Below, one piece after another: positions 1 to 64,000 of a stretch of 64,000 nucleotides of DNA; the stretch's first letter is position 1, and every line of letters begins with the position of its first letter. Origin of the DNA: Ideonella alba (GTDB taxonomy: Bacteria > Pseudomonadota > Gammaproteobacteria > Burkholderiales > Burkholderiaceae_C); the NCBI RefSeq assembly GCF_018069875.1, contig NZ_JAGQDF010000004.1, positions 1 to 64,000 on the forward strand. The letters run 5' to 3'. The notes under the pieces were generated by a model. The model was not told where the DNA came from and did not search any database. It was given only the letters and a program-made list of their open reading frames with translations. The position numbers and the translations under genes are program-made.

Positions 1-731
1 GCGACCCGCACCAGCCCCCGCTCGATCAGCGACTGCAGGTGGCTGCGCGAGAACTCCGGCGCCAGCGTGGTGAGGTACGGCGGGGGCGGCGGCGGCGCCG
101 CGGCCAGCGCGGTCTCGGCAGGTGCGCCGCGCGGACGCACCAGGCCGGCGCGGATCTCCTCGAAGGTGATGCGCTCCACCTCGACCGGCCGCACGCCGTG
201 CTGCACGTCCAGCTTGACCGCCGCGGCCCAGGACAGGTCGATGATGCGGCCCTTGGCAAAGGGCCCGCGGTCGTTGATGCGCACGATCACCTCCCGGCCA
301 TTGGCCGGGTTGCGCACCCGGGCATAGCTGGGGATGGGCATGGTCTTGTGCGCCGCGGTCATCGCGTGCATGTTGTAGGTCTCGCCGCTGGCGGTGCGTC
401 GGCCATGGAAGGCGCGGCCGTACCAGCTGGCCAGGCCGGTTTCCACCATCGGCGCGTCGCCGGTCTGCGGCACGTAGGTGGTGCCGGCCACCTCGTAGGG
501 CTTGTTCGGGCCGCCCTGGCGGATCGGCTCGACGCGCGGCTCGGCATCCGGCAGGGCCATCGGGTCGGGCGAGCCCGGCGGCGGCGGCCCATCGCGGCCG
601 GGCGGTCCCTGGGGCACCGGCCGCGGCGGCGCGGCGCCGCCCGAGGGCGACTTGGGCGGCGACGAGCAGCCCGCCAGCACCGCCAGGGCCAGCGGCCAGG
701 CCACCTGGCGCAGGCCGGCGGTGCGGCTCAC
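1..731 (-). CDS. rlpA: Septal ring lytic transglycosylase RlpA (C-terminus beyond window)
   Basis: RlpA is an outer-membrane lipoprotein that cleaves peptidoglycan glycan strands lacking stem peptides, mostly at the division septum. The translation from GTG at 731 gives a lipoprotein signal ending LAGC at about residue 26, a proline/glycine-rich linker, then the double-psi beta-barrel core with GLASWYGRAFHGRRTASGE and, further on, NDRGPFAKGRIIDLS. These segments carry the family's conserved catalytic Asp and His region. The reading frame is still open at base 1, so the usual C-terminal SPOR domain, if present, lies outside. The GTG start overlaps the TGA of the upstream ABC ATPase (GTGA), which implies translational coupling at the end of the transporter operon. 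The family call is secure; the exact start is inferred from the overlap. Confidence 0.92.
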   Translation of the reverse strand, partial: MSRTAGLRQVAWPLALAVLAGCSSPPKSPSGGAAPPRPVPQGPPGRDGPPPPGSPDPMALPDAEPRVEPIRQGGPNKPYEVAGTTYVPQTGDAPMVETGLASWYGRAFHGRRTASGETYNMHAMTAAHKTMPIPSYARVRNPANGREVIVRINDRGPFAKGRIIDLSWAAAVKLDVQHGVRPVEVERITFEEIRAGLVRPRGAPAETALAAAPPPPPPYLTTLAPEFSRSHLQSLIERGLVRV

Positions 732-1726
732 GCGCGGCCCTCCTCGACCGCGTGGCAGGCCACCACGCCGCCCTCGTCCAGCGCGCGCAGCGCCGGCCGC
801 TCGGCGCGGCAGCGGGCATTGGCCAGCGGACAGCGCGGGTGGAAACCGCAGCCGGTGGGCGGTTGCAGCGGGTTGGGCACATCGCCCTGCACCGGCGTGC
901 GCGCGCGACCCGGCGCCGCCAGCGAGGGGATCGCATCGAGCAGCATGCGCGTGTACGGGTGGCGTGGCATGGCAAACAGCCGCCGCGTGGGCGCGCGCTC
1001 GACCAGCCGGCCCAGGTACATCACGCCCACCTCGTCGCTGACGTGGCGCACCACCGCCAGGTTGTGCGAGATGAACAGGTAGGTCAGGCCGCGCTCGCGC
1101 TGCAGGTCCTTCATCAGGTTCAGCACCTGGGCCTGCACGCTCACATCCAGCGCCGAGGTGGGCTCGTCGCAGACCAGGAACTCGGGCGCGGTGGCCAGCG
1201 CCCGCGCGATCGACACCCGCTGGCGCTGCCCGCCCGAGAACTGGTGCGGGAACTTGGCGCCATCGGCCGCCGACAGGCCCACCGACTGCAGCAGCTCGGC
1301 CACCCGGCCCTCGCGCGCTGCGGCATCGGGCGCCAGGCCATGCTCGCGCAGCGGCTCGCCGACGATGTCGCCCACGCGCCAGCGCGGGTTCAGGCTGGCG
1401 TACGGGTCCTGGAAGATCATCTGCACGCGCCGGCGCAGCGCCAGCGCGTCGGCCGAGGCGTACACCGCATGGGCATCGCGGCCGTCGAACAGCACCTGTC
1501 CGCCGCTGGGTTCGTACAGGCCCACCAGCACCCGCGCCACGGTGCTCTTGCCACAGCCCGACTCGCCCACCAGGGCCAGCGTGCGGCCGCGTTCGATCTC
1601 GAAGCTGACGCCGTCCACCGCCTGCAGCCACTGGCGCGGCCGGCGCTCGATCACGCGCGTCAGCCAGGGCGCCGAGACATCAAAGCGCCGCGACAGATCC
1701 TGCACCTGCACCAGCGCGTCGCTCAT
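728..1726 (-). CDS. Peptide ABC transporter ATP-binding protein, DppF/OppF type
   Basis: Second ATPase subunit of a dipeptide/oligopeptide-type (or nickel-type) importer, 332 aa. It shows Walker A GESGCGKST, signature FSGGQRQRVS, Walker B FLVCDEPTSALD and the C-terminal oligopeptide-transporter extension with the cysteine cluster CGFHPRCPLANARC that is typical of DppD/DppF pairs. A longer open frame reaches 1843, but ATG 1726 is chosen because it overlaps the TGA of the preceding ATPase (ATGA) and starts at the normal family N-terminus. It is transcribed after dppB-, dppC- and dppD-like genes and is followed by overlapping rlpA. The imported substrate cannot be told from the sequence. Confidence 0.93.
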   Translation of the reverse strand: MSDALVQVQDLSRRFDVSAPWLTRVIERRPRQWLQAVDGVSFEIERGRTLALVGESGCGKSTVARVLVGLYEPSGGQVLFDGRDAHAVYASADALALRRRVQMIFQDPYASLNPRWRVGDIVGEPLREHGLAPDAAAREGRVAELLQSVGLSAADGAKFPHQFSGGQRQRVSIARALATAPEFLVCDEPTSALDVSVQAQVLNLMKDLQRERGLTYLFISHNLAVVRHVSDEVGVMYLGRLVERAPTRRLFAMPRHPYTRMLLDAIPSLAAPGRARTPVQGDVPNPLQPPTGCGFHPRCPLANARCRAERPALRALDEGGVVACHAVEEGRA

Positions 1727-2694
1727 GTCCGGCCCTCCACCGCCAGCCAGCAGGCGGCCTGCGTGGCGCCGGCCGGCATCAGCCCCGGCCGCTCGGCGCG
1801 GCAGCGGTCCACCGCGCGCGGGCAGCGCGGGTGGAAGGCGCAACCGCTGGGAATGGCGCCCAGCCGCGGCATGCTGCCGTCGATCTGCGCCAGGCGCTCG
1901 CGCTCGCCGTCCAGGGCCGGGATCGACGCCACCAGGCCCTGCGTGTACGGGTGCGCGCCGCGGTGGATCACGTCGGCCACCGGGCCGATCTCGGCCACGC
2001 GGCCGGCGTACATCACGGCCACACGGTCGCAGGTCTCGGCGATCACGCCCATGTCGTGGGTGACCAGCATCACCGCCGCGCCATGCTCGCGGCAGACGCG
2101 CTTGAGCAGGCCGATGATCTGCGCCTGGATCGACACATCCAGCGCGGTGGTGGGCTCGTCGGCCACGATCAGCCGCGGCTCGGCCGCCAGCGCCAGCGCG
2201 ATCACCACCCGCTGGCGCATGCCGCCACTGAACTGGTGCGGGTAATGGTCAATGCGCTGCTCGGGCGCCGGGATGCCGGTGTCGCGCAGCAGCTGGATGG
2301 CGCGCTCGCGCGCCGCCGCGGCGTCGAGTGGCAGGTGGGTGCGGATGGTCTCGGTCAGCTGCCGGCCCACGGTGTAGAGCGGGTTCAGCGAGGTCAGCGG
2401 GTCCTGGAAGATCGCGCCGATGTGGCGGCCGCGCAGGCGGCGCTGGGCCTCGCCGCGCAGGGTGTCGATGCGCTCGCCGCCCAGCCGGATCTCGCCGCTG
2501 GCGATGCGCCCCGGCGGCTCCAGCAGGCCGATGATGGCCGCGCCGGTGAGCGACTTGCCAGCGCCCGATTCGCCCACCACGCCCAGCACCTCGCCGGGGT
2601 CGATGTGGAAGCTCACACCATCGAGCGCGCGCAGCACGCCGCCGCGCCGCTGCGGGAACTCCACCACCAGATCATGAACCTCGAGCAGCGCCAT
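1723..2694 (-). CDS. Peptide ABC transporter ATP-binding protein, DppD/OppD type
   Basis: First ATPase of the same importer, 323 aa, starting MALLEVHDLVVEF. It contains Walker A GESGAGKSL, signature FSGGMRQRV, Walker B LIVADEPTTALD and a C-terminal cysteine motif CAFHPRCPRAVDRC. The start at 2694 shares one base with the stop of the permease gene upstream (TGATG), and its own stop overlaps the next ATPase start, so all transporter genes are probably translationally coupled. The open frame extends upstream to 3213 but that part is the wrong frame of the permease. Two different ATPases, each pairing with its own permease, is the standard arrangement for this transporter class. Confidence 0.93.
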   Translation of the reverse strand: MALLEVHDLVVEFPQRRGGVLRALDGVSFHIDPGEVLGVVGESGAGKSLTGAAIIGLLEPPGRIASGEIRLGGERIDTLRGEAQRRLRGRHIGAIFQDPLTSLNPLYTVGRQLTETIRTHLPLDAAAARERAIQLLRDTGIPAPEQRIDHYPHQFSGGMRQRVVIALALAAEPRLIVADEPTTALDVSIQAQIIGLLKRVCREHGAAVMLVTHDMGVIAETCDRVAVMYAGRVAEIGPVADVIHRGAHPYTQGLVASIPALDGERERLAQIDGSMPRLGAIPSGCAFHPRCPRAVDRCRAERPGLMPAGATQAACWLAVEGRT

Positions 2695-3593
2695 CAGTGC
2701 AGCCTCGGGTTCAGCGCGTCGCGCAGCCAGTCGCCCAGCAGGTTGATGCTCAGCGAGATCGCCACCAGCATCAGGCCCGGGAACAGCGTGATCCACCACT
2801 CGCCCGACAGCAGGTAGTTGTTGCCGATGCGCACCAGCGTGCCCAGCGAGGGCGAGGTGGGCGGCACGCCCACGCCCAGGAAGGACAGCGTGGCCTCGAT
2901 GATGATGGCCTGCGCCACCTGCAGCGTGGCCAGCACGAAGACCGGCTGCATCACGTTGGGCAGCACATGCCGCCACATGATGCGGTGGCCCGGCACGCCG
3001 GTGACGCGCGCGGCCAGCACGTATTCCTTGTGGCGCTCGACCATGGCCTGGCCGCGCACCGTGCGTGCATACGGCACCCAGCCGGCCAGCGTGATCGACA
3101 CGATCAGCACGCCAAAGGTCACCAGCAGCGAGGCCTGCGGGAACAGCGCATGCGCCACACCCGCCAGCATCAGCGCCAGCAGGAAGGCCGGGAAGCTCAG
3201 CATCACGTCGCACAGGCGCATCAGCAGCGCATCCACCCAGCCGCCGCGGTAGCCCGCCAGCAGGCCCAGCGCGATGCCGATCAGCGCCGACGCCAGCACC
3301 GACACGCCCGCCACCACCAGCGAGATGCGCGCGCCGTACATCAGCGCCGAGAGGATGTCGCGCCCTTGTTCATCGGTGCCCAGCAGGAAGCCGGGCTGCC
3401 CGCCCTCGGACCAGGATGGCGGCAGCCGCGCATTGGCCAGCTCCAGCGCGTTCAGGTCGAACGGGTTGGTCGGCGCCAGCCACTCGGCAAACACCGCCAT
3501 CACCAGGCAGGCCAGCGCCACCAGCGCCGACACCAGCGCCACCGGCGAGCGGCGCAGGCTCAGCATCAGGTCAGACTGCCACCAGGCCAACAT
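2694..3593 (-). CDS. Peptide ABC transporter permease, DppC type
   Basis: Inner-membrane permease of 299 aa. After a short N-terminal helix it carries the DppC-type periplasmic segment with the family motif LGTDEQGRDILS, then five hydrophobic segments. The cytoplasmic coupling loop is visible as EYVLAARVTGVPGHRIMWRH, equivalent to the EAA loop that contacts the ATPases. It lies directly between dppB-like (no bases between its start codon and the preceding stop) and the DppD-like ATPase (one-base overlap). Length and motifs are normal for the family. Confidence 0.93.
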   Translation of the reverse strand: MLAWWQSDLMLSLRRSPVALVSALVALACLVMAVFAEWLAPTNPFDLNALELANARLPPSWSEGGQPGFLLGTDEQGRDILSALMYGARISLVVAGVSVLASALIGIALGLLAGYRGGWVDALLMRLCDVMLSFPAFLLALMLAGVAHALFPQASLLVTFGVLIVSITLAGWVPYARTVRGQAMVERHKEYVLAARVTGVPGHRIMWRHVLPNVMQPVFVLATLQVAQAIIIEATLSFLGVGVPPTSPSLGTLVRIGNNYLLSGEWWITLFPGLMLVAISLSINLLGDWLRDALNPRLH

Positions 3594-4568
3594 TCAGTGC
3601 TCCCGGCCCACGCGCAGGCGCGGATCGACCACCACGTACAGCAAGTCGACCACCAGGTTGATGACCACGAAGATCAGCGCCACCAGGCACAGGTAGGCGG
3701 CCATCACCGGGATGTCGGCAAAGTTCACCGCGTCCAGGAACATCAGGCCCATGCCGGGCCACTGGAACACGGTTTCGGTGATCACCGCAAAGGCGATCAG
3801 GCTGCCCAGCTGCAGGCCCACCACGGTGATCACCGGCACCAGCGTGTTCTTCAGCGCGTGGCCGAAGTGGATGGCGCGGTCGGTCAGGCCGCGGGCGCGG
3901 GCGAAGCGGATGTAGTCGGCGCGCAGCACTTCCAGCATCTCGGCGCGCACCAGGCGCATCACCAGGGTCAGCGGGTAGGTGGCCAGGGTGATGGCGGGCA
4001 GCAGGATGTGGCGCCAGCCATCGGCCGTGGCCAGGCCGGTGGACCAGCGGCCGATCATCACCACGTCGCCGCGGCCGAAGCTGGGCAGCCAGCCCAGCAG
4101 CACCGCGAACACCAGGATCAGCACGATGCCGATCAGGAAGTTGGGCAGCGACACACCCACCAGCGACACCGCCATCAGCCCCTGCGACAGCCAGCCGTCG
4201 CGCCGCAGCGCGGTGTACACGCCCAGCGGAATGCCCACCACCAGCGCGATCAGCGCGGCCAGCACGGCCAGCTCCATCGTGGCCGGAAAGGCCTGGGCGA
4301 TGACGTCCTTGACCTGGCGCCCCAGGCGCAGGCTCATGCCGAACTCGCCCTGCACCGCATTGGCCACGAAGCGCTGGAACTGCACCGGCATCGGCTGGTC
4401 CAGGCCCAGCTCGGCGCGCACCTGGGCCACCTTCTCGGGGCTGGCGTCCTGGCCCACCAGAAAGGCCACCGGGTCGCCCACGTACTGGAACAGCGCAAAG
4501 GCCAAGGCGGCCACGGTGAGCAGCACCGCGACCGACTGCCCCAGGCGGCGCAGCAGGAAGGCCAGCAT
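3594..4568 (-). CDS. Peptide ABC transporter permease, DppB type
   Basis: Inner-membrane permease of 324 aa with an N-terminal helix (MLAFLLRRLGQSVAVLL), a periplasmic domain including DPVAFLVGQDASPE, and five further transmembrane segments. The coupling loop reads YIRFARARGLTDRAIHFGHA. A longer open frame reaches 4913 but overlaps the upstream GGDEF-like gene; ATG 4568 gives the canonical DppB beginning. It starts 22 bases after the stop of the upstream gene. No periplasmic binding-protein gene is found in the operon, which is unusual because importers of this class normally carry one beside dppB. Confidence 0.92.
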   Translation of the reverse strand: MLAFLLRRLGQSVAVLLTVAALAFALFQYVGDPVAFLVGQDASPEKVAQVRAELGLDQPMPVQFQRFVANAVQGEFGMSLRLGRQVKDVIAQAFPATMELAVLAALIALVVGIPLGVYTALRRDGWLSQGLMAVSLVGVSLPNFLIGIVLILVFAVLLGWLPSFGRGDVVMIGRWSTGLATADGWRHILLPAITLATYPLTLVMRLVRAEMLEVLRADYIRFARARGLTDRAIHFGHALKNTLVPVITVVGLQLGSLIAFAVITETVFQWPGMGLMFLDAVNFADIPVMAAYLCLVALIFVVINLVVDLLYVVVDPRLRVGREH

Positions 4569-4590
4569 CAGCAGGCGATGGCAGTGGCGA

Positions 4591-5745
4591 TCAACATGCG
4601 ACCGATTGAACCACAGCCCCGGCCGGGCTGCCGCGCAGGGCCTCGAGTGCCCGCTCGGTGACGGTCTGGGCCTGGCTGTCGCCCGGCGCCACCAGGGCAC
4701 TGCCCACCCGCAGGTGCAGGCGCAGCGCCGGCAGCAGCGGCAGCAGGCGCATGGCTTCCACCGATTCCTGCAGCCGCCGCACCACCACGTCCAGATCGGT
4801 CGTGCTGAGCTGGCCGTCCAGCACCGCCACCAGCGCCCCATCGGCGCCACGCGCCAGCACATCGGTCTGGCGCAACTCATGGGAGACCACCGCGGCGGCG
4901 CGGCGCAGCACATCGTCGGCCACCGCGGGGCCGCTTTGCGCGCGCAGCGCCGGCAGCGGCTCGATCACCAGCGTCAGCACCGCAAAGCGCCGGTGCTCAC
5001 GCGACCAGCGGCTCCAGGCCTGGGCCAGCGCGCGCGCCAGGCCCTGGTCGTTGACCAGGCCGGTCAGGCCGTCGATCTGCGCCTGGCTGCGCAGCCGGCC
5101 CAGCGTGCCCCGCAGCAGCAGCGAGGCCAGCAGCGCGTTCAGCAGCGTCAGCACCGCCGTGCTCAGCAGGCCCAGCGCCAGCGTGGACGCGTCGCCCAGG
5201 TGGGCCTCCATCGGCCAGTCCAGCCACAGGCCGCCCACCGCCCGCGCCAGCATCAGGGCCGCCAGACCGCTGGCCAGGGCCCAGATGGCCCGGCCGGCCG
5301 CCGGGCCCAGGCTGGTCGACACCGGCCGCAGGCAGGCCAGCGACAAGCGCCCCACCATCCAGGCCATCACCAGCAGCAGCACCGCGCCGCGCCAGGGGGC
5401 GGACTCGGCGTCCAGCCCCAGCACCGCGATGGCGCCCAGCGCCATGGCCACCAGCGGCAGCGGCGAGGCCATCGGTGGCAGGCGCAGCGCCTGCTGGGTG
5501 CCGCGCCACAGCAGCAGCATCGCCCCCAGCACCAGCATGTCGGCCAGCGCGTGGGTCAGCCAGTAGGGCAGTGGCCCGCGCCCGGCGATCAGCAGCAACG
5601 CCAGCGCCAGCACGGCGTCGAAACGGGCCAGCTCACGCAGCGCCAGGCGCCGGCCCGTGGCATTGCCCGCGGCCACCTGCCACACCGCCGCGAACAGCAG
5701 CAGCTGCAGCGCCGTGACCAGCCACACGACCTGGGCGCCGCTCAT
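4591..5745 (-). CDS. Membrane protein with degenerate GGDEF domain
   Basis: A 384-aa protein with about seven to eight hydrophobic segments in residues 1-235, then a GGDEF-like domain. The domain opening QIDGLTGLVNDQGLARAL matches the start of diguanylate cyclase domains, but the place of the catalytic GGDEF loop reads ARGADGALVAVL. The two glycines and the acidic metal-binding residues are therefore not conserved. By family knowledge this should abolish c-di-GMP synthesis; the domain may bind nucleotide or act as a signalling scaffold. Its start overlaps the stop of the upstream small gene (ATGA) and its stop lies 22 bases before the transporter permease, so it is probably co-transcribed with the importer. 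Role unknown. Confidence 0.75.
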   Translation of the reverse strand: MSGAQVVWLVTALQLLLFAAVWQVAAGNATGRRLALRELARFDAVLALALLLIAGRGPLPYWLTHALADMLVLGAMLLLWRGTQQALRLPPMASPLPLVAMALGAIAVLGLDAESAPWRGAVLLLVMAWMVGRLSLACLRPVSTSLGPAAGRAIWALASGLAALMLARAVGGLWLDWPMEAHLGDASTLALGLLSTAVLTLLNALLASLLLRGTLGRLRSQAQIDGLTGLVNDQGLARALAQAWSRWSREHRRFAVLTLVIEPLPALRAQSGPAVADDVLRRAAAVVSHELRQTDVLARGADGALVAVLDGQLSTTDLDVVVRRLQESVEAMRLLPLLPALRLHLRVGSALVAPGDSQAQTVTERALEALRGSPAGAVVQSVAC

Positions 5746-6179
5746 TCGCGCCCCGCCTCCGGCAGCGCGCCGTGACCGGCCCGCAGGCCTTCGGCCAGCG
5801 CCGCCAGCTCATCGGCCGCGCCGGCCCCGCGGCGCAGCGTGACCAGCAGCTGCGCCGTCTCGCGCGCCTGGGTGCGCAGCAGCTGCGCAATGCGCCGCGT
5901 GGCCCCGGCCAGGTCGGCCAGCTGGCCGGGCACCGGGCTGTCCTCGTCGCCGATCAGCAGGCCTTCAATGTGGTGGGCATCCTGGGCGTGGCGTTCCTGC
6001 AGGCGATCGAAGGCCTGCGCGACGTCTTTCAACAGCGCATCCAGCAGTGCCTCTCGTTCGGACAAGCCCGGCCCCGGGTCCCAGCCCGCCCGGCGCAAGG
6101 CACGCGTATAGCGGCCCGGCCCTGCGGGGTGTCCCTCTGCGTCGCCGGCACCTGGGCCGGACAACGACTCCCAGGACAT
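5742..6179 (-). CDS. Hypothetical protein, first gene of transporter operon
   Basis: A 145-aa soluble, helix-rich protein beginning MSWESLSGPGAGDAEG. I do not recognise a family. ATG 6179 is preferred over the longer open frame (to 6362) because a strong purine-rich ribosome binding site (GGAGGGG) sits just upstream on the minus strand. The C-terminal two thirds is rich in Leu, Ala, Arg and Gln and looks like a helical bundle or coiled coil. The stop overlaps the start of the degenerate GGDEF gene, so the two products are made together and may interact; that is inference. Confidence 0.6.
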   Translation of the reverse strand: MSWESLSGPGAGDAEGHPAGPGRYTRALRRAGWDPGPGLSEREALLDALLKDVAQAFDRLQERHAQDAHHIEGLLIGDEDSPVPGQLADLAGATRRIAQLLRTQARETAQLLVTLRRGAGAADELAALAEGLRAGHGALPEAGRE

Positions 6180-6420
6180 GCCAACCCCTCCATGGATGAA
6201 ACATGATGTTACCGGGACCGACGGGGAAGCTGCACTGGGGTGATGCGGCGGGGGCACGCGGAGTGCGCAGGAGTTCACAGTCCGGCCGCCCGCTCCGCGC
6301 CGGCCACCCCAGGGTTCCCCCGGCCACAGCCCACCGCGACGACCGCCCCCGCCAGACGCCAACGCGGGCTACGATCAAGCGTGTCGCCTCTGCCAGTGCC
6401 ACACCGGGCCTGCCCACGCC

Positions 6421-7629
6421 ATGACCGCCCCGACCCGATGGACCTGGATGCGCCGGGCGGCCGCCCTGCTGCTGGGCAGCGCCCTGCTGGGCTGCGGCCA
6501 CCGGCCCCCCACGCCGCCCACGGCAGAAGTGGACCTGCGGCACATCGACGACACAGTGCGCCAGGCCATGGCCGCCACCGGCGCCCGCGGCCTGGCGCTG
6601 GCGGTGGTGGACCGCGGCCAGGTGGTGTTCACCCAGGCCTATGGCGTGCGCAACGCCCACGGCGCGCCGCTGCAGACCGACACGGTGATGTACGGCGCGT
6701 CGCTGACCAAGGCCGTCTTCGGCCACCTGGTGATGCAGCTGGTCGACGAAGGCCGGCTGGACCTGGACGTGCCGCTGGCGCGCTACCTGCCCCAGCCCTT
6801 GCCCAGCTATGCCTCGCCCGACGTGGTGCGGCGCTACTCCGCGTTCGCCGGGCTGGCCCAGGACGAGCGCTGGCGCCGGCTCACCGCCCGCATGCTGCTC
6901 ACCCACAGCGGCGGCTTTGCCAACTTCTATTTTCTGGAGCCCGACCAGCAACTGCGCATCCACTTCGACCCCGGCAGCCGCTACGCCTACTCGGGCGACG
7001 GGCTGATCCTGCTGCAGTTCGTGCTGGAGCGCGGCCTGGGGCTGGACGTGGGCGCCGAGATGCAGCGCCGCCTGTTCGCACCCCACGGCCTGACCCGCAC
7101 CAGCATGACCTGGCGCCCCGACTTCCGACCCAACCTGGCCGACGGGTTCACGCAGGACGGCCAGTCCCAAGCCCACGACGAACGCAGCCGCGTGCGCGCC
7201 TCAGGCTCGATGGACACCAGCATCGCCGACATGGGGCGTCTGGTCGCCAGCTACATCCGCGGCGACGGCCTGAGCCCGGCAGCGCGTGCCGAACTGGTCC
7301 GGCCATAACTGCCCATCACCACCCGCAGCCAGTTTCCGTCACTGCAACCCACACTGGATCCACCCCCATTCCGCCACCTGGCCGCCGGCCTGGGCGTCAT
7401 CACCTTCAACGGCCCGCAGGGGCCCGGCTTCTTCAAGGGCGGGCACAACGACAGCACCGCCAACATCTGGGTGTGTCTGGAGACGGGCCGGCGCTGTGTG
7501 GTCATCCTGGCCAACGACGTGCGGGCCGAACCGGCGTTTCCGGCGCTCGTCCAGGCCGTCCTGGGCGACACCGGGTTGCCGTGGGCGTGGGAGTATGGGG
7601 AGATGGTGTTCTGGGCGGCGGGGCGGTGA
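6421..7629 (+). pseudogene. Serine hydrolase (class C beta-lactamase family) with in-frame stop
   Basis: The frame opens with a lipoprotein signal (LLGSALLGC, Cys about residue 25) and continues as a penicillin-binding-protein/beta-lactamase class C fold with the catalytic SxxK as SLTK at residues 94-97 and the YxN-like motif YSG at 190-192. A TAA at 7306-7308 (codon 296) interrupts it. The same frame then stays open to TGA 7629, and that part still reads as the family's C-terminus, including the third active-site motif KGGHN at 339-343 and RRCVVILAND. A single C-to-T change of CAA to TAA would explain this. The truncated product lacks the third motif and should be inactive. A sequencing error is the main alternative. 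Confidence 0.8.
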
Positions 7630-7707
7630 GGGCCGGGGGGGGGGTGATCAATTGCTTTTGGTTGGCGGCTTCAGACTGGTTGCTGGCCCTCGCCGTGGCT
7701 CCATCGA

Positions 7708-7736
7708 TTGACCGCTTTGTCCTAGAGCGGTAATTC
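7708..7736 (+). promoter_or_regulatory. Candidate sigma-70 promoter for the SEC-C gene
   Basis: TTGACC at 7708-7713 and TAATTC at 7731-7736 are separated by 17 bases, close to the consensus spacing. It lies in a comparatively AT-rich 197-base gap and would give a leader of about 84 bases before the ATG at 7827. It is a sequence match only; the rest of the gap shows no gene. Confidence 0.5.
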
Positions 7737-7826
7737 AAACCGCAAGTTTGTGCAGCCGTGGAGCAGACAATAGAAGCTCACCGTGATGGGCCTTGAGAAC
7801 TTCAGCGGACCAAACCAGAGGAAGTC

Positions 7827-9977
7827 ATGAATAAGCCTAGGGAAGAGATCCAGATTCTTGAAGAACTTGAAGCGTTAGCTGCATCACCAGGATTTGCTCA
7901 CGCGGTCGCAAAACTCTGTTTCCGTGACAACGTCATTCACATCCAGGGAGAGCTGAAGCCGTCGGACATGGATTTGCTCTTCAGCAGAGAGCGCCTCATT
8001 CGCACGGAGCTGTCGACGGTCATCGGTTTGATGGCAAAGAAGCCACTTGACGTCGCTCTACAGCGGCCCGAGGTGATACAGGGCTACGTCAAGCGCACCG
8101 ATGCCTTGATGAAAGAGCTGCATAACGCCATGTCGTACCCCACGTTCTCGGCGCTGTTTGATGCAGCCACGTCTGGCGATGCCATGCCGAACCCTTGGCT
8201 CGGCCCCGGAATGCGTGAACCCATCTTCTATGGCACCGAATCGGCCTACGCGTTTCAATACCGCGACTTGGTGCCTGAAAAGTACGGTGCCGATGACGAA
8301 TGGATGCTAAAGAACAAGGGCTTTACCAGCGGTCAGGCCCGAACCGTCGCAAAGACCTTTTGCATCCTGATGGACCTGAAGTTGACAAGGCTGCTCGTGG
8401 AGTCACGGGCAGCCAAGGTACCCCCAGCAACGTGGCTACCCGCGTTTGAGTTCTCCCAAGAAGAAGTGACTTTCCATAGTGGCGTCGCCAAGGAGGTGGT
8501 GGATGCCTTCTTCCGCGCGTTCACTTACTCAGGGGACAACGCCGGGTTCAAAGAGGCCGGTGACTTCAATGAGGTTGCCGCTTGGCCGCTGCTTCCAACC
8601 GGTCGCGGAACTGTGCTCTTGTTCTCGCACTACGCCGTACTAGAAGCTCTGTATGAATCCCCGTTCTTCTGGATGTGGGAAGACAAGGCCTACCGATCGA
8701 TAGCCGCTAAGCATCGTGGGGCCTTTACTGAGCAGTTCGCGGCGCGACGTTTGTCTGGAGTCTTTGGGCGCCATCATGTCCACACGAATGTAAATCTGTT
8801 TCGTGGCAAGGATGTCGTGGGAGAGGCGGATGTTCTGGTCATCTATGGAGACCGGCTCATCATCGTGCAGGCGAAAGCGAAGAAGCTCACGGTCGCCGCC
8901 CGCAAGGGGAACGATAAGCAACTAAAAGCCGACTTCGCCGCGGCTATCCAAGACTCGTACGACCAGGGATGGTTGTGCGCGAACGAGATGCTGTCGGGCG
9001 GATGTCGGTTGGTCAATGACGGAGGAAATGAGGTCGCATTGCCGGAGAGCGTCAAGGAGGTATTCCTGGTTAGCCTCGTGTCGGACCATTACCCAGCGTT
9101 GGCGTTTCAGGTCAAGCAGTCGCTGAAGTTCGCGACTACCGATGTCATCCGACCACCCTTTGTGATGGATGTGTTCCTACTGGACACGCTGACGGAGATG
9201 TTGGCGAGCCCGCTGAGATTGCTTAGCTATATCAAGTTGCGCGTCGACGTCACCGACAAGCTGATGAGTGGGCACGAGTTGACCGTACTTGGCTACCACC
9301 TGCAGCAGAACCTATGGCTCGATGAGGAGCACGACCTCGTTATGCTCGATGACTCGATTGCTCGTGATTTGGACGCAGCAATGATGGTTCGACGGGACAA
9401 CCAGCCGGGCTTCGACACCCCGACCGGTATCCTTACGCAGATGCGCGGAACCCTCTATGAGGGCCTCATCAGCCAGATTGAAGCTCGGGCCGACCCTGCA
9501 ACCCTTGAGCTTGGCTTCCACTTGCTGTCAATGGCCGAGGACTCTTGCAGAGACGTCCATTCGCTGCTCGAGACAATCACCCGAAAAACACAGACTGATG
9601 GTAGGCGACATGACGTCACGCTAGCGTCCAGCACGGACCCATCTGGCGTCACCTTCCACTGCAATCCGAAGCCTTCGGTCGAAGCTGTCGCCACCCTAGA
9701 GAATCACTGTGTGAAACGGAAATACGCGCTGCGGGCACCTCGGTGGTTCGGTATCTCTATCAGCCCAGCTGGCGACGTCCAATTCGGTGTCACGCTAGAC
9801 TTTCCATGGGAAGCATCAGATGAGATGGAGCGGTTGACGGCCGGCATGAAGGCACCGCTGCAGGTACGTGATGCCTTGCCTAAGTTCGTGCGGGATGCGC
9901 GACGTATGAAGCTCGGACGGAATGACCCATGCCACTGCGGCAGTGGAATTAAGTACAAGAAGTGCTGCATGCCTTAA
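7827..9977 (+). CDS. PD-(D/E)XK-like nuclease domain protein with C-terminal SEC-C motif
   Basis: A 716-aa soluble protein without signal peptide. Around residues 332-350 the segment GEADVLVIYGDRLIIVQAKA has the layout of a NERD/restriction-endonuclease-like active site: E333/D335, hydrophobic strand, then Q348-A-K350. The last 20 residues form a SEC-C zinc motif with C702, C704, C713 and C714 (RNDPCHCGSG...YKKCC), as at the end of SecA and in many proteins of unknown role. The remainder is unassigned. It has a clear ribosome binding site (GAGGAAG) and its own candidate promoter. Base composition is plainly less GC-rich than its neighbours, which suggests horizontal acquisition. A role in DNA cleavage or phage defence is plausible but unproven. 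Confidence 0.72.
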   Translation: MNKPREEIQILEELEALAASPGFAHAVAKLCFRDNVIHIQGELKPSDMDLLFSRERLIRTELSTVIGLMAKKPLDVALQRPEVIQGYVKRTDALMKELHNAMSYPTFSALFDAATSGDAMPNPWLGPGMREPIFYGTESAYAFQYRDLVPEKYGADDEWMLKNKGFTSGQARTVAKTFCILMDLKLTRLLVESRAAKVPPATWLPAFEFSQEEVTFHSGVAKEVVDAFFRAFTYSGDNAGFKEAGDFNEVAAWPLLPTGRGTVLLFSHYAVLEALYESPFFWMWEDKAYRSIAAKHRGAFTEQFAARRLSGVFGRHHVHTNVNLFRGKDVVGEADVLVIYGDRLIIVQAKAKKLTVAARKGNDKQLKADFAAAIQDSYDQGWLCANEMLSGGCRLVNDGGNEVALPESVKEVFLVSLVSDHYPALAFQVKQSLKFATTDVIRPPFVMDVFLLDTLTEMLASPLRLLSYIKLRVDVTDKLMSGHELTVLGYHLQQNLWLDEEHDLVMLDDSIARDLDAAMMVRRDNQPGFDTPTGILTQMRGTLYEGLISQIEARADPATLELGFHLLSMAEDSCRDVHSLLETITRKTQTDGRRHDVTLASSTDPSGVTFHCNPKPSVEAVATLENHCVKRKYALRAPRWFGISISPAGDVQFGVTLDFPWEASDEMERLTAGMKAPLQVRDALPKFVRDARRMKLGRNDPCHCGSGIKYKKCCMP

Positions 9978-10139
9978 TTGATCCCGACGCAGCGTGCAGA
10001 ACTGAAAGCGGACTCGGGAAGAGGCCCGCTCCTTGAGCATCAGCCGTCTTTCAGCGATCGACTTTCACTGTCCGCTCCCGCTGCACACCCGCCCTCCCCC
10101 TCACGCGACAATCCCCGCTCAGCCCTCCCCCCCCGCGGC

Positions 10140-11471
10140 ATGAGCAAATCCCTCTACACCCTCCTCGGCGTCCCGCCCGACGCTACCGCCGACACGATCC
10201 GCCAGGCCTACGAGCAGCAGGCGGCGGCGGCGCAGGACGAGGTGCGCCGGGTGGCGGTGAAGGAGGCCTGGCTGACGCTGGGGCACCCGGGTCGGCGGGC
10301 GGCGTATGACGCGCGGCAGCGCGAGCAGCGCCACCGCGAGATGCAGCGCCACACCGGCGCGGGCGCGGTGGAGGGCGCTGACCGGGCGGCGTCGCCGCTG
10401 ACCTGGCTGCTGCTGGGCGGGTTGATCGCGGTGGCCGCGATGGCGGGCTGGCGCTACTGGCAGGGCCGCACGGCGGCGCGGGCGTCTGCCGCGGCGGCTG
10501 CTGCTGCAGCGCCGCTGGAGGGGCCGACCGCCGCGGCACCCGCGGCCGCTGCGCTGCCGCCACCGGCCGCCGCGGCGCCGGGGCCGGCGCTCAGCCCGGA
10601 GGCGCTGTTCGCGCGCGCCTCGGCCAGTGTGGTGCGCATCAATGCGCAGTCGGGCCAGGGCGGGGTGTCGGGCAGCGGCGTGGTGCTGGGGCCGGGCGCG
10701 GTGGTCACCAACTGCCATGTGGCGCGCGGCGGGGCGCGGCTGCGGGTGCTGCAGGGGGCGCAGGGCTTTGAGGCGTCGGTGGAGCTGGCCGATGAAACGC
10801 ATGACCTGTGCCGGCTGTCGGTGCCGGGGCTGGACGCGCCGGCGGCGCCCATCGGCCGGGTGGCCAGCCTGCGGGTGGGGCAGAAGGTCTATGCGATCGG
10901 CTCGCCGCGCGGGCTGGACCTGACGCTCAGCGACGGCCTGGTGTCCTCGCTGCGCGAAACGCCCGAGGGCACGCTGATCCAGACCAGCGCGCCCATCTCG
11001 CCGGGCTCCAGCGGCGGCGGGCTGTTCACCGAGGATGGCCTGCTGGTGGGCATCGTCACCTTCCAGGTGCGTGACGGCCAGAACCTGAACTTCGCGGTGC
11101 CGGTGGACTGGGTGCTGCGCATGAGCCCCACCGACCGCAGCCGCGGCTCGGCGCTGCCGCCGATGCGCTCGGCCGGACCATCGACTGATACCGTGCCGCC
11201 CCGCATCACCGGCACCGACAGTCCGCTGGTGGGCCGCTGGGAGTGCTTCGGGCCGCTCACCGGGCGCGGGATCACGCTGGTGTTCGGCGCCGACGGGCGC
11301 CTGGGCGGGCAGATGGAGGGCCGCGCGATCAACGGCCGCTACCAGCTGCGCGACAGCCAGCTGCTGCTGGCCGATGGCAGCGGCACCGAGCGCTACGCGG
11401 TGGAATCGCTCGGCGCCACCCGCCTGGTGCTCAACGCCGGCCAGGGCCGGCGGCTGGCCTGCTCGCGCTGA
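10140..11471 (+). CDS. Membrane-anchored trypsin-like serine protease with N-terminal J-domain remnant
   Basis: A 443-aa protein. Residues 3-60 resemble a J domain (YTLLGVPPDATADTIRQAY, ending HPGRRAAYDAR), but the HPD loop between helices II and III is absent, so stimulation of DnaK is unlikely. A transmembrane segment follows at about 86-107, then an Ala/Pro-rich linker. Residues about 155-330 form a trypsin-like S1 domain with the triad H193 (TNCHVA), D222 (THDLC) and S291 (GSSGGG), giving a periplasmic HtrA-like protease with no PDZ domain. A small C-terminal beta-rich domain (about 360-443) follows. ATG 10140 is used because the J-like domain starts there; the open frame begins at 9978. 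Substrates unknown. Confidence 0.8.
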   Translation: MSKSLYTLLGVPPDATADTIRQAYEQQAAAAQDEVRRVAVKEAWLTLGHPGRRAAYDARQREQRHREMQRHTGAGAVEGADRAASPLTWLLLGGLIAVAAMAGWRYWQGRTAARASAAAAAAAAPLEGPTAAAPAAAALPPPAAAAPGPALSPEALFARASASVVRINAQSGQGGVSGSGVVLGPGAVVTNCHVARGGARLRVLQGAQGFEASVELADETHDLCRLSVPGLDAPAAPIGRVASLRVGQKVYAIGSPRGLDLTLSDGLVSSLRETPEGTLIQTSAPISPGSSGGGLFTEDGLLVGIVTFQVRDGQNLNFAVPVDWVLRMSPTDRSRGSALPPMRSAGPSTDTVPPRITGTDSPLVGRWECFGPLTGRGITLVFGADGRLGGQMEGRAINGRYQLRDSQLLLADGSGTERYAVESLGATRLVLNAGQGRRLACSR

Positions 11472-11665
11472 AGCGGTGAGCAGTTGTTGCCGCGCGGCCG
11501 GCTGGCGGCGGGCCGCTTAAGCCGCTGCACGCATGGCCGATGAAGACGCCAGGCGGCCTGCCCGGGAAATTTACCTTCTGTAACAGGCCGTCAGGCGGGC
11601 GCGGCTAGCGTCGCACCCGCCCAGCGTGGGCGCTCGCCAGCCTGGGCGGGGGCCTGCGTGGGTCG

Positions 11666-12628
11666 ATGGATCTGCTGCCGTACCCGCCGATGTCCTCTCC
11701 CACCCGTCTGACCCTGAACGAGCTGCGCCGCCTGCCGGCCATGTGCCGCGGCGCCTACCCGCCGCGGCATCCGCGCGCGCTGGCGCACCACTGGCTGTGG
11801 GCCAAGACCGTGCTGTCGCTGGACGCGCACCTGGACATGCAGCGCCAGCTGCGCGCGCTGGGCCTGGGGCGACTGCTGCGCGAGCAGCCGCAGACGCTGC
11901 GCAAGCTGCACGACACCTACCCCTTCCAGGGCCTGGGCCCCGAGGCGCGCCGGCGCTGGCTGCTGGGCCATCTGCAGGCCGCGCGCACGCTGTTCGGCCC
12001 GCAGCTCTCGCGCCGCCTGGCGCGCGGCGAGCCGCTGCTGGCCTGCCGCATCAACCTGCCCGACGGCCAGGGCCAGATGCGCGCGCTGCTGGGCGCGGCG
12101 CGCCAGCAGCACCTGCGCGAGGGCGACCTGACCCTGGCGCTGTACGACCCCTTCGGCACCAAGCTGTATGCGCTGACCTTCTCGCTGCAGCCCTGCGAGC
12201 ATGGCGTGGAGGTGGTGATCGGCGCGCTGCAGGGCCAGATGCCGCTGCCGCTGACCCGCCACATCACCAAGCTGACCGAAGGCCTGCGCCCGCCCGCGCT
12301 GCTGCTGTACCTGCTGCAGTGCCTGGCCGAGGCGGTGGGCGCGCGCCGCCTGCGCGCCTGCGGCCGCGAGCGCCACATCCACCACGGCAGCGAGCGCAGC
12401 GAGCAGGTGCACTTCGACTACGACGCCTTCTGGCGCGACTACGGCGGCCAGCCCGACGGCCAGGGCTTCTACGAGCTGCCGGTGGCCGCGCCGCGCCGCG
12501 AGGTGGCCGAGATCCCCAGCCACAAGCGCGCCCAGTACCGCCGCCGCTACCAGTTCATGGACGAGATGCGCCAGGAACTGCACGGCTGCCTGGCCGAGCA
12601 CGGCGCGCCGCTGGACCGCGCGGCTTGA
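11666..12628 (+). CDS. VirK/YbjX family protein (DUF535)
   Basis: A 320-aa protein matching the VirK/YbjX family in overall length and in segments such as HHWLWAKTVLSLDAHLDMQRQ, LYDPFGTKLYALTFS, VVIGALQG, and the C-terminal KRAQYRRRYQFMDEM. Family members are linked to virulence-factor export and antimicrobial-peptide resistance in enterobacteria, but the biochemical function is not known. No signal peptide is visible. Starts at 11666 (MDLLPYPP) or 11690 (MSSPTRL) are both possible; neither has a strong ribosome binding site. It is monocistronic, with a 194-base gap upstream in which no gene was seen. Confidence 0.82.
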   Translation: MDLLPYPPMSSPTRLTLNELRRLPAMCRGAYPPRHPRALAHHWLWAKTVLSLDAHLDMQRQLRALGLGRLLREQPQTLRKLHDTYPFQGLGPEARRRWLLGHLQAARTLFGPQLSRRLARGEPLLACRINLPDGQGQMRALLGAARQQHLREGDLTLALYDPFGTKLYALTFSLQPCEHGVEVVIGALQGQMPLPLTRHITKLTEGLRPPALLLYLLQCLAEAVGARRLRACGRERHIHHGSERSEQVHFDYDAFWRDYGGQPDGQGFYELPVAAPRREVAEIPSHKRAQYRRRYQFMDEMRQELHGCLAEHGAPLDRAA

Positions 12629-12707
12629 GCGGCCTGCGCGGCTGAGCCCGCCGGGGCCTGTCGCCGCACGGACAGACGCGCCACAGCGCGCTGGCTACAC
12701 TGGCCGG

Positions 12708-13736
12708 ATGTCGCTGGAGTACCCGTTCACCATCCCCGAGCGCGGCCTGGGCACCGAGGTCGCGCCCGGCGTGCACTGGGTGCGCCTGCCGCTGCCCTAC
12801 GCGCTGGACCACATCAACATCTACGCGCTGGACGATGGCGACGGCTGGGCCGTGGTCGACACCGGCAGCCGCACCGATGATGTGGCCGCCACCTGGCGCG
12901 CGCTGTTCGCCCACCAGCCCGACCAGCGGCCGATGACCCGCGTCTTCGTCACCCACATGCACCCCGACCACGTGGGCATGGCGGGCTGGCTGTCGCGCAA
13001 GTTCAGCGTGCCGCTGTACATGACGCGGCTGGAGTACCTGATGTGCCGCGTGGTGATGGCCGACACCGGCCGCGAAGCCCCGCCCGCCGCGCTCACCTAC
13101 TACCGCCGCGCCGGCTGGAGCGACGCCGCGATCGAAAGCTACCAGGCCCGCTTCGGCAACTTCGGCCAGCACATCCACGCGCTGCCCGACAGCTTCCTGC
13201 GCCTGCAGGATGGCCAGACGCTGCGCATCGGCGCGCACGAGTGGCAGGTGATCACCGGCGCCGGCCACTCGCCCGAGCACGCCTGCCTGTACTGCCCGGG
13301 GCTGAAGCTGCTGGTGTCGGGCGACCAGGTGCTGCCGCGCATCTCGTCGAACGTGTCGGTCTACCCGATGGAGCCCAACGCCGACCCGATGAGCGACTGG
13401 CTGGCCTCGATCGACAAGCTGCGCCGCGCCGTGCCCGACGACGTGCTGGTGCTGCCCTCGCACAACGAGCCCTTCCGCGGCCTGCACCAGCGCCTGGACG
13501 CGCTGGCCGACGGCCAGGCCGAGGCGCTCAACCGCCTGCGCCTGTGGCTGGCCCAGCCGCGCCGCGTGGTGGACACCTTCCCCGCGCTGTTCTCGCGCGA
13601 GATCACCGAGGCCAAGGCTGCGCTGCTGGGCATGGCCACCGGCGAGGCCCAGGCCTGCCTGAACCACCTGATGGGCCTGGGCGACGCGGTCTGCGAACTC
13701 GACGAGCACGGCGTGGCCTGGTACCGCCGGGCCTGA
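12708..13736 (+). CDS. MBL-fold metallo-hydrolase
   Basis: A 342-aa metallo-beta-lactamase-fold hydrolase. The metal-binding signature THMHPDHVG lies near residues 82-90, with further ligands in GAGHSPEHACL and SGDQVLP, and a terminal LPSHNEPF His. The N-terminal strand pattern and DTGSRTDD also fit the fold. A C-terminal helical domain of about 80 residues follows (from LHQRLDALADG), as in a family often found in Burkholderiales with unknown substrate; thioester or acyl-ester hydrolysis is a guess. Upstream, GGCTACACT about 20 bases before the ATG looks like a -10 element. Confidence 0.85.
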   Translation: MSLEYPFTIPERGLGTEVAPGVHWVRLPLPYALDHINIYALDDGDGWAVVDTGSRTDDVAATWRALFAHQPDQRPMTRVFVTHMHPDHVGMAGWLSRKFSVPLYMTRLEYLMCRVVMADTGREAPPAALTYYRRAGWSDAAIESYQARFGNFGQHIHALPDSFLRLQDGQTLRIGAHEWQVITGAGHSPEHACLYCPGLKLLVSGDQVLPRISSNVSVYPMEPNADPMSDWLASIDKLRRAVPDDVLVLPSHNEPFRGLHQRLDALADGQAEALNRLRLWLAQPRRVVDTFPALFSREITEAKAALLGMATGEAQACLNHLMGLGDAVCELDEHGVAWYRRA

Positions 13737-13803
13737 CACGCTGAGCCGGCGCCGCCGGCCGTTACACTCCCGTTACACATCAACCAGTCAGGGAGTGACT
13801 CCA

Positions 13804-14754
13804 ATGATCGTTTCGCGCTGCGCGGCATTCGCGCTGGCCAGTGCTGCCTGTGTCCTGACCGCCTGTGGCGGCGGTGGCGGCGGTGGCAGCAACGTCGATG
13901 ACCTCGTGCTCAGCTTCAGCTACACCCCCAGCGTGGCGAACCTGTGGGGGACGGTCAGCGATGCGCCCAACATCGGCGGCCTGCAAGGCCACACGCCCAC
14001 CTGCGCGGTGTCGGCCGGCCGTCTGCCGCAGGGGGTGAACCTCAACAGCAGCACCTGCGTCATCTCGGGCAGCCCCACCGAGACGGGCAACTTCGACGCC
14101 ACGATCCGCCTGACCGTCAGCGGCTACAGCGGCTTCGTCGAGACCTCGTATGGCTTTGGCGTGGTCGGCATGTCACCCGTCTACCAGTGGGAAGTGGATG
14201 CGAACCGGGCCCGGTGGGCCTACAGCTTCAGTGACCGGCCCACGATCGACCGGTACTCGCCCCGGCCCGGCGACACGGTGACCTATGAGCTGCTCGGCGG
14301 CCTGCCCGCCGGCCTGAGCATGGACACCACCACCGGCGTCGTCCAGGGTGTGCCCGAAGCGAGCGGCAGCTTCCAGCCCCAGATCCGCATCACCATCACC
14401 CGCGATGGGCGGACCTACCAGTCCACCGCGGCGCGGCAGCCCTTGAAGGTGGAGGCGCCCGTGCTGGACATCGCCTACGAGCCCACCACGCTGGTGGCGG
14501 GCACCAGCTACGACATCGGCCTGCTGCAGGCCAACTCCCTGCTGGGCAGCGACTACACCGACTACAGCTTCCGGCTGCACGCCCAGCCGGGTTGCCCGGC
14601 GGCAGTCCCGGCCGGCTGGGCCTTCGACACTGCCACCGGCCGGATCAGCGGCACCGCCACCGCCGGCCTGAACCAGTGCGTGGGCAGCCAACTGGTGGTG
14701 CGCCACAACGGGCTGGTCAAGACCTACGACCTGACGCTGCTGCTCAAGGTCTGA
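13804..14754 (+). CDS. Lipoprotein with putative Ig-like domains
   Basis: A 316-aa exported lipoprotein. The signal peptide ends LTAC followed by a poly-glycine stretch. The mature part contains repeated putative-Ig-like modules in which the phrase GLPAGLSMDTTTGVVQGVP, echoed by GRLPQGVNLNSSTCVISGSP and GWAFDTATGRISGTA, recurs about three times; this is the mark of the He_PIG repeat family. ATG 13804 is chosen over GTG 13795 because AGGGAG at 13790-13795 is then well spaced. Two copies of GTTACAC, 11 bases apart (13761 and 13772), lie upstream. Function unknown; cell-surface adhesion or carbohydrate binding is typical of the fold. Confidence 0.75.
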   Translation: MIVSRCAAFALASAACVLTACGGGGGGGSNVDDLVLSFSYTPSVANLWGTVSDAPNIGGLQGHTPTCAVSAGRLPQGVNLNSSTCVISGSPTETGNFDATIRLTVSGYSGFVETSYGFGVVGMSPVYQWEVDANRARWAYSFSDRPTIDRYSPRPGDTVTYELLGGLPAGLSMDTTTGVVQGVPEASGSFQPQIRITITRDGRTYQSTAARQPLKVEAPVLDIAYEPTTLVAGTSYDIGLLQANSLLGSDYTDYSFRLHAQPGCPAAVPAGWAFDTATGRISGTATAGLNQCVGSQLVVRHNGLVKTYDLTLLLKV

Positions 14755-14774
14755 GCACGGGCCGCCTTGGCCGA

Positions 14775-15911
14775 TCAGTCCAGCGTGCGCCGGTAGCGCG
14801 CCAGCGCCACCGCGCCGGCCACGCCGGCGAACAGCAGCATCGGCCACAGCTCGGGCCACAGCGGCGCAAAGCCGCTGCCCTTGAGCAGCACGCCGCGCAC
14901 GATGCGCAGGAAGTGCGTCAGCGGCAGCACCTCGCCGATCACCTGGGCCCAGTCCGGCATGCCGCGGAAGGGGAACATGAAGCCCGACAGCAGCATCGAC
15001 GGCAGGAAGAAGAAAAAGGTCAGCTGCAGCGCCTGCAGCTGGTTCTTCGCCAGCGTGGAGAAGGTGAAGCCCACCGCCAGGTTGGCCAGCATGAACACGC
15101 CGATCAGCGCCAGCAGCAGCGTCAGGCTGCCCTCCATCGGCACCGCAAACAGCAGCCGCGCGGCCAGCAGGATCACGCCCAGCTGCACATAGCCGATGGC
15201 CACGTAGGGCAGGATCTTGCCCATCATCACCTCCAGCGGCGTCACCGGCGTGGCCAGCAGGTTCTCCATCGTGCCGCGCTCGCGCTCGCGGGTCATGGCC
15301 AGCGCGGTGAGCATGACCATGGTCATCGTCAGGATGGTGCCCACCAGGCCCGGCACGATGTTCACGCGCGACAGGCCCTCGGGGTTGTAGCGGCGGTGCA
15401 CGCGCAGCTCGAAGGGCGGTGGTCCACCGGCGCGCACGGCCAGCGCGCCCTGCAGTTCGCGGCGCAGCACATCGGGCGCCAGCGCGCCCAGCGCGGCGAT
15501 GGCGTTGGCGGCGGCGGACGGATCGGTGGCGTCCACGTCCACCAGCACGGCGGGGCGCTCGCCGCGCACCACGGCGCGGGTGAAGTCGGGCGGCACCACG
15601 ACCAGGAACTGCGCGCGGCCGTCGGCGATCAGCGCGCTGCCCTCGGCCTCGGACAGCGGCGAGGCCACCAGCTTGAAGTAGCCGGTGTGCTGCAGCGAAG
15701 CCAGCAGGCTGCGGCCCAGCGGCCCGCGGTCCTGGCAGACCACCGCGGTGGGCAGGCCCTTGGGGTCGGTGTTGATCGCGTAGCCGAACAGCACCAGCTG
15801 CAGCACCGGGATGCCCACCGCCATCGCGAAGGTGGGCTTGTCGCGCAGCATCTGCTGCAGCTCCTTCAGGAAGACCGCCCACAGCCGGGCCAGGCTGAAG
15901 CCGGTGCTCAT
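14775..15911 (-). CDS. ABC-2 type export permease (YbhR/YhhJ-like)
   Basis: A 378-aa inner-membrane permease: one N-terminal helix (FAMAVGIPVLQLVLFGYA), a large periplasmic domain, then five helices containing TMTMVMLTALAMTRERERGTMENLLATPV, the motif typical of ABC-2 permeases that export drugs or envelope compounds. It overlaps the upstream ATPase (start 15911, ATPase stop 15908-15910). Together with the ATPase and HlyD-type protein it forms a YbhG-F-S/R-like tripartite exporter, although only one permease gene is seen rather than the usual two. Substrate unknown. Confidence 0.9.
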   Translation of the reverse strand: MSTGFSLARLWAVFLKELQQMLRDKPTFAMAVGIPVLQLVLFGYAINTDPKGLPTAVVCQDRGPLGRSLLASLQHTGYFKLVASPLSEAEGSALIADGRAQFLVVVPPDFTRAVVRGERPAVLVDVDATDPSAAANAIAALGALAPDVLRRELQGALAVRAGGPPPFELRVHRRYNPEGLSRVNIVPGLVGTILTMTMVMLTALAMTRERERGTMENLLATPVTPLEVMMGKILPYVAIGYVQLGVILLAARLLFAVPMEGSLTLLLALIGVFMLANLAVGFTFSTLAKNQLQALQLTFFFFLPSMLLSGFMFPFRGMPDWAQVIGEVLPLTHFLRIVRGVLLKGSGFAPLWPELWPMLLFAGVAGAVALARYRRTLD

Positions 15912-16681
15912 GCGAAGTTGTCCTTGGCCCGCGCCACCAGGCGCACGAAGGCGTCTTCCAGGTCGGTGGCGCCGGCGGTGGCCAGCACCTGCGCGGCACT
16001 GCCCTGGGCCAGCACCTGGCCGTAGGCGATGTAGACCAGCTCGTCGCAGCGCGCGGCCTCGTCCATGTAGTGGGTGCTGACCAGCACCGTCATGCCCTCA
16101 TGGGCCAGGCGGTGGATCTCGTCCCAGAACTCGCGCCGGGCCTTGGGATCGACCCCGGCGGTGGGCTCGTCCAGCAGCAGCAGGCGCGGCCGGTGCAGCA
16201 GCGCCGCGGCCAGCGCCAGGCGCTGCTTCCAGCCGCCCGAGAGCGTGCCGGCCAGCTGCTGCTGGCGGCTGACCAGGCCCAGGCGCTCCAGCGCCGCATC
16301 CACCTGCACGCGGCGCTGCGGCAGCTCGAACAGGCGGGCGACGAAGTCCAGGTTCTCGCGGATCGACAGGTCGTCGTACAGGCCGAAGCGCTGCGTCATG
16401 TAGCCCACCTGGCGCTTGATCGCGGCAGCCTCGCGGCGCATGTCCAGGCCCAGGCAGCTGCCCTCGCCTTCATCGGGCGTGAGCAGGCCGCAGAGCATGC
16501 GGATGGTGGTGGTCTTGCCGCTGCCATTGGGACCCAGGAAGCCGCACACGCGGCCGCGCGCCAGGCGCAGCGAGACGTGGTCCACCACCGCGCGGCCGCC
16601 GTAGCGCTTGACCAGGCCGCGCACGTCGATCGCCAGCCCGGCACGGCTGTCGATCGCCGGCGCTGCGGCGGTGTCGCTCAC
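15908..16681 (-). CDS. ABC exporter ATP-binding protein (YbhF-like, single domain)
   Basis: A 257-aa ATPase with Walker [11 protein letters not shown], signature [12 protein letters not shown], Walker [13 protein letters not shown] and the switch histidine in [12 protein letters not shown]. coli YbhF has two fused ATPase domains, whereas this protein has one. The GTG start at 16681 overlaps the TGA of the membrane-fusion gene (GTGA), and the C-terminus overlaps the permease start, so the three genes form a tightly coupled operon. Start choice follows from this overlap; the open frame continues upstream out of frame with the neighbouring gene. Confidence 0.9.
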
Positions 16682-17628
16682 CGCGTCACCTCGATCGGCT
16701 GGCCCGGCGGCAGGCGTGCGGCATCGGATGCGCTGGTGGCGCGCGCCTCGACCATGAATACCAGGCGCTGGCGCTGGCCGTTGGAGTAGATGACCGGCGG
16801 CGTGTACTCGGGCGCGGTGGCGATGCGGCTGATGGTGGCGGCGATGGCCGCGCCGCAGCCGTCGCAGCGCAACTGCACCGCCTGGCCCGGGGCCAGTGCG
16901 CCGCGCTCGGTCTCGGCCACCCAGAAGCGCGCCACGCGGGCGCCGGGCGCCAGCAGCGACAGCACCGGCTGGCCGGCGGCCACGTACTCGCCGGCGCGGT
17001 AGTAGGTCTCGGCCACCAGGCCGGCCACCGGTGCGCGCTGCGCCGCCTGGCTCTCGCGCCAGCGCACCTGGGCCAGCGCGGCGGATGCGGCGTCGGCGCT
17101 GGCGCGGGCGGCGGCCTGTTCCTCGCCCCGCGCCGGCAGGCGGGCCACGCGCAGCGCGGCTTCCAGCTCGGCCACCCGATCGCGCGCCTGGCGCTCGGCG
17201 GCGCGGGCGTCGTCCACCCGCTGCGGCGAAACAAAGCCCTCGCGCTGCAGCGCCTGCTGGCGCTGCCACTCGGCCGCGGCGCGCTCGGCGGCACTGCGCG
17301 CCTGCGCCAGCTGGGCCTGGGTGACGGCGATCTCGTCGGCGCGGCGGCCGCTGGTGGTGTTGGCGGCCTGGGCCTGGGCGGCGCGGCGGCGGGCCTCGGC
17401 TTCGGCGGCAGCGTCGGTGGCGGGCTGGGCGTCCAGGCGGAACAGCGGCGCGCCGGCGGCCACGTTCTGGCCGGCCTGCACGTCCAGCGCCTGCAGCGTG
17501 CCGGCCACCGGCGCGGCCACATGCACGTACTCGCCCTCGACATAGCCGGCCCAGCCGCTGGCGGGGCGTTCGCTGCAGGCGACCAGGGCGGCGGCCAACG
17601 CACACATCGCTGTGGCGATCCTCATCAT
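16678..17628 (-). CDS. HlyD/YbhG-type membrane-fusion lipoprotein
   Basis: A 316-aa periplasmic adaptor. The N-terminus is a lipoprotein-like signal (CALAAALVACS). Residues about 35-75 form the first half of a biotinyl-lipoyl-like domain (VAAPVAGTLQALDVQAGQNVAAG), followed by a long alanine/glutamine-rich coiled-coil hairpin (about 75-195) and the second lipoyl half with a beta-barrel (APVAGLVAETYYRAGEYV). It links the inner-membrane ABC permease to an outer-membrane channel, which is not encoded here. It is the first gene of the export operon. Confidence 0.88.
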   Translation of the reverse strand: MMRIATAMCALAAALVACSERPASGWAGYVEGEYVHVAAPVAGTLQALDVQAGQNVAAGAPLFRLDAQPATDAAAEAEARRRAAQAQAANTTSGRRADEIAVTQAQLAQARSAAERAAAEWQRQQALQREGFVSPQRVDDARAAERQARDRVAELEAALRVARLPARGEEQAAARASADAASAALAQVRWRESQAAQRAPVAGLVAETYYRAGEYVAAGQPVLSLLAPGARVARFWVAETERGALAPGQAVQLRCDGCGAAIAATISRIATAPEYTPPVIYSNGQRQRLVFMVEARATSASDAARLPPGQPIEVTR

Positions 17629-17717
17629 GTGCTCCTCAGACCAGACGCTGATGATGGCCCAGGCCCGCGCCCGCGGCCACCCCGCCGATCAAGCCGAAGG
17701 CTGCTAGACTCCGGGCA

Positions 17718-17773
17718 TCAGCGCCGATTTGTTCCGGATTGCGGGCGCTCTACAAATGCTGCTAAAGAGGGAC
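17718..17773 (+). promoter_or_regulatory. SAM-II riboswitch upstream of metX
   Basis: The RNA fits the SAM-II class element by element: P1 AGCGCC (17720-17725) pairs with GGCGCT (17744-17749); the loop begins GATTT and contains ATTGC; downstream come AAATG, GCTAAA and AGAGGG. A pseudoknot helix can form between GTTCC (17731-17735) and GGGAC (17769-17773). SAM-II RNAs bind S-adenosylmethionine and turn off methionine biosynthesis genes, and this one sits just before metX. A weak -10 (TAGACT, 17705-17710) would place transcription start right at its 5' end. An intrinsic terminator follows at 17782. Confidence 0.92.
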
Positions 17774-17781
17774 CCCGGCGC

Positions 17782-17823
17782 ACCCGGTGTCCGTTTCTGA
17801 AGCGGCACCGGGTTTGTTGTTTT
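17782..17823 (+). terminator. Intrinsic terminator between SAM-II aptamer and metX
   Basis: ACCCGGTG (17782-17789) and CACCGGGT (17806-17813) form a perfect 8-bp stem with a 16-base loop, followed by TTGTTGTTTT (17814-17823). It lies 9 bases after the riboswitch and 17 bases before the metX ATG, so it probably serves as a transcription attenuator governed by SAM binding. No clear antiterminator helix was found by eye. Confidence 0.75.
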
Positions 17824-17839
17824 CTGGGGGACCGAAGCC

Positions 17840-18976
17840 ATGGCTTCCGTCGGATACGTTTCGCCGCAGCGCATGCACTTTGCCGATGCGCTGCCGCTGC
17901 GCAGCGGCGCCACGCTGCGCGACTACACGCTGGTCTACGAGACCTACGGCACGCTCAACGCCGACAAGAGCAATGCGGTGCTGGTGTGCCATGCACTCAA
18001 CGCCTCGCACCACGTGGCCGGCGAGTACGCCGACACGCCGCGCAGCGAGGGCTGGTGGGACAACCTGGTGGGCCCCGGCAAGCCGCTGGACACCGACCGC
18101 TTCTTCGTCATCGGCGTCAACAACCCGGGCTCGTGCTTCGGCTCGACCGGCCCGATGCACCTGAACCCCGACACCGGCAAGCCCTACGGCGCCGACTTCC
18201 CGGTGGTGACGGTGGAGGACTGGGTGGACGCGCAGGCGCTGCTGATCGAGCGCCTGGGCATCACCCAGCTGGCCGCGGTGCTGGGCGGCAGCCTGGGCGG
18301 CATGCAGGCCCTGGCCTGGACGCTGCGCTACCCCGAACGCCTGCGCCACTGCGTGGCGGTGGCCACCGCGCCCAACCTGAGCGCGCAGAACATCGCCTTC
18401 AACGAGGTGGCGCGCCGGGCCATCGTCACCGACCCCGATTTCCACGGCGGCCACTTCTACGAGCACGGCGTGGTGCCCAAGCGCGGCCTGCGCGTGGCGC
18501 GCATGATCGGCCACATCACCTACCTCAGCGACGACTCGATGGAGGAGAAGTTCGGCCGCGCGCTGCGCAGCGCCGAGCTGGGCTACAGCACCCAGGACAT
18601 CGAGTTCCAGATCGAGAGCTACCTGCGCCACCAGGGCGAGAAATTCAGCGAGTACTTCGACGCCAACACCTACCTGCTGATCACCCGCGCGCTGGACTAC
18701 TTCGACCCGGCGGCCGCGCATGGCGGCAACCTGAGCAAGGCCTTTGCCGCGGCGCGGCAGAACAAGTTCCTGGTGGTGAGTTTCACCACCGACTGGCGCT
18801 TCTCGGCGGCGCGCTCGCGCGAGATCGTCAAGGCGCTGGTGGACAACCGCATCGACGCCAGCTATGCCGAGATCGCCGCGCCGCACGGCCACGACGCCTT
18901 CCTGCTGGAAGACCCGCGCTACCACGGCGTGATGCGCGCCTACTTCGCGCGGATCGCGACCGAAGGGGGCTTCTGA
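17840..18976 (+). CDS. metX: Homoserine O-acyltransferase MetX
   Basis: A 378-aa alpha/beta-hydrolase-fold enzyme that acylates homoserine in the first committed step of methionine synthesis, in the cytoplasm. The nucleophile elbow GGSLGGMQ places the catalytic serine at S151; the Asp and His of the triad are in TTDWRFS and PHGHDAF. Conserved SCFGSTGP and YFARI segments also fit. The sequence alone does not settle acetyl-CoA versus succinyl-CoA use; many proteobacterial MetX enzymes use succinyl-CoA. It is preceded by a SAM-II riboswitch and followed, with one base between, by metW, the classical pair in beta- and gammaproteobacteria. Confidence 0.96.
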
Positions 18977-18977
18977 G

Positions 18978-19562
18978 ATGAGCACGGAGCACAAGAACCT
19001 GCAGGTCATCGCGCAGCTGGTGCCCGAGGGCAGCCGTGTGCTGGACCTGGGCTGCGGCACCGGCGAGCTGCTGGCCTACCTGCAGCAGCACCGCGGCTGC
19101 AGCGGCTACGGCGTGGAGCTGGACGACGCCAATCTGCTGGCCTGCGCGCAGCGCGGCGTCAACGTCATCCAGCTGAACCTGGAAGAGGGCCTGCAGCTGT
19201 TCGAGGACCGCAGCTTCGACGTGGTGCTGCAACTGGAAACCCTGCAGCACCTGCGCAATGCCGAGCACATGCTGCGCGAGACCGCGCGCGTGGGCCGCAT
19301 GGGCATCGTCAGCTTCCCCAACTTCGCCCACTGGCCCAACCGCCTGGCCGTGCTGCGCGGCCGCATGCCGGTCACCAAGGCCCTGCCCTACGAGTGGTAC
19401 GACACGCCCAACATCCGCGTGGGCACCTACGCCGACTTCGAGGTGCTGGCGCGCAAGAACGGCCTGGACATCCTGGACAGCTTCGGCCTGCAGTCGGGCG
19501 AGGTGGTGCGCCAGTGGCCGAACCTGATGGCCAGCGTGGCGGTGTTCAAGTTCGAGCGCTGA
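18978..19562 (+). CDS. metW: Methionine biosynthesis protein MetW
   Basis: A 194-aa class I methyltransferase-fold protein with the SAM-binding motif RVLDLGCGTGELL (about residues 20-32), motif II acidic YGVELDD, and the MetW-specific segment NFAHWPNRLAVLRGRMPVTK followed by YEWYDTPNIR. MetW works with MetX in methionine synthesis, apparently by supporting the acyltransferase. It is cotranscribed with metX under the SAM-II riboswitch. Length and motifs are normal. Confidence 0.95.
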   Translation: MSTEHKNLQVIAQLVPEGSRVLDLGCGTGELLAYLQQHRGCSGYGVELDDANLLACAQRGVNVIQLNLEEGLQLFEDRSFDVVLQLETLQHLRNAEHMLRETARVGRMGIVSFPNFAHWPNRLAVLRGRMPVTKALPYEWYDTPNIRVGTYADFEVLARKNGLDILDSFGLQSGEVVRQWPNLMASVAVFKFER

Positions 19563-19660
19563 GCGCCAACGGCCGAATTGCGCCCCGCCGGCCAGCGCAG
19601 CCCTTCGGGAGGGGGTGGCATCCAATAGCCCGGAGGCCAGGCGCGCCCTGCGCTGGCCAG

Positions 19661-19730
19661 CGCTCGGCCGCTCCGGAGCGGCCAGCGCCCCCCTCGGGGG
19701 GTGGCCTGCGGTACCCCGCAGGCCGGGGGC
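19661..19730. repeat. Three-hairpin REP-like intergenic element (copy 1)
   Basis: Three consecutive dyads: the 18-base perfect palindrome at 19666-19683 (GGCCGCTCC with its complement); CCCCCC-TC-GGGGGG at 19688-19701; and GGCCTGCGG/CCGCAGGCC at 19703-19724. It sits between the converging metW and gspB-like genes and may end both transcripts. A second element with the same order of hairpins is at 43911. Related GC-rich hairpin elements are common in Burkholderiales intergenic regions. Confidence 0.7.
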
Positions 19731-19731
19731 T

Positions 19732-20457
19732 TCAATACGGCATCTCGAAGCGCTGGTCCTTCCAGCGCAGCCGGGCGCTGCGGGGACCGATGCGCTCGAG
19801 CAGCAGGCCGGGCACCACGCTGTCGCCCTCGCGCATCAGCTGGTCGTTGATGACCAGCACGCTGCCGCCGGGGCTGTCGGAGACCATGGCGCCGCCCATC
19901 TTCAGCGTGGGCAGTTCGGCGCGGGTGGATCCCGGCAGGTCCTGGTAGCGCAGCACCGGCCGGCTGGGCGGGGGCGGCGCCGATTCCTCGGACATCTTCA
20001 GGCCGGCGCCCGCGCGGGGCTCGGGCGGCTTCGGCGCGGGCGCCGTACCAGGCACCGGCGTGACCGGCGACGTTGCTTGCTGCGCGGCGGGTGGCGGCGC
20101 GGCGGCAATGGTCGGCGCGGCGGGGGGCGGCGCCACCGCGACTGACGGGGGCGCTGGCAACGTCGCTGGCGGCACGGCCACGGGCGCGACCACAGCCGGC
20201 TCGGCCACTGCCACTGGGACGGGTGCCGGGGGGCGCTGGCTGGTGCGCAGCCACCAGGCCACGGCGGTCAGCAGCAGCACGCTGAGCACCGCGATCAGCA
20301 CCCAGGGCGGGCGCCGTTCGCCCGCCACCGCAGGCTCGTCCACCGCGGCGCTCACCGGGGTCGGCAGATCGACCTGGTCGTGCAAGCCGGGCACGGCGCC
20401 GCGGCTGCGTTCGCGCTCGGCGTCGGCGCGGCGGAGGGCATCGAGGATGATGGACAT
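19732..20457 (-). CDS. gspB: GspB-type general secretion pathway protein
   Basis: A 241-aa bitopic inner-membrane protein beginning MSIILDALRRADAERER, the hallmark N-terminus of GspB/ExeB proteins. A transmembrane helix follows (PPWVLIAVLSVLLLTAVAWWL, about 48-69), then a long Pro/Ala-rich periplasmic linker and a C-terminal T2SS-B domain with VLVINDQLMREGDSV and ERIGPRSARLRW. GspA and GspB assist assembly of the type II secretin through the peptidoglycan. It starts 17 bases after the GspA-like gene, with GAGGAG as ribosome binding site. No other type II secretion gene is in the window. Confidence 0.85.
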   Translation of the reverse strand: MSIILDALRRADAERERSRGAVPGLHDQVDLPTPVSAAVDEPAVAGERRPPWVLIAVLSVLLLTAVAWWLRTSQRPPAPVPVAVAEPAVVAPVAVPPATLPAPPSVAVAPPPAAPTIAAAPPPAAQQATSPVTPVPGTAPAPKPPEPRAGAGLKMSEESAPPPPSRPVLRYQDLPGSTRAELPTLKMGGAMVSDSPGGSVLVINDQLMREGDSVVPGLLLERIGPRSARLRWKDQRFEMPY

Positions 20458-20474
20458 CGGGGGCTCCTCGGGGC

Positions 20475-22178
20475 TCAGCGGGCCGCAGCGTCGGGGCGCC
20501 GCAGCCGGGGTTCGGCCACGCCGGTGACCCGGTTCAGCAGCATGAAGGTGGCCGGGCCGGCGACACCGTCGTCGACCAGGCCCTGGGCGCGCTGGAAGGC
20601 CTGCAGGCGCGCCAGCAGCGCGGCATCCAGCGTGGCGCCGGGCTCCGGCAGCGGCTGGCCGGCCCAGCGCGCCAGGCCCTGCGCCAGCGCGTCCACCGCC
20701 GGGCCCGAGCGGCCGGCGGTGAGCGCGCCGCTGTAGCCATCCGGCGGCCGCCACAGCGTGGCGAAGACGCCGCGCCAATCGCGCGCCAGGCGCTCCAGCG
20801 GCACGGCCTGCAGCCGGCCGTCGCGCGACAGCAGTGCCACGCGCTCGTCCAGGCCGACCAGCAGCAGCGGCCGCTCCTGGCCCTGGGGGTCGCGCCACAG
20901 CAGCCAGCCCGGGCGGTCCAGCGGGCGCACCTGGTTCCAGGGCAGGTTGGCGCGCAGGCACAGCAGGCGCGTGTTGCGCTGCAGGTCGGCGCAGGGGTCA
21001 GCCTCGCCCAGCTGCACGTTCCAGGCGGCGGCCAGCTGGCGCCAGGCGCTGCGCTCGTCGGGCAGGGCAAAGGCCTCGGGGCTGGCGTCGGCGACAGATG
21101 CCGCCGGTGACACCGTCACCGGTACCGCGGCCACCGGGGCCGACGCCCGCGCCAACGGGGCCGCAGCAGCCACCGGCGCACTGCCCGCCACCGCAGCGGC
21201 GCGCGGTGCGTCGCCCTGGTGGCCCAGCCACCAGCCGACGCTGCCGCCCAGCAGCACGGCCACGCCGACCGCCAGGCCCCACACCGCCCACTCGCTGCGT
21301 GAGCGGCGGCGCGAGCGTCGCCGGCGGCTGGCGCTGTCGGGTGCAGCGGGTGCGGCGCTGTCGAACACCTCGCGCGCGGCGCGCTCGACCAGCAGCGCAT
21401 CGACCTTGGCCCGGCCGGCCGCGTAGGCGCCCAGCAGCGCGCGGTCGGCCAGCAGGTTGATCTTGCGCGGCACGCCGCCGCTGAGCGCATGCAGGCGCTG
21501 CACGGCGCGCACGTCAAAGGGCAGCTCGCCCTGCAGCCCGGCCACCGACAGCCGGTGCGCCAGGTAGCGCGCGGTGTCGGCCTCGTCCAGCGAGCCCAGG
21601 TGGTAGCGCGCGATCACCCGTTGCGCCAGCTGCTCCAGCTCGGGCCGCGCCACCATGCCGCGCAGCTCGGGCTGGCCGATCAGGATGATCTGCAGCAGCT
21701 TGCGCTCGGCGGTCTCCAGGTTGGTCAGCAGGCGCAGCTGTTCCAGCACGTCGGCCGAGAGGTTCTGGGCCTCGTCGATGATCAGCACGCTGTGGCCACC
21801 CTCGGCATGCACGCGCAGCAGGAAGGCGTTCAGCGCGTCGATGTGGTCCTTGATCGTCGGCGCCTCGTGGCCCGGTCCGGCCGGCACCGGCACGCCGAAC
21901 TCGCCGCAGATGGTCTGCAGCAGCTCCACCGCGTCGAGCTTGGGGTTGAACACATAGGCCACGTGGGTGTGCGCTGGCACCTGCTCCAGGAAGGCCCGGC
22001 ACAGCGTGGTCTTGCCGGCGCCGATCTCGCCGGACAGCAGCACGAAGCCGCCGCCGCCCTCCAGGCCATAGAGCAGGTGGGCCAGGGCCTCGCGGTGGCG
22101 TTCGCTGAGGAACAGGTAGCGCGGATCGGGGGCGATCGTGAACGGCGCCTGCCTGAGCCCGAAGAAGCTCTCATACAT
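20475..22178 (-). CDS. gspA: GspA/ExeA-type AAA ATPase with peptidoglycan-binding domain
   Basis: A 567-aa protein beginning MYESFFGLRQAPFTIAPDPRYLF, the signature start of ExeA-like ATPases. Walker A is GEIGAGKTT (residues 50-58) and Walker B SVLIIDEAQNL. After the ATPase domain come a basic RRRRSRRRSR stretch and one transmembrane helix (WAVWGLAVGVAVLLGGSVGWW, around residue 310), so the C-terminal half is periplasmic, ending in a peptidoglycan-binding-1 domain (LLARLQAFQRAQGLVDDGVAGPATF). The family couples ATP hydrolysis to secretin assembly with GspB. ATG 22178 is used instead of the upstream in-frame ATG at 22247. Confidence 0.88.
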   Translation of the reverse strand: MYESFFGLRQAPFTIAPDPRYLFLSERHREALAHLLYGLEGGGGFVLLSGEIGAGKTTLCRAFLEQVPAHTHVAYVFNPKLDAVELLQTICGEFGVPVPAGPGHEAPTIKDHIDALNAFLLRVHAEGGHSVLIIDEAQNLSADVLEQLRLLTNLETAERKLLQIILIGQPELRGMVARPELEQLAQRVIARYHLGSLDEADTARYLAHRLSVAGLQGELPFDVRAVQRLHALSGGVPRKINLLADRALLGAYAAGRAKVDALLVERAAREVFDSAAPAAPDSASRRRRSRRRSRSEWAVWGLAVGVAVLLGGSVGWWLGHQGDAPRAAAVAGSAPVAAAAPLARASAPVAAVPVTVSPAASVADASPEAFALPDERSAWRQLAAAWNVQLGEADPCADLQRNTRLLCLRANLPWNQVRPLDRPGWLLWRDPQGQERPLLLVGLDERVALLSRDGRLQAVPLERLARDWRGVFATLWRPPDGYSGALTAGRSGPAVDALAQGLARWAGQPLPEPGATLDAALLARLQAFQRAQGLVDDGVAGPATFMLLNRVTGVAEPRLRRPDAAAR

Positions 22179-22306
22179 GGCCGGGAGGATACCCCGCCCC
22201 CGCCCAGCCGCCGATGAACGCCGCCCCGGCCTGACATTTCCGGGCATCGGTCGGGCGCGGCTTACCTAGACTGCCCCTGATCCGCCCACCCCGCCCAGGC
22301 CCGCCC

Positions 22307-23137
22307 ATGTCCGCTCAAGCCGCCCGCCGCTTCTTCCCGTTCAACCTGGTGCTGCCCAACATGCCTGGCGTGGCCGCGCAGCTGGTGAAGAGCTTCAACG
22401 ACGACCGCGTCGGCCTGGGCGAGCTGGCCGAGCTGATCGGCCAGGACCCTGCCCTGTCGGCCAAGGTGCTGCGCCTGGCCAACTCGGCCCGCTACAGCCC
22501 GCTGCGCAGCGTCAGCAGCCTGCGCGAGGCCGCCGCCTCGCTGGGCATGACGATGCTGCGCAACCTCTCGCTGGCCACCAGCCTGAGCGGCGCCTTTCCG
22601 CGCGCCGCGGGCCTGGACCCCGACCGCTTCTGGCGCCACGCGATGACCAGCGCCCAGCACGCCGTGCTGCTCAGCCGCGGCGCGCTGCTGGACGCCGACA
22701 CCGCCTACCTGGGCGGCCTGATGCTGCGCACCGGCCAGCTGCTGATGGCGCAGATCGACAAGGCCGGCGTGGCCGAGGTGGAGCAGTCGCTGGCCACGCC
22801 CGGCGGCCGCTTTGCCGCCGAACAGGCGCGCTGGCAGTGCAGCCACGCCGACGTCACCGCCGAGCTGGCCCGCCGCTGGCAGTTCCCCGACACCCTGGTG
22901 GCCGCCTTCCAGGCCAGCGCCACGCCGCTGCAGGCCCAGCCCTACACCGGCCTGGGCACGGTGCTGCACCTGGCCGAGGCCCTGGCCGACGCCGTCGAGC
23001 GGGGTCTGGACCCCGCCGAGGTGGTGCAGGGCCGCTGCGCCGAGCTGCTGGCCCGGTTGCGCATCAAGCCCGACTGGCTGCTGGCTCAGCTGGCCGAGGC
23101 CGCGTCGCCCGACGAGGAGCTGGCGCTGATGCGCTGA
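22307..23137 (+). CDS. HDOD domain protein
   Basis: A 276-aa cytoplasmic protein made of one HDOD domain, a catalytically inactive relative of HD phosphohydrolases used in signalling. Typical segments are PNMPGVAAQLVKSFNDDRV, IGQDPALSAKVLRLANSARY, SLREAAASLGMTMLRNLSLA and FWRHAMTSAQHAVLL. No GGDEF, EAL or receiver domain is attached. Such proteins act in chemotaxis, motility or c-di-GMP networks; the partner is unknown here. Its stop lies only one base before the inverted-repeat element at 23139, so that element now forms its transcript end. Confidence 0.85.
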   Translation: MSAQAARRFFPFNLVLPNMPGVAAQLVKSFNDDRVGLGELAELIGQDPALSAKVLRLANSARYSPLRSVSSLREAAASLGMTMLRNLSLATSLSGAFPRAAGLDPDRFWRHAMTSAQHAVLLSRGALLDADTAYLGGLMLRTGQLLMAQIDKAGVAEVEQSLATPGGRFAAEQARWQCSHADVTAELARRWQFPDTLVAAFQASATPLQAQPYTGLGTVLHLAEALADAVERGLDPAEVVQGRCAELLARLRIKPDWLLAQLAEAASPDEELALMR

Positions 23138-23138
23138 T

Positions 23139-23416
23139 CTAGTGTGCTGTCCCGCAGATCACTGCCCTATGGATTCGTTCAGATGGTGATGATCGTGCGT
23201 TCGCCGCAACGGGCCCATACCTGGCGGTATGCGCACGTTGCGGCGGGCGCGCGAGGGCGCCATCTGAGCGAACCCCTGCGGGGCGGGTCGACACGGGGCG
23301 ATCCGGGCGTTGCCCAACCGGGCAGATACCACCCGGTATCTGCCCGGTCGTGCGCCTACGGCTCATCCCCGTTTCGACCCGTCCATAGGGCAGTGATCTG
23401 CGGGACAGCACACTAG
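23139..23416. mobile_element. MITE-like element with perfect 35-bp inverted ends
   Basis: A 278-base segment whose ends, 23139-23173 and 23382-23416, are exact reverse complements over 35 bases. The outermost CTAG on each side is its own complement and may be a target-site duplication, leaving a 270-base element with 31-bp terminal inverted repeats. Inside are further dyads, including GGGCAGATACC/GGTATCTGCCC and GTTCAGATGG/CCATCTGAGC, so the strand can fold almost end to end. No transposase is encoded; the short open frames inside are products of the symmetry. It is probably a non-autonomous transposon moved by a transposase elsewhere in the genome. Confidence 0.85.
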
Positions 23417-23698
23417 CGCCTTCGGCTGCTCGATCACCACGTCGCCCTGCGGCTCGGCCACGCAGGGCAGCACCCAGCCCTCGGCGCGTTCCTCGGCGCT
23501 CAGGCCGGGCCATTCCACGCGGTAGCTCACCGCCCCGGCACGCAGCCGGCACAGGCAGGCGCGGCAGGTGCCGTTGCGGCAGGAGCGCGGCAGCCACAGG
23601 CCCGCGGCCTGCGCCGCCTCCAGCAGCGACTGCCGTGGCGCCACGGGCAGTTCCCGGCCCAGGGGCTCGATGCGCAGACACGGCAGTGGGGGCGTCAT
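23363..23698 (-). CDS. [2Fe-2S] ferredoxin whose C-terminus is supplied by the inserted element
   Basis: A 111-aa plant-type [2Fe-2S] ferredoxin with the cluster motif C-x4-C-x2-C in SCRNGTCRACLC and the fourth cysteine in WVLPCVA. It should carry electrons in the cytoplasm for an oxygenase or reductase. Host-derived sequence ends at about ...VVIEQPKA; the last 17 residues (LVCCPADHCPMDGSKRG) and the stop codon lie inside the inverted-repeat element. If the element is removed and one CTAG kept, the frame would run on for about 18 different residues before a TGA inside the end of the HDOD gene. The core domain is intact, so the protein may still work. Confidence 0.82.
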   Translation of the reverse strand: MTPPLPCLRIEPLGRELPVAPRQSLLEAAQAAGLWLPRSCRNGTCRACLCRLRAGAVSYRVEWPGLSAEERAEGWVLPCVAEPQGDVVIEQPKALVCCPADHCPMDGSKRG

Positions 23699-23742
23699 GC
23701 CGCAATCGTAGACTGGCGGCTTCGCCCCGACGCCCTGCCGCC

Positions 23743-25401
23743 ATGCCCCCGACCCCGCTGAACCCGAACGACCCCGACCTGGCCGGCGCCCGCCTGGCCG
23801 CCAGCGTGGTGGTGCTGCGCGACGGCGACAGCGGCCCCGAGGTGCTGATGCTGCGCCGTGCCGAGCGCGACGGCGACATCCGCAGCGGCGTCTGGGTCTT
23901 CCCCGGCGGCGTGCTGGACGCCACCGACGGCCTGCTGCACGAGCACTGCGACGGCGAGGACGACGCTGCCCACAGCACCCGCCTGGGCCTGGCCCGCGGC
24001 GCGCTGGACTACGCGGTGGCCGCGGTGCGCGAGTGCTTCGAGGAGGTGGGCCTGCTGTTCGCCCACGGTTCGCTGCCGGCGGCCGTGGCCGAGCGCCACG
24101 CGATGCAAAGCGGCGAGGATTTCGTCGCGCTGTGCCAGCGCCACGACCTGCGCCTGGCCACCTCGGCCCTGGTCTATCACAGCCACTGGCTGACGCCGCC
24201 GGGCATTGCCAAGCGCTTCGACACCCGCTTCTACGTGGCCCGACTGCCCGACGGCCAGCAGCCGCAGGCCGACGAGGGCGAGGCGCTGGAGATCGCCTGG
24301 CTGACGCCGGCGCAGGCGCTGGACAAGGAGCGCCGCCTGAAGCTGCTGCCGGTCACCCGCCGCACGCTGCAGGACCTGGGCCGATTCACCAGCGTGCAGG
24401 CCATCCTGGACGAGGCCGCCGCACGGGTGAACCCGCCACGCCACATGCCGCGCCTGGGCTGCAACGCCCAGGGCGTGCGCCCGGTGCTGCCGGATGAGTG
24501 GGCCTACGCCGAGATCGGCCGGCTGGACCCGCAGGGCCGCGGCGACATCTGGTTCGAGCTGCCGCCGCTGCGCGCAGTGGCGCTGTCCGAGCGCGTGATG
24601 CGCGTGACCTGCGGCAACGGCTCGGTGATGACCGGCCCGGGCACCAACACCTACCTGATCGGCGCACCCGGCGGGCCGCTGGCGGTGCTCGACCCCGGCC
24701 CCGATGATGCCGACACCGAGGCCCACCTGCAGGCCGTGCTGCAGGCCGCCGCCGGCCGGCCGATCACGCGCATCATCGTCACCCACACCCACAAGGACCA
24801 TTCGCCCGCCGCGCAGCGCCTGCACGCCCTGACCGGCGCCCCGCTGGTGGGGCTGGCGGCGGTACACCCCGAGTGGCAGGACACGGTGTTCGCGCCCGAC
24901 CACGCGCCGGCCGACGGCGAACGGCTGCTGCTGGGCGAGGGCTGCACGCTGCGTGCGGTGCACACGCCCGGCCACGCCGCCAACCATGTCTGCTGGCTGC
25001 TCGAGGAGGAGAAGCTGCTGTTCACCGGCGACCACGTGATGCAGGGCTCCACCGTGGTCATCAACCCGCCCGACGGCGACATGGCCGCCTACCTGGGCGC
25101 GCTGGAGAAGCTGCTGGCCATCGATCTGGACTGGTTCGCCCCCGGCCACGGCTTCCTGATGGCGCGCCCGCACGACGAGCTGCGCAAGCTCATCGCCCAC
25201 CGCCTGGCGCGCGAGGCCAAGGTGCTGGACGCGCTGCGCACGCTGGGCCCCTGCAGCGACGAGGCGCTGGTGCCCACGGTGTATGGCGATGTGCCCAGCT
25301 CGCGCCACGCGCTGGCGCTGCGCTCGCTGCGCGCCCACCTGGGCAAGCTGCTGGCCGAGGGGCGGGTGTGTGACGACGGAAACCTGCTCCGGCTCAGCTG
25401 A
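23743..25401 (+). CDS. Nudix hydrolase-metallo-beta-lactamase fusion protein
   Basis: A 552-aa two-domain enzyme. Residues about 1-230 are a Nudix domain with the box readable as GGVLDATDG...AAVRECFEEVGLLF. Residues about 260-500 are an MBL-fold domain with THTHKDHSPA, HTPGHAANHVCW, FTGDHVM and APGHG metal ligands, followed by a winged C-terminal segment as in LACTB2-like endoribonucleases. ATG 23743 begins at the natural N-terminus (MPPTPLNPNDPDL); the frame extends upstream to 23635. The fusion suggests linked steps in clearing a nucleotide or CoA derivative, or an RNA end, but the substrate is not known. Confidence 0.85.
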   Translation: MPPTPLNPNDPDLAGARLAASVVVLRDGDSGPEVLMLRRAERDGDIRSGVWVFPGGVLDATDGLLHEHCDGEDDAAHSTRLGLARGALDYAVAAVRECFEEVGLLFAHGSLPAAVAERHAMQSGEDFVALCQRHDLRLATSALVYHSHWLTPPGIAKRFDTRFYVARLPDGQQPQADEGEALEIAWLTPAQALDKERRLKLLPVTRRTLQDLGRFTSVQAILDEAAARVNPPRHMPRLGCNAQGVRPVLPDEWAYAEIGRLDPQGRGDIWFELPPLRAVALSERVMRVTCGNGSVMTGPGTNTYLIGAPGGPLAVLDPGPDDADTEAHLQAVLQAAAGRPITRIIVTHTHKDHSPAAQRLHALTGAPLVGLAAVHPEWQDTVFAPDHAPADGERLLLGEGCTLRAVHTPGHAANHVCWLLEEEKLLFTGDHVMQGSTVVINPPDGDMAAYLGALEKLLAIDLDWFAPGHGFLMARPHDELRKLIAHRLAREAKVLDALRTLGPCSDEALVPTVYGDVPSSRHALALRSLRAHLGKLLAEGRVCDDGNLLRLS

Positions 25402-25432
25402 GCGGCGCCTATAACCGTCAACCTCAGACCGC

Positions 25433-26083
25433 TCAGCGACCCAGCATTTGCTCAGCGTATCGCGCCACAACGTGACCGAAGTTGTCGAGTCGACCCGCCG
25501 CATCAGGCGTTCGAAAACCCTCGGCCAGTTGGCTCAACTCCTCGTCGCTTGCCGAGGTCACAAAGGCATCGTCAAAGACCCGTCGCAGAGCCTCTACACG
25601 ACGTTCCCGAAGGAAGCTGATGTCGAGTTGCAGGATCTTCAACATGAAGTCGGCCGCCTCATCGTCGCGGTCTGTCGGGTAGATCCTGCCGTCACCCAGC
25701 GAGTACAAAAAGCGACGCTCACAGTCCATGTCGAGCGGTGAAATGGCCTGTGCCTCATCGAAGTCGCTGCCCTTGGCGTGCCCGCAGTGCAGTGGCAAAC
25801 CCGGGCGCGTCTCGCGGATACACGATGCATGCAGATTGCCATAGTCGAGCGCCAGGTCTGGGCGGGCTTCCTGCGGCCGGAAGTGCTCTATGTGGCTGTC
25901 TGAAAAGTCAATTCGGCACCCGCAGTAGCAGCACACCCAACCCTGTTCGCAAAGAAGCGATTCGTGCAGTTCGCGCTTCTGCGGGTTTTGCAAACCATCG
26001 TAGGTCGGCTGCCAATCCGCGTTGGCTTGAGCCTTCCATTGAGCAAAGCCCACAGGCTCAGCCTGCTTGATGACCCGCTTCAT
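25433..26083 (-). CDS. ptuB: Septu defence HNH endonuclease PtuB (TIGR02646-like)
   Basis: A 216-aa protein with an HNH nuclease core: the zinc-like cluster CCYCGC at residues 51-56, HIEHFRP (H64, H67) and YGNLHASC (N83, H85). Length and motifs match the TIGR02646 family, whose members pair with an ATPase in the Septu anti-phage system. The gene starts inside the stop codon of ptuA (ATGA). Base composition is lower in GC than the flanking genes, consistent with transfer. In characterised Septu systems PtuB is the nuclease effector held by PtuA. Confidence 0.85.
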   Translation of the reverse strand: MKRVIKQAEPVGFAQWKAQANADWQPTYDGLQNPQKRELHESLLCEQGWVCCYCGCRIDFSDSHIEHFRPQEARPDLALDYGNLHASCIRETRPGLPLHCGHAKGSDFDEAQAISPLDMDCERRFLYSLGDGRIYPTDRDDEAADFMLKILQLDISFLRERRVEALRRVFDDAFVTSASDEELSQLAEGFRTPDAAGRLDNFGHVVARYAEQMLGR

Positions 26084-27405
26084 CGACCCAGGACTTCCTT
26101 GCGACGAAGCAAGGCCCTGGCACCCGACAACTCAGGAATGCCTGGCGCAATCGACTCCAGCGCTGTCAGTCGCCTTTGCGCAGAGGGCAACTCACCGCGC
26201 TCCAGGTCCTCGAACAGGGCATCCAGCTGTGCCTGAACATCTGACGTCCGCGCATCGGCACCCATGATCTCCTCCAGGACTTGGCTGGAGGTCAGGCCGT
26301 AGCTGACCTGTGGATGATCTGTCTGACCATTCCTGAGCAGGATGATTTCGTCGGGTCGCAGTTCACCCAGCACCTGCGGTGAGTGGCTTGCCACGATGAA
26401 TTGGACAGCTGGAAAGGCCCGCTTGAGGCCGCTGGTCAGGATGCGCTGCCAGCGGGGATGGAGGTGCATGTCCAACTCGTCGATCAGCACCACCCCGGGT
26501 GTTTTCTGCGTCACATCCCAGCCCAGTTGCGGGTTCAGCAGACACATACGCCGCGCAATGTCGGCCACCAGCCCGATGACTGCCCGTTGACCGTCGCTAA
26601 GGTTCTCGAAGGCCGTCGGTTGGCGATCGTTATCGCCCAACGACCGCCACTCCATCAACAGGCTTTTCTGCTTGAGGTCGTACTTCAGGCCTTTGGCGCC
26701 CTCTACGGCGTCGCCCAAAGCGCGATTGACCAAGGCTAATTCGTCGTTGTCGATGGCATCGAAGGCCACACCAGTCTCAGATGATGTTTGGAAGCGTTCA
26801 AGGCACTTGCCAATGACCCAGGCTTGAAGTGCAGTAGCGTCCAGAGATGCATCCCACCAAGACGCATAGCCATCGGTTCGCCCACTGCGGGTTGCAGCCG
26901 CCTGTATTTCCTGTGGTTGACTTTGGCTCCAATGCCGATTGGCACGGTAGAAGGCCATGATAGGCAGAGACGACTTGGCTCGGGTCGTCTGGGCAGTCGG
27001 ACCAACCGCCTGTTGGATCCCTTGCCAGACAAGGCCCGGCGGCGTTCCACCTGAAACTGCGCCGTCAACCTGACTGGTCCGCTGCGTAGTCCAGATACAC
27101 ACACTTTCGTGGTCGAAGACCTCGGCGACAGCAACGACTTTGACAGGATACTGCGACTCGAAGCGAATGCGTCCGTGGTCAGCGTGCCCAAGCAAGGTGG
27201 CGACGTTGGGGTCATCCATTGCGACCACGCTGGAAATCGACATGTACTGACTGAAGCCCGTCAACAACGCGTCGCACAGTGCCTTCAATAGCGATGTCTT
27301 GCCGCTACCGTTTACGCCAACTACGACATTGAAGCCAGGCTTGAACGCCACATGCAAATCTCGATGGCACCGGTAGTTGGTCAAGTGGACCGACTCAAAT
27401 CTCAT
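26080..27405 (-). CDS. ptuA: Septu defence AAA/SMC-like ATPase PtuA
   Basis: A 441-aa ABC/SMC-type ATPase: MRFESVHLTNYRCHRDL at the N-terminus, Walker A GVNGSGKT (residues 30-37), signature-like LSDGQRAVIGLV, Walker B GVVLIDELDMHLHP and a terminal switch QFIVASHSPQVL. This is the OLD/PtuA-like arrangement. ATG 27405 has an excellent ribosome binding site (AAGGAGG) on the minus strand; the longer open frame to 27519 has none. Immediately downstream and overlapping is the HNH partner. No reverse transcriptase or ncRNA was seen next to it, so it is a plain Septu rather than a retron. Confidence 0.86.
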   Translation of the reverse strand: MRFESVHLTNYRCHRDLHVAFKPGFNVVVGVNGSGKTSLLKALCDALLTGFSQYMSISSVVAMDDPNVATLLGHADHGRIRFESQYPVKVVAVAEVFDHESVCIWTTQRTSQVDGAVSGGTPPGLVWQGIQQAVGPTAQTTRAKSSLPIMAFYRANRHWSQSQPQEIQAAATRSGRTDGYASWWDASLDATALQAWVIGKCLERFQTSSETGVAFDAIDNDELALVNRALGDAVEGAKGLKYDLKQKSLLMEWRSLGDNDRQPTAFENLSDGQRAVIGLVADIARRMCLLNPQLGWDVTQKTPGVVLIDELDMHLHPRWQRILTSGLKRAFPAVQFIVASHSPQVLGELRPDEIILLRNGQTDHPQVSYGLTSSQVLEEIMGADARTSDVQAQLDALFEDLERGELPSAQRRLTALESIAPGIPELSGARALLRRKEVLGR

Positions 27406-27522
27406 TAGCCCTGCCTCCTTAGGTTGAGCTAGCTGCCGCCGCATCTCGCCAGATCCGTCGACGGCGTCGCCACAGTATGACGCGACGTCGCTGTTCAACT
27501 TACCGCACGGCGAGAACAAACC

Positions 27523-28500
27523 TCAGTCGAGCTTAACCCCCAGCTTGCGGATCACCGCGCCCCAGCGGGCGCTGTCGGCCTCGACCACCTGGCGGAACGC
27601 CGCGGCACTGCCGCCCACCGGCGTCAGGCCCTGCGCGTCCAGCGCGCTCCTGACCGCTGGATCGGCCAGCGTGGCGTTGACATCGGCATTGATCTTCGCC
27701 ACCACCGCCTCGGGCGTGCCGGCGGCCACGAACAGGCCGTTCCAGGCCAGGCTCTCTACATTCTTCAGGCCGGCCGAGGCCATGGTCGGCAGGTCCTTCA
27801 GGCTGTCGGGGTGCTGGCTGCTGCTGACGGCCAGCAGGCGCGCCTTGTTGTTGCGCACATGGGCCATCAGCGCCGGGGCCACCATGAAGCAGGCGTCGGC
27901 CTCGCCCTGGGCCACCGCCAGCGCGGCCGGCGGCGAGCCGTTGAACGGGATGTGCTGGGCCTTGGCGCCGATCTCGACCAGGAACAGCTCCATCGTCAGG
28001 TGGGCCGAGCTGCCGTTGCCCAGCGACGAGTAGTTCATCGCGCCGTTCTTCGCCTTGGCCCAGGCGATGAACTCGGCCAGCGTCTTCACCGGCACATGCG
28101 CGCCCACCGCCAGCACATTGGGCTGCGAGGTGGTCATCACCACCGGCACCAGGTCCTTGGCGGCGTCGTAGGGCACCTTGGCGTACAGGTAGGGCGCGAA
28201 GGCGATCGGGCCGTTGAAGGACAGCGCGATCGTGTGGCCGTCGGGCGCCGCCTTGGCCGCCACGTCGGTGCCCAGCATGCCGCCCGCGCCGGGCTTGTTC
28301 TCCACCACCACGGCCTGGCCCCAGCGGTCCTTGAGCTTGTCGCCCAGCAGCCGGGCGATGATGTCCAGCGAGGAGCCGGCCGGTGCCGGCACGACGATGC
28401 GCACCGGCTTGGTGGGCCAGGCGGACTGGGCCTGGGCCAGCGGGACGCTGACGAGTGTGGCGGCCAGGGCAAGCAGGGAGCGGCGCAGCATCATGGGCAT
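27523..28500 (-). CDS. Bug-family tripartite tricarboxylate transporter substrate-binding protein
   Basis: A 325-aa periplasmic binding protein with a signal peptide (MMLRRSLLALAATLVSVPLAQAQS) and Bug-family motifs: WPTKPVRIVVPAPAGSSLDIIAR, VVENKPGAGGMLGTDVAAKA, DGHTIALSF and the C-terminal DLPTMASAGL. Bug proteins bind carboxylates or amino acids and are numerous in Burkholderiales; most are orphans without TctAB membrane genes, as here. The start may be 28500, 28494 or 28491. An intrinsic terminator on the same strand ends almost exactly at the 28500 start codon. Confidence 0.88.
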   Translation of the reverse strand: MPMMLRRSLLALAATLVSVPLAQAQSAWPTKPVRIVVPAPAGSSLDIIARLLGDKLKDRWGQAVVVENKPGAGGMLGTDVAAKAAPDGHTIALSFNGPIAFAPYLYAKVPYDAAKDLVPVVMTTSQPNVLAVGAHVPVKTLAEFIAWAKAKNGAMNYSSLGNGSSAHLTMELFLVEIGAKAQHIPFNGSPPAALAVAQGEADACFMVAPALMAHVRNNKARLLAVSSSQHPDSLKDLPTMASAGLKNVESLAWNGLFVAAGTPEAVVAKINADVNATLADPAVRSALDAQGLTPVGGSAAAFRQVVEADSARWGAVIRKLGVKLD

Positions 28501-28501
28501 G

Positions 28502-28524
28502 AAAAAGGGGCCTTGGAAGGCCCC
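28502..28524 (-). terminator. Intrinsic terminator after gdhA, abutting the Bug gene start
   Basis: On the minus strand the sequence reads GGGGCCTT-CC-AAGGCCCC followed by TTTTT and then C-ATG. The stem is 8 perfect pairs and the U-run ends one base before the start codon at 28500. It lies 26 bases after the gdhA stop, so it should end gdhA transcripts and either exclude or attenuate the downstream Bug gene. Confidence 0.85.
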
Positions 28525-28550
28525 CATGGTAGCGGTGTGCCGCCAGGCGA

Positions 28551-29825
28551 TCAGGGATAGAGACCGCGCTCGACGCGGGCCTGCAGGATGCGCTCGCAGG
28601 AGACCGTGAAGGTGGCGGTGCGCAGCGTGATGCGGTGCTGGTCGGCCACCTCCCAGATGCGCTTGAGCGCGCCCACCATGATCTTGTCCAGGCGCACGTT
28701 GATCTCGTCCTCGGTCCAGAAGAAGCTCGAGAAGTCCTGCACCCACTCGAAATACGAGACCGTCACGCCACCGGCGTTGCAGATCACGTCGGGCACCACC
28801 AGGATGCCGCGGTCGGCCAGGATGTCGTCGGCGCTGGGCACGGTGGGGCCGTTGGCGCCCTCGAGCACCATCTTGGCCTTCACGCGGCGGGCGCGGTCGG
28901 CGGTGATCTGGCCTTCCAGCGCGGCGGGGATCAGGATGTCGCAGTCGACATCCCAGAACTCCTCGTTGCCCATCACCTCGGCGCCCTTGAAGCCGCCCAC
29001 GCCGCCGGTGGCCTTGACGTGCGGCATCAGCTCGGCCAGGTCAAAGCCGTTGCCGTTGTAGATGGTGCCGGTGTGGTCCTGCGCCGCCACGATCTTGGCG
29101 CCGGCCTGGCCGAACAGCTCGGCCGCGGCCGAACCCACATTGCCAAAGCCCTGCACCGCCACGCGGGCGCCCTGCAGGTCCAGGTTGATGCGGCGAGCCG
29201 CCTCGCGGCCGGTGACGAACACGCCGCGGCCGGTGGCCTTCACGCGGCCCAGCGAGCCGCCCAGGTGGATCGGCTTGCCGGTGACCACGCCGGTGGCGGT
29301 GGCGCCGGTGTTCATCGAGTAGGTGTCCATCATCCACGCCATGATCTGGGCGTTGGTGTTGACGTCCGGCGCCGGGATGTCCTGCTGCGGGCCGATGATG
29401 ATGCCGATCTCGCTGGTGTAGCGGCGGGTCACGCGCTCAAGCTCCTTCAGCGAGAGCTTCTTGGGATCGATGCGGATGCCGCCCTTGGCACCGCCGTAGG
29501 GCAGGTTGACCGCGGCGTTCTTGATGCTCATCCAGGCCGACAGCGCCATCACCTCTTCCAGCGTCACGTCCGGGTGGTAGCGCACCCCCCCCTTGCCCGG
29601 GCCGCGGCTGAGGTTGTGCTGCACGCGGTAGCCCTCGTAGTGGGCGATGGTGCCGTCGTCCAGTTCGATCGGGATGTCGACGATCAGCGCGCGCTTGGGG
29701 CGCTTCAAGGTGTCGATCCAGCGCGAGAGGTGGCCCAGGTAGGGCGCCACGCGGTCGACCTGCATCAGGTAGGTGCCCCAGGGGCTGTCGGGGGTCGGGT
29801 GGACGTAGGACAGGGGTTCGGTCAT
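28551..29825 (-). CDS. gdhA: Glutamate dehydrogenase (Glu/Leu/Phe/Val family)
   Basis: A 424-aa cytoplasmic enzyme that interconverts glutamate and 2-oxoglutarate plus ammonia. It shows the family's substrate region [16 protein letters not shown], the catalytic lysine signature [11 protein letters not shown], the Rossmann motif [15 protein letters not shown] and the C-terminal [16 protein letters not shown]. The size (about 420 residues) and GQGFGNVG-type nucleotide motif fit the small hexameric class; cofactor choice is not certain from sequence. It is divergent from proC, with two dyad sequences in the intergenic region, and is followed by a strong terminator. Confidence 0.94.
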
Positions 29826-29935
29826 CGGTGTGTCTCCAGGGATGTTGGATCAGCCGTCACCGGCCTTGTGAGCCGGCCCGTTCGGCATGGGGGCGGACTG
29901 TAGGCGGGGTGGCGCCGAATTTGTCACCGAGCCTC

Positions 29936-29991
29936 ATGCAACCTTTGCATAGTTGCTGTTCCGGCCGTTCATGCATGCAGGCCATGCATGA
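29936..29991. promoter_or_regulatory. Two dyad elements in the gdhA-proC divergent region
   Basis: Two perfect inverted repeats lie in the 224-base gap: ATGCAA-CCT-TTGCAT at 29936-29950 and TCATGCATG-CAGGC-CATGCATGA at 29969-29991. Both share an ATGCA core. Their centres are about 37 bases apart. They look like operator sites for a regulator of gdhA and/or proC; which one is unknown. Confidence 0.5.
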
Positions 29992-30049
29992 CCAGCGCCA
30001 GCCCTTGGCATGCGCGCGCCGGCCCCAGGCCGCGCCTACACTGCGCGCC

Positions 30050-30880
30050 ATGAATGCTTCAACTTCCCTGGGCCGCACCGCCTTCATCGGTGGCGGCAAC
30101 ATGGCCAGCGCGGTGCTGGGCGGCCTGCTGCGCGCGGGCGCGCCGGCCGATGCCTTCATCGTGGTGGAACCCTGGGCCGAGCAGGCGGCCCGGCTGCGTG
30201 AGCAGTTCGGACTGACGGTGCTGGACGCCGCCGGTGCGGCGCTGCAGGGCGTGGACACGGTGGTCTGGGCGGTCAAGCCGCAGCTCTTCGCCGAAGCCGC
30301 CGCGCCCTGCGCCGCGCACATCGGCGGCGCCTTGCAGATCAGCGTGATGGCCGGTATCCGCAGCGAGGCCATCGCCCGCGCCAGCGGCAGCGCGCAGGTG
30401 GTGCGCTGCATGCCCAACACGCCGGCGCTGATCGGCCAGGGCATGACCGGCCTGCATGCCAGTGCCGCGGTCAGCAGCGCACAGCGCCAGCGCGCCGAGG
30501 CCCTGCTGGCCCCGACCGGCCGCCTGCTGTGGGTGGACGCCGAGCGCGACCTGGACGCGGTGACCGCGCTGTCGGGCTCGGGCCCGGCCTACTTCTTCTA
30601 CCTGATCGAGGCCATGGTGCAGGCCGGCACCGAGCTGGGCCTGAGCCCGGCCCAGGCCCGCCAGCTGGCCGAGGGCACCGCTGCCGGGGCGGCGGCGCTG
30701 TCGGCGCAATCGGTGGACAGCCCCGAGGTGCTGCGCCAGCGGGTGACCAGCAAGGGCGGCACCACGCACGCGGCGATCAGCACGATGGAGGCCGCCGGCA
30801 TGAAGGCCACGGTGGTGGCCGCAGTGCACGCGGCGGCGCGGCGCGCGGCGGAGCTGGGCGACGAGTTCGGCCGCGCCTGA
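30050..30880 (+). CDS. proC: Pyrroline-5-carboxylate reductase
   Basis: A 276-aa NAD(P)H-dependent enzyme making proline from pyrroline-5-carboxylate, the last step of proline synthesis. The N-terminal nucleotide-binding motif is FIGGGNMASAVLGG; the family signature appears as SGSGPAYFFYLIEAM and later QRVTSKGGTTHAA. CMPNTPALIGQGMT is also conserved. ATG 30050 gives the normal start; an in-frame extension to 29828 overlaps the regulatory region. It is divergent from gdhA, another glutamate-linked gene. Confidence 0.95.
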   Translation: MNASTSLGRTAFIGGGNMASAVLGGLLRAGAPADAFIVVEPWAEQAARLREQFGLTVLDAAGAALQGVDTVVWAVKPQLFAEAAAPCAAHIGGALQISVMAGIRSEAIARASGSAQVVRCMPNTPALIGQGMTGLHASAAVSSAQRQRAEALLAPTGRLLWVDAERDLDAVTALSGSGPAYFFYLIEAMVQAGTELGLSPAQARQLAEGTAAGAAALSAQSVDSPEVLRQRVTSKGGTTHAAISTMEAAGMKATVVAAVHAAARRAAELGDEFGRA

Positions 30881-30898
30881 CCGCGCCGGCGCGCGCGG

Positions 30899-31369
30899 TC
30901 AGATCGGCACCTGGGACAGTGTCTGCTGGTCCAGCGCCAGCGCCTCGTTGAGCTTGGCGGCGGTGTAGCCCACCAGCATCTGCGTGGGCATCAGGATCAC
31001 TGGCAGGTCGGGCGAGCCCAGCAGCGCGTGCGACTGCCGCGCGGTGGCGCTCTTGCCCAGGTCCAGCACGTCGAACTGCACCTTCAGCTTGCGCAACTGG
31101 GCCATCGCGTCGTTGCAGAGGCGGCAGCCCGGCGCCACGAAAACGGCCAGCTCGCCCTGCCCCAGCGGCAGGTTGTCGGTGCGGCGGGTGATGGTGGGGG
31201 TGCGCGCCTCGTTCAGGCCCGGCAGACGGCTTTCGATCAGCTGGCGGCCCTGGCTGCGCAGCTTGTCCAGGAAGCCGCGGAAGCGCTGTTCCAGCGATTC
31301 GGCGCGGGCAGCACCGGCCAGGCTGCCGAGCAGCAGGGCCAGGGTCCAGTGGCGGCGGTTGATGGACAT
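30899..31369 (-). CDS. Exported glutaredoxin-like protein
   Basis: A 156-aa protein with a signal peptide (RRHWTLALLLGSLAGAARAES) and a C-terminal thioredoxin-fold domain whose active site reads APGCRLC (C-x2-C). The strand and cis-proline region appear as VQFDVLDLGKS and LPVILMPTQM. It is likely periplasmic and may act as a thiol-disulfide oxidoreductase or a glutaredoxin remnant. It converges on proC with only about 18 bases between the stops and lies downstream of ubiA on the same strand (about 30 bases), possibly cotranscribed. Confidence 0.7.
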   Translation of the reverse strand: MSINRRHWTLALLLGSLAGAARAESLEQRFRGFLDKLRSQGRQLIESRLPGLNEARTPTITRRTDNLPLGQGELAVFVAPGCRLCNDAMAQLRKLKVQFDVLDLGKSATARQSHALLGSPDLPVILMPTQMLVGYTAAKLNEALALDQQTLSQVPI

Positions 31370-31399
31370 GGGCTCCTCCTGGGTGGGTTGTCGGGGTGC

Positions 31400-32293
31400 T
31401 CAGGCAGTGGCCAGCACCGTGCCCATGAAAACGGCAAAACCGAGCCAGTGGTTGACCCGGAAGGCACGGAAGCAGCCCTCGCGGCTTCTGGTGCGGATCA
31501 TCGTGTAGTGCCAGCCGGCCTGCAAGCCCGCGGCCACCAGGCCCAGCCAGGACAGCCGGTCCAGCCCCAGCGAATGGCTCAGCGCCCCCCAGGCGACCAG
31601 GTGGATGGCGTAGAAGGCCATCACCCCGGCCACGTCGAAGCGACCCAGCGTGATGGCCGAGGTGCGGATGCCGATGCGCAGGTCGTCGTCGCGATCGACC
31701 ATTGCATATTCGGTGTCATAGGCCAGCACCCAGAACAGGTTGGCCAGCAGCAGCGCCCAGGCCTGCCAGGGCACGGCCGCGCCCACCGCCGACAGGCTCC
31801 ACTCGGCGCCGCCCAGCACCGCCGAGAAGGCCATCGGGATGCCGAAGCTGAAAGCCACGCCCAGCACCGCCTGTGGCATCGCCACCACCCGCTTGGCATA
31901 GGGATAGACGAGCGCGATCGCCAGTGCCGGGAAGGACAGCAGGATGGTCGGCGCATTGGTGGTCAGCACCAGGCCGAAGGCCGCCAGCGCCAGCACCGCG
32001 CCCAGGCCCAGCGCCTCCTTCACCGGCAGCTCGCCGCTGGTCACCGGCCGCGCCGCGGTGCGCTTGACGTGGCGGTCGAACTCGCGATCGGCCACGTCAT
32101 TGATGCAGCAGCCGGCGCTGCGCATCAGGATGGTGCCGGCGGTGAACACGACCAGCAGGTGCCAGCCGGGGAAGCCGTCGGCCGCGATCCACAGCGCGCT
32201 GAGCGTGGGCCACAGCAGCAGCAGCCAGCCGGCCGGCCGGTTCCAGCGGATCAGGTCAAGGTAGAGCGCCAGGCGCGAACGGGGAGCAGACAT
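31400..32293 (-). CDS. ubiA: 4-hydroxybenzoate octaprenyltransferase
   Basis: A 297-aa integral inner-membrane prenyltransferase that joins a polyprenyl chain to 4-hydroxybenzoate in ubiquinone synthesis. The two Asp-rich motifs for magnesium-diphosphate binding are [15 protein letters not shown] and [13 protein letters not shown]; the N-terminal [15 protein letters not shown] is also typical. Around eight or nine hydrophobic segments are seen. ATG 32293 matches the family start; the open frame continues upstream to 32476 over the promoter of the divergent HD-GYP gene. Confidence 0.95.
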
Positions 32294-32405
32294 GCGGGAA
32301 TTGTCACCGCTGCGCGACAGGTCGATCCCGCGCCCCGCTTGCCCGGCGGGCCTGCCCTCGTTAACCTTGCGGCCACGCTGAATGCAGTACCCCAGCGTAC
32401 CCTCC

Positions 32406-33545
32406 ATGACCCAAGCATCCAACGCCCCCGCGTGGGTCCTCCCCCCGGCCCAGACCCAGTCACTGAGCGAGCGCATCGGCGCGCTGCACGGTCAGTTGCG
32501 TCGGGTGGCGCCAGCCATCGACCGCATGGCCTGTGCGCTCTACGACCCGGCCGAGGACCTGCTCAAGACCTTCGTCAACAGCACCGCGCACGGCGAGCCG
32601 CTGCGGGCCTACCAGTACCGCCTGTCGGACAGCCCCAGCCTGGGCGCGCTGGCCCGTGAACGTCGCGCCCGGGTGGTGGACCGCCTGGACCTGCTGCCGG
32701 CCACCGACACGGCCCACAGCCACTGGCTGCGCGAGCAGGGCTACCGATCGTCCTACACCGTGCCGATCTTCGACGGCGACACCTTCGAAGGCTTCCTGTT
32801 CTACGACTCGCTGCAGCCCGAGGCCTTCACGCCCGAGGTGGTGGATCGGCTGGAGGTCTACACCCAGCTGGTGGCGCTGATGATCAGCCACGAGGTGATC
32901 GCGGTGCAGGCGCTGGTGGGCTCGATGCGCGTGGCGCGCGACTTCGCCCACCTGCGCGACGTGGAAACCGGCACCCACCTCGACCGCATGTCGCGCTACG
33001 TGCGCCTGATCGCGCGCAGCCTGAGCGGTCCGCGCCAGCTGAGCGACGAGTTCATCGAACAGCTGTTCCTGTTCGCGCCGCTGCACGACATCGGCAAGAT
33101 CGGCGTGCCCGACGCCCTGCTGCTCAAGCCCGGCCTGTACACCCCCGAAGAGCGCCAGCAGATGCAGCGCCACGTCACGCTGGGCTGCGAGATGATCGAG
33201 CGCCTGATCATCGACTTCCGCCTGGGCGGCATCAGCGGCATCGACATCCTGCGCCGCCTGGTGGCCCACCACCACGAATACCTGGACGGCAGCGGCTACC
33301 CGCAAGGCCTGCGCGGCGACGACATCCCCATCGAAGCGCGCATCGTCACCGTGGCCGATGTCTTCGACGCGCTGACCAGCCGGCGCGTCTACAAGCCGGC
33401 GTTCGCCATCGAGGACTCGCTGAAGACGCTGGAGTCCATGGCCCGCGCCGGCAAGGTCGATGCCGAGTGCGTGGCGGCGCTGCGCCATGGCATGGACGAG
33501 GTGCGGGCGATCATCGCGCGCTTCGAGGAAACCGTGGAGCACTGA
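32406..33545 (+). CDS. HD-GYP cyclic-di-GMP phosphodiesterase with GAF-like sensor
   Basis: A 379-aa cytoplasmic protein. Residues about 25-165 form a GAF-like sensor domain (ends [13 protein letters not shown]). The C-terminal HD-GYP domain has HD at 227-228 ([10 protein letters not shown]), the histidine cluster [12 protein letters not shown] at 288-299 with GYP at 297-299, and [19 protein letters not shown]. All residues needed for metal binding and c-di-GMP hydrolysis appear present. It is divergent from ubiA and monocistronic. Confidence 0.9.
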
Positions 33546-33573
33546 CAAGCCCTACGCTCCGAGATCACCCTGA

Positions 33574-33602
33574 CTGGCAGGATCGAGCCGCGCCGCTATA
33601 GT
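33574..33602 (+). promoter_or_regulatory. Candidate promoter upstream of the first lipoprotein
   Basis: TATAGT at 33597-33602 is a strong -10 match; CTGGCA at 33574-33579 is a weaker -35 with 17 bases between. It would start transcription about 60 bases before the ATG at 33669. An independent promoter here separates the lipoprotein genes from the HD-GYP gene. Confidence 0.45.
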
Positions 33603-33668
33603 CGCCCGCAGCCTGCTGCGGCATCGACCAGGCTGGCCGACCACACATCAGTTCCAGGGAGAACCCAC

Positions 33669-34295
33669 ATGATGACCTTGACTGCCTGGCGCACCGGCGC
33701 CCGGTGGTGGCGCCCGTTCGCCGCCCTCTTGCTGAGCCTGCTGCTCAGCGGATGCGCCAGTGTCTACGTCGACAACGGCGTGCCTGAAGTGCCCAGTGCC
33801 CAGTTCGCCAAGCCGGCCCGGGCGCAGCCGGTGCAGGTGTTCTTCGAGTTCCAGACGAAGGGCGCGCCCAACGGGCGCGCCAGTGAGCTGGTGCGCGGCC
33901 GGGTGGTGAACCAGGTCAAGGACAGCGGCCTGTTCAGCACCGTCGTTGAACAGGCTGATCCGGGCGCCGGCTTGCTGAGCATCACGATCAACAACGTGCC
34001 GCTGTCGGACGACGCCTTCACCAAGGGTTTCGTCACGGGCCTGACCTTCGGACTGGCCGGCACCCAGGTGTCGGACGGCTATGTCTGCACCGCGCGCTAC
34101 ACGCCGCCCGGTGGTGGCTCGGCCGTGGTGAAGACGGCCCGTCATGCGATCCACACCACCGTGGGCGCCTCGGGCGCGCCGCAGAACGCCACCAAGGCCG
34201 AGAGCGTCGGCGACGCCGTGTTCACGATGAGCCGCCAGGTCGTCAGCCAACTGCTCAACGAGCTGTCGCGCGACCCGGCCTTCGCCGGCCGCTGA
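33669..34295 (+). CDS. Outer-membrane lipoprotein of unknown function
   Basis: A 208-aa lipoprotein with signal ending LLLSLLLSGCAS, so Cys about residue 29 would be lipidated. The mature domain has alternating strands (VQVFFEFQTKG, LLSITINNVPLS, GYVCTARYTPPGG) and one glycine-rich hydrophobic patch (GFVTGLTFGLAG). I do not recognise the family. AGGGAGA upstream gives a good ribosome binding site. Another lipoprotein gene follows after 35 bases in the same direction, so the two probably form a pair. Confidence 0.75.
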   Translation: MMTLTAWRTGARWWRPFAALLLSLLLSGCASVYVDNGVPEVPSAQFAKPARAQPVQVFFEFQTKGAPNGRASELVRGRVVNQVKDSGLFSTVVEQADPGAGLLSITINNVPLSDDAFTKGFVTGLTFGLAGTQVSDGYVCTARYTPPGGGSAVVKTARHAIHTTVGASGAPQNATKAESVGDAVFTMSRQVVSQLLNELSRDPAFAGR

Positions 34296-34330
34296 TCCGG
34301 TCCCCCCCCATTTCTCCTATCCCGCACACC

Positions 34331-34921
34331 ATGACGTCTGTCTTCCTCGCCACCGGCCGCCGCGTGGCCGGCCTGTCCCTGATCGCCGTGGCCGCACTCG
34401 CCACCGGCTGTGCCTCGGTCACCGTTCCCGTCACCGCCAGCGCTCCGAACGTCGAGCGCCTGAAGAGCAGCCCGCCCGCCCCCATGGGCGTCGGCGAGTT
34501 CAAGGCCGCGCCCGGCAAGGCCGCCGACGCCGACAAGGGCCTGAGCGTGCGTGGCGGCAACACCATCGCCCCGCAGGGCGGCAGCTTTGCGGTGCAACTG
34601 CGCGACCAGCTGGCCGCCGAGCTCAAGGGCGCCGGCCTGCTGTCCACCGATGGCCGCATCGTGGTCTCGGGCACGATCACCGACAACAACCTGGACGCCG
34701 GCATCGGCAAGGGCATCGGCCGCCTGGCGGCCCGCTTCCAGGTCAAGCGCGACGGTGCCCAGGTCTTCGACAAGGAGCTGGTGGCTGCGGCCGAATGGGA
34801 GTCGTCGTTCATGGGCGCGGTCGCCATCCCGGCGGCGTTCAACCAGTACGGCGCGCTCTACCAGAAGCTCATCGGCCAGCTGTTCGACGACGCCGACTTC
34901 AAGGCGGCTGTCAAGCGTTGA
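34331..34921 (+). CDS. Second outer-membrane lipoprotein of unknown function
   Basis: A 196-aa lipoprotein; the signal ends AALATGCAS (Cys about residue 27). The mature part has a helix FAVQLRDQLAAELKGAGLL followed by strands RIVVSGTITDNNLDAG and ARFQVKRDGAQVFDKELVA, the alpha/beta pattern of small outer-membrane lipoproteins such as LptE- or DUF4410-like folds; this resemblance is weak. It is 35 bases downstream of the first lipoprotein. Whether it belongs with the LanM-like pair 158 bases further on is unknown; a candidate -10 (TAGAAT, 35046-35051) lies between them. Confidence 0.72.
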   Translation: MTSVFLATGRRVAGLSLIAVAALATGCASVTVPVTASAPNVERLKSSPPAPMGVGEFKAAPGKAADADKGLSVRGGNTIAPQGGSFAVQLRDQLAAELKGAGLLSTDGRIVVSGTITDNNLDAGIGKGIGRLAARFQVKRDGAQVFDKELVAAAEWESSFMGAVAIPAAFNQYGALYQKLIGQLFDDADFKAAVKR

Positions 34922-35079
34922 GGCCGACCTGGCGCTGGCCCAGTCGCGTGTCCACGCGGTGGGCCGGGGCCGCTGCGCGCCAACCTGTCGTATCCCTGCC
35001 GACAGCTGGGGAAGGCCCCGACGAGTGAGCCGCCCAGGCCAATCCTAGAATCGGCGCTCCCCAAGGCAGGAGGATGCAG

Positions 35080-36615
35080 ATGGCTGTGCTTGAGTTTCCC
35101 GATGCGCTCGATCCCGGACACTGGGATCGGAAGAAAGGATCACTTCCCCCTCGAAGTGATGTGGGCGAGGCGCTCAAGGCATTGCACAAGCGGCACCAGA
35201 GTGTGGACTGGTCCGTCTGGGACATCGCCAGCGTGCGCAAGGTCCGCAGCCTGGCTGATTTGGACAAGGCCTACGGCAGCCGGGATGACGCCTGGGACAG
35301 TCTGGCCGAGGCGCTGGGCAAGTTGATCAGCACCGCCTCGGATACCGCCGCAAAGCAGGCCAAGGCCAAGGACGCAGCCAAGCCCACCCTGGAGGCCTGC
35401 AAGGACATCATCGCTGAGGCCCAGAAGCACCAGAAGCGCCTTGACACCCTGGGCAAGGAGCTGGCGGCCGCCCTCAAGGAGGCGCGCCAGGCCCTGGCGG
35501 CGGAACAAAAAGGCTCCGAGGACGAGGGTGATGACGCTGATGCCGCCGTCGCCGCGCTCTTCGACCCCAAGCGTTTGCTGGCGCAGTTGATGATGTGCCA
35601 GCGCAAGCCGGAGTACCGACCGAACTTCGCCTTCATCGACGCGAACCCGAAGCTCAAGAAACCCGCTGCACTGTGTCTGCACGCCAAGGTCTCCGGCCGC
35701 ACGCTGCTGCGTCGCCTGCAGGACGAGCAGGACATCAAGCAGGGATGCTACGGCGTGGCGTGGATCGAAGATCGGGTGCTGAATCTGCGCGTGGACAAAC
35801 CCTTCAGCGGCCTGACCAAGAAGGTTCGGGGGCCGCTCAAGGCCTGTGGCTTCCGCGTCAGCGCTGTCGTGCTGTGGGCCGAGGACGGCACGGCACTGGA
35901 GCGCGACGACGAGGATGACGCCGCCACAGCCCAGGACGAGACCGGCACGCCGCCGCCTGCCCCGCAGTCACCCGAGGTGTCGCCGGCGCCCCCAGGTGTC
36001 AGCCAGGCCGACTTCATGGCCCGGCTCAAGGCCCTGCAGCCGGCCATCGTCCAGGCCACGGGCGGCGCCTCCCGGGATCCCCGGGTCGCCGCGCTGGTGG
36101 CCCGCATGGGTGAACTGGCCAAGGCCAAGGACTTCGACGGCGCGATGGCTGTACTTCGCGCACTGCAGGACATGCTGTCATCCCGCGGCGGCGGCGGCGC
36201 AGGTTCGCCCAGCGGCGAGTCGCCGCTGGGCAATGAGTTCCCGGCCAAGTGGCGCCGCATCTCGAGTGAGTTGCGCGAGGCCAGCGAGTCGGTCGATGAG
36301 CAGATCAGCCGGCTGCAGCGCGTGCTGCGTGAGCAGGACGACAGCGAGCTCAAGGAGATTGCCGAGTTCGGCCTCAATGCGGTCACAGGCAACTTCAAGG
36401 TGCCCTTGCTGGCCGCGATGCTGGAACTGGGCGACGGCCACAACGCCACCGCCGAGGACGCGGCCGGCGCGCGCGAGCTGGCACGTGCCTACGCCAATCA
36501 CCTGCGCGGCGACATCCGCGTCGCCGCCTGTGACCAGAACCCCTTCGGGATCGAAGTCAGCATCCGTGACACCCTGGCGGCGGCACTCGATCGCTTTGTC
36601 ACCGAACTGTCCTGA
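35080..36615 (+). CDS. Large charged protein of unknown family, partner of LanM-like protein
   Basis: A 511-aa soluble protein with no recognised family. Residues about 25-145 are helical and rich in Lys, Ala and Glu (AAKQAKAKDAAKPTLEACKD...LAAALKEARQALAAEQK). A mixed alpha/beta region at about 155-275 includes FAFIDANPKLKKPAALCLHAK and GVAWIEDRVLNLRVDKP, with an acidic linker (ERDDEDDAATAQDE) and a Pro-rich stretch after it. The C-terminal 200 residues are again helical. ATG 35080 is used, not 35074, because AGGAGG at 35068-35073 is then six bases away. Its stop lies 20 bases before the LanM-like gene, which has its own GGAAGGAG site, so the two form one operon. Confidence 0.8.
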   Translation: MAVLEFPDALDPGHWDRKKGSLPPRSDVGEALKALHKRHQSVDWSVWDIASVRKVRSLADLDKAYGSRDDAWDSLAEALGKLISTASDTAAKQAKAKDAAKPTLEACKDIIAEAQKHQKRLDTLGKELAAALKEARQALAAEQKGSEDEGDDADAAVAALFDPKRLLAQLMMCQRKPEYRPNFAFIDANPKLKKPAALCLHAKVSGRTLLRRLQDEQDIKQGCYGVAWIEDRVLNLRVDKPFSGLTKKVRGPLKACGFRVSAVVLWAEDGTALERDDEDDAATAQDETGTPPPAPQSPEVSPAPPGVSQADFMARLKALQPAIVQATGGASRDPRVAALVARMGELAKAKDFDGAMAVLRALQDMLSSRGGGGAGSPSGESPLGNEFPAKWRRISSELREASESVDEQISRLQRVLREQDDSELKEIAEFGLNAVTGNFKVPLLAAMLELGDGHNATAEDAAGARELARAYANHLRGDIRVAACDQNPFGIEVSIRDTLAAALDRFVTELS

Positions 36616-36635
36616 CCGAGGGAAGGAGCACCACC

Positions 36636-38519
36636 ATGGTCATGTCGATCAGCCAGTTCAAGGCGGCCTTCAAGATGGGGGCCGAGCAGGTCAACCCCAA
36701 GATCCGCTGGGCCGCCACCAAGAACATCTTCCTGAGCCAGACCCGCCTGGCCTCCATCGCGTCCGACCTTGACGACATCGAGAACAGCCCGCCACCGGAG
36801 CGCCTCCAGAAGGTGCTGGATCTGCGCCTGAAGATCGCCCGCGCCAAGGAGGACCGCAAACTCAACGCCAAGTACGGACAACTGCTGGATGATCTCAACA
36901 AGAACCTGGCGGACACGGTGGTGCGGTCCCAGGACATCAGCGTCGGCCCGCCCAAGGTGTCCCTGGTCAAGACCATGGCCGGGGTACCCGGCGTGCGGGT
37001 TGACGACGAGTTCGTCAAGGACGACATGGGCACGCTTCACGGTGCCACGCTGACGCAGAACAAGTTCGACTACATCAACGACCTGGTGAGCAAGGTCAAG
37101 ACCATGGGTTCCGACCTCGGGGTGGCGATCGACGGCCTGGACTCCCTGGTCATCAGTGCGGTCAAGGACACCAAGCTGGGCGTCGACTCAGGCGTCATCG
37201 ATGGCAGCATCTGGGAGCAGGCCATCAACGAGGTCCGCAACAATGTGTCCAAGAACATCACCAAGGATCTGGCCGAGATGAAGTCCAGCGGCCTGCTGGG
37301 CCCGACGGCAACACTGGCCGGCATCCGTTTCACCGGCAGTGATTTCCACAAGGGCGGCAAGCAGGTGCTGATCCTGCGCTTCATCGACGGCGGCAAGGAG
37401 AAGAAGGTCGTCTACAAGCCAAGCAGTCTGGCCATCGACGCCATGCTGTTCGGCTCCGACGGCGTGGCGTCCAAGCTGGAAGGCGTGGACACCTATCGCA
37501 TCGTGCCGATCATGACCAAGGATGTCCCGCCAGAGGACACCGGGCGCGGCTACATGGAGTTCGTGGACACCGGCGGTGGCCCCACCGGCAAGGACGACGT
37601 GCTGGACATCTACGCCAGCATGGGTGGTGCCATGGCGATGTCCTATTACGTCGGACTCGATGACGTCCACCAGGAGAACGTGCTGCTGAAGAAGAATTCG
37701 TTGCAGGTGATCGACATGGAGGCGACGACGGGCCTGTTCGTGCTCAACACCGACTACCTTGCGCCCAAAAAGAACCCGGAGGAGGACGACAAGGTCGATC
37801 CGCAGAAGTGCAAGAAGGGCGGATGGGCCGATCAGCTCTGGACCAAGTCGCTCGAGGGCATCCGCAAGACCATTGAGCGCGACATCCAGGACGGCAAGAT
37901 CACCACCTTGCCGACCACGCCAGAGGCTCTCAACGCCCTGTTCAAGGGCTTCTCGGATGTGATCGGTCGGATGAGCGACCCGGGCAAGGGGCCTGACCTC
38001 AGCGAGCTCGAGAAGAACCTTGGCAAGTTGACGGCTCGATTCGTGCCGATTGCCACGGCCGAATTCAACAACCTCATCCCCACGGCCCAGCGCGACAACT
38101 ACCCGCTGCTGGCGGGCGACACACCGGCGACACTGGACAGCTGGACCCGTTACATCGACGAAGAATTGGCACACCGCAACGGCGCCCTGCTGGTGCCGCT
38201 CAAGGGAGGCACGTCGACGCCGCTACCGACGATCCGCAATCTGATCGTCGCCGCGGGCGCCTGGAAAGCCCTGCGCGCTGGCGAGGTGCCGTACTACACA
38301 CGCAACCTGGGGACCAACGTGGTCCGCGACGAGGACGGCAATCCGGTGACGATCGATGGCCACGCCAAGTCCAATCCCCTGGGGATCGTCGCGGCGATGA
38401 AGAAGCGGCGCGAGGAGGATCCGGCGGCCGTGGTCAAGTTCTTCAAGGCCCAGATGGGGACGCTGGTGACCGACATGCACGAACACATGATCGGCTGGTT
38501 GCGCGCGTTCAGTCACTGA
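36636..38519 (+). CDS. LanM dehydratase-like (DUF4135-type) protein without cyclase domain
   Basis: A 627-aa cytoplasmic protein whose middle and end follow the dehydratase core of class II lanthipeptide synthetases. Kinase-like active-site residues are all in place: K261 in VVYKPSS, D343-x-H345-x2-N348 in DDVHQEN, and D360 in VIDMEA. GYMEFVD and the late motif GEVPYYTRNLG (P552) match LanM landmarks GW-E-F and DIPYF. The LanC-type cyclase half and its zinc ligands are absent, and no precursor peptide was seen nearby. By homology it could phosphorylate or dehydrate Ser/Thr of a protein, perhaps its operon partner; that is inference. The N-terminal 200 residues are helical and unassigned. Confidence 0.78.
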   Translation: MVMSISQFKAAFKMGAEQVNPKIRWAATKNIFLSQTRLASIASDLDDIENSPPPERLQKVLDLRLKIARAKEDRKLNAKYGQLLDDLNKNLADTVVRSQDISVGPPKVSLVKTMAGVPGVRVDDEFVKDDMGTLHGATLTQNKFDYINDLVSKVKTMGSDLGVAIDGLDSLVISAVKDTKLGVDSGVIDGSIWEQAINEVRNNVSKNITKDLAEMKSSGLLGPTATLAGIRFTGSDFHKGGKQVLILRFIDGGKEKKVVYKPSSLAIDAMLFGSDGVASKLEGVDTYRIVPIMTKDVPPEDTGRGYMEFVDTGGGPTGKDDVLDIYASMGGAMAMSYYVGLDDVHQENVLLKKNSLQVIDMEATTGLFVLNTDYLAPKKNPEEDDKVDPQKCKKGGWADQLWTKSLEGIRKTIERDIQDGKITTLPTTPEALNALFKGFSDVIGRMSDPGKGPDLSELEKNLGKLTARFVPIATAEFNNLIPTAQRDNYPLLAGDTPATLDSWTRYIDEELAHRNGALLVPLKGGTSTPLPTIRNLIVAAGAWKALRAGEVPYYTRNLGTNVVRDEDGNPVTIDGHAKSNPLGIVAAMKKRREEDPAAVVKFFKAQMGTLVTDMHEHMIGWLRAFSH

Positions 38520-38538
38520 GCAGATCGGCCCCGGGGGT

Positions 38539-40167
<1,629 letters not shown>

Positions 40168-40214
40168 CGGGGCGGGTATCGGTCGGGGGCCACCGGGCGG
40201 CGGCCAACCCCTGA

Positions 40215-40727
40215 TTATCGCGGCCCGGCCGTTCCCGCGCGCTCGCGCCGGCGGGCGTCGGCGGCCATCTCCTGGCGCAGCCACTGCGTGAACTGCCGCG
40301 TCGGCCGGGCGTGGGCGGCGTCCAGCAGCTCGATCAGCGCGTCGGCGCGCACATGGGCGTCCAGGCGCCAGGTGTCGGGCGTGCTGCGGCCGCGGGTGGC
40401 GGCCAGCAGGCGGGTGGTGTCGGGCAGGCCGTCCAGCACCCGGCGCAGATCGGCCACGTGCAGCCACCAGTGGCCGTCTTCGTCCTCGATCACGCCGATC
40501 AGGCGGCCGCGGTACGCGCGCTTGCCGCGCAGCGCGTGGGCGGTGGCCAGGCGGGTGGTTTCCAGCGCCGCCTGGCTCAGGGCGTTCTGCAGCGGCAGCG
40601 TGACCACCAGCGCCACCAGCGGCGTGGCCGCCACCAGGCCGATGGAGCCGGCGATCGCCCAGCCCAGGCCAAGCAGCCCCACGCTGACCACCGCGGCCAG
40701 CAGCAGCAGGCCCAGCACGCGCGTCAT
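40215..40727 (-). CDS. Hypothetical membrane protein
   Basis: A 170-aa protein with two hydrophobic N-terminal segments (LGLLLLAAVVSVGLLGLGW and GSIGLVAATPLVALVVTLPL), then a soluble domain of about 110 residues (GRLIGVIEDEDGHWWLHVADLRRVLDGL). I do not recognise a family. It lies 47 bases upstream of prfC on the same strand. The short domain with GHWWLHVADL resembles small regulatory or DNA-binding-like domains, but that is only an impression. Confidence 0.6.
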   Translation of the reverse strand: MTRVLGLLLLAAVVSVGLLGLGWAIAGSIGLVAATPLVALVVTLPLQNALSQAALETTRLATAHALRGKRAYRGRLIGVIEDEDGHWWLHVADLRRVLDGLPDTTRLLAATRGRSTPDTWRLDAHVRADALIELLDAAHARPTRQFTQWLRQEMAADARRRERAGTAGPR

Positions 40728-40799
40728 GCGCAGCGGGCACCACCAGCCGGCGGGGAGGGCGGCGTTGATGCGGTGAGTGAGGGGCGCATGGCCCCGACT

Positions 40800-41102
40800 C
40801 TAGCGGTCCCGGGGCCGCAGCGTGACGCGCGCGCTGCGCGCGCCCTCGGCACTCAGGTGCAGGCGCGCCGGGCCGACGAGGTCGCAGCCCTGACCAGCCG
40901 ACAGCACATGGTCCGCGGGCTGGCCTTCGATGGTCAGCCAGACGCGGCCCTGCAGCACGCGCAGCTGGTGCGGGCCGGCCACGCAGTCCAGGCTGCGCAC
41001 GCGGCCGTGCGGGCCGTTCAGCGGCGCGAGGTGGAGATCCTCGCCGGCGGTGCCGGCCGAGGGGCGTTCAAGCAGCGGGGTGGCGGTGTTCATGGCCTGC
41101 AT
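40800..41102 (-). CDS. DUF2917 family protein
   Basis: A 100-aa small protein (97 aa if started at 41093) with the cupin-like pattern LRVLQGRVWLTIEGQPADHVLSAGQ that characterises DUF2917 proteins of Burkholderiales. No signal peptide. It is divergent from a MocR-type regulator gene, with four CTGTACC-type boxes between them, so it is probably the regulator's target. Its biochemical role is unknown. Confidence 0.75.
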   Translation of the reverse strand: MQAMNTATPLLERPSAGTAGEDLHLAPLNGPHGRVRSLDCVAGPHQLRVLQGRVWLTIEGQPADHVLSAGQGCDLVGPARLHLSAEGARSARVTLRPRDR

Positions 41103-41151
41103 GCTGAGGGCCCCGGCCCCGCGGCGACAGCCACAGCAGCGCGCGGACCGC

Positions 41152-41237
41152 ACTGGTACAGACTGCGCACCGCGCGGCGCTGTACCAGCCGCCCTGCGGG
41201 GCTGCTGTACCAGTCGGCCTGCCGCCCACCGGTACAG
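41152..41237. promoter_or_regulatory. Four-box CTGTACC operator of the MocR regulator
   Basis: Four copies of one motif lie in the divergent region: ACTGGTACAG (41152-41161), CTGTACCAG (41180-41188), CTGTACCAGT (41205-41214) and ACCGGTACAG (41228-41237). Orientation alternates as forward, reverse, reverse, forward. Centres are spaced about 28, 25 and 23 bases. The last box ends 8 bases before the regulator's ATG. This is typical of MocR-family operators, which bind direct and inverted repeats. Confidence 0.75.
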
Positions 41238-41245
41238 AATGCGGC

Positions 41246-42703
41246 ATGGACGCGCCCGCCACCGACCCCGGCACCCAGTACCTGCGCATCGCCCACGGCC
41301 TGGCCGATGCGATGCGCCAGGGCAGCCTGGCGCGCGGGCAGCGCCTGCCATCGGTGCGTGAGACCGCCCGCCAGCACGGCGTGGCGATCGGCACGGCGGT
41401 GCAGGCCTACCGCTGGCTGGAGGACACGCAGCTGATCGAGGCGCGGCCGCGCGCCGGTTTCTTCGTGCGCGGTCCGCGCAGCGTGCAGCTGCCCGAGCCC
41501 ACGATCGCCCGCGCCACCCGAAAGCCGCAGGCGGTGTGCGTGGACGACGCGCTGGGTCGGCGCCTGCTGGGCCCGGTGGCGGCGCAGGGCGTGGTCAGTT
41601 TCAGCAGCGGCACGCCCGACGCCAGCCTGCTGGACGCCGACCGCGTGCGCCGCACCCTGGTGCGCACCGTGCAGCGCCAGCGCGCGCTGCTGTGCCAGTA
41701 CCCCGGCGCCCACGGCCACCCCGAGGCGCGCCAGGCGCTGGCCCGCTATGCGCTGACGCTGGGTTGCAGCCTCGACCCCGAGCGCATCACCATCACCGCC
41801 GGCTGCATGGACGCGGTCAGCCTGTGCCTGCGCACCGTCACCCGGCCGGGCGATGTGGTGGCGATCGAATCACCCACCCACTACTCCTTCCTGGAGCTGC
41901 TGCAGGGCCTGCACCTGAAGGCGCTGGAGATTCCCACCCACCCGCGCCACGGCCTGTCGCTGGACGCGCTGCAGCTGGCGCTGGACACCCAGCCGGTGCG
42001 CGCCGTGCTGGTGGTGCCCACGCTGTCCAACCCGCTGGGCAGCTGCATGCCGCTGGCCGAGCGCCAGCGCCTGGCGGCCCTGGCCACGCGGCACGACATC
42101 GCGGTGATCGAGGACGCGGTCTACAGCGACCTGGTGCTCAGCGACACCCTGCGCCGCAGCGTCAAGAGCTACGACAGCAGCGGCCATGTGATGCTGTGCG
42201 ACTCCTTTTCCAAGACCGTGGCGCCGGGCCTGCGCCTGGGCTGGGTGGAGGCCGGGCGCTGGACCGAGCCGCTGCAGCGCCTCAAGAGCCTGCACGGCGC
42301 GCAGACCGCGGTGCTGGAGCTGGCACTGGCCGATCTGCTGACCCAGGCCGGCCACCAGGCGCTGATGCGCCAGCTGCGCAGCGAGGCAGCGCGCCGCCTG
42401 GAGCAGGCGCGGGCCTTGATTGCCGAGCACTTTCCGGCCGGCACCCGGGTCAGCGACCCGCCCGGTGGCTTCCTGCTGTGGGTGGAGCTGCCGGCGGGCG
42501 TGGATGCCCAGGCGGTGCAGCAGGCGGCGCAGGCCGAGAACATCCTGGTCGCGCCGGGCTCGCTGTTCAGCGCGCACGCGCGCTTTCGCAACTGCCTGCG
42601 CATCGGCGTGGGGGCCGACTGGCGCGCCGGCCACCCGGCCGCGCTGCGCCGCGTGGGCGAACTGGCCCGCAGCCTGGTGCGCGGCCAGATGCGCGCGCGC
42701 TGA
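41246..42703 (+). CDS. MocR-family (GntR-aminotransferase) transcriptional regulator
   Basis: A 485-aa protein with an N-terminal GntR winged helix (residues about 10-75; RLPSVRETARQHGVAIGTAVQAYRWLE) fused to a fold-type I aminotransferase-like domain. The PLP-lysine region reads CDSFSKTVAPGLRLGW and the Asp/Tyr cofactor-binding segment AVIEDAVYSDL. MocR proteins sense PLP or amino-acid adducts and act as activators or repressors. It probably binds the boxes in front of its own gene and controls the divergent DUF2917 gene. The PepSY-type gene follows after 6 bases. Confidence 0.92.
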   Translation: MDAPATDPGTQYLRIAHGLADAMRQGSLARGQRLPSVRETARQHGVAIGTAVQAYRWLEDTQLIEARPRAGFFVRGPRSVQLPEPTIARATRKPQAVCVDDALGRRLLGPVAAQGVVSFSSGTPDASLLDADRVRRTLVRTVQRQRALLCQYPGAHGHPEARQALARYALTLGCSLDPERITITAGCMDAVSLCLRTVTRPGDVVAIESPTHYSFLELLQGLHLKALEIPTHPRHGLSLDALQLALDTQPVRAVLVVPTLSNPLGSCMPLAERQRLAALATRHDIAVIEDAVYSDLVLSDTLRRSVKSYDSSGHVMLCDSFSKTVAPGLRLGWVEAGRWTEPLQRLKSLHGAQTAVLELALADLLTQAGHQALMRQLRSEAARRLEQARALIAEHFPAGTRVSDPPGGFLLWVELPAGVDAQAVQQAAQAENILVAPGSLFSAHARFRNCLRIGVGADWRAGHPAALRRVGELARSLVRGQMRAR

Positions 42704-42709
42704 AACGCC

Positions 42710-43429
42710 ATGGCCACCCGCTGGTCCCCCCGCCTGTTCCGCTGGCACCGCTGGCTGGGCTACCTGGTGGCCTGGCAGGTGCTGGCCTGGGTGGTGGGCG
42801 GGGTGCTGTTCGCGTGGGTGCCCTTCCAGGCCTGGGTCAAGGCGGGCGATGTGCTGGCGCCGGCCACCGAGCCGCTGCCGTCGCAGTGGCCCCAGGCGCT
42901 GGCGCGGGCCCAGCTGCCCGACACGCCGGTGCTGGCGTTGAGCAGCGTGTCCACCGCCGCGGGTCCGGCCTGGAAGCTGCGCACCGCCCAGGGCGAACAC
43001 TGGCTGGATGCGCAGGGCGCGCCGCTGGCCGCGCCCGACGCCACCGCGATCGCCCGCTATGCCCAGCAGCGCTACCGCGGCGACGGCCGGCTGCAGGCGG
43101 TCGAGCGGCTGGCCGAGGTGGGCCCGCGCTGGGGCATCGTGCGCGAGCTGGGCGAGCGGCGCGAGGTGTGGGTGGCGCGCTTCGACGACACGCTGTCCAC
43201 CCGCTTCTACCTGGACGCCCGCAGCGGCGAGCTGCTGGCCGCGCGCAACGACGCCTGGGTGCTGTACGACTTCTTCTGGCGCCTGCACGTGATGGACTAC
43301 CGCGGCGGCGAGGACTTCAACAACCCGCTCTTGCGCGCCGCGGCGCTGCTGGCGCTGGGCCTGGTGGCCGTGGGCGTGGTGATGCTGCTGCTGGCGCTGC
43401 GCCGCCACTGGCGCCGCCCCCGCGGCTGA
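42710..43429 (+). CDS. PepSY-associated membrane protein
   Basis: A 239-aa protein with an N-terminal helix (GYLVAWQVLAWVVGGVLFAWV), a periplasmic domain of about 150 residues containing a PepSY-like segment (FYLDARSGELLAARND), and a C-terminal helix (LALGLVAVGVVMLLLAL). WRLHVMDYRGGEDFNNPLLR before the last helix is typical of PepSY-associated membrane proteins. Such proteins are linked to iron or copper uptake, or to protease regulation. It directly follows the MocR gene (6 bases) and is probably cotranscribed. Confidence 0.78.
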   Translation: MATRWSPRLFRWHRWLGYLVAWQVLAWVVGGVLFAWVPFQAWVKAGDVLAPATEPLPSQWPQALARAQLPDTPVLALSSVSTAAGPAWKLRTAQGEHWLDAQGAPLAAPDATAIARYAQQRYRGDGRLQAVERLAEVGPRWGIVRELGERREVWVARFDDTLSTRFYLDARSGELLAARNDAWVLYDFFWRLHVMDYRGGEDFNNPLLRAAALLALGLVAVGVVMLLLALRRHWRRPRG

Positions 43430-43516
43430 GCGCCGGCCCACAATTCGTCACCAGGCTTCACACGCGCGTCACGTGCGGCGGTCATCATCGCGGCCTGCCT
43501 TGAAAGGAGGTTCCTG

Positions 43517-43906
43517 ATGAGCAACCCCTCCTCCCTGTCGCCGGTGGGCAACCGCGCCCTGGTGCCCCTGTGGGTGGCCGGCCTGTACCGCGATGCCCAC
43601 GCCGGCCTGCGCGTGCAGCTGCTCGAGCGCCTGCTGCGCCCGATGGGCGTGCTGGGTCTGGTGGCCGTGGCCGATGGCGTGTTCGCCGCCCTGCGCCATC
43701 GCCACGGCTGGCAGCGCCTGCAGGTCACCGCCGAAGACACTGCCGCGGTCAGTGCCGACCATGTCTTCCAGCTGGTCGCCTACCTGCAGGAGCGCACGCC
43801 CGAGGCGCTGACCTCCTTGTCCGACCTGCTGGCCAGCCACCCCGCGGCCCTGGCCACGGTCAGCGGCGCGCTGCTGTGGGACCTGCTGCGACGCAGCGGC
43901 CGCTGA
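43517..43906 (+). CDS. Hypothetical protein
   Basis: A 129-aa protein beginning MSNPSSLSPVGN. It has a near-perfect ribosome binding site (AAGGAGG at 43504-43510). It contains helices with hydrophobic faces (MGVLGLVAVADGVFAAL) and a Leu/Ala-rich C-terminus. No family recognised. It is followed by a REP-like hairpin element. An 87-base gap separates it from the PepSY gene. Confidence 0.65.
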   Translation: MSNPSSLSPVGNRALVPLWVAGLYRDAHAGLRVQLLERLLRPMGVLGLVAVADGVFAALRHRHGWQRLQVTAEDTAAVSADHVFQLVAYLQERTPEALTSLSDLLASHPAALATVSGALLWDLLRRSGR

Positions 43907-43910
43907 GCTG

Positions 43911-43966
43911 GAGGCCGCCCCAAGGTGGCCGCAGCCCCCTCGGGGGTGGCGACGCCGCGCAGCGGC
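43911..43966. repeat. Three-hairpin REP-like intergenic element (copy 2)
   Basis: Three dyads in series: GGCCGCC/GGTGGCC (43913-43930, one G-T pair), CCCCC-TC-GGGGG (43935-43946) and GCCGC-GCA-GCGGC (43954-43966). The order and the central C-TC-G hairpin match the element at 19661. It lies between the converging hypothetical gene and radA. Confidence 0.7.
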
Positions 43967-43981
43967 TGGTGTGGTGTTCCG

Positions 43982-45349
43982 CTAAGTGGCCAGCTCGCGC
44001 AGCGCGTCGATCGCCTGCTCGATGCGCTCCACCGGCACGATGCGCAGGCCCTCGATCGGCTTCTTGGGCGCATTCGCCTGCGGCACCACGGCCACGCTGA
44101 AACCCAGCTTGGCCGCCTCCTTCAGCCGCTCCTGCCCGCGCGGCGCCGGCCGCACCTCGCCGGCCAGGCCGACCTCGCCGAAGGCGATGAAGCCGCGTGG
44201 CAGCGCGCGGCCGCGCAAGGAACTCTGGATGGCCAGCAGCACCGCCAGGTCGGCCGCCGGCTCGCTGATGCGCACGCCGCCCACCGCGTTGACGAACACG
44301 TCCTGGTCCATGCAGGCCACGCCCGCGTGGCGGTGCAGCACCGCCAGCAGCATCGCCAGCCGGTCGCGCTCCAGGCCCACGCTCAGGCGGCGCGGGCTGG
44401 GGCCGCCGGCATCGACCAGGGCCTGGATCTCCACCAGCAGCGGCCGCGTGCCCTCCAGTGTCACCAGCACGCAGCTGCCGGGCACCGGCTGGGCGTGGGT
44501 GGACAGGAAGATCGCGCTGGGGTTGGCCACGCCCTTGAGGCCCTTCTCGGTCATCGCGAAGACGCCGATCTCGTTGACCGCGCCGAAGCGGTTCTTGATC
44601 GCCCGCACCAGGCGGAAGCTGCTGTGCGTGTCGCCCTCGAAGTACAGCACCGTGTCGACAATGTGCTCCAGCACCCGCGGGCCGGCCAGCGCGCCCTCCT
44701 TGGTGACATGGCCCACCAGCACCATGGTGCAGCCGCCGGACTTGGCGGTGCGGGTGAGCTGCGCCGCGCACTCGCGCACCTGGGCCACCGAGCCGGGCGC
44801 GCTGCTGAGCTGGTCGGAGTAGAGCGTCTGGATCGAGTCGATCACGCAGAAGGCCGGCTGCTCGGCGGCGATCGTGGCCTGGATCTTCTCCAGCCCGACC
44901 TCGGCCAGCACCCGCACCCGCGTGCCCGCCAGGCCCAGCCGGTGCGATCGCATCGCCACCTGGGCGGTGGACTCCTCGCCGGTGACATACAGCACCTTCA
45001 TCCGGCTGGACAAGGCATCCAGCGCCTGCAGCAGCAGCGTGGACTTGCCGATGCCCGGATCGCCGCCGATCAGCACCACGCCGCCCTCGACGATGCCGCC
45101 GCCCAGCACCCGGTCCAGCTCCTCCAGACCGGTGGGCGTGCGCGCCACCTCGGCGGCCTCGATCTCGCTGAGTGTGGCCACCGGCTGCGAGGCGGCCAGC
45201 GCCTGGAAGCGGTTCTTCGCCGGCCCGGCGGCCTCGGCCACGGTTTCCTCCAGCGTGTTCCAGGCCTTGCAGGCCGGGCACTGGCCCAGCCAGCGCGGCG
45301 CGGTGCCGCCGCATTCGCTGCAGGTGTAGATGGTCTTGGCTCGGCTCAT
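43982..45349 (-). CDS. radA: DNA repair protein RadA
   Basis: A 455-aa RecA-like branch-migration helicase of recombinational repair. It has an N-terminal zinc finger (CSECGG...CPACKAW), Walker A GGDPGIGKST, the RadA KNRFG motif (IKNRFGAVNEIG) and a C-terminal Lon-protease-like domain (FVNAVGGVRI...GLAGEVRP). ATG 45349 (MSRAKTIYTC) is the family start, just before the zinc finger. It is divergent from a LysE exporter, with only 37 bases between. Confidence 0.96.
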   Translation of the reverse strand: MSRAKTIYTCSECGGTAPRWLGQCPACKAWNTLEETVAEAAGPAKNRFQALAASQPVATLSEIEAAEVARTPTGLEELDRVLGGGIVEGGVVLIGGDPGIGKSTLLLQALDALSSRMKVLYVTGEESTAQVAMRSHRLGLAGTRVRVLAEVGLEKIQATIAAEQPAFCVIDSIQTLYSDQLSSAPGSVAQVRECAAQLTRTAKSGGCTMVLVGHVTKEGALAGPRVLEHIVDTVLYFEGDTHSSFRLVRAIKNRFGAVNEIGVFAMTEKGLKGVANPSAIFLSTHAQPVPGSCVLVTLEGTRPLLVEIQALVDAGGPSPRRLSVGLERDRLAMLLAVLHRHAGVACMDQDVFVNAVGGVRISEPAADLAVLLAIQSSLRGRALPRGFIAFGEVGLAGEVRPAPRGQERLKEAAKLGFSVAVVPQANAPKKPIEGLRIVPVERIEQAIDALRELAT

Positions 45350-45386
45350 GGGACGATTGTGGCAGTGGCGACCTACACTTCCAGGC

Positions 45387-46019
45387 ATGGCATTCAGCAT
45401 CTGGCTCCCCTTCTTCCTGGCCACCGTCGCGATCAGCCTGTCGCCCGGCCCCGGCGCGATGGCGGCGATGGGCGCGGGACTGAACCACGGCTTCCGGCGC
45501 GGTCAGGCGATTGCCTTCGGCCTGGCGCTGGGCGTGTGGACGCAGCTGCTGGTGGTGGGCGTGGGCCTGGGCGCGCTGCTGGCCACCTCGGCGCTGGCCT
45601 TTGCGGTGCTGAAGTGGGTGGGCGTGGCCTACCTGGTGTGGCTGGGCGTGCAGCAGTGGCGCTCGCCGGCGGCGCCGGTCAGCGCACCGGACGGCGAGGG
45701 CGCGGCCGGCACCACCCGGGGCCAGCTGGTGCTGCGCGGCTGGGGCGTCAATGCGCTGAACCCCAAGGGCACGGTCTTCCTGCTGGCGGTGATGCCGCAG
45801 TTCCTGGACCCGGCGCTGCCGATGGGTCCGCAGTACGCGGTGATCGCGGCCACCTTCGGCGTGGTCGAGTTCACGGTGATGACCGGCTACGCCGCGCTGG
45901 CCTCGCGCGTGCTGCGCCTGCTGCGCACACCGGCGCAGATCCGCTGGATGAACCGCAGCTTCGGCGGCCTGTTCGTGGCCGCTGGGGCTTTCCTGGCCTT
46001 GTTCAAACGGGGGGTGTGA
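45387..46019 (+). CDS. LysE/RhtB-family amino-acid exporter
   Basis: A 210-aa inner-membrane protein with about six hydrophobic segments. The N-terminal signature AISLSPGPGAMAAMGAGLNHGFRRG and the mid-protein NPKGTVFLLAVMPQF are diagnostic for LysE/RhtB exporters, which remove amino acids such as homoserine, threonine or lysine. Substrate not determined. The stop codon shares a base with the start of the next gene (TGATG). The upstream frame starting at 45330 lies inside the radA promoter and is not used. Confidence 0.9.
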   Translation: MAFSIWLPFFLATVAISLSPGPGAMAAMGAGLNHGFRRGQAIAFGLALGVWTQLLVVGVGLGALLATSALAFAVLKWVGVAYLVWLGVQQWRSPAAPVSAPDGEGAAGTTRGQLVLRGWGVNALNPKGTVFLLAVMPQFLDPALPMGPQYAVIAATFGVVEFTVMTGYAALASRVLRLLRTPAQIRWMNRSFGGLFVAAGAFLALFKRGV

Positions 46020-46378
46020 TGTCGAACCCGTCGAGCCTGTCCGGCCCGTTCGCGACCGGACTCAAGCCGCCGTATTGGGCGGTCATCTTCGCCAGCCAGC
46101 GCGAGGGCCGCGACGCCGGCTATGCCGAAATGGCCGATCACATGGTCGATCTGGCCCGCCGGCAGCCAGGCTTCCTGGGCATGGAGAGCACGCGCGATGC
46201 GCAGGGCTTCGGCATCACCGTGTCCTACTGGCGCTCGCCCGAGGACATCGCGCAGTGGCGCCTGCATGCCGAGCACTCGGATGCGAGGCGCCTGGGTCGC
46301 GAGCAGTGGTACAGCCAGTTCGAGCTGCGCGTGGCCAAGGTCGAGCGGGCCTACGCCTTCGAGCGCAGCGCCGGGTAG
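46019..46378 (+). CDS. Antibiotic biosynthesis monooxygenase-like (ABM) protein
   Basis: A 119-aa dimeric ferredoxin-like fold protein with YWAVIFASQREGRDAGYAEMADHMVDLARRQPGFLGMES and VSYWRSPEDIAQWRLHAEH, typical for the ABM family. These proteins act on small aromatic or quinone molecules or as heme-degrading monooxygenases; function here is unknown. It is translationally coupled to the LysE exporter by a TGATG overlap and its 3' end overlaps the convergent gene by 28 bases. Confidence 0.8.
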   Translation: MSNPSSLSGPFATGLKPPYWAVIFASQREGRDAGYAEMADHMVDLARRQPGFLGMESTRDAQGFGITVSYWRSPEDIAQWRLHAEHSDARRLGREQWYSQFELRVAKVERAYAFERSAG

Positions 46379-46743
46379 GGCGCGTCCCACAGCGGCGCGG
46401 GCCGCGATTCGTTGGCCGCCAGGCGGTCCTCATGCAGGTCGGCCTGCGCCCACCAGGCCTGCTGGATCCGGGTGGCCGGCAGGTCGAAGCGCTCGCTCAG
46501 GCACGCGGCCAGCGCCGGCAGTTCGCTGGCCGGCAGGCGCAGCACCGCGTCGGCATGCGCGGCCATGACCAGCCAGCGCTCGCCGTCCAGGCTGCAGGCG
46601 CAGTCGTAGATGCCCGCCGGGGCGCCTTGCAGCACGGCCTGCAGCAGGTCGCTGGCCTCGCGCACGCTCCACGGATCCACATGATCCAGCCAGTCCTCGA
46701 TCCGGTTCATCACCAGCATGAGCGGCTCCCGTTGTTGTGACAT
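46351..46743 (-). CDS. Hypothetical protein overlapping the ABM gene end
   Basis: A 130-aa acidic soluble protein starting MSQQREPLMLVMNRIEDWLDHVDPWS. Contains SLDGERWLVMAAHADAVLRLPASEL and many Trp residues (WWAQADLHED). No family recognised. Its last 28 bases overlap the end of the ABM gene on the other strand. Codon pattern and length support a real gene, but evidence is limited. Confidence 0.55.
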   Translation of the reverse strand: MSQQREPLMLVMNRIEDWLDHVDPWSVREASDLLQAVLQGAPAGIYDCACSLDGERWLVMAAHADAVLRLPASELPALAACLSERFDLPATRIQQAWWAQADLHEDRLAANESRPAPLWDAPYPALRSKA

Positions 46744-46850
46744 GCGCGCTTCATCGGCCGCCCGCCGGGTTCGTGAAGTCAGCGAAAGCCACAGGCTGTA
46801 TCCAGCTGCATCCCGGACAATCCGGGGCTGGCAGTGACGAAGGAGACCGG

Positions 46851-47231
46851 ATGAATCCGCGGGTGGGATGGGCGCTGGCAGCCGCCGCAGTGGCGCTGGG
46901 CGGCTGGCAATGGGGCTGGCAAGGCGTGCTGCTGGGCGCCACGGTCGTGGTGTTCTGGCTGCTGCTTCAGTTCAGCCGCAGCCTGCGCGTGTTGCGCCAA
47001 GCCGGTGCCGCGCCCAAGGGCGCGGTGGCCAATGCGGTGATGCTGCACAGCCAGCTGCAGACCGGGATGACGCTGATGCAGATCCTGCCGCTGACCGGCA
47101 GCCTGGGCGAGCCGCTGGCGCCGCCCCCCGAGGAACGCTTCGCCTGGACCGACGCCGGCGGCGACCGCGTGGAGCTGCTGCTGCGCGGCGGCCGGCTGGC
47201 CGAGTGGCAGCTGCGGCGCGCGGAACCGTAA
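46851..47231 (+). CDS. Hypothetical membrane protein
   Basis: A 126-aa protein with two N-terminal hydrophobic segments (VGWALAAAAVALGGWQWGW and GVLLGATVVVFWLLLQF) and a soluble C-terminal domain (TLMQILPLTGSLGEPLAPP...VELLLRGGRLAEWQLRR). AGGAG upstream supports ATG 46851. A small protein of this kind is often found near amino-acid genes in Burkholderiales, but its function is unknown. Its stop codon overlaps a -10-like sequence for the next gene. Confidence 0.6.
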   Translation: MNPRVGWALAAAAVALGGWQWGWQGVLLGATVVVFWLLLQFSRSLRVLRQAGAAPKGAVANAVMLHSQLQTGMTLMQILPLTGSLGEPLAPPPEERFAWTDAGGDRVELLLRGGRLAEWQLRRAEP

Positions 47232-47234
47232 AAT
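47205..47234 (+). promoter_or_regulatory. Candidate promoter of ilvE
   Basis: TAAAAT at 47229-47234 is a good -10 match and overlaps the stop codon of the previous gene. TGGCAG at 47205-47210 could be a weak -35 with 18 bases between. The transcript would begin around 47241, about 30 bases before the ilvE ATG. Confidence 0.4.
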
Positions 47235-47271
47235 CGCGGATTCGACCGATTTCGTACAAGGACATTGAGCC

Positions 47272-48195
47272 ATGGGCATGGAAGACCGCGACGGCAAGAT
47301 CTGGATGGACGGCCAACTGGTGGATTGGCGCGACGCGAAGATCCATGTGCTGACCCACACGCTGCACTACGGCTGCGGCGCCTTCGAGGGCGTGCGCGCC
47401 TACAAGACGCCCAAGGGCACGGCCATCTTCCGCCTGCGCGAGCACACCGAGCGCCTGCTGAACTCGGCCAAGATCCTGCGCATGAAGGTGCCGTTCTCGG
47501 TGGAGCAGCTGGAAGAGGCGCAGAAGGCCGTGGTGCGCGAGAACGCCCTGGAGAGCTGCTACCTGCGCCCGCTGGTCTGGATCGGCTCCGAGAAGCTGGG
47601 CGTCAGCCCCAAGGGCAACCAGATCCACGCGATGGTCGCCGCCTGGGCCTGGGGCGCCTACCTGGGCGAGGAAGGCTTGAAGCGCGGCATCCGCGTGAAG
47701 ATCAGCAGCTACACCCGCCACCACGTCAACATCACGATGACGCAGGCCAAGACGGTGTCGAACTACACCAACAGCATCCTGGCCAACATGGAAGCCACCG
47801 ACGACGGCTACGACGAGGCGATGCTGCTGGATGCCTCCGGCTTCGTCAGCGAAGGCGCCGGCGAGAACCTGTTCGTCATCAAGAACGGCGTGGTCTACAC
47901 CCCCGACCTGTCGGCCGGTGCGCTCAACGGCATCACCCGCAACACCATCTTCCACATCTGCCAGGACCTGGGCCTGAAGCTGGTGGAGAAGCGCATCACC
48001 CGCGACGAGGTCTACATCGCCGACGAGGCCTTCTTCACCGGCACCGCCGCCGAAGTCACCCCCATCCGCGAACTCGACCGCATCGAGATCGGCAGCGGCA
48101 GCCGCGGCCCGATCACCGAGAAGATCCAGGCCGCGTTCTTCGACATCGTCAACGGGCGCAACGAGAAGTACGCCCACTGGCTGACCCTGGTCTGA
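47272..48195 (+). CDS. ilvE: Branched-chain amino acid aminotransferase
   Basis: A 307-aa fold-type IV PLP enzyme performing the last step of valine, leucine and isoleucine synthesis. The PLP lysine is K160 in QAKTVSNY; further signatures are HYGCGAFEGVRAY, LRPLVWIGSE and SGFVSEGAGENLFVIKNGV, with GITRNTIFHI at the C-terminal cofactor site. AAGGA upstream gives a well-spaced ribosome binding site. A zinc-finger gene follows after 20 bases. Confidence 0.96.
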   Translation: MGMEDRDGKIWMDGQLVDWRDAKIHVLTHTLHYGCGAFEGVRAYKTPKGTAIFRLREHTERLLNSAKILRMKVPFSVEQLEEAQKAVVRENALESCYLRPLVWIGSEKLGVSPKGNQIHAMVAAWAWGAYLGEEGLKRGIRVKISSYTRHHVNITMTQAKTVSNYTNSILANMEATDDGYDEAMLLDASGFVSEGAGENLFVIKNGVVYTPDLSAGALNGITRNTIFHICQDLGLKLVEKRITRDEVYIADEAFFTGTAAEVTPIRELDRIEIGSGSRGPITEKIQAAFFDIVNGRNEKYAHWLTLV

Positions 48196-48215
48196 ACCCA
48201 CAAGGAACGCCCACC

Positions 48216-48422
48216 ATGAGCGAACAAGCGAGCGTCGTCGAAGTCAGCGCCAAGGACCTGCAGGGCCCCGGCGTGGTCTTCTGCCCCAACCCCAAGATGA
48301 CCCAGTGGAGCGCCCACCCGAAGGTCTATGTGGACCTCAGCCACGACGGCGAGGGCCGCTGCCCCTACTGCGGCACGGTCTACCGCCTGAAGGCCGGCGA
48401 GAAGATCGCCCACGGCCATTGA
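48216..48422 (+). CDS. Zinc-finger (zf-CHCC) protein
   Basis: A 68-aa protein of the CHCC zinc-finger family related to the NDUFS6 accessory subunit. Ligands are C23 (VVFCPNP), H34 (SAHPKVY) and the C-x2-C in GRCPYCGT. Family members bind one zinc; in Burkholderiales they usually follow ilvE, as here. It is followed by a strong intrinsic terminator, so it is the last gene of the ilvE transcript. Confidence 0.88.
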   Translation: MSEQASVVEVSAKDLQGPGVVFCPNPKMTQWSAHPKVYVDLSHDGEGRCPYCGTVYRLKAGEKIAHGH

Positions 48423-48456
48423 CCACCGTCAAGCGCCGCTCGGCGCGGGGGAAAAG

Positions 48457-48479
48457 AGGCACCTTCGGGTGCCTTTTTT
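48457..48479 (+). terminator. Intrinsic terminator with UUCG loop
   Basis: AGGCACC-TTCG-GGTGCCT (48457-48474) forms a 7-bp stem capped by the very stable UUCG tetraloop, followed by six T (48474-48479). It ends the ilvE-zinc-finger transcript. Confidence 0.9.
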
Positions 48480-48562
48480 CATGCCTGGCGGCCAGGGCCG
48501 CCGCCTAGGATGGCCGCACGCTCGCCTGCGCGCGGGCTTCACGCCTGTCCGGGAGATTCGTC

Positions 48563-49408
48563 ATGCCCAGCCGCCGTCACCTCGTCCGCCTGCTTGCCGG
48601 CCTGCTGGCCCTGGGCCCGCTGGGCACCGCGCTGGCCGCGCCAGCGGCGGCGCCGGGGCCGCTGCGCATCGGCGTGGCGCCGCATTCCAGCGCGCGCGTC
48701 ATCCTGGAGATGTACCAGCCGCTGCGTCTGCACCTGGAGCAGGCGCTGCAGCGGCCGGTGGACATCGTCACCGCCCCTGACTTCACCGAGTACGCGCGCC
48801 GGGCGATGGCGCAGCAGTACGACATCGCGATCACCACCGGCCACCAGGCGCGGCTGCTGCAGACCGATGCCCGCTACCTGCCGCTGCTGACCTACAAGGC
48901 CGATTTCAAGGCGGTGGCCGTGGTGGCCGCCGACAGCCGCTACCGCGAGCCCAGGGACCTGGCCGGCACCTCGGTGGTGGGCCTGTCGCGCTCGTCGCTG
49001 GTCACGCTGTGGGGCGAGCACTGGGCCTTCCGCAACGCGATCCCCAACCTGACGATGCGCTACGTCAGCGCCTCGGACAGCACCGGCCAGCTGGTGATCA
49101 AGGGCGAGTGCGCCGCCGCCTACATGTCGCTGGCCAACTACCAGAACCTGCCGGCCGCGGTGCGCGACCAGACCCGCATCCTGGCCGAGAGCCTGCCGAT
49201 GACCGGCCGCACCTACCTGCTCAACGAGCGCCACGCCCGCAGCCAGGCCGCCATCAGCGACGCGCTGTGGAGCTTCGCCCAGACGCCCGAGGCCAAGGCC
49301 TACTTCGCACGCTACAAGCTGGGCGGCTACCGCGCGCTGGAACCCCGCGAGCTGGTGGCGATGGAGCCCTACGCCAACGAGGTGCGCAACGAGCTGAAGG
49401 CGCGCTGA
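48563..49408 (+). CDS. PhnD-like periplasmic binding protein
   Basis: A 281-aa exported protein: signal peptide LVRLLAGLLALGPLGTALAAP, then a phosphate/phosphonate-type binding fold (LRIGVAPHSSARVILEMYQPLRLHLEQALQ, VDIVTAPDFTEYARR, YDIAITTGHQARLL). No transport permease is nearby; instead its stop overlaps the start of a histidine kinase gene (TGATG). It probably acts as the periplasmic sensor of that kinase, as TorT does for TorS. The ligand is not known. Confidence 0.85.
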   Translation: MPSRRHLVRLLAGLLALGPLGTALAAPAAAPGPLRIGVAPHSSARVILEMYQPLRLHLEQALQRPVDIVTAPDFTEYARRAMAQQYDIAITTGHQARLLQTDARYLPLLTYKADFKAVAVVAADSRYREPRDLAGTSVVGLSRSSLVTLWGEHWAFRNAIPNLTMRYVSASDSTGQLVIKGECAAAYMSLANYQNLPAAVRDQTRILAESLPMTGRTYLLNERHARSQAAISDALWSFAQTPEAKAYFARYKLGGYRALEPRELVAMEPYANEVRNELKAR

Positions 49409-51204
49409 TGGACCTGGCGCCCTGGCGCACGCTGCGCGGCCGCCTGGTGGTGACCGCGCTGGTGGTGGAGATGGTGATGCTGGCCATGCTGGTCGGCAAC
49501 AGCCTGCGCCTGCTGCGTGAATCCATGGGCGACCAGGCCGAGCGCCAGGCCGAGCAGATCTCGCCGGTGCTGGTGGCGGCGCTGGTGGCGCCGCTGGCGC
49601 AGCTCGACTACGCCACCGTCAAGGCGGTGATCGACGAAAGCCAGGCGATCCGCGGCATCAGCTACGTGGCCGTGCTTGACAACAGCGGCCGCCAGGTGGC
49701 GCTGAGCGGCTGGCCCGAGGGCCGGCCGCTGCCTGAGCCCGATCGTCGGCTGGACCTGCAGGAGACCTTGCCGCGCTACGACGTGGCGCGCCCGATCAAC
49801 CTGGCCGGCCAGCACCTGGGCACGCTGCGCTTCGGGCTGGACCTCTCGCACATCGTGCAGGCGCGCGGCGAGCTGCTGAGTCAGGGCGTGGCGATCGCCG
49901 CGGGCGAGATGCTGCTGTCGGCCGGCCTGCTGAGCCTGCTGGGCCTGCTGATCACGCGCCAGCTCTCGCGCCTGACCCGCGCCAGCCTGCAGGTGGCGAC
50001 GGGCAATTTCGCGATCGAGCCGGTGCCCGAGGGCCGCGACGATGTCGGCCGCCTGGGCGCCGCCTTCAACGCCATGTCCGGTGCGATTGCCGAGCGGGTC
50101 GAGCAGCTCACCCGCGCCAACGAGCAGACGGTGCGCATGGCCGCCTCGCTGCACGAGCGCAACCTGCAGCTCGACGCCATCCTGGCCCTCAGCCCAGACG
50201 GCTTCGTGGCCTTCGACTCGGCCGGCCTGGTGCGGATGGTCAGCCCGGCCTTTCCAGGGCTCAGCGGCCTGGCCGAGGCCGATGTGGTGGGCATCGACGA
50301 GACCCGCTTCTCGGCGCTGCTGTCGGCCGCGTGCCGGCCCGGGCAGAGCTTCCCCGGCGTGGTGGCCATGCAGGCCGCCCAGCAGCAGGCGGGCGATCGG
50401 CCGCTGCGCCAGCTGATCACGCTGGCCGCCACCGGCCGCGAACTGGAGGTGGGCCTGCGCGAGTCCGGCAGCGGCGAGGTGGCGCGGCTGCTGTTCTTCC
50501 GCGATGTCACCCATGAACGCGAGGTGGACCGCATGAAGAGCGAGTTCCTGTCGCACGCCGCGCACGAGCTGCGCACGCCGATGGCCAGCATCTTCGGTTT
50601 CTCCGAGCTGCTGCGCCTGCGGCCGATGAACGAGACGCGCCGCGCCGAGGTGCTGGCCATCATCCACCGCCAGGCCGGCGCGATGACGCAGATCATCGAC
50701 GAGCTGCTGGACCTGGCCCGCATCGACGACCGCCGCGGCCAGGACTTCGAGTTCACCGAGGTGGACACGCTGGCGCTGGCGCGCGAGGTGGCCGAGGCCT
50801 TCGGCCTGCCCGAGGGCCGCGCGGCACCGCTGCTGGCGCTGCCCGACGGCCCGCGCCGGGTGCGCGCCGACCGCGCCAAGCTGGCGCAGGCGCTGCGCAA
50901 CCTGCTGTCCAACGCCTACAAGTACTCGCCGGGTGGCGGCGAGGTCCGGCTGTCGGTGATCGACGCCCCGGACGGCCGCGTCGGGCTGCGGGTGGTGGAC
51001 CAGGGCATCGGCATGAGCGCCGAGCAGGTGGCCCGGGTCTTCGAGCGCTTCTACCGCGCCGACAGCTCGGGCGCGATCCCCGGCACCGGCCTGGGCATGA
51101 GCATCGTCAAGGAGCTGATGGAGATCCAGGGCGGCAGCGTCGAGCTCAGCAGCCAACCGGGTGTGGGCACCACCGCCACGCTGTGGCTGCCGGCGCTGCG
51201 CTGA
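49408..51204 (+). CDS. Membrane sensor histidine kinase
   Basis: A 598-aa inner-membrane kinase: transmembrane helix at about 12-32, periplasmic sensor domain, second helix around 155-185 (AIAAGEMLLSAGLLSLLGLLI), a HAMP domain, a PAS-like domain (LDAILALSPDGFVAFDSAGLV), then dimerisation domain with phosphoacceptor H386 (SHAAHELRTP) and ATPase domain (NLLSNAYKYS, GIGMSAEQ, GTGLGMSIVK). It is coupled to a PhnD-like periplasmic protein. No response regulator gene is adjacent; the output partner must be elsewhere. Confidence 0.9.
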   Translation: MDLAPWRTLRGRLVVTALVVEMVMLAMLVGNSLRLLRESMGDQAERQAEQISPVLVAALVAPLAQLDYATVKAVIDESQAIRGISYVAVLDNSGRQVALSGWPEGRPLPEPDRRLDLQETLPRYDVARPINLAGQHLGTLRFGLDLSHIVQARGELLSQGVAIAAGEMLLSAGLLSLLGLLITRQLSRLTRASLQVATGNFAIEPVPEGRDDVGRLGAAFNAMSGAIAERVEQLTRANEQTVRMAASLHERNLQLDAILALSPDGFVAFDSAGLVRMVSPAFPGLSGLAEADVVGIDETRFSALLSAACRPGQSFPGVVAMQAAQQQAGDRPLRQLITLAATGRELEVGLRESGSGEVARLLFFRDVTHEREVDRMKSEFLSHAAHELRTPMASIFGFSELLRLRPMNETRRAEVLAIIHRQAGAMTQIIDELLDLARIDDRRGQDFEFTEVDTLALAREVAEAFGLPEGRAAPLLALPDGPRRVRADRAKLAQALRNLLSNAYKYSPGGGEVRLSVIDAPDGRVGLRVVDQGIGMSAEQVARVFERFYRADSSGAIPGTGLGMSIVKELMEIQGGSVELSSQPGVGTTATLWLPALR

Positions 51205-52137
51205 TCAGGCCTGCGCGCGCAGCGCCTGCAGCACGCGGCACTGGCGCTCGATCGGCGCGGGCACCGGCAGCTCGCCGGCCAGCATGCGGCCAATGGTGCG
51301 GGCGGTGCTGGCGGGGTCGATCTCGGGCGGCAGCTCGGGCAGGCTGGCCAGCGTGCCGCCCTGCGCCTCGACCGACAGGCCGTCGTCCAGCCGGCCACGC
51401 ACAAAGGCCTTGAGCGCCGGCAGTCGCCGCGCATCGGCCACCGGCTCGCCCTCGGTGCCGCGCAGCAGCAGCGCGGTGGCGCCGGTCTGGCCCAGGAACT
51501 CCGACAGGCTCAGCGCGTACTCGGGGTGGGTGTGGTTGACCACCCGCACCGCACCGGGCAGGGCCGGCAGCAGCTTGGCCAGGGTGTGGCCCGGGTTGCG
51601 CAGGCCCAGCACGGCGCGCAGCTTCAGCAGCTCGGCCAGCGACGGGTGCAGCGCCTCCAGCGGCATGAACACCGGCTGGCCGCCGGCCCAGGCCTGCGCC
51701 GCCGCCGCGGCATCCTCGGCCTGCGGCCAGCCCAGCGCGGCAAAGACCTGGGCGCTGGTGATGCGGGTGGGGTCCTCGGCAAAGCCGTGCACCAGCACCG
51801 GCACGCCTTCGCGGGCCAGCAGCGCGGCCAGCAGCGGGGTCAGGTTGGGCAGCTTGCGCGCGCCGTTGTAGCTGGGCAGCACCACCGCGGCGGCGGGCGC
51901 GCTCAGCGCCAGCGTGCGCGGCTCGACCGCGTCCATGAAGCCGGCCAGTTCCTCAGGCGTCTCGCCCTTGATGCGCATGGCCAGCGCGAAGCCGCCCTTC
52001 TCGAGGTCGCTGACGCGGCCATCCAGCAGGCGGGCCATCAGGTCGGCGGCCTGGGCGCGGCTCAGCGAGCGGGCGCCCTCCTTGCCGCGGCCGATCTCGC
52101 GCAGGTAGGGCGCGATCGTGGGTGGAGCGGAGTTCAT
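51205..52137 (-). CDS. ybiB: DNA-binding protein YbiB (TrpD2 family)
   Basis: A 310-aa protein with the anthranilate phosphoribosyltransferase fold. N-terminal IAPYLREIGRGKEGARSLSRAQAADLMARLLDG and the YbiB-typical LPSYNGARKLPNLTPLLAALLAREGVPVLVHG are present. YbiB proteins lack phosphoribosyltransferase activity and bind nucleic acids. The gene converges with the histidine kinase with no bases between the stops. Confidence 0.88.
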   Translation of the reverse strand: MNSAPPTIAPYLREIGRGKEGARSLSRAQAADLMARLLDGRVSDLEKGGFALAMRIKGETPEELAGFMDAVEPRTLALSAPAAAVVLPSYNGARKLPNLTPLLAALLAREGVPVLVHGFAEDPTRITSAQVFAALGWPQAEDAAAAAQAWAGGQPVFMPLEALHPSLAELLKLRAVLGLRNPGHTLAKLLPALPGAVRVVNHTHPEYALSLSEFLGQTGATALLLRGTEGEPVADARRLPALKAFVRGRLDDGLSVEAQGGTLASLPELPPEIDPASTARTIGRMLAGELPVPAPIERQCRVLQALRAQA

Positions 52138-52190
52138 GGCCCGATTGTCGGGCCGCGCAGGCCCGGGCCACTGGGGGCCCGGTCAGGGGA

Positions 52191-54302
52191 TCAGAAGGTT
52201 TCCCAGTCGCCGTCGGCAGCGCTGGCCGCGGCAGGGGCCGGCGCGGGGGCCGCTCGGGCCACCGGTGCCGGCGCCGGCGCGGCGGACCGGGTGGCCGAGG
52301 CCGCGGGCATCTGGGTGAGGCCACGCTGCTCGCACTCGTGCATCAGTTGCCGGATCAGGCGCACCGTGGACTGGGTGGCTTCGGCAAAGGGCGTGCCGCC
52401 GTCCATGGCCGCGATCGCCTGGTCGCTCTGGCCGGCATTGACCAGCCGGGCGACGGCGCCCACCTGCCGGTGGAAGCCGGCATGCTCGGACACCAGCGCG
52501 GTGAAGGACGGCAGCTGGCCGCAGCGGTGCCGGCCCTCGCCGTGCAGCCAGCCGCCCAGCGGGCAGGCGTCGTCACGCGAGACGGTCTGGATGTCGAGCT
52601 GCTCGCCCTGCATCGCCGCGTTGCGCAGCTTGGTGCGCCACTCCACATGGGCGCGGACCGCCTTGTCGAGCGAAAAATCCTGCTTGTCGGCGGCGCGGGC
52701 CTCGCGGCGCAGCTGCACCGCGTCGATCTGGGCGACGCTGCGCTCGTCGGCCGACAGGCGGAACAGGCGCATCGTGTCCACCACCGCGCCGGCCTGGGCC
52801 GACACCGTGTTGGCCGAGGCGGCCAGTTGCTCGACCATGGCCGCGTTCTGCTGCGTCAGGCCGTCCATCTGCGAAACGGCCTCGTTGATCTGGCTGACGC
52901 CCTGCTGCTGTTCGGCAGCGGCGGTGCTGACCTGTTCCAGCACCTGCGCCACCTCGCCCACGGCGTCACGGGCACGGGCCATCAGTTCGCGGGTCTCGCG
53001 GGCATGGTTGACGCCCACCGTCACCCGCTCCTGGGTGCCGGAAATCAACCCGCGGATCTGCTGCACCGCGTCGGCGGTGCGTTGCGCCAGCACGCGCACC
53101 TCGGCGGCGACCACCGCGAAGCCGCGGCCCGATTCGCCGGCCCGCGCGGCTTCAACCGCCGCATTGAGCGCCAGCAGGTTGGTCTGGAAGGCCACGCCCT
53201 CGATGGTCTGGACGATCTCGCCCATGCCATCGGCGGCGCGGCGGATCTCATCCATGTCGCCCACCACCTGCTCGACGGCCTCGGCGCAGGCGCGGGTGGT
53301 CTGGGCGGTGTCCACCGCCAGGTCGGCGCCGCGCCGGGCGGACTCGGCGCTCAGCTTGATGGCGCCATTGATCTCTTCCATCGATGCCGCGGTCTGCTGC
53401 AGGTTGGCGGCCTGCGACTCGGTGCGGGCCGACAGGTCCTGGTTGCCCGCCGAGATCTCGCCGATCGAGCTGCGCACATGGTCCATCTCGCGCCGGCTGT
53501 CGAAGACCACGGTGCGCAGGTTCACGGCCAGCTGGCGCAGCGCCAGTTGCAGCCGGCCCTGGGTGCCTCGGGCGCCGGTGGCCGGGGTGTGCGACAGGTC
53601 GCAGGCGGCCAGGTGCTGGGCATCGTCGGTCAGCCCGGTCAGCACGCGGCGCGTGTGGCGCGCCGTGCCCCAGGCCGCCAGGGCGCCCGGCACCAGCGCG
53701 GCGGCCAGCGCCCAGCCGGCGGGCAGCACCAGGGCCAGGCCGACGCCACCCAGGGCCGCCAGCACCGGCAGGCTGCCGCTGATGCCGCCCAGCGCATCGC
53801 GGGCGCGCGCCAGCCATTCGCCGGACCGGCCGGACAGGGTCAGTCGGCGCAGCTGGCCATGCTGCAAGGTGGTGACCAGGCGGCCTTGCGCGGCCTCGTC
53901 ACGCATCTGCCGGTACAGGGCCTCGGCGGCCTGCACCTCGTCGCGGCTGGGTTCGCTGCGCACCGACAGGTAACCCACCACCTCGCTGCCATTGAGCATC
54001 GGGGTCACGTTGGCCCGCACCCAGTAGTGGTCGCCGTTCTTGCGCCGGTTCTTCACCAGCGCCGTCCAGGGCCGACCCTGCTCCACGGTGGCCCACAGGT
54101 CCCGGAAGGCCTCGGCCGGCATGTCCGGGTGCCGAACCAGGTTGTGCGGCTGGCCCATCAACTCGTCGCGGCTGTAGCCGCTGACCTCGATGAAGGGGCC
54201 ATTGCAGTAGGTGATGCGACCTTGGATGTCGGTCACCGACACCAGGGTGGCGCCCTTCGGGAAGGCGTACTCCTGCTGGGTCACGGGTCCGTTGTTTCTC
54301 AT
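52191..54302 (-). CDS. Methyl-accepting chemotaxis protein with PAS and CZB domains
   Basis: A 703-aa chemoreceptor. Residues about 10-115 form an Aer-like PAS domain (GATLVSVTDIQGRITYCNGPFIEVSGYSR); two transmembrane segments lie around 175-215; a long cytoplasmic signalling domain carries the hairpin tip EGVAFQTNLLALNAAVEAARAGE...GFAVVAAEVR. A C-terminal CZB zinc-binding domain follows, with H in HVEW, CPLGGWLHGEG and HAGFH. PAS of the Aer type usually binds FAD for redox or oxygen sensing; CZB senses zinc or hypochlorite in known cases. A Pro/Ala tail ends DGDWETF, resembling the CheR/CheB pentapeptide (xWExF). Confidence 0.9.
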   Translation of the reverse strand: MRNNGPVTQQEYAFPKGATLVSVTDIQGRITYCNGPFIEVSGYSRDELMGQPHNLVRHPDMPAEAFRDLWATVEQGRPWTALVKNRRKNGDHYWVRANVTPMLNGSEVVGYLSVRSEPSRDEVQAAEALYRQMRDEAAQGRLVTTLQHGQLRRLTLSGRSGEWLARARDALGGISGSLPVLAALGGVGLALVLPAGWALAAALVPGALAAWGTARHTRRVLTGLTDDAQHLAACDLSHTPATGARGTQGRLQLALRQLAVNLRTVVFDSRREMDHVRSSIGEISAGNQDLSARTESQAANLQQTAASMEEINGAIKLSAESARRGADLAVDTAQTTRACAEAVEQVVGDMDEIRRAADGMGEIVQTIEGVAFQTNLLALNAAVEAARAGESGRGFAVVAAEVRVLAQRTADAVQQIRGLISGTQERVTVGVNHARETRELMARARDAVGEVAQVLEQVSTAAAEQQQGVSQINEAVSQMDGLTQQNAAMVEQLAASANTVSAQAGAVVDTMRLFRLSADERSVAQIDAVQLRREARAADKQDFSLDKAVRAHVEWRTKLRNAAMQGEQLDIQTVSRDDACPLGGWLHGEGRHRCGQLPSFTALVSEHAGFHRQVGAVARLVNAGQSDQAIAAMDGGTPFAEATQSTVRLIRQLMHECEQRGLTQMPAASATRSAAPAPAPVARAAPAPAPAAASAADGDWETF

Positions 54303-54443
54303 GGCGAGCGTCTGTGTCCGGCAAGGTCGGGAGGTGACACCAGTATCGACACGATCGGCCGCCACAAGCCCCCAAAGCAAACAGGTCTAAACCCCTCTAT
54401 TCGTGCCGCCAGGGCATACCCCCGGGTGGATCGCGCCGGAAGC

Positions 54444-55364
54444 TCAGGCCGGCGGACCGGCCGGCGCACCGAAACGGGCGGCCAGGGTGGCGCGCAGCCA
54501 GCGGTTGGCCGGGTCCTGGTGCTGCCGGGCATGCCAGTACAGGCTGATCGCTGCCGCCGGCAGCGGTGCGGGCACCGGCAGCTGCACCAGGCCGAACGGT
54601 CCTTGCAGCGCCTGGGCCAGGCGCTCAGGCACCGTGGCCAGCAGATCGGTGCCAGCCAGCAGGTGACCCACCGCCACGAAATGCGGCACGCTCAGGCGCA
54701 CGCGGCGGCGCAGGCCGTGACGGGCCAGCGCCTCGTCGACCTGGCCGTGGCCGGTGCCCTCGGCCAGCACGCGCAGGTGCTCGGCGGCCTCGAAGGCCTC
54801 GGCGCTCAACGGCGCGTTGGCCAGCGGGTGGCCGCTGCGCATCAGGCACACATAGCGCTGGTCGAACAGCTGGCGCTTGTAGAAGCCGCGCTGCAGTTGC
54901 GGCAGCAGGCCGATCGCCAGGTCCAATTGGCCGCCGGCCAGCGCCTCGGCCATCTGCGCACTGGGCTGGCGCAGCGTCGACACGCGGATCCCTGGCGCCT
55001 GGGCCGCCAGGTGCTGCATCAGCGGCGGCAGGAAGTAGATCTCGCCAATGTCGCTCAGGCCCAGGCGGAACTCGCGCGTGCTGTGCGTGGGCTCGAAGGC
55101 CGCCTGGGCCTGTCCGGCTTCCTGCAGCCGGGCCAGCGCCTCGCGCACCGCCGGGGCCATGGCCTCGGCGCGCGGCGTGGGCTGCATGCCGGTGGGCGTG
55201 CGCACGAACAGCGGGTCCCCCAGCTGGCGCCGCAGCCGGGCCAGCGCATTGCTGACCGCCGGCTGCGACAGCCCCAGCGCCAGCGCCGCCCGCGAGACCT
55301 GGCGCGTGCGCATCAGCTGGTCGAACACCACCCACAGGTTCAGGTCGCTGGTCGGGGCGCCCAT
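54444..55364 (-). CDS. LysR-type transcriptional regulator
   Basis: A 306-aa LysR regulator with an N-terminal winged helix (LMRTRQVSRAALALGLSQPAVSNALARLRRQLGDPLFVR) and a periplasmic-binding-like effector domain. FVRTPTGMQPTPRA and the overall pattern resemble NahR/NodD-type regulators of aromatic metabolism. It is divergent from a ring-hydroxylating dioxygenase gene with 68 bases between, so that operon is the likely target. Confidence 0.88.
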   Translation of the reverse strand: MGAPTSDLNLWVVFDQLMRTRQVSRAALALGLSQPAVSNALARLRRQLGDPLFVRTPTGMQPTPRAEAMAPAVREALARLQEAGQAQAAFEPTHSTREFRLGLSDIGEIYFLPPLMQHLAAQAPGIRVSTLRQPSAQMAEALAGGQLDLAIGLLPQLQRGFYKRQLFDQRYVCLMRSGHPLANAPLSAEAFEAAEHLRVLAEGTGHGQVDEALARHGLRRRVRLSVPHFVAVGHLLAGTDLLATVPERLAQALQGPFGLVQLPVPAPLPAAAISLYWHARQHQDPANRWLRATLAARFGAPAGPPA

Positions 55365-55379
55365 GTGTATTGATTTGGT

Positions 55380-55394
55380 GAATACGGACTATTC
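55380..55394. promoter_or_regulatory. Candidate LysR-type operator
   Basis: GAATA-CGGAC-TATTC (55380-55394) is a perfect 5-bp dyad lying between the divergent LysR gene and the ring-hydroxylase gene. On the minus strand an ATTCAC half-site overlaps it, recalling the start of NahR-type boxes. Location and shape fit a LysR binding site. Confidence 0.45.
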
Positions 55395-55432
55395 GTGAAA
55401 TTCTATTGGCTGATGACCGAGGATTGCCGATC

Positions 55433-56716
55433 ATGCGTGCCTTGATCCAACGCAAGGCTCGCATGACCCCCACCACCGCCCTGCCGCCCTGGGCTTCCGA
55501 GGGCACCCACCGCATCCCGTTCGGCGTCTACACCGACGAGCAGCTGCACCAGCGCGAGCTGCAGCGCTTCTTCTACCAGGGCCACTGGTGCTATGTGGGC
55601 CTGGAGGTGGAGGTGCCCGAGCCGGGCGACTTCAAGCGCACCAGCATCGGCGAGCGTTCGGTGATCATGACGCGCAGCGCCGACGGCGAGATCCATGTGG
55701 TCGAGAACGTCTGCGCCCACCGCGGCATGCGCTTCTGCCGCGAGCGCCACGGCCGGGCGAAGAACTTCGTCTGCCCGTACCACCAGTGGGGCTACGGCCT
55801 GGACGGCAGCCTCAAGGGCGTGCCCTTCCAGCGCGGCGTGCGCAAGGGCGACCAGGTGCATGGCGGCATGCCGGCCGACTTCAGCCCGGCCGAGCATGGC
55901 CTGACGCGGCTGAAGGTGGCGCGCCGAGGCGGCGCGGTGTTCGCCTCCTTCGACCATGGCGTGGAGAGCTTCGAGGACTACCTGGGCCCGACCATCCTGG
56001 GCTACTACGACCGCCTGTTCAACGGCCGGCCGCTGAAGCTGCTGGGCTACAACCGCCAGCACATCCCGGGCAACTGGAAGCTGATGCAGGAGAACATCAA
56101 GGACCCCTACCACCCGGGCCTGCTGCACACCTGGTTCGTCACCTTCGGGCTCTGGCGCGCCGACAACGAGTCGGCGCTGAAGATGGACGCGCGCCACCGC
56201 CACGCCGCGATGATCTCCACCCGCGGCCAGGCCGGTGAGGCCGGGCAGGTCACGGCGGTGTCGAGCTTCAAGTCGCGCATGCAGCTCAACGACCCGCGCT
56301 TTCTGGACATCGTGCCGGAGCCTTGGTGGGGTGGGCCGACGGCCGTGATGACCACGGTCTTCCCCAGCGTGATCCTGCAGCAGCAGGTCAACAGCGTCTC
56401 GACCCGCCAGATCGTGCCCGACGGCCACGGCGCCTTCTTCTTCGAGTGGACGCACTTCGGCTTTGCCGACGACGACGCGGCGATGACCGAGCGCCGGCTG
56501 CGCCAGGCCAACCTGTTCGGACCGGCGGGCTTCGTTTCGGCCGACGACGGCGAGGTGATCGAGTTCTCGCAGCAGGCCTTCGACAGCACCCCTGGCGGCC
56601 ACACGCTGGCCGAGCTGGGCGGGCGCGACGTAGGCGACACCGGCCACATGGTGACCGAGACGCTGATCCGCGGCATGTACCGCTACTGGCGCGAGGTGAT
56701 GGAGGCCGGCGAATGA
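55433..56716 (+). CDS. Rieske ring-hydroxylating dioxygenase large subunit (salicylate 5-hydroxylase-like)
   Basis: A 427-aa oxygenase alpha subunit. Rieske [2Fe-2S] ligands are C94-x-H96 and C114-x2-H117; the mononuclear iron ligands D224, H227 and H232 appear in NIKDPYHPGLLH. Overall it resembles NagG of salicylate 5-hydroxylase and anthranilate dioxygenase alpha subunits; the natural substrate is not certain. ATG 55433 has GAGGA nine bases upstream; ATG 55463 is an alternative, and the frame also opens with TTG at 55406. The small subunit overlaps its end (ATGA). No reductase or dedicated ferredoxin gene is in this operon. Confidence 0.88.
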   Translation: MRALIQRKARMTPTTALPPWASEGTHRIPFGVYTDEQLHQRELQRFFYQGHWCYVGLEVEVPEPGDFKRTSIGERSVIMTRSADGEIHVVENVCAHRGMRFCRERHGRAKNFVCPYHQWGYGLDGSLKGVPFQRGVRKGDQVHGGMPADFSPAEHGLTRLKVARRGGAVFASFDHGVESFEDYLGPTILGYYDRLFNGRPLKLLGYNRQHIPGNWKLMQENIKDPYHPGLLHTWFVTFGLWRADNESALKMDARHRHAAMISTRGQAGEAGQVTAVSSFKSRMQLNDPRFLDIVPEPWWGGPTAVMTTVFPSVILQQQVNSVSTRQIVPDGHGAFFFEWTHFGFADDDAAMTERRLRQANLFGPAGFVSADDGEVIEFSQQAFDSTPGGHTLAELGGRDVGDTGHMVTETLIRGMYRYWREVMEAGE

Positions 56717-57183
56717 ACGCGCAGACCCTGTACGAGATCGCGCAGCTGCATGCCGACTACGCCGCCGCGGTGGACGCGGGCGACTGGGACGCCTGGGTGG
56801 CGCTGTTCACCGAGGACTGCGTCTACCGCATCGTGCCGCGCGAGAACTTCGAGCGCGGCCTGCCGCTGGCCACGCTGGCCTTCGACAGCCGCGCGATGCT
56901 GCAGGACCGGGTGTACGCGATCCGCGAGACGCTCTTCCACGACCCCTACTACCAGCGCCATGTGGTGGGCCTGCCGCGCCTGCTGTCGCAGGACGACGCG
57001 GGCCTGCGCTGCGAGGCGAACTACGCGGTGTTCCGCACCAAGCTGTCCCAGCTCAGCACGGTGTTCAACGTCGGCCGCTACCTCGACCGCGTGGTGCACA
57101 CCCCCGCCGGCTGGCGATTCGCCGAGCGGGTGTGCGTGTACGACAGCGAGATGATCCCCAACTCGCTGATCTACCCGATCTGA
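56713..57183 (+). CDS. Ring-hydroxylating dioxygenase small subunit
   Basis: A 156-aa beta subunit of the NTF2-like fold (LHADYAAAVDAGDWDAWVALFTEDCVYRIV, ending EMIPNSLIYPI). It forms the alpha3-beta3 oxygenase with the large subunit. It starts inside the large-subunit stop codon. The closing VCVYDSEMIPNSLIYPI is typical of NagH-type subunits. Confidence 0.88.
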   Translation: MNAQTLYEIAQLHADYAAAVDAGDWDAWVALFTEDCVYRIVPRENFERGLPLATLAFDSRAMLQDRVYAIRETLFHDPYYQRHVVGLPRLLSQDDAGLRCEANYAVFRTKLSQLSTVFNVGRYLDRVVHTPAGWRFAERVCVYDSEMIPNSLIYPI

Positions 57184-57317
57184 GCGCGGCCCGGAGGTCG
57201 TCCGTCCGCCCCGAGATTCGCAGGGCTTGTCCCTGGTCAACCTCCGCGATCGCCGGAGTCCGAATACTGCGGGCCATTCCCGCCGCCTGTCCGCGGGCCT
57301 GCCCAGGAACCACCCGC

Positions 57318-58976
57318 ATGGACCCCACCGCCCCCGACGACCAGATCCTGCTCGGCGACGAAGCCGTCGCCCGCGGCGCGATCGACGCCGGCCTCAGCGC
57401 CGCCTATGCCTACCCGGGCACCCCCTCGACCGAGATCTTCCAGACCCTCCAGGCCCAGGCCCGGGCCCTGGGCCTGCCGGTGCAAGGCCTGTGGTCGACC
57501 AACGAGAAGGTGGCGCTGGAAGAAGGCGTGGGCGTGTCCTACGCCGGCAGGCGCGCCCTGGTGGCGATGAAGCACGTGGGCCTGAACGTGGCGGCCGATC
57601 CGTTCATGAACGTGGCGGTGTCGGGCACCCATGGCGGCCTGGTGGTCGTGGTGGCCGACGACCCGGGCATGCACAGCTCGCAGAACGAGCAGGACTCGCG
57701 CTTCTTCGCCGATTTCGCGATGGTTCCCTGCCTGGAGCCGGCCGACCAGCAGCAGTGCTACGACTTCACCCGCGAGGCCTTCGAGCTGTCCGAGCGGCTG
57801 CAGCTGCCGGTGCTGCTGCGCCTGGTGACCCGGCTGGCGCACAGCCGCTCGGCGGTGCGCGCCGGCACCCGCCGCGCCCCCAACGACGCCCACTGGGTGC
57901 CCGACCCCGATCGTTTCACGCTGATCCCCGCCAACGCCCGCCGGGCCTACGCGGCGCTGGTCGACAAGCAGGCCGCGCTGCAGGACTGGAGCGCCAGCCA
58001 CGCGGTGAACCGGCTGCAGATCACCGGCCAGGGCCGGCCCGGCATCCTGGTCAGCGGCATCGCCTGGAACTACCTGGTCGAGGCGCTGGGCGAGGACCTG
58101 GCCGGCTACAACCTGCTGCGCATCGGCGCCTACCCGCTGCCGGTGGCGCGCATCCGTGAACTGCTCGACGCGTCCAGCGAGGTCACCGTGGTCGAGGAGG
58201 GCTACCCCTTCATCGAGCGCCAGGTCAGCGCGCTGGGCCTGATGCGCGAGCGGCGCATCCTGGGCAAGCTCAGCGGCGCGCTGCCGCGCACCGGCGAGCT
58301 GAACCAGGACCTGGTGCGCCGCGCCTTCGGCCGGCCGGTGGCCCCGGTGCTGCAGGTGCCGGGCCTGGCCGCGGTGCTGGCGCCGCGCCCGCCACGCCTG
58401 TGCGACAAGTGCCCGCACACCGACACCTACCTGGCCATCAAGGAAGTCATCGCCGAGCTGGGCGAGGACGTGCGGGTGATGGGCGACATCGGCTGCTACT
58501 CGCTGGGCACGCTCGAGCCGCTGCGTGCGATCCACTCCTGCCTGTGCATGGGCTCGTCGATCGGCATGGCCATCGGCGCCGCGCACGCCGGCATGAGCCC
58601 GGCGCTGTGCGTGATCGGTGACGGCACCTTCACCCACTCCGGCCTGGCACCGCTGCTCGACGCGGTGCAGGCGAAGGTCAACATCAAGGTCTTCATCCTC
58701 GACAACTCGATCGTCGCGATGACCGGCGGCCAGCCCACCGCCGCCACCGACGAGCAGGTGGTGGACCTGGTGGCCGGCCTGGGCGTGCCGCGCGCGCACA
58801 TCCGCGTGGTCGAGCCCACGCGCCACCAGAAGGACCACACGGTGGCCGTGATCCGCCAGGAGCTGGCCTACGAGGGCCTGTCGGTGATCATCGCGCGGCG
58901 CGCCTGCGTCACCTACGCCAAGGAGATCAAGGCGCTCAGGCACGCCAGGGGCGACATCGCGGTGGTGACCGAATGA
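57318..58976 (+). CDS. iorA: Indolepyruvate ferredoxin oxidoreductase alpha-like subunit, lacking the C-terminal ferredoxin domain
   Basis: A 552-aa thiamine-diphosphate enzyme subunit oxidising aryl-pyruvates to aryl-acetyl-CoA. The pyrimidine-binding half includes AYPGTPSTEIF and MKHVGLNVAADPFMN; the TPP half has DIGCYSLG, CVIGDGTFTHSGL and DNSIVAMTGGQPT; CDKCPHTDTY is also typical. Most two-subunit IorA proteins end with a two-[4Fe-4S] ferredoxin domain; this one ends soon after IIARRACVTYAKEIK with no C-x2-C-x2-C motif. It follows the ring-hydroxylase genes after 134 bases in which no gene was seen and overlaps iorB (ATGA). Confidence 0.88.
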   Translation: MDPTAPDDQILLGDEAVARGAIDAGLSAAYAYPGTPSTEIFQTLQAQARALGLPVQGLWSTNEKVALEEGVGVSYAGRRALVAMKHVGLNVAADPFMNVAVSGTHGGLVVVVADDPGMHSSQNEQDSRFFADFAMVPCLEPADQQQCYDFTREAFELSERLQLPVLLRLVTRLAHSRSAVRAGTRRAPNDAHWVPDPDRFTLIPANARRAYAALVDKQAALQDWSASHAVNRLQITGQGRPGILVSGIAWNYLVEALGEDLAGYNLLRIGAYPLPVARIRELLDASSEVTVVEEGYPFIERQVSALGLMRERRILGKLSGALPRTGELNQDLVRRAFGRPVAPVLQVPGLAAVLAPRPPRLCDKCPHTDTYLAIKEVIAELGEDVRVMGDIGCYSLGTLEPLRAIHSCLCMGSSIGMAIGAAHAGMSPALCVIGDGTFTHSGLAPLLDAVQAKVNIKVFILDNSIVAMTGGQPTAATDEQVVDLVAGLGVPRAHIRVVEPTRHQKDHTVAVIRQELAYEGLSVIIARRACVTYAKEIKALRHARGDIAVVTE

Positions 58977-59755
58977 GGTTCGATCTGGTGCTGGGCGGCG
59001 TGGGCGGCCAGGGCGTGCTGTCGATCGCCTGGGTGATCGACCAGGCGGCCCATGCGGCCGGCCTGCACATCAAGCAGTCCGAGGTGCACGGCATGGCGCA
59101 GCGCGGTGGTGCGGTGTCGGCCTGCGTGCGGCTGTCGGACCAGCCGGTGGCCAGCGACCTGATCGCCGCCGGCTCGGCCGCGCTGGTGGCCGCGGTGGAG
59201 CCGCTCGAGGCGCTGCGTTACACGCCGCTGCTGCGCACCGACGGCACGGTGGTGACCGACGTGACCCCGCTGGTCAACATCGACCACTACCCGGACCTGG
59301 AGACGATGCTGACGGTGCTGTTCTCGCTGCCGAACCTGGTGGCGGTGGACGCCACCCGGCTGGCCCACGCCGCCGGCACGGTGAAGGCGCAGAACACCGT
59401 GGTGCTGGGCGCCGCCGCGCCGCTGCTGCCCCTGCCGCGCGAGGCGCTGGAGGCTCAGCTGCAGACGCTGTTCGAGCCCAAGGGCGAGCGCATCGTGCAG
59501 GCCAACCTGCGCGCCTTCCGCAAGGGCGCGGCGGCCACCGGCTTCGTGCAGGCGATGCGCGCGGCCGGCGTGCCCTCGGCGCGCGTGGCGCGGGTCAGCA
59601 GCCGGCTGGCCTTTGCCCCGCACCCGGTGGACGACACGCTGCTCGCCGCCTGGGCCGAGCGCCTGCTGGGGCCGCACGGCGAGGCCACCGCGCGGCAGGT
59701 CTGGGCCGCGCCAAAGCTGCTGCCGCTGGAGGCGGTGCATGCGGTGACGGCCTGA
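58973..59755 (+). CDS. iorB: Indolepyruvate oxidoreductase beta-like subunit
   Basis: A 260-aa gamma-type 2-oxoacid oxidoreductase domain protein: FDLVLGGVGGQGVLSIAWVIDQAA, then SEVHGMAQRGGAVSACVRL, hallmarks of IorB. It is coupled to iorA by an ATGA overlap and lies 50 bases before bciA. It should form the active heterodimer with IorA. Confidence 0.9.
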   Translation: MRFDLVLGGVGGQGVLSIAWVIDQAAHAAGLHIKQSEVHGMAQRGGAVSACVRLSDQPVASDLIAAGSAALVAAVEPLEALRYTPLLRTDGTVVTDVTPLVNIDHYPDLETMLTVLFSLPNLVAVDATRLAHAAGTVKAQNTVVLGAAAPLLPLPREALEAQLQTLFEPKGERIVQANLRAFRKGAAATGFVQAMRAAGVPSARVARVSSRLAFAPHPVDDTLLAAWAERLLGPHGEATARQVWAAPKLLPLEAVHAVTA

Positions 59756-59804
59756 ACTACGATCGGGCGGTGACCCCGTCCCCGCCCACCCCCGCCGGCC
59801 ACTG

Positions 59805-60794
59805 ATGGGCCAGCGCATCTTCCTGCTCGGTGCCAGCGGCACCATCGGTCTGGCCACCGCGCAGGCGCTGCGCGACCGCGGTCACCAGGTCACCGCCCTG
59901 GTGCGGCCACGCGCTGGCGTGCAGGGGCGCCTGACGCCCGCCGATCTGGCGCGCCAGCTCCCTGGCGTGGACTGGCGCGCGGGCGATGTCACGGACGCGG
60001 ACTCGCTGGCGCGCGACGGCTTCGCCGGCCAGCGCTTCGACACCCTGGTGTCCTGCCTGGCCTCGCGCCACGGCGCCCCGGCCGATGCCTGGGCGATTGA
60101 GCACCGCGCCCCGGCCCAGGCGCTGCGTCTGGCGCGCCAGGCCGGCGTGGCGCGGGTGGTGCTGCTGTCGGCGATCTGCGTGCAGAAACCCCGGCTGGCC
60201 TTCCAGCATGCCAAGCTGGCGCTGGAGCGCGAGCTGATCGACTCGGGCCTGGACCACGCGATCGTGCGGCCCACCGCCTTCTTCAAGTCGCTGTCGGGCC
60301 AGGTCGAGCGGGTGCGCCGCGGCCAGCCCTTCCTGGTGTTCGGCGATGGCACGCTGACCGCCTGCAAGCCGATCGGCAACCAGGACCTGGCGCAGTACCT
60401 GGCCGACTGCGTGGACGACCCCGCCGGCCACCGCGGCATCCTGCCGATCGGCGGACCGGGCGAGGCGATCACGCCGCGCGCCCAGGGCGAGCTGCTGTTC
60501 GCGCTGGCCGGCCGGCCGCCGCGCTTTCGCCAGGTGCCGGTGGCGCTGCTGGACGGCGTGGTCGGCCTGCTGGGCACGCTGGGCCGGGTCTGGCCGGCGA
60601 TGGCGGCCAAGGCCGAGCTGGCCCGCATCGGCCGCTACTACGCGACCGAATCAATGCTGGTGTTAGATGCGGCCAGCGGCCGCTACGACGCCCAGGCCAC
60701 GCCCGCCACCGGCCGGCAGACGCTGGCGGAACACTACCGCCAGCTGCTCGCCGGCGAGCGCAGCGACGAGCGCGGCGACCACGCCGTCTTCTAG
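59805..60794 (+). CDS. bciA: BciA-type divinyl (proto)chlorophyllide 8-vinyl reductase
   Basis: A 329-aa NADPH-binding atypical short-chain dehydrogenase. The nucleotide motif is FLLGASGTIGLATAQAL. Family-specific features include FFKSLSGQVERVRRGQPFLVFGDGTLTACKPI, ILPIGGPGEAITP, ARIGRYYATESMLVLD and the terminal RGDHAVF. BciA reduces the 8-vinyl group of (divinyl)chlorophyllide intermediates in bacteriochlorophyll synthesis. No other bch gene is nearby; the cell may be a phototroph with its gene cluster elsewhere, or may have lost it. Confidence 0.82.
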   Translation: MGQRIFLLGASGTIGLATAQALRDRGHQVTALVRPRAGVQGRLTPADLARQLPGVDWRAGDVTDADSLARDGFAGQRFDTLVSCLASRHGAPADAWAIEHRAPAQALRLARQAGVARVVLLSAICVQKPRLAFQHAKLALERELIDSGLDHAIVRPTAFFKSLSGQVERVRRGQPFLVFGDGTLTACKPIGNQDLAQYLADCVDDPAGHRGILPIGGPGEAITPRAQGELLFALAGRPPRFRQVPVALLDGVVGLLGTLGRVWPAMAAKAELARIGRYYATESMLVLDAASGRYDAQATPATGRQTLAEHYRQLLAGERSDERGDHAVF

Positions 60795-60849
60795 GTCATT
60801 CGCTCCGCGCCTACATTGCAGGCCATCCCAGGCCTGTCCGGAGTCGCGC

Positions 60850-61215
60850 ATGTCCCTGTCGGTCAAGTCCGTCCTTGAAGGCACCGAGAAGGCCTTCCTG
60901 ATGCTGATCGCGCTGTTCACCGTGGTGGCCATGGGGCAGGAGGTGTTCCATCTGCTGGAGCTGCGCCGGGTCGAGTTGAAGGACTTGCTGCTGATGTTCA
61001 TCTACGCCGAGGTGCTGGGCATGCTCGGCGCCTTCTACGCCAGCCACCGCATCCCGATCACGATCCCGCTGTTCATTGCGATGACCGCGCTGGCACGGCT
61101 GATCATCCTGCAGGGCAAGGAGGCCGACCCGTCGATCCTGCTGTACGAGAGCGGCGCGATCCTGCTGATCGCCATGGCCTGCTGGGTCATCGGCCGCATC
61201 CGTCCGCAAGAGTGA
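60850..61215 (+). CDS. PsiE-family membrane protein
   Basis: A 121-aa protein with four hydrophobic helices (FLMLIALFTVVAMGQEVF, LKDLLLMFIYAEVLGMLGAFY, ITIPLFIAMTALARLIIL, AILLIAMACWVIG). It matches the phosphate-starvation-inducible PsiE family, whose role is unknown. The ATG at 60850 follows a GC-rich 55-base gap; no regulatory Pho box was recognised. Confidence 0.8.
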   Translation: MSLSVKSVLEGTEKAFLMLIALFTVVAMGQEVFHLLELRRVELKDLLLMFIYAEVLGMLGAFYASHRIPITIPLFIAMTALARLIILQGKEADPSILLYESGAILLIAMACWVIGRIRPQE

Positions 61216-61284
61216 GCCGGCCCGCCTGAGCGCGGCGCCTGCGGCGGGTCGTCCTGGCCAGGGCGTCCTTACAATCACGCCCCC

Positions 61285-62169
61285 ATGAGCCGGCCGCACG
61301 AATTCATCCTCACCCTGTCCTGCCCGGACGCCAAGGGCATCGTCCACAGCGTCTCGGGCCTGCTGTACCAGGCCGGCTGCAACATCATCGACTCGCAGCA
61401 GTTCGGCGACGTGCAGGACGAGGGCGCCACCGGCCTCTTCTTCATGCGCGTGCACTTCGAGGCGCCCGAGCACCTGGCCAGCGTGGACACGCTGGACAAG
61501 CTGTTCGGCCATGTGCGCGCCCAGTTCACGATGGACGCCCGCTTCCACGCGGTGGACGAGCGCCCGCGCGTGCTGCTGATGGTCAGCCAGCACGGCCACT
61601 GCCTGAACGACCTGCTGTTCCGCTGGAAGAGCGGCCAGCTGCCGATGGACATCCGCGCCATCGTCAGCAACCACACCACCTTCGCCGACCTGGCCGCCAG
61701 CTACGGCCTGCCCTTCCACCACCTGCCGCTGGCCGGCGGCTCCAGTGCCGAGGTCAAGCGCGCCCAGGAGCGCCAGGTCGAGGCCATCGTCGAAGCCGAG
61801 CAGATCGACCTGGTGGTGCTGGCGCGCTACATGCAGATCCTGTCGCAGGAGTTCTGCCAGGCGCTGCGCGGCCGGGCGATCAACATCCACCACAGCTTCC
61901 TGCCCAGCTTCAAGGGCGCCAAGCCCTACTACCAGGCGCACACCCGCGGGGTGAAGCTGATCGGCGCCACCGCCCACTACGTGACGCCTGATCTGGACGA
62001 GGGCCCGATCATCGAGCAGGACGTGGCGCGGGTGGACCACTCCTTGTCGGCCGAGGACCTGACCGCCGTGGGCCGCGATGTGGAATGCGTGGTGCTGGCC
62101 CGCGCGGTGCGCTGGCATGTCGAGCGCCGCGTGCTGATGAACGGCCACCGCACGGTGGTCTTCCGCTGA
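61285..62169 (+). CDS. purU: Formyltetrahydrofolate deformylase
   Basis: A 294-aa enzyme releasing formate from 10-formyltetrahydrofolate to balance one-carbon pools. An N-terminal ACT domain (FILTLSCPDAKGIVHSVSGLLYQAGCNI) is followed by a formyltransferase domain with INIHHSFLPSFKGAKPY and the catalytic Asp region ATAHYVTPDLDEGPII. TACAAT at 61270-61275, 10 bases before the ATG, looks like a -10 element and would imply an almost leaderless transcript. Confidence 0.95.
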   Translation: MSRPHEFILTLSCPDAKGIVHSVSGLLYQAGCNIIDSQQFGDVQDEGATGLFFMRVHFEAPEHLASVDTLDKLFGHVRAQFTMDARFHAVDERPRVLLMVSQHGHCLNDLLFRWKSGQLPMDIRAIVSNHTTFADLAASYGLPFHHLPLAGGSSAEVKRAQERQVEAIVEAEQIDLVVLARYMQILSQEFCQALRGRAINIHHSFLPSFKGAKPYYQAHTRGVKLIGATAHYVTPDLDEGPIIEQDVARVDHSLSAEDLTAVGRDVECVVLARAVRWHVERRVLMNGHRTVVFR

Positions 62170-62171
62170 CC

Positions 62172-62624
62172 ATGCCCCGCATCGGCAAGGCCCAGACCGC
62201 GATGCTGCTGGCATCGCCCGATGACGCCGAGCAGCGCTTCTACGAGGCGCTGCGCGAGGCCGACCTCGACAAGCTGATGTCGCTGTGGGCCGAGGACGAC
62301 GAGGTCGTGTGCATCCACCCCGGCGGCCCGCGCATGGTGGGCTGGGAAGCGGTGCGCGTGGCCTTCGAGGCGGTGTTCAGCAACGGCCCGATCCATGTGC
62401 AGCCCAGCAATGTGCGGCGCATCCACACCATGGACAGCGCGGTGCACAGCGTGGTGGAGCAGGTCGAGCTGCGCACCGACGAAGGCGTGCGCACCGGCTA
62501 CGTGATGGCCACCAATGTCTACGCCAAGACCGCCCAGGGCTGGCGGCTGGTGATGCACCACGCCAGCCCGGGCACGGCGCACGAGCCGCCCGAGCTGGTC
62601 GAGACCCCGTCGGTGCTGCACTGA
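62172..62624 (+). CDS. NTF2-like/SnoaL-like domain protein
   Basis: A 150-aa protein with an NTF2-like fold (FYEALREADLDKLMSLWAEDDEVVCIHPGGPRMVGWEAV and VYAKTAQGWRLVMHHASPG). Family members include ketosteroid-isomerase-like enzymes and binding proteins. It begins 2 bases after purU and its stop overlaps the hydrolase start, so it is in one operon with both. Function unknown. Confidence 0.8.
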   Translation: MPRIGKAQTAMLLASPDDAEQRFYEALREADLDKLMSLWAEDDEVVCIHPGGPRMVGWEAVRVAFEAVFSNGPIHVQPSNVRRIHTMDSAVHSVVEQVELRTDEGVRTGYVMATNVYAKTAQGWRLVMHHASPGTAHEPPELVETPSVLH

Positions 62625-63595
62625 TGCAGGGCCACCGCGGGCCGCGCTGGCTGCCCGGCGGCCACGCGCAGACGATCTGGCCGGCGCTGTGGGCGCGCCA
62701 CCACCTGGGACCGCGCCCGGCCTTCGCGCGCGAGCGCTGGGACACGCCGGACGGCGACTTCGTCGATGTCGACTTCCTCCATCCCGCCGCGGCCCCCGAC
62801 GCGCCCTGGCTGGTGCTGTTCCACGGCCTGGAGGGCTCCTCGTCCAGCGCCTATGCGCTGGCCTTTGCCGAGGTGGCGCGCAGCCGCGGCTGGCATTTCG
62901 CGGTGCCGCACTTCCGCGGCTGCTCGGGCGAACTCAACCGCGCGCCGCGCGCCTACCACTCGGGCGACTTCGCCGAGATCGGCTGGATCCTGGCCCGGCT
63001 GCGCCAGCGCGCCGCCGCCCCGCTGCGGGTGGTGGGCATCTCGCTGGGCGGCAATGCGCTGCTGCGCTGGGCCCAGGAAAGCGGCGACAGCGCGGCCGCC
63101 ACCGCCGCCGCGGTGGCCGCGGTGTGCTCGCCGATCGACCTGGTGGCCGGCGGCCTGGCGCTGGGCCGCGGCCTGAACCGGCGCGTCTACACGCCGATGT
63201 TCCTGCGCAGCATGCTGCCCAAGGCGCTGGCCAAGTGGGAGCAGCACCCGGGCCTGTTCGACCGCGAGCGCCTGCGCGCCGCGCGCACGCTGTTCGAGTT
63301 CGACGAGGTCTTCACCGGGCCGGTGCACGGCTTCCAGGGAGCGCTCGACTACTGGACCCGTGCCTCGGCCAAGCCGCACCTGGCGGCCATCCGCATCCCG
63401 GCGCTGGTGGTGAATGCGCTGAACGACCCCTTCGTGCCCGCCGCCTGCCTGCCGCGCGCCCACGAGGTGGGCCGCTGCGTGACGCTGTGGCAGCCGCCGC
63501 ACGGCGGCCATGTGGGCTTTGCCAGCGGCCGATTCCCCGGCCACGTCACGGCCATGCCGCAGGCGGTGAGCGCCTGGCTGGCCGATCACGCGTAA
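62624..63595 (+). CDS. YheT-family alpha/beta hydrolase
   Basis: A 323-aa hydrolase. The family opening WLPGGHAQTIWPAL is present, with oxyanion region LFHGLEGSS, the nucleophile elbow VGISLGGNALL and the terminal histidine in PPHGGHVGF. YheT-like enzymes hydrolyse esters; the substrate is not known. ATG 62624 overlaps the preceding stop (TGATG). Confidence 0.9.
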   Translation: MQGHRGPRWLPGGHAQTIWPALWARHHLGPRPAFARERWDTPDGDFVDVDFLHPAAAPDAPWLVLFHGLEGSSSSAYALAFAEVARSRGWHFAVPHFRGCSGELNRAPRAYHSGDFAEIGWILARLRQRAAAPLRVVGISLGGNALLRWAQESGDSAAATAAAVAAVCSPIDLVAGGLALGRGLNRRVYTPMFLRSMLPKALAKWEQHPGLFDRERLRAARTLFEFDEVFTGPVHGFQGALDYWTRASAKPHLAAIRIPALVVNALNDPFVPAACLPRAHEVGRCVTLWQPPHGGHVGFASGRFPGHVTAMPQAVSAWLADHA

Positions 63596-63604
63596 GCTGT
63601 GCCC

Positions 63605-64000
63605 ATGGACGAGATCGTCAAGGCCGCGCTGGCCAAGTGGCCCAACGTGCCCGCCTGCCACGACTGGCTGGCGCTGGACGCGCGCGGCGACTGGTTCATG
63701 CGCGACGAGCGCATCCAGCGCGCCGGGCCCTTCCCGCAGGTCAAGGGCAGCGCGATCCGCCACGACAAGCTGCGCGCCTTCATCCACCGCAACTACGAGG
63801 CCGACGCCCAGGGCGCCTGGTACTTCCAGAACGGCCCGCAGCGGGTGTACGTGACGCTGGAGGCCGCGCCCCATGTGTGGCGGGTGGATGAGCGCGGCGC
63901 GCTGCAGTCGCACACCGGCCTGGCCGCACAGGCGCGCCAGGCCTGGCTGGACGAGGCGGGCCGGCTGTTCCTGGAAGCCGACCTCGGCTTCGGCATCGTC
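63605..64000 (+). CDS. Conserved Burkholderiales protein of unknown function (partial, C-terminus beyond window)
   Basis: The first 132 residues of an open frame beginning MDEIVKAALAKWPNVPACHDWLALD. Conserved-looking parts include RHDKLRAFIHRNYEADAQGAWYFQNGPQRVYVTLE. I believe this is a conserved Burkholderiales family often labelled DUF2946, from memory and with moderate certainty. No signal peptide. It begins 9 bases after the YheT-type hydrolase and probably belongs to the purU operon. Confidence 0.75.
   Translation, partial: MDEIVKAALAKWPNVPACHDWLALDARGDWFMRDERIQRAGPFPQVKGSAIRHDKLRAFIHRNYEADAQGAWYFQNGPQRVYVTLEAAPHVWRVDERGALQSHTGLAAQARQAWLDEAGRLFLEADLGFGIV

Follow-up and report, generated by a model that had tools for sequence, protein, structure and literature searches.

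A LanM-type dehydratase-like protein without a cyclase domain, encoded beside a member of a type VI secretion-linked family in Ideonella alba

We analysed a stretch of 64,000 nucleotides of Ideonella alba (the window, from whose first letter positions are counted), which carries two genes, here called A and B, that lie in the same direction with a gap of 20 bp and form an operon-like pair (Table 1). Gene A was read from the ATG at 35080, with an AGGAGG six bases 5′ of it; the first in-frame ATG is at 35074 and gives a reading of 513 aa (35074-36615). In the place directly downstream of B there is no immunity gene and instead prfC, convergent to B, 19 bp beyond its end. The gaps flanking B (20 and 19 bp) leave no room for a precursor gene directly beside it, and the layout agrees with the earlier note, which had described an operon-like pair away from a normal lanthipeptide cluster. 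The surroundings of prfC were uninformative, as among eight genomes of the genus proC, HD and ubiA were nearby in only one, and neither A nor B was near prfC in any of the eight.

Table 1. Features of the A-B locus, in positions of the window.
Feature	Positions	Strand	Description and basis
AGGAGG, RBS-like	35068..35073	+	ahead of the A start at 35080; sequence
Gene A	35080..36615	+	511 aa; member of an undescribed T6SS-linked family; ORF and family profile
A conserved core	35557..35910	+	residues ~162-279 of the 513-aa reading; alignments
N-P-F motif near the A C-terminus	36538..36546	+	alignments A1 and A6
AAGGAG, RBS-like	36623..36628	+	ahead of gene B; sequence
Gene B	36636..38519	+	627 aa; LanM-type dehydratase-like, without LanC domain
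B N-terminal region, residues 1-200	36636..37235	+	without family match; Pfam scan
PF13575 match in B	37233..37730	+	kinase-fold part of the dehydratase
B D236-x-H238	37341..37349	+	aligned with CylM D252/H254 (elimination)
B K261	37416..37418	+	aligned with CylM K274
B D343-x-H345-x2-N348	37662..37679	+	aligned with CylM D347/H349/N352
B D360	37713..37715	+	aligned with CylM D364
B R468-x5-T474 (RFVPIAT)	38037..38057	+	probable counterpart of CylM R506/T512 (elimination)
B EVPYYT, residues 550-555	38283..38300	+	corresponds to the DIPYF-like motif of LanM

LanM dehydratases are known from the biosynthesis of peptide antibiotics. Residues 200-365 of B matched PF13575 (DUF4135, the LanM dehydratase domain) with 76.7 bits (cut-off 29), over 157 of the 378 model positions (18-174), and the Pfam scan listed no LanC cyclase domain in B, while the same library detects LanC in five LanM proteins; the LanM-type dehydratase lacking LanC, which the earlier note had read here, is thus borne out. 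When a profile of B was compared with the PDB, LicM2 (6e-28) and CylM (2e-22) were found, and hhalign gave a probability of 98.5 for residues 223-363 of B against five DUF4135 proteins. The match of B to the LanM-type domain is beyond chance, since a profile built from seven relatives with B left out gave B 100.5 bits (reversed B was not reported), and an ordered motif pattern, derived from B itself, did not occur in any of 5000 shuffled versions of B. B resembles the class II synthetases CylM and LicM2 in its dehydratase domain and in its catalytic positions, seven of them clear and two (R468 and T474) probable, whereas it differs from them in having no LanC domain, in its N-terminal 200 residues, in its score with the LanM model TIGR03897 (69.1 bits, below the cut-off of 304) and in its neighbourhood, as no precursor, transporter or protease gene was recognised beside it.

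The roles of the CylM catalytic residues in phosphorylation and elimination were taken from PMC4550811. All nine positions have counterparts in B in the alignments, and seven of these were aligned to CylM itself (K274, D252, H254, D347, H349, N352 and D364, with the numbering recounted on the profile-versus-PDB alignment). Precisely, B has the five phosphorylation residues and the two P-loop elimination residues, D236 and H238; the kinase-type residues K261, D343-x-H345-x2-N348 and D360 and the PYYT-like motif, all named in the earlier note, were each confirmed in the sequence. R468 and T474 were aligned by MAFFT and to LicM2, not directly to CylM, and their R-x5-T spacing is at chance level, being found by itself in 3628 of 5000 shuffles of residues 363-627. 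We regard this R-x5-T as weak evidence for counterparts of the remaining elimination residues.

These figures bear on the possibility that B is a kinase-only effector or regulator, which would phosphorylate a protein without eliminating the phosphate. Its kinase half is clear and its second half has diverged beyond scoring (only 1.8 bits against the relatives beyond residue 365), the R-x5-T alone is no better than chance, and a PI3/PI4-kinase-like protein adjoins another gene of the A family (see below). However, D236 and H238, on which elimination in LanM depends, are invariant together with R468 and T474 in all 8 rows of alignment A3, and RFVPIAT in B resembles RYHPVAT of L022, a relative linked to a CesT gene. 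We consider a kinase-only B rather unlikely.

According to PMC10676384, dehydration domains cut out of CylM, HalM2 and NukM suffice for dehydration, and the excised dehydration domain of CcaM was inactive without its cyclase domain. As CcaM is another unusual DUF4135 enzyme, the lack of a cyclase in B could mean a lack of activity. The dehydrazole LanMbC enzyme CcaM is like B in representing DUF4135 dehydration outside the classical lanthipeptides, but, as described in PMC10676384, it has a fused class III cyclase, needed for dehydration, and is clustered with YcaO, and B has neither.

B might also be an orphan RiPP enzyme: a lanthipeptide synthetase, degenerate or acting in trans, with a distant precursor and a cyclase elsewhere. 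In fact, the source genome has one LanC-like match over the cut-off (contig C11), and a DUF4135 protein without LanC in another locus (L025, 611 aa) matches nearly the whole domain model. Against this, no transporter was recognised by eye around the C11 LanC-like gene (among called genes of at least 60 aa), directly beside it there is only a small acetyltransferase-like gene, and B is confined by its two short flanking gaps. We find this explanation highly improbable.

B was matched in 1 of 100 genomes, the source genome itself, so that the co-occurrence of the pair across genomes, by which the earlier note proposed to check it, is limited to a single case. Among the DUF4135 matches a ninth, L010, was under its cut-off and was left out. 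No close relatives of B were found among the phage records or among the viral contigs; 40 plasmid records gave partial matches, with a coverage of at most 39% among the 30 of 40 matches listed. In two other Burkholderiales genomes there are LanM-like proteins without LanC (L022 and L023), each 22% identical to B and with the same nine positions; both have a CesT (type III) chaperone-like gene 5′, whereas B has an A-family gene in that place. The rhizobial loci L051 and L052 were rejected as B-like as they hold annotated LanM genes, the one of L051 adjoining YcaO genes and carrying LanC, and L053 is the same rhizobial LanM gene seen as two overlapping frames.

As regards A, the earlier note had assigned it to no recognised family. 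Neither Pfam nor NCBIfam gave A a match over the cut-off, PHROGs and PADLOC had nothing at E ≤ 0.01, and the best E of its profile against the PDB was 0.13. A is one of a hitherto undescribed protein family, which occupies five places in the source genome and has further members in related bacteria; paralogs were found in the source genome and in I. aquatica. The core of A is the part most similar among the closer family members, and the N-P-F motif is kept in 6/6 rows of alignment A1, and some of the 13 rows of A6 lack it. In a scan of 84,980 genomes the family came up at five loci, two of them of I. aquatica. As at most three candidates were scored per genome in the searches of the phylum and of the order, their counts are lower bounds: at least 2 of 398 genomes in the phylum (the source genome, and a second whose weak match contained stop codons and was dropped) and, for the order, at least 1 of 399, again the source genome. 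The 24 places considered below include two weak or short ones (G835 C13 and G835 C18), and the gene calls in the second (L116) did not match the A profile. The earlier note mentioned neither this family nor its link to type VI secretion, nor the elimination-residue counterparts D236, H238, R468 and T474 of B.

TssK is encoded in 7/7 of the genomes or records where the A family was mapped. Four of six lineages have a member at 21 kb or less from TssK, a limit chosen afterwards, and random placement reached this in 1 of 20,000 runs. By single places, 7/24 are within 21 kb of TssK and 17/24 are not, many of the latter being on other contigs in draft genomes. Members in or beside T6SS clusters were found in the source genome (C9), I. 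aquatica (C25), Aquabacterium A7-Y, an Eleftheria plasmid and MAG_28. The A-B pair itself is on contig C31 and the only TssK found in the source genome is on C9, in contrast with T6SS cargo effectors encoded near their own cluster.

B could also be a T6SS-linked internal regulator that modifies a T6SS component, like the Ser/Thr kinase PpkA. The T6SS cluster of the source genome includes a Pkinase-domain protein, with an A-family member at the cluster edge, in line with such a role; several neighbours of A-family genes (patatin, HExxH), however, look degradative and not regulatory. This reading appears very improbable to us.

The neighbours of A-family genes vary by locus and include a PI3/PI4-kinase-like protein, patatins, HExxH protease-like proteins and large proteins of no family. 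Precisely, one has a PI3_PI4_kinase match with a DRHAGN motif, HExxH is present in 9 of 21 neighbour proteins tested, and the protease-like ones come with CpXC genes; at C58 of I. aquatica the A-family gene has no co-directional neighbour. In the loci examined no DUF4135 protein was beside any other member, and no sequence similarity was found between B and the other neighbours. The fixed large partner that the earlier note saw in A is hence not supported, since the family is multi-copy, its neighbours change among loci, and only the source genome, at a single locus, showed A together with B. The same results bear on the earlier note's idea that A is the substrate of B in a self-contained system for dehydrating a large protein. 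The tight two-gene layout would suit it; the family, however, does not depend on B, as its members occur elsewhere with patatins, HExxH and other proteins and without DUF4135. We judge it improbable that A is the substrate.

T6SS cargo effectors use adaptor proteins such as DUF4123, EagR and DUF2169, and in such systems, as with A, a constant protein is encoded close to T6SS genes together with toxin-like enzymes that vary. DUF4123, EagR and DUF2169 were not among the Pfam matches of A, and the Pfam scan listed no known T6SS carrier, adaptor or marker domain in A or B. Among the roles that the earlier note guessed for A, adaptor and secreted effector are supported, and export itself is what we infer. 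We give even chances to the reading in which B, a LanM-type dehydratase lacking a cyclase, serves as an effector that is injected or released, and A, linked to the T6SS, acts as carrier, as adaptor or as a protein exported alongside. Our confidence is reduced by the chance-level R-x5-T and by the inactivity of the CcaM dehydration domain alone.

According to this proposal the kinase-fold domain of B would phosphorylate Ser/Thr using ATP, and B would then eliminate the phosphate to give dehydroalanine or dehydrobutyrine; B would thus serve as an injected or released effector instead of making a lanthipeptide. A would be the constant part of the module, possibly binding B as its cargo, and its companions would be interchangeable toxin-like enzymes, B at this locus and PI3/PI4-kinase-like, patatin or HExxH protease-like proteins elsewhere. 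OspF and HopAI1 are type III effector phosphothreonine lyases. SpvC, a further lyase of this kind, is described in PMC4159009 as leaving the product proposed for B, dehydrobutyrine or dehydroalanine in the target protein, but it removes a phosphate already on the target, whereas both steps would fall to B; no phosphothreonine lyase family was among the Pfam matches of B.

If the target is in another cell, our guess is that it is eukaryotic (a protist, say) rather than bacterial, which fits better as no immunity-like gene is beside B. The literature search (titles and abstract openings, CpXC included) gave no report of a LanM-type or DUF4135 secreted effector among the matches listed; two apparent mentions of LanM, in PMC13377157 and PMC12599244, were discarded, as there the letters 'lanm' are a piece of a reference identifier.

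In its strongest form the effector reading would have a contractile injection system deliver B as a one-enzyme weapon that phosphorylates and eliminates, acting irreversibly on Ser/Thr of recipient-cell proteins, and A would be the first of a new family of proteins that carry T6SS cargo and pair with interchangeable enzymes; this we put forward only tentatively, as doubtful. A chemistry of antibiotic making may in this way have been put to use as a weapon delivered by injection. The LanM domain with its catalytic positions is found in toxin-like settings, beside a T6SS-linked partner family here and downstream of genes for type III chaperones in two further genomes, and if B acts on the proteins of another cell, irreversible dehydration would be a mechanism of attack contained in a single enzyme. 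The A family offers a handle for further cargo; patatins and protease-like and kinase-like proteins are already among its neighbours.

We consider the product of gene B, from its sequence, to be a LanM-type dehydratase without a cyclase. The match to PF13575 (DUF4135, the LanM dehydratase domain) covers its residues 200-365, with 76.7 bits against a cut-off of 29 and over model positions 18-174 of 378, and TIGR03897 scored 69.1 bits on the same part, below its cut-off of 304. By hhalign, B was aligned to five DUF4135 proteins with a probability of 98.5 across residues 223-363, and a PDB search with a profile of B and three LanC-less relatives found the class II lanthipeptide synthetases LicM2 (6e-28) and CylM (2e-22). 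In CylM, according to one study, K274, D347, H349, N352 and D364 act in phosphorylation, whereas D252, H254, R506 and T512 serve to eliminate the phosphate (PMC4550811). When eight DUF4135 proteins were aligned, the counterparts of these nine positions proved invariant; in B they are D236, H238, K261, D343, H345, N348, D360, R468 and T474. Seven of them were aligned directly to CylM in the PDB-search alignment, on which the CylM numbering was recounted; R468 and T474 were aligned with LicM2 in that alignment and elsewhere by MAFFT. No orthologs of B were found in the collections searched, and the A-B pair is a single case.

For phosphate elimination by B, D236 and H238 are the firmer half of the argument. 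Beyond residue 365, B scored just 1.8 bits against a profile of its relatives, and the R-x5-T spacing, found once after residue 362, proves nothing, because it is also contained in 3628 of 5000 shuffles of the same part. Its context supports a putative elimination activity, both by the likeness of RFVPIAT in B to RYHPVAT in L022 (one of two Burkholderiales loci in which a CesT gene precedes a DUF4135 gene) and by EVPYYT 82 residues after R-x5-T, a place taken in relatives by DIPYF-like motifs at a distance of 60-81 residues. For CylM, HalM2 and NukM, the dehydration domain is reported to be sufficient for dehydration when excised, but that of CcaM is not (PMC10676384).

Genes A and B lie head to tail with a 20-bp gap, each with an RBS-like sequence ahead of it; prfC is convergent with B, 19 bp from its end, and the two genes upstream of A encode, as judged by eye, lipoprotein-like products. 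In neither A nor B did we find a strongly hydrophobic stretch or, by eye, a start resembling a Sec signal peptide. The window is on contig C31 of a 5.5-Mb genome in 36 contigs; elsewhere in the window, the codon scores of a Septu-type defence pair are below those of most of its neighbours.

Locations of the genes discussed (G000, genome holding the window; G014, Ideonella aquatica; C, contigs; L, loci inspected)
Feature	Location	Strand	Remarks
Gene A	window 35080-36615	+	511 aa; 513 aa if started at ATG 35074
Gene B	window 36636-38519	+	627 aa
Septu-type defence pair	window 25433-27519	-	PtuB (PDLC00346, 273 bits) and PtuA (PDLC00277, 516 bits)
TssB-TssC-like fusion	G000:C9:16079-17869 (L046)		
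TssB-TssC-like fusion	L029 5217-7376		
Protein similar to the fusion	G014:C25		
DUF4135 proteins directly behind CesT genes	L022 6952-9617; L023 7365-10259		718 and 774 aa; two Burkholderiales genomes
LanC-like protein	L128 8603-10218 (G000:C11)		409 aa
Giant A-family protein	L109 8960-13441 (G000:C11)		1493 aa

A is a member of an undescribed family; it had no match above cut-off in Pfam and NCBIfam and none at E <= 0.01 in PHROGs and PADLOC. Relatives are present on two plasmids, in the genome holding the window and in I. aquatica, and when a four-row alignment was searched against 84,980 genomes, 33 candidate stretches came down to 5 distinct loci (a Burkholderiaceae MAG, Aquabacterium sp. 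A7-Y, Candidatus Aquabacterium excrementipullorum and, twice, I. aquatica). A 13-row profile matched 28 times across seven genomes or records; merging left 24 places, five of which are in the genome holding the window. All 13 rows share an invariant N-terminal Trp; the closer members have in common a core around GLVKKVRAP, which has diverged in others, and an NPF motif is invariant only in the six rows of a smaller alignment. Two members are giant (1493 and 1161 aa); the longer one has repeated family segments and no Pfam match.

The neighbours of A-family genes, for which a simple in-house caller was used outside the window wherever annotation was absent, vary, and many look like toxins. Besides B in the window, they include patatins of 1123 and 704 aa (the latter encoded ahead of its A gene), a protein of 1249 aa that matches PI3_PI4_kinase and contains the motif DRHAGN, and large proteins belonging to no family; one I. 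aquatica member has no co-directional neighbour. HExxH was present in 6 of 18 neighbour proteins tested in one set and in 3 of 3 in another, two of them matching Pfam ATLF at or barely over the cut-off. Most HExxH genes are followed by, or lie near, a CpXC gene, identified by Pfam in L018 and L046 and by similarity in L018, L030, L049, L112 and L114; its product could be an immunity protein. The downstream position of the CpXC gene recurs in all six of these loci, and L018 has three consecutive HExxH genes, the first two each with a CpXC gene.

There is a link between the A family and type VI secretion. The genome holding the window has a T6SS cluster encoding TssK, VgrG-like, kinase-domain and sheath-like proteins, at one end of which are an A-family gene, a CpXC gene and the gene for an HExxH protein of 1044 aa; I. 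aquatica has a similar set. Two A-family genes are directly behind TssK and sheath genes in Aquabacterium A7-Y, two are 4-10 kb from TssK on the Eleftheria plasmid, and one is 9.5 kb from it in MAG_28. TssK was present in all seven genomes or records in which the family was mapped, and 7 of the 24 places are within 21 kb of it. Four of six lineages, leaving out I. aquatica as belonging to the same genus, have a member within this distance, which random placement equalled in 1 of 20,000 runs, a figure to be taken as a guide and not as a formal test, since the 21-kb limit was picked after the distances had been seen. Two observations speak against this link: the contig that carries the A-B pair has no TssK, and the member in Qingshengfaniella lies 186 kb away from TssK and next to type I secretion genes.

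T6SS clusters holding A-family genes also encode a protein of about 600 aa matching VipB and, at about the cut-off, VipA, that is, a TssB-TssC-like fusion, besides which the own genome and I. aquatica have a canonical sheath protein. On the Eleftheria terrae plasmid (L012/L057), an A-family gene has six RebB R-body genes within some 6 kb, and these are also near a T6SS cluster.

The simplest interpretation is that A would be a constant carrier or adaptor binding B, one among several interchangeable cargo enzymes, and that B, exported by the T6SS, would phosphorylate proteins in another cell and then eliminate the phosphate. Of this, the analysis shows the domain and its residues, the missing cyclase, the A family with its varied neighbours and the T6SS linkage, whereas the A-B binding, the export, the activity and the target are inferred. 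No immunity gene was found directly downstream of B; for this reason B, if a toxin, may be aimed at eukaryotes.

A DUF4135 match over the cut-off was obtained in 8 of 399 genomes of the order. Four of these eight proteins have LanC (L003, L004, L005 and L024); it was not found by Pfam scan in B, in the 611-aa protein of L025 and in the two proteins whose genes each follow a CesT chaperone gene (PF05932). Since type III effectors are the clients of CesT chaperones, we consider the latter two candidate type III LanM-like effectors; at these loci, as in B, the LanM-like domain seems to have taken on an effector role. No report of a secreted LanM-type or DUF4135 effector was found among the titles and abstract openings listed in the literature searches, the scope of which excluded subscription journals and preprints. 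The own genome also encodes a LanC-like protein, whose gene adjoins a small one that, as judged by eye, resembles an acetyltransferase gene. On the Rhizobium beringeri plasmid pRlX2 (L051), a LanM gene forms a cluster together with methyltransferase, YcaO-like and TfuA-like genes, which may encode a dehydrazole-like pathway.
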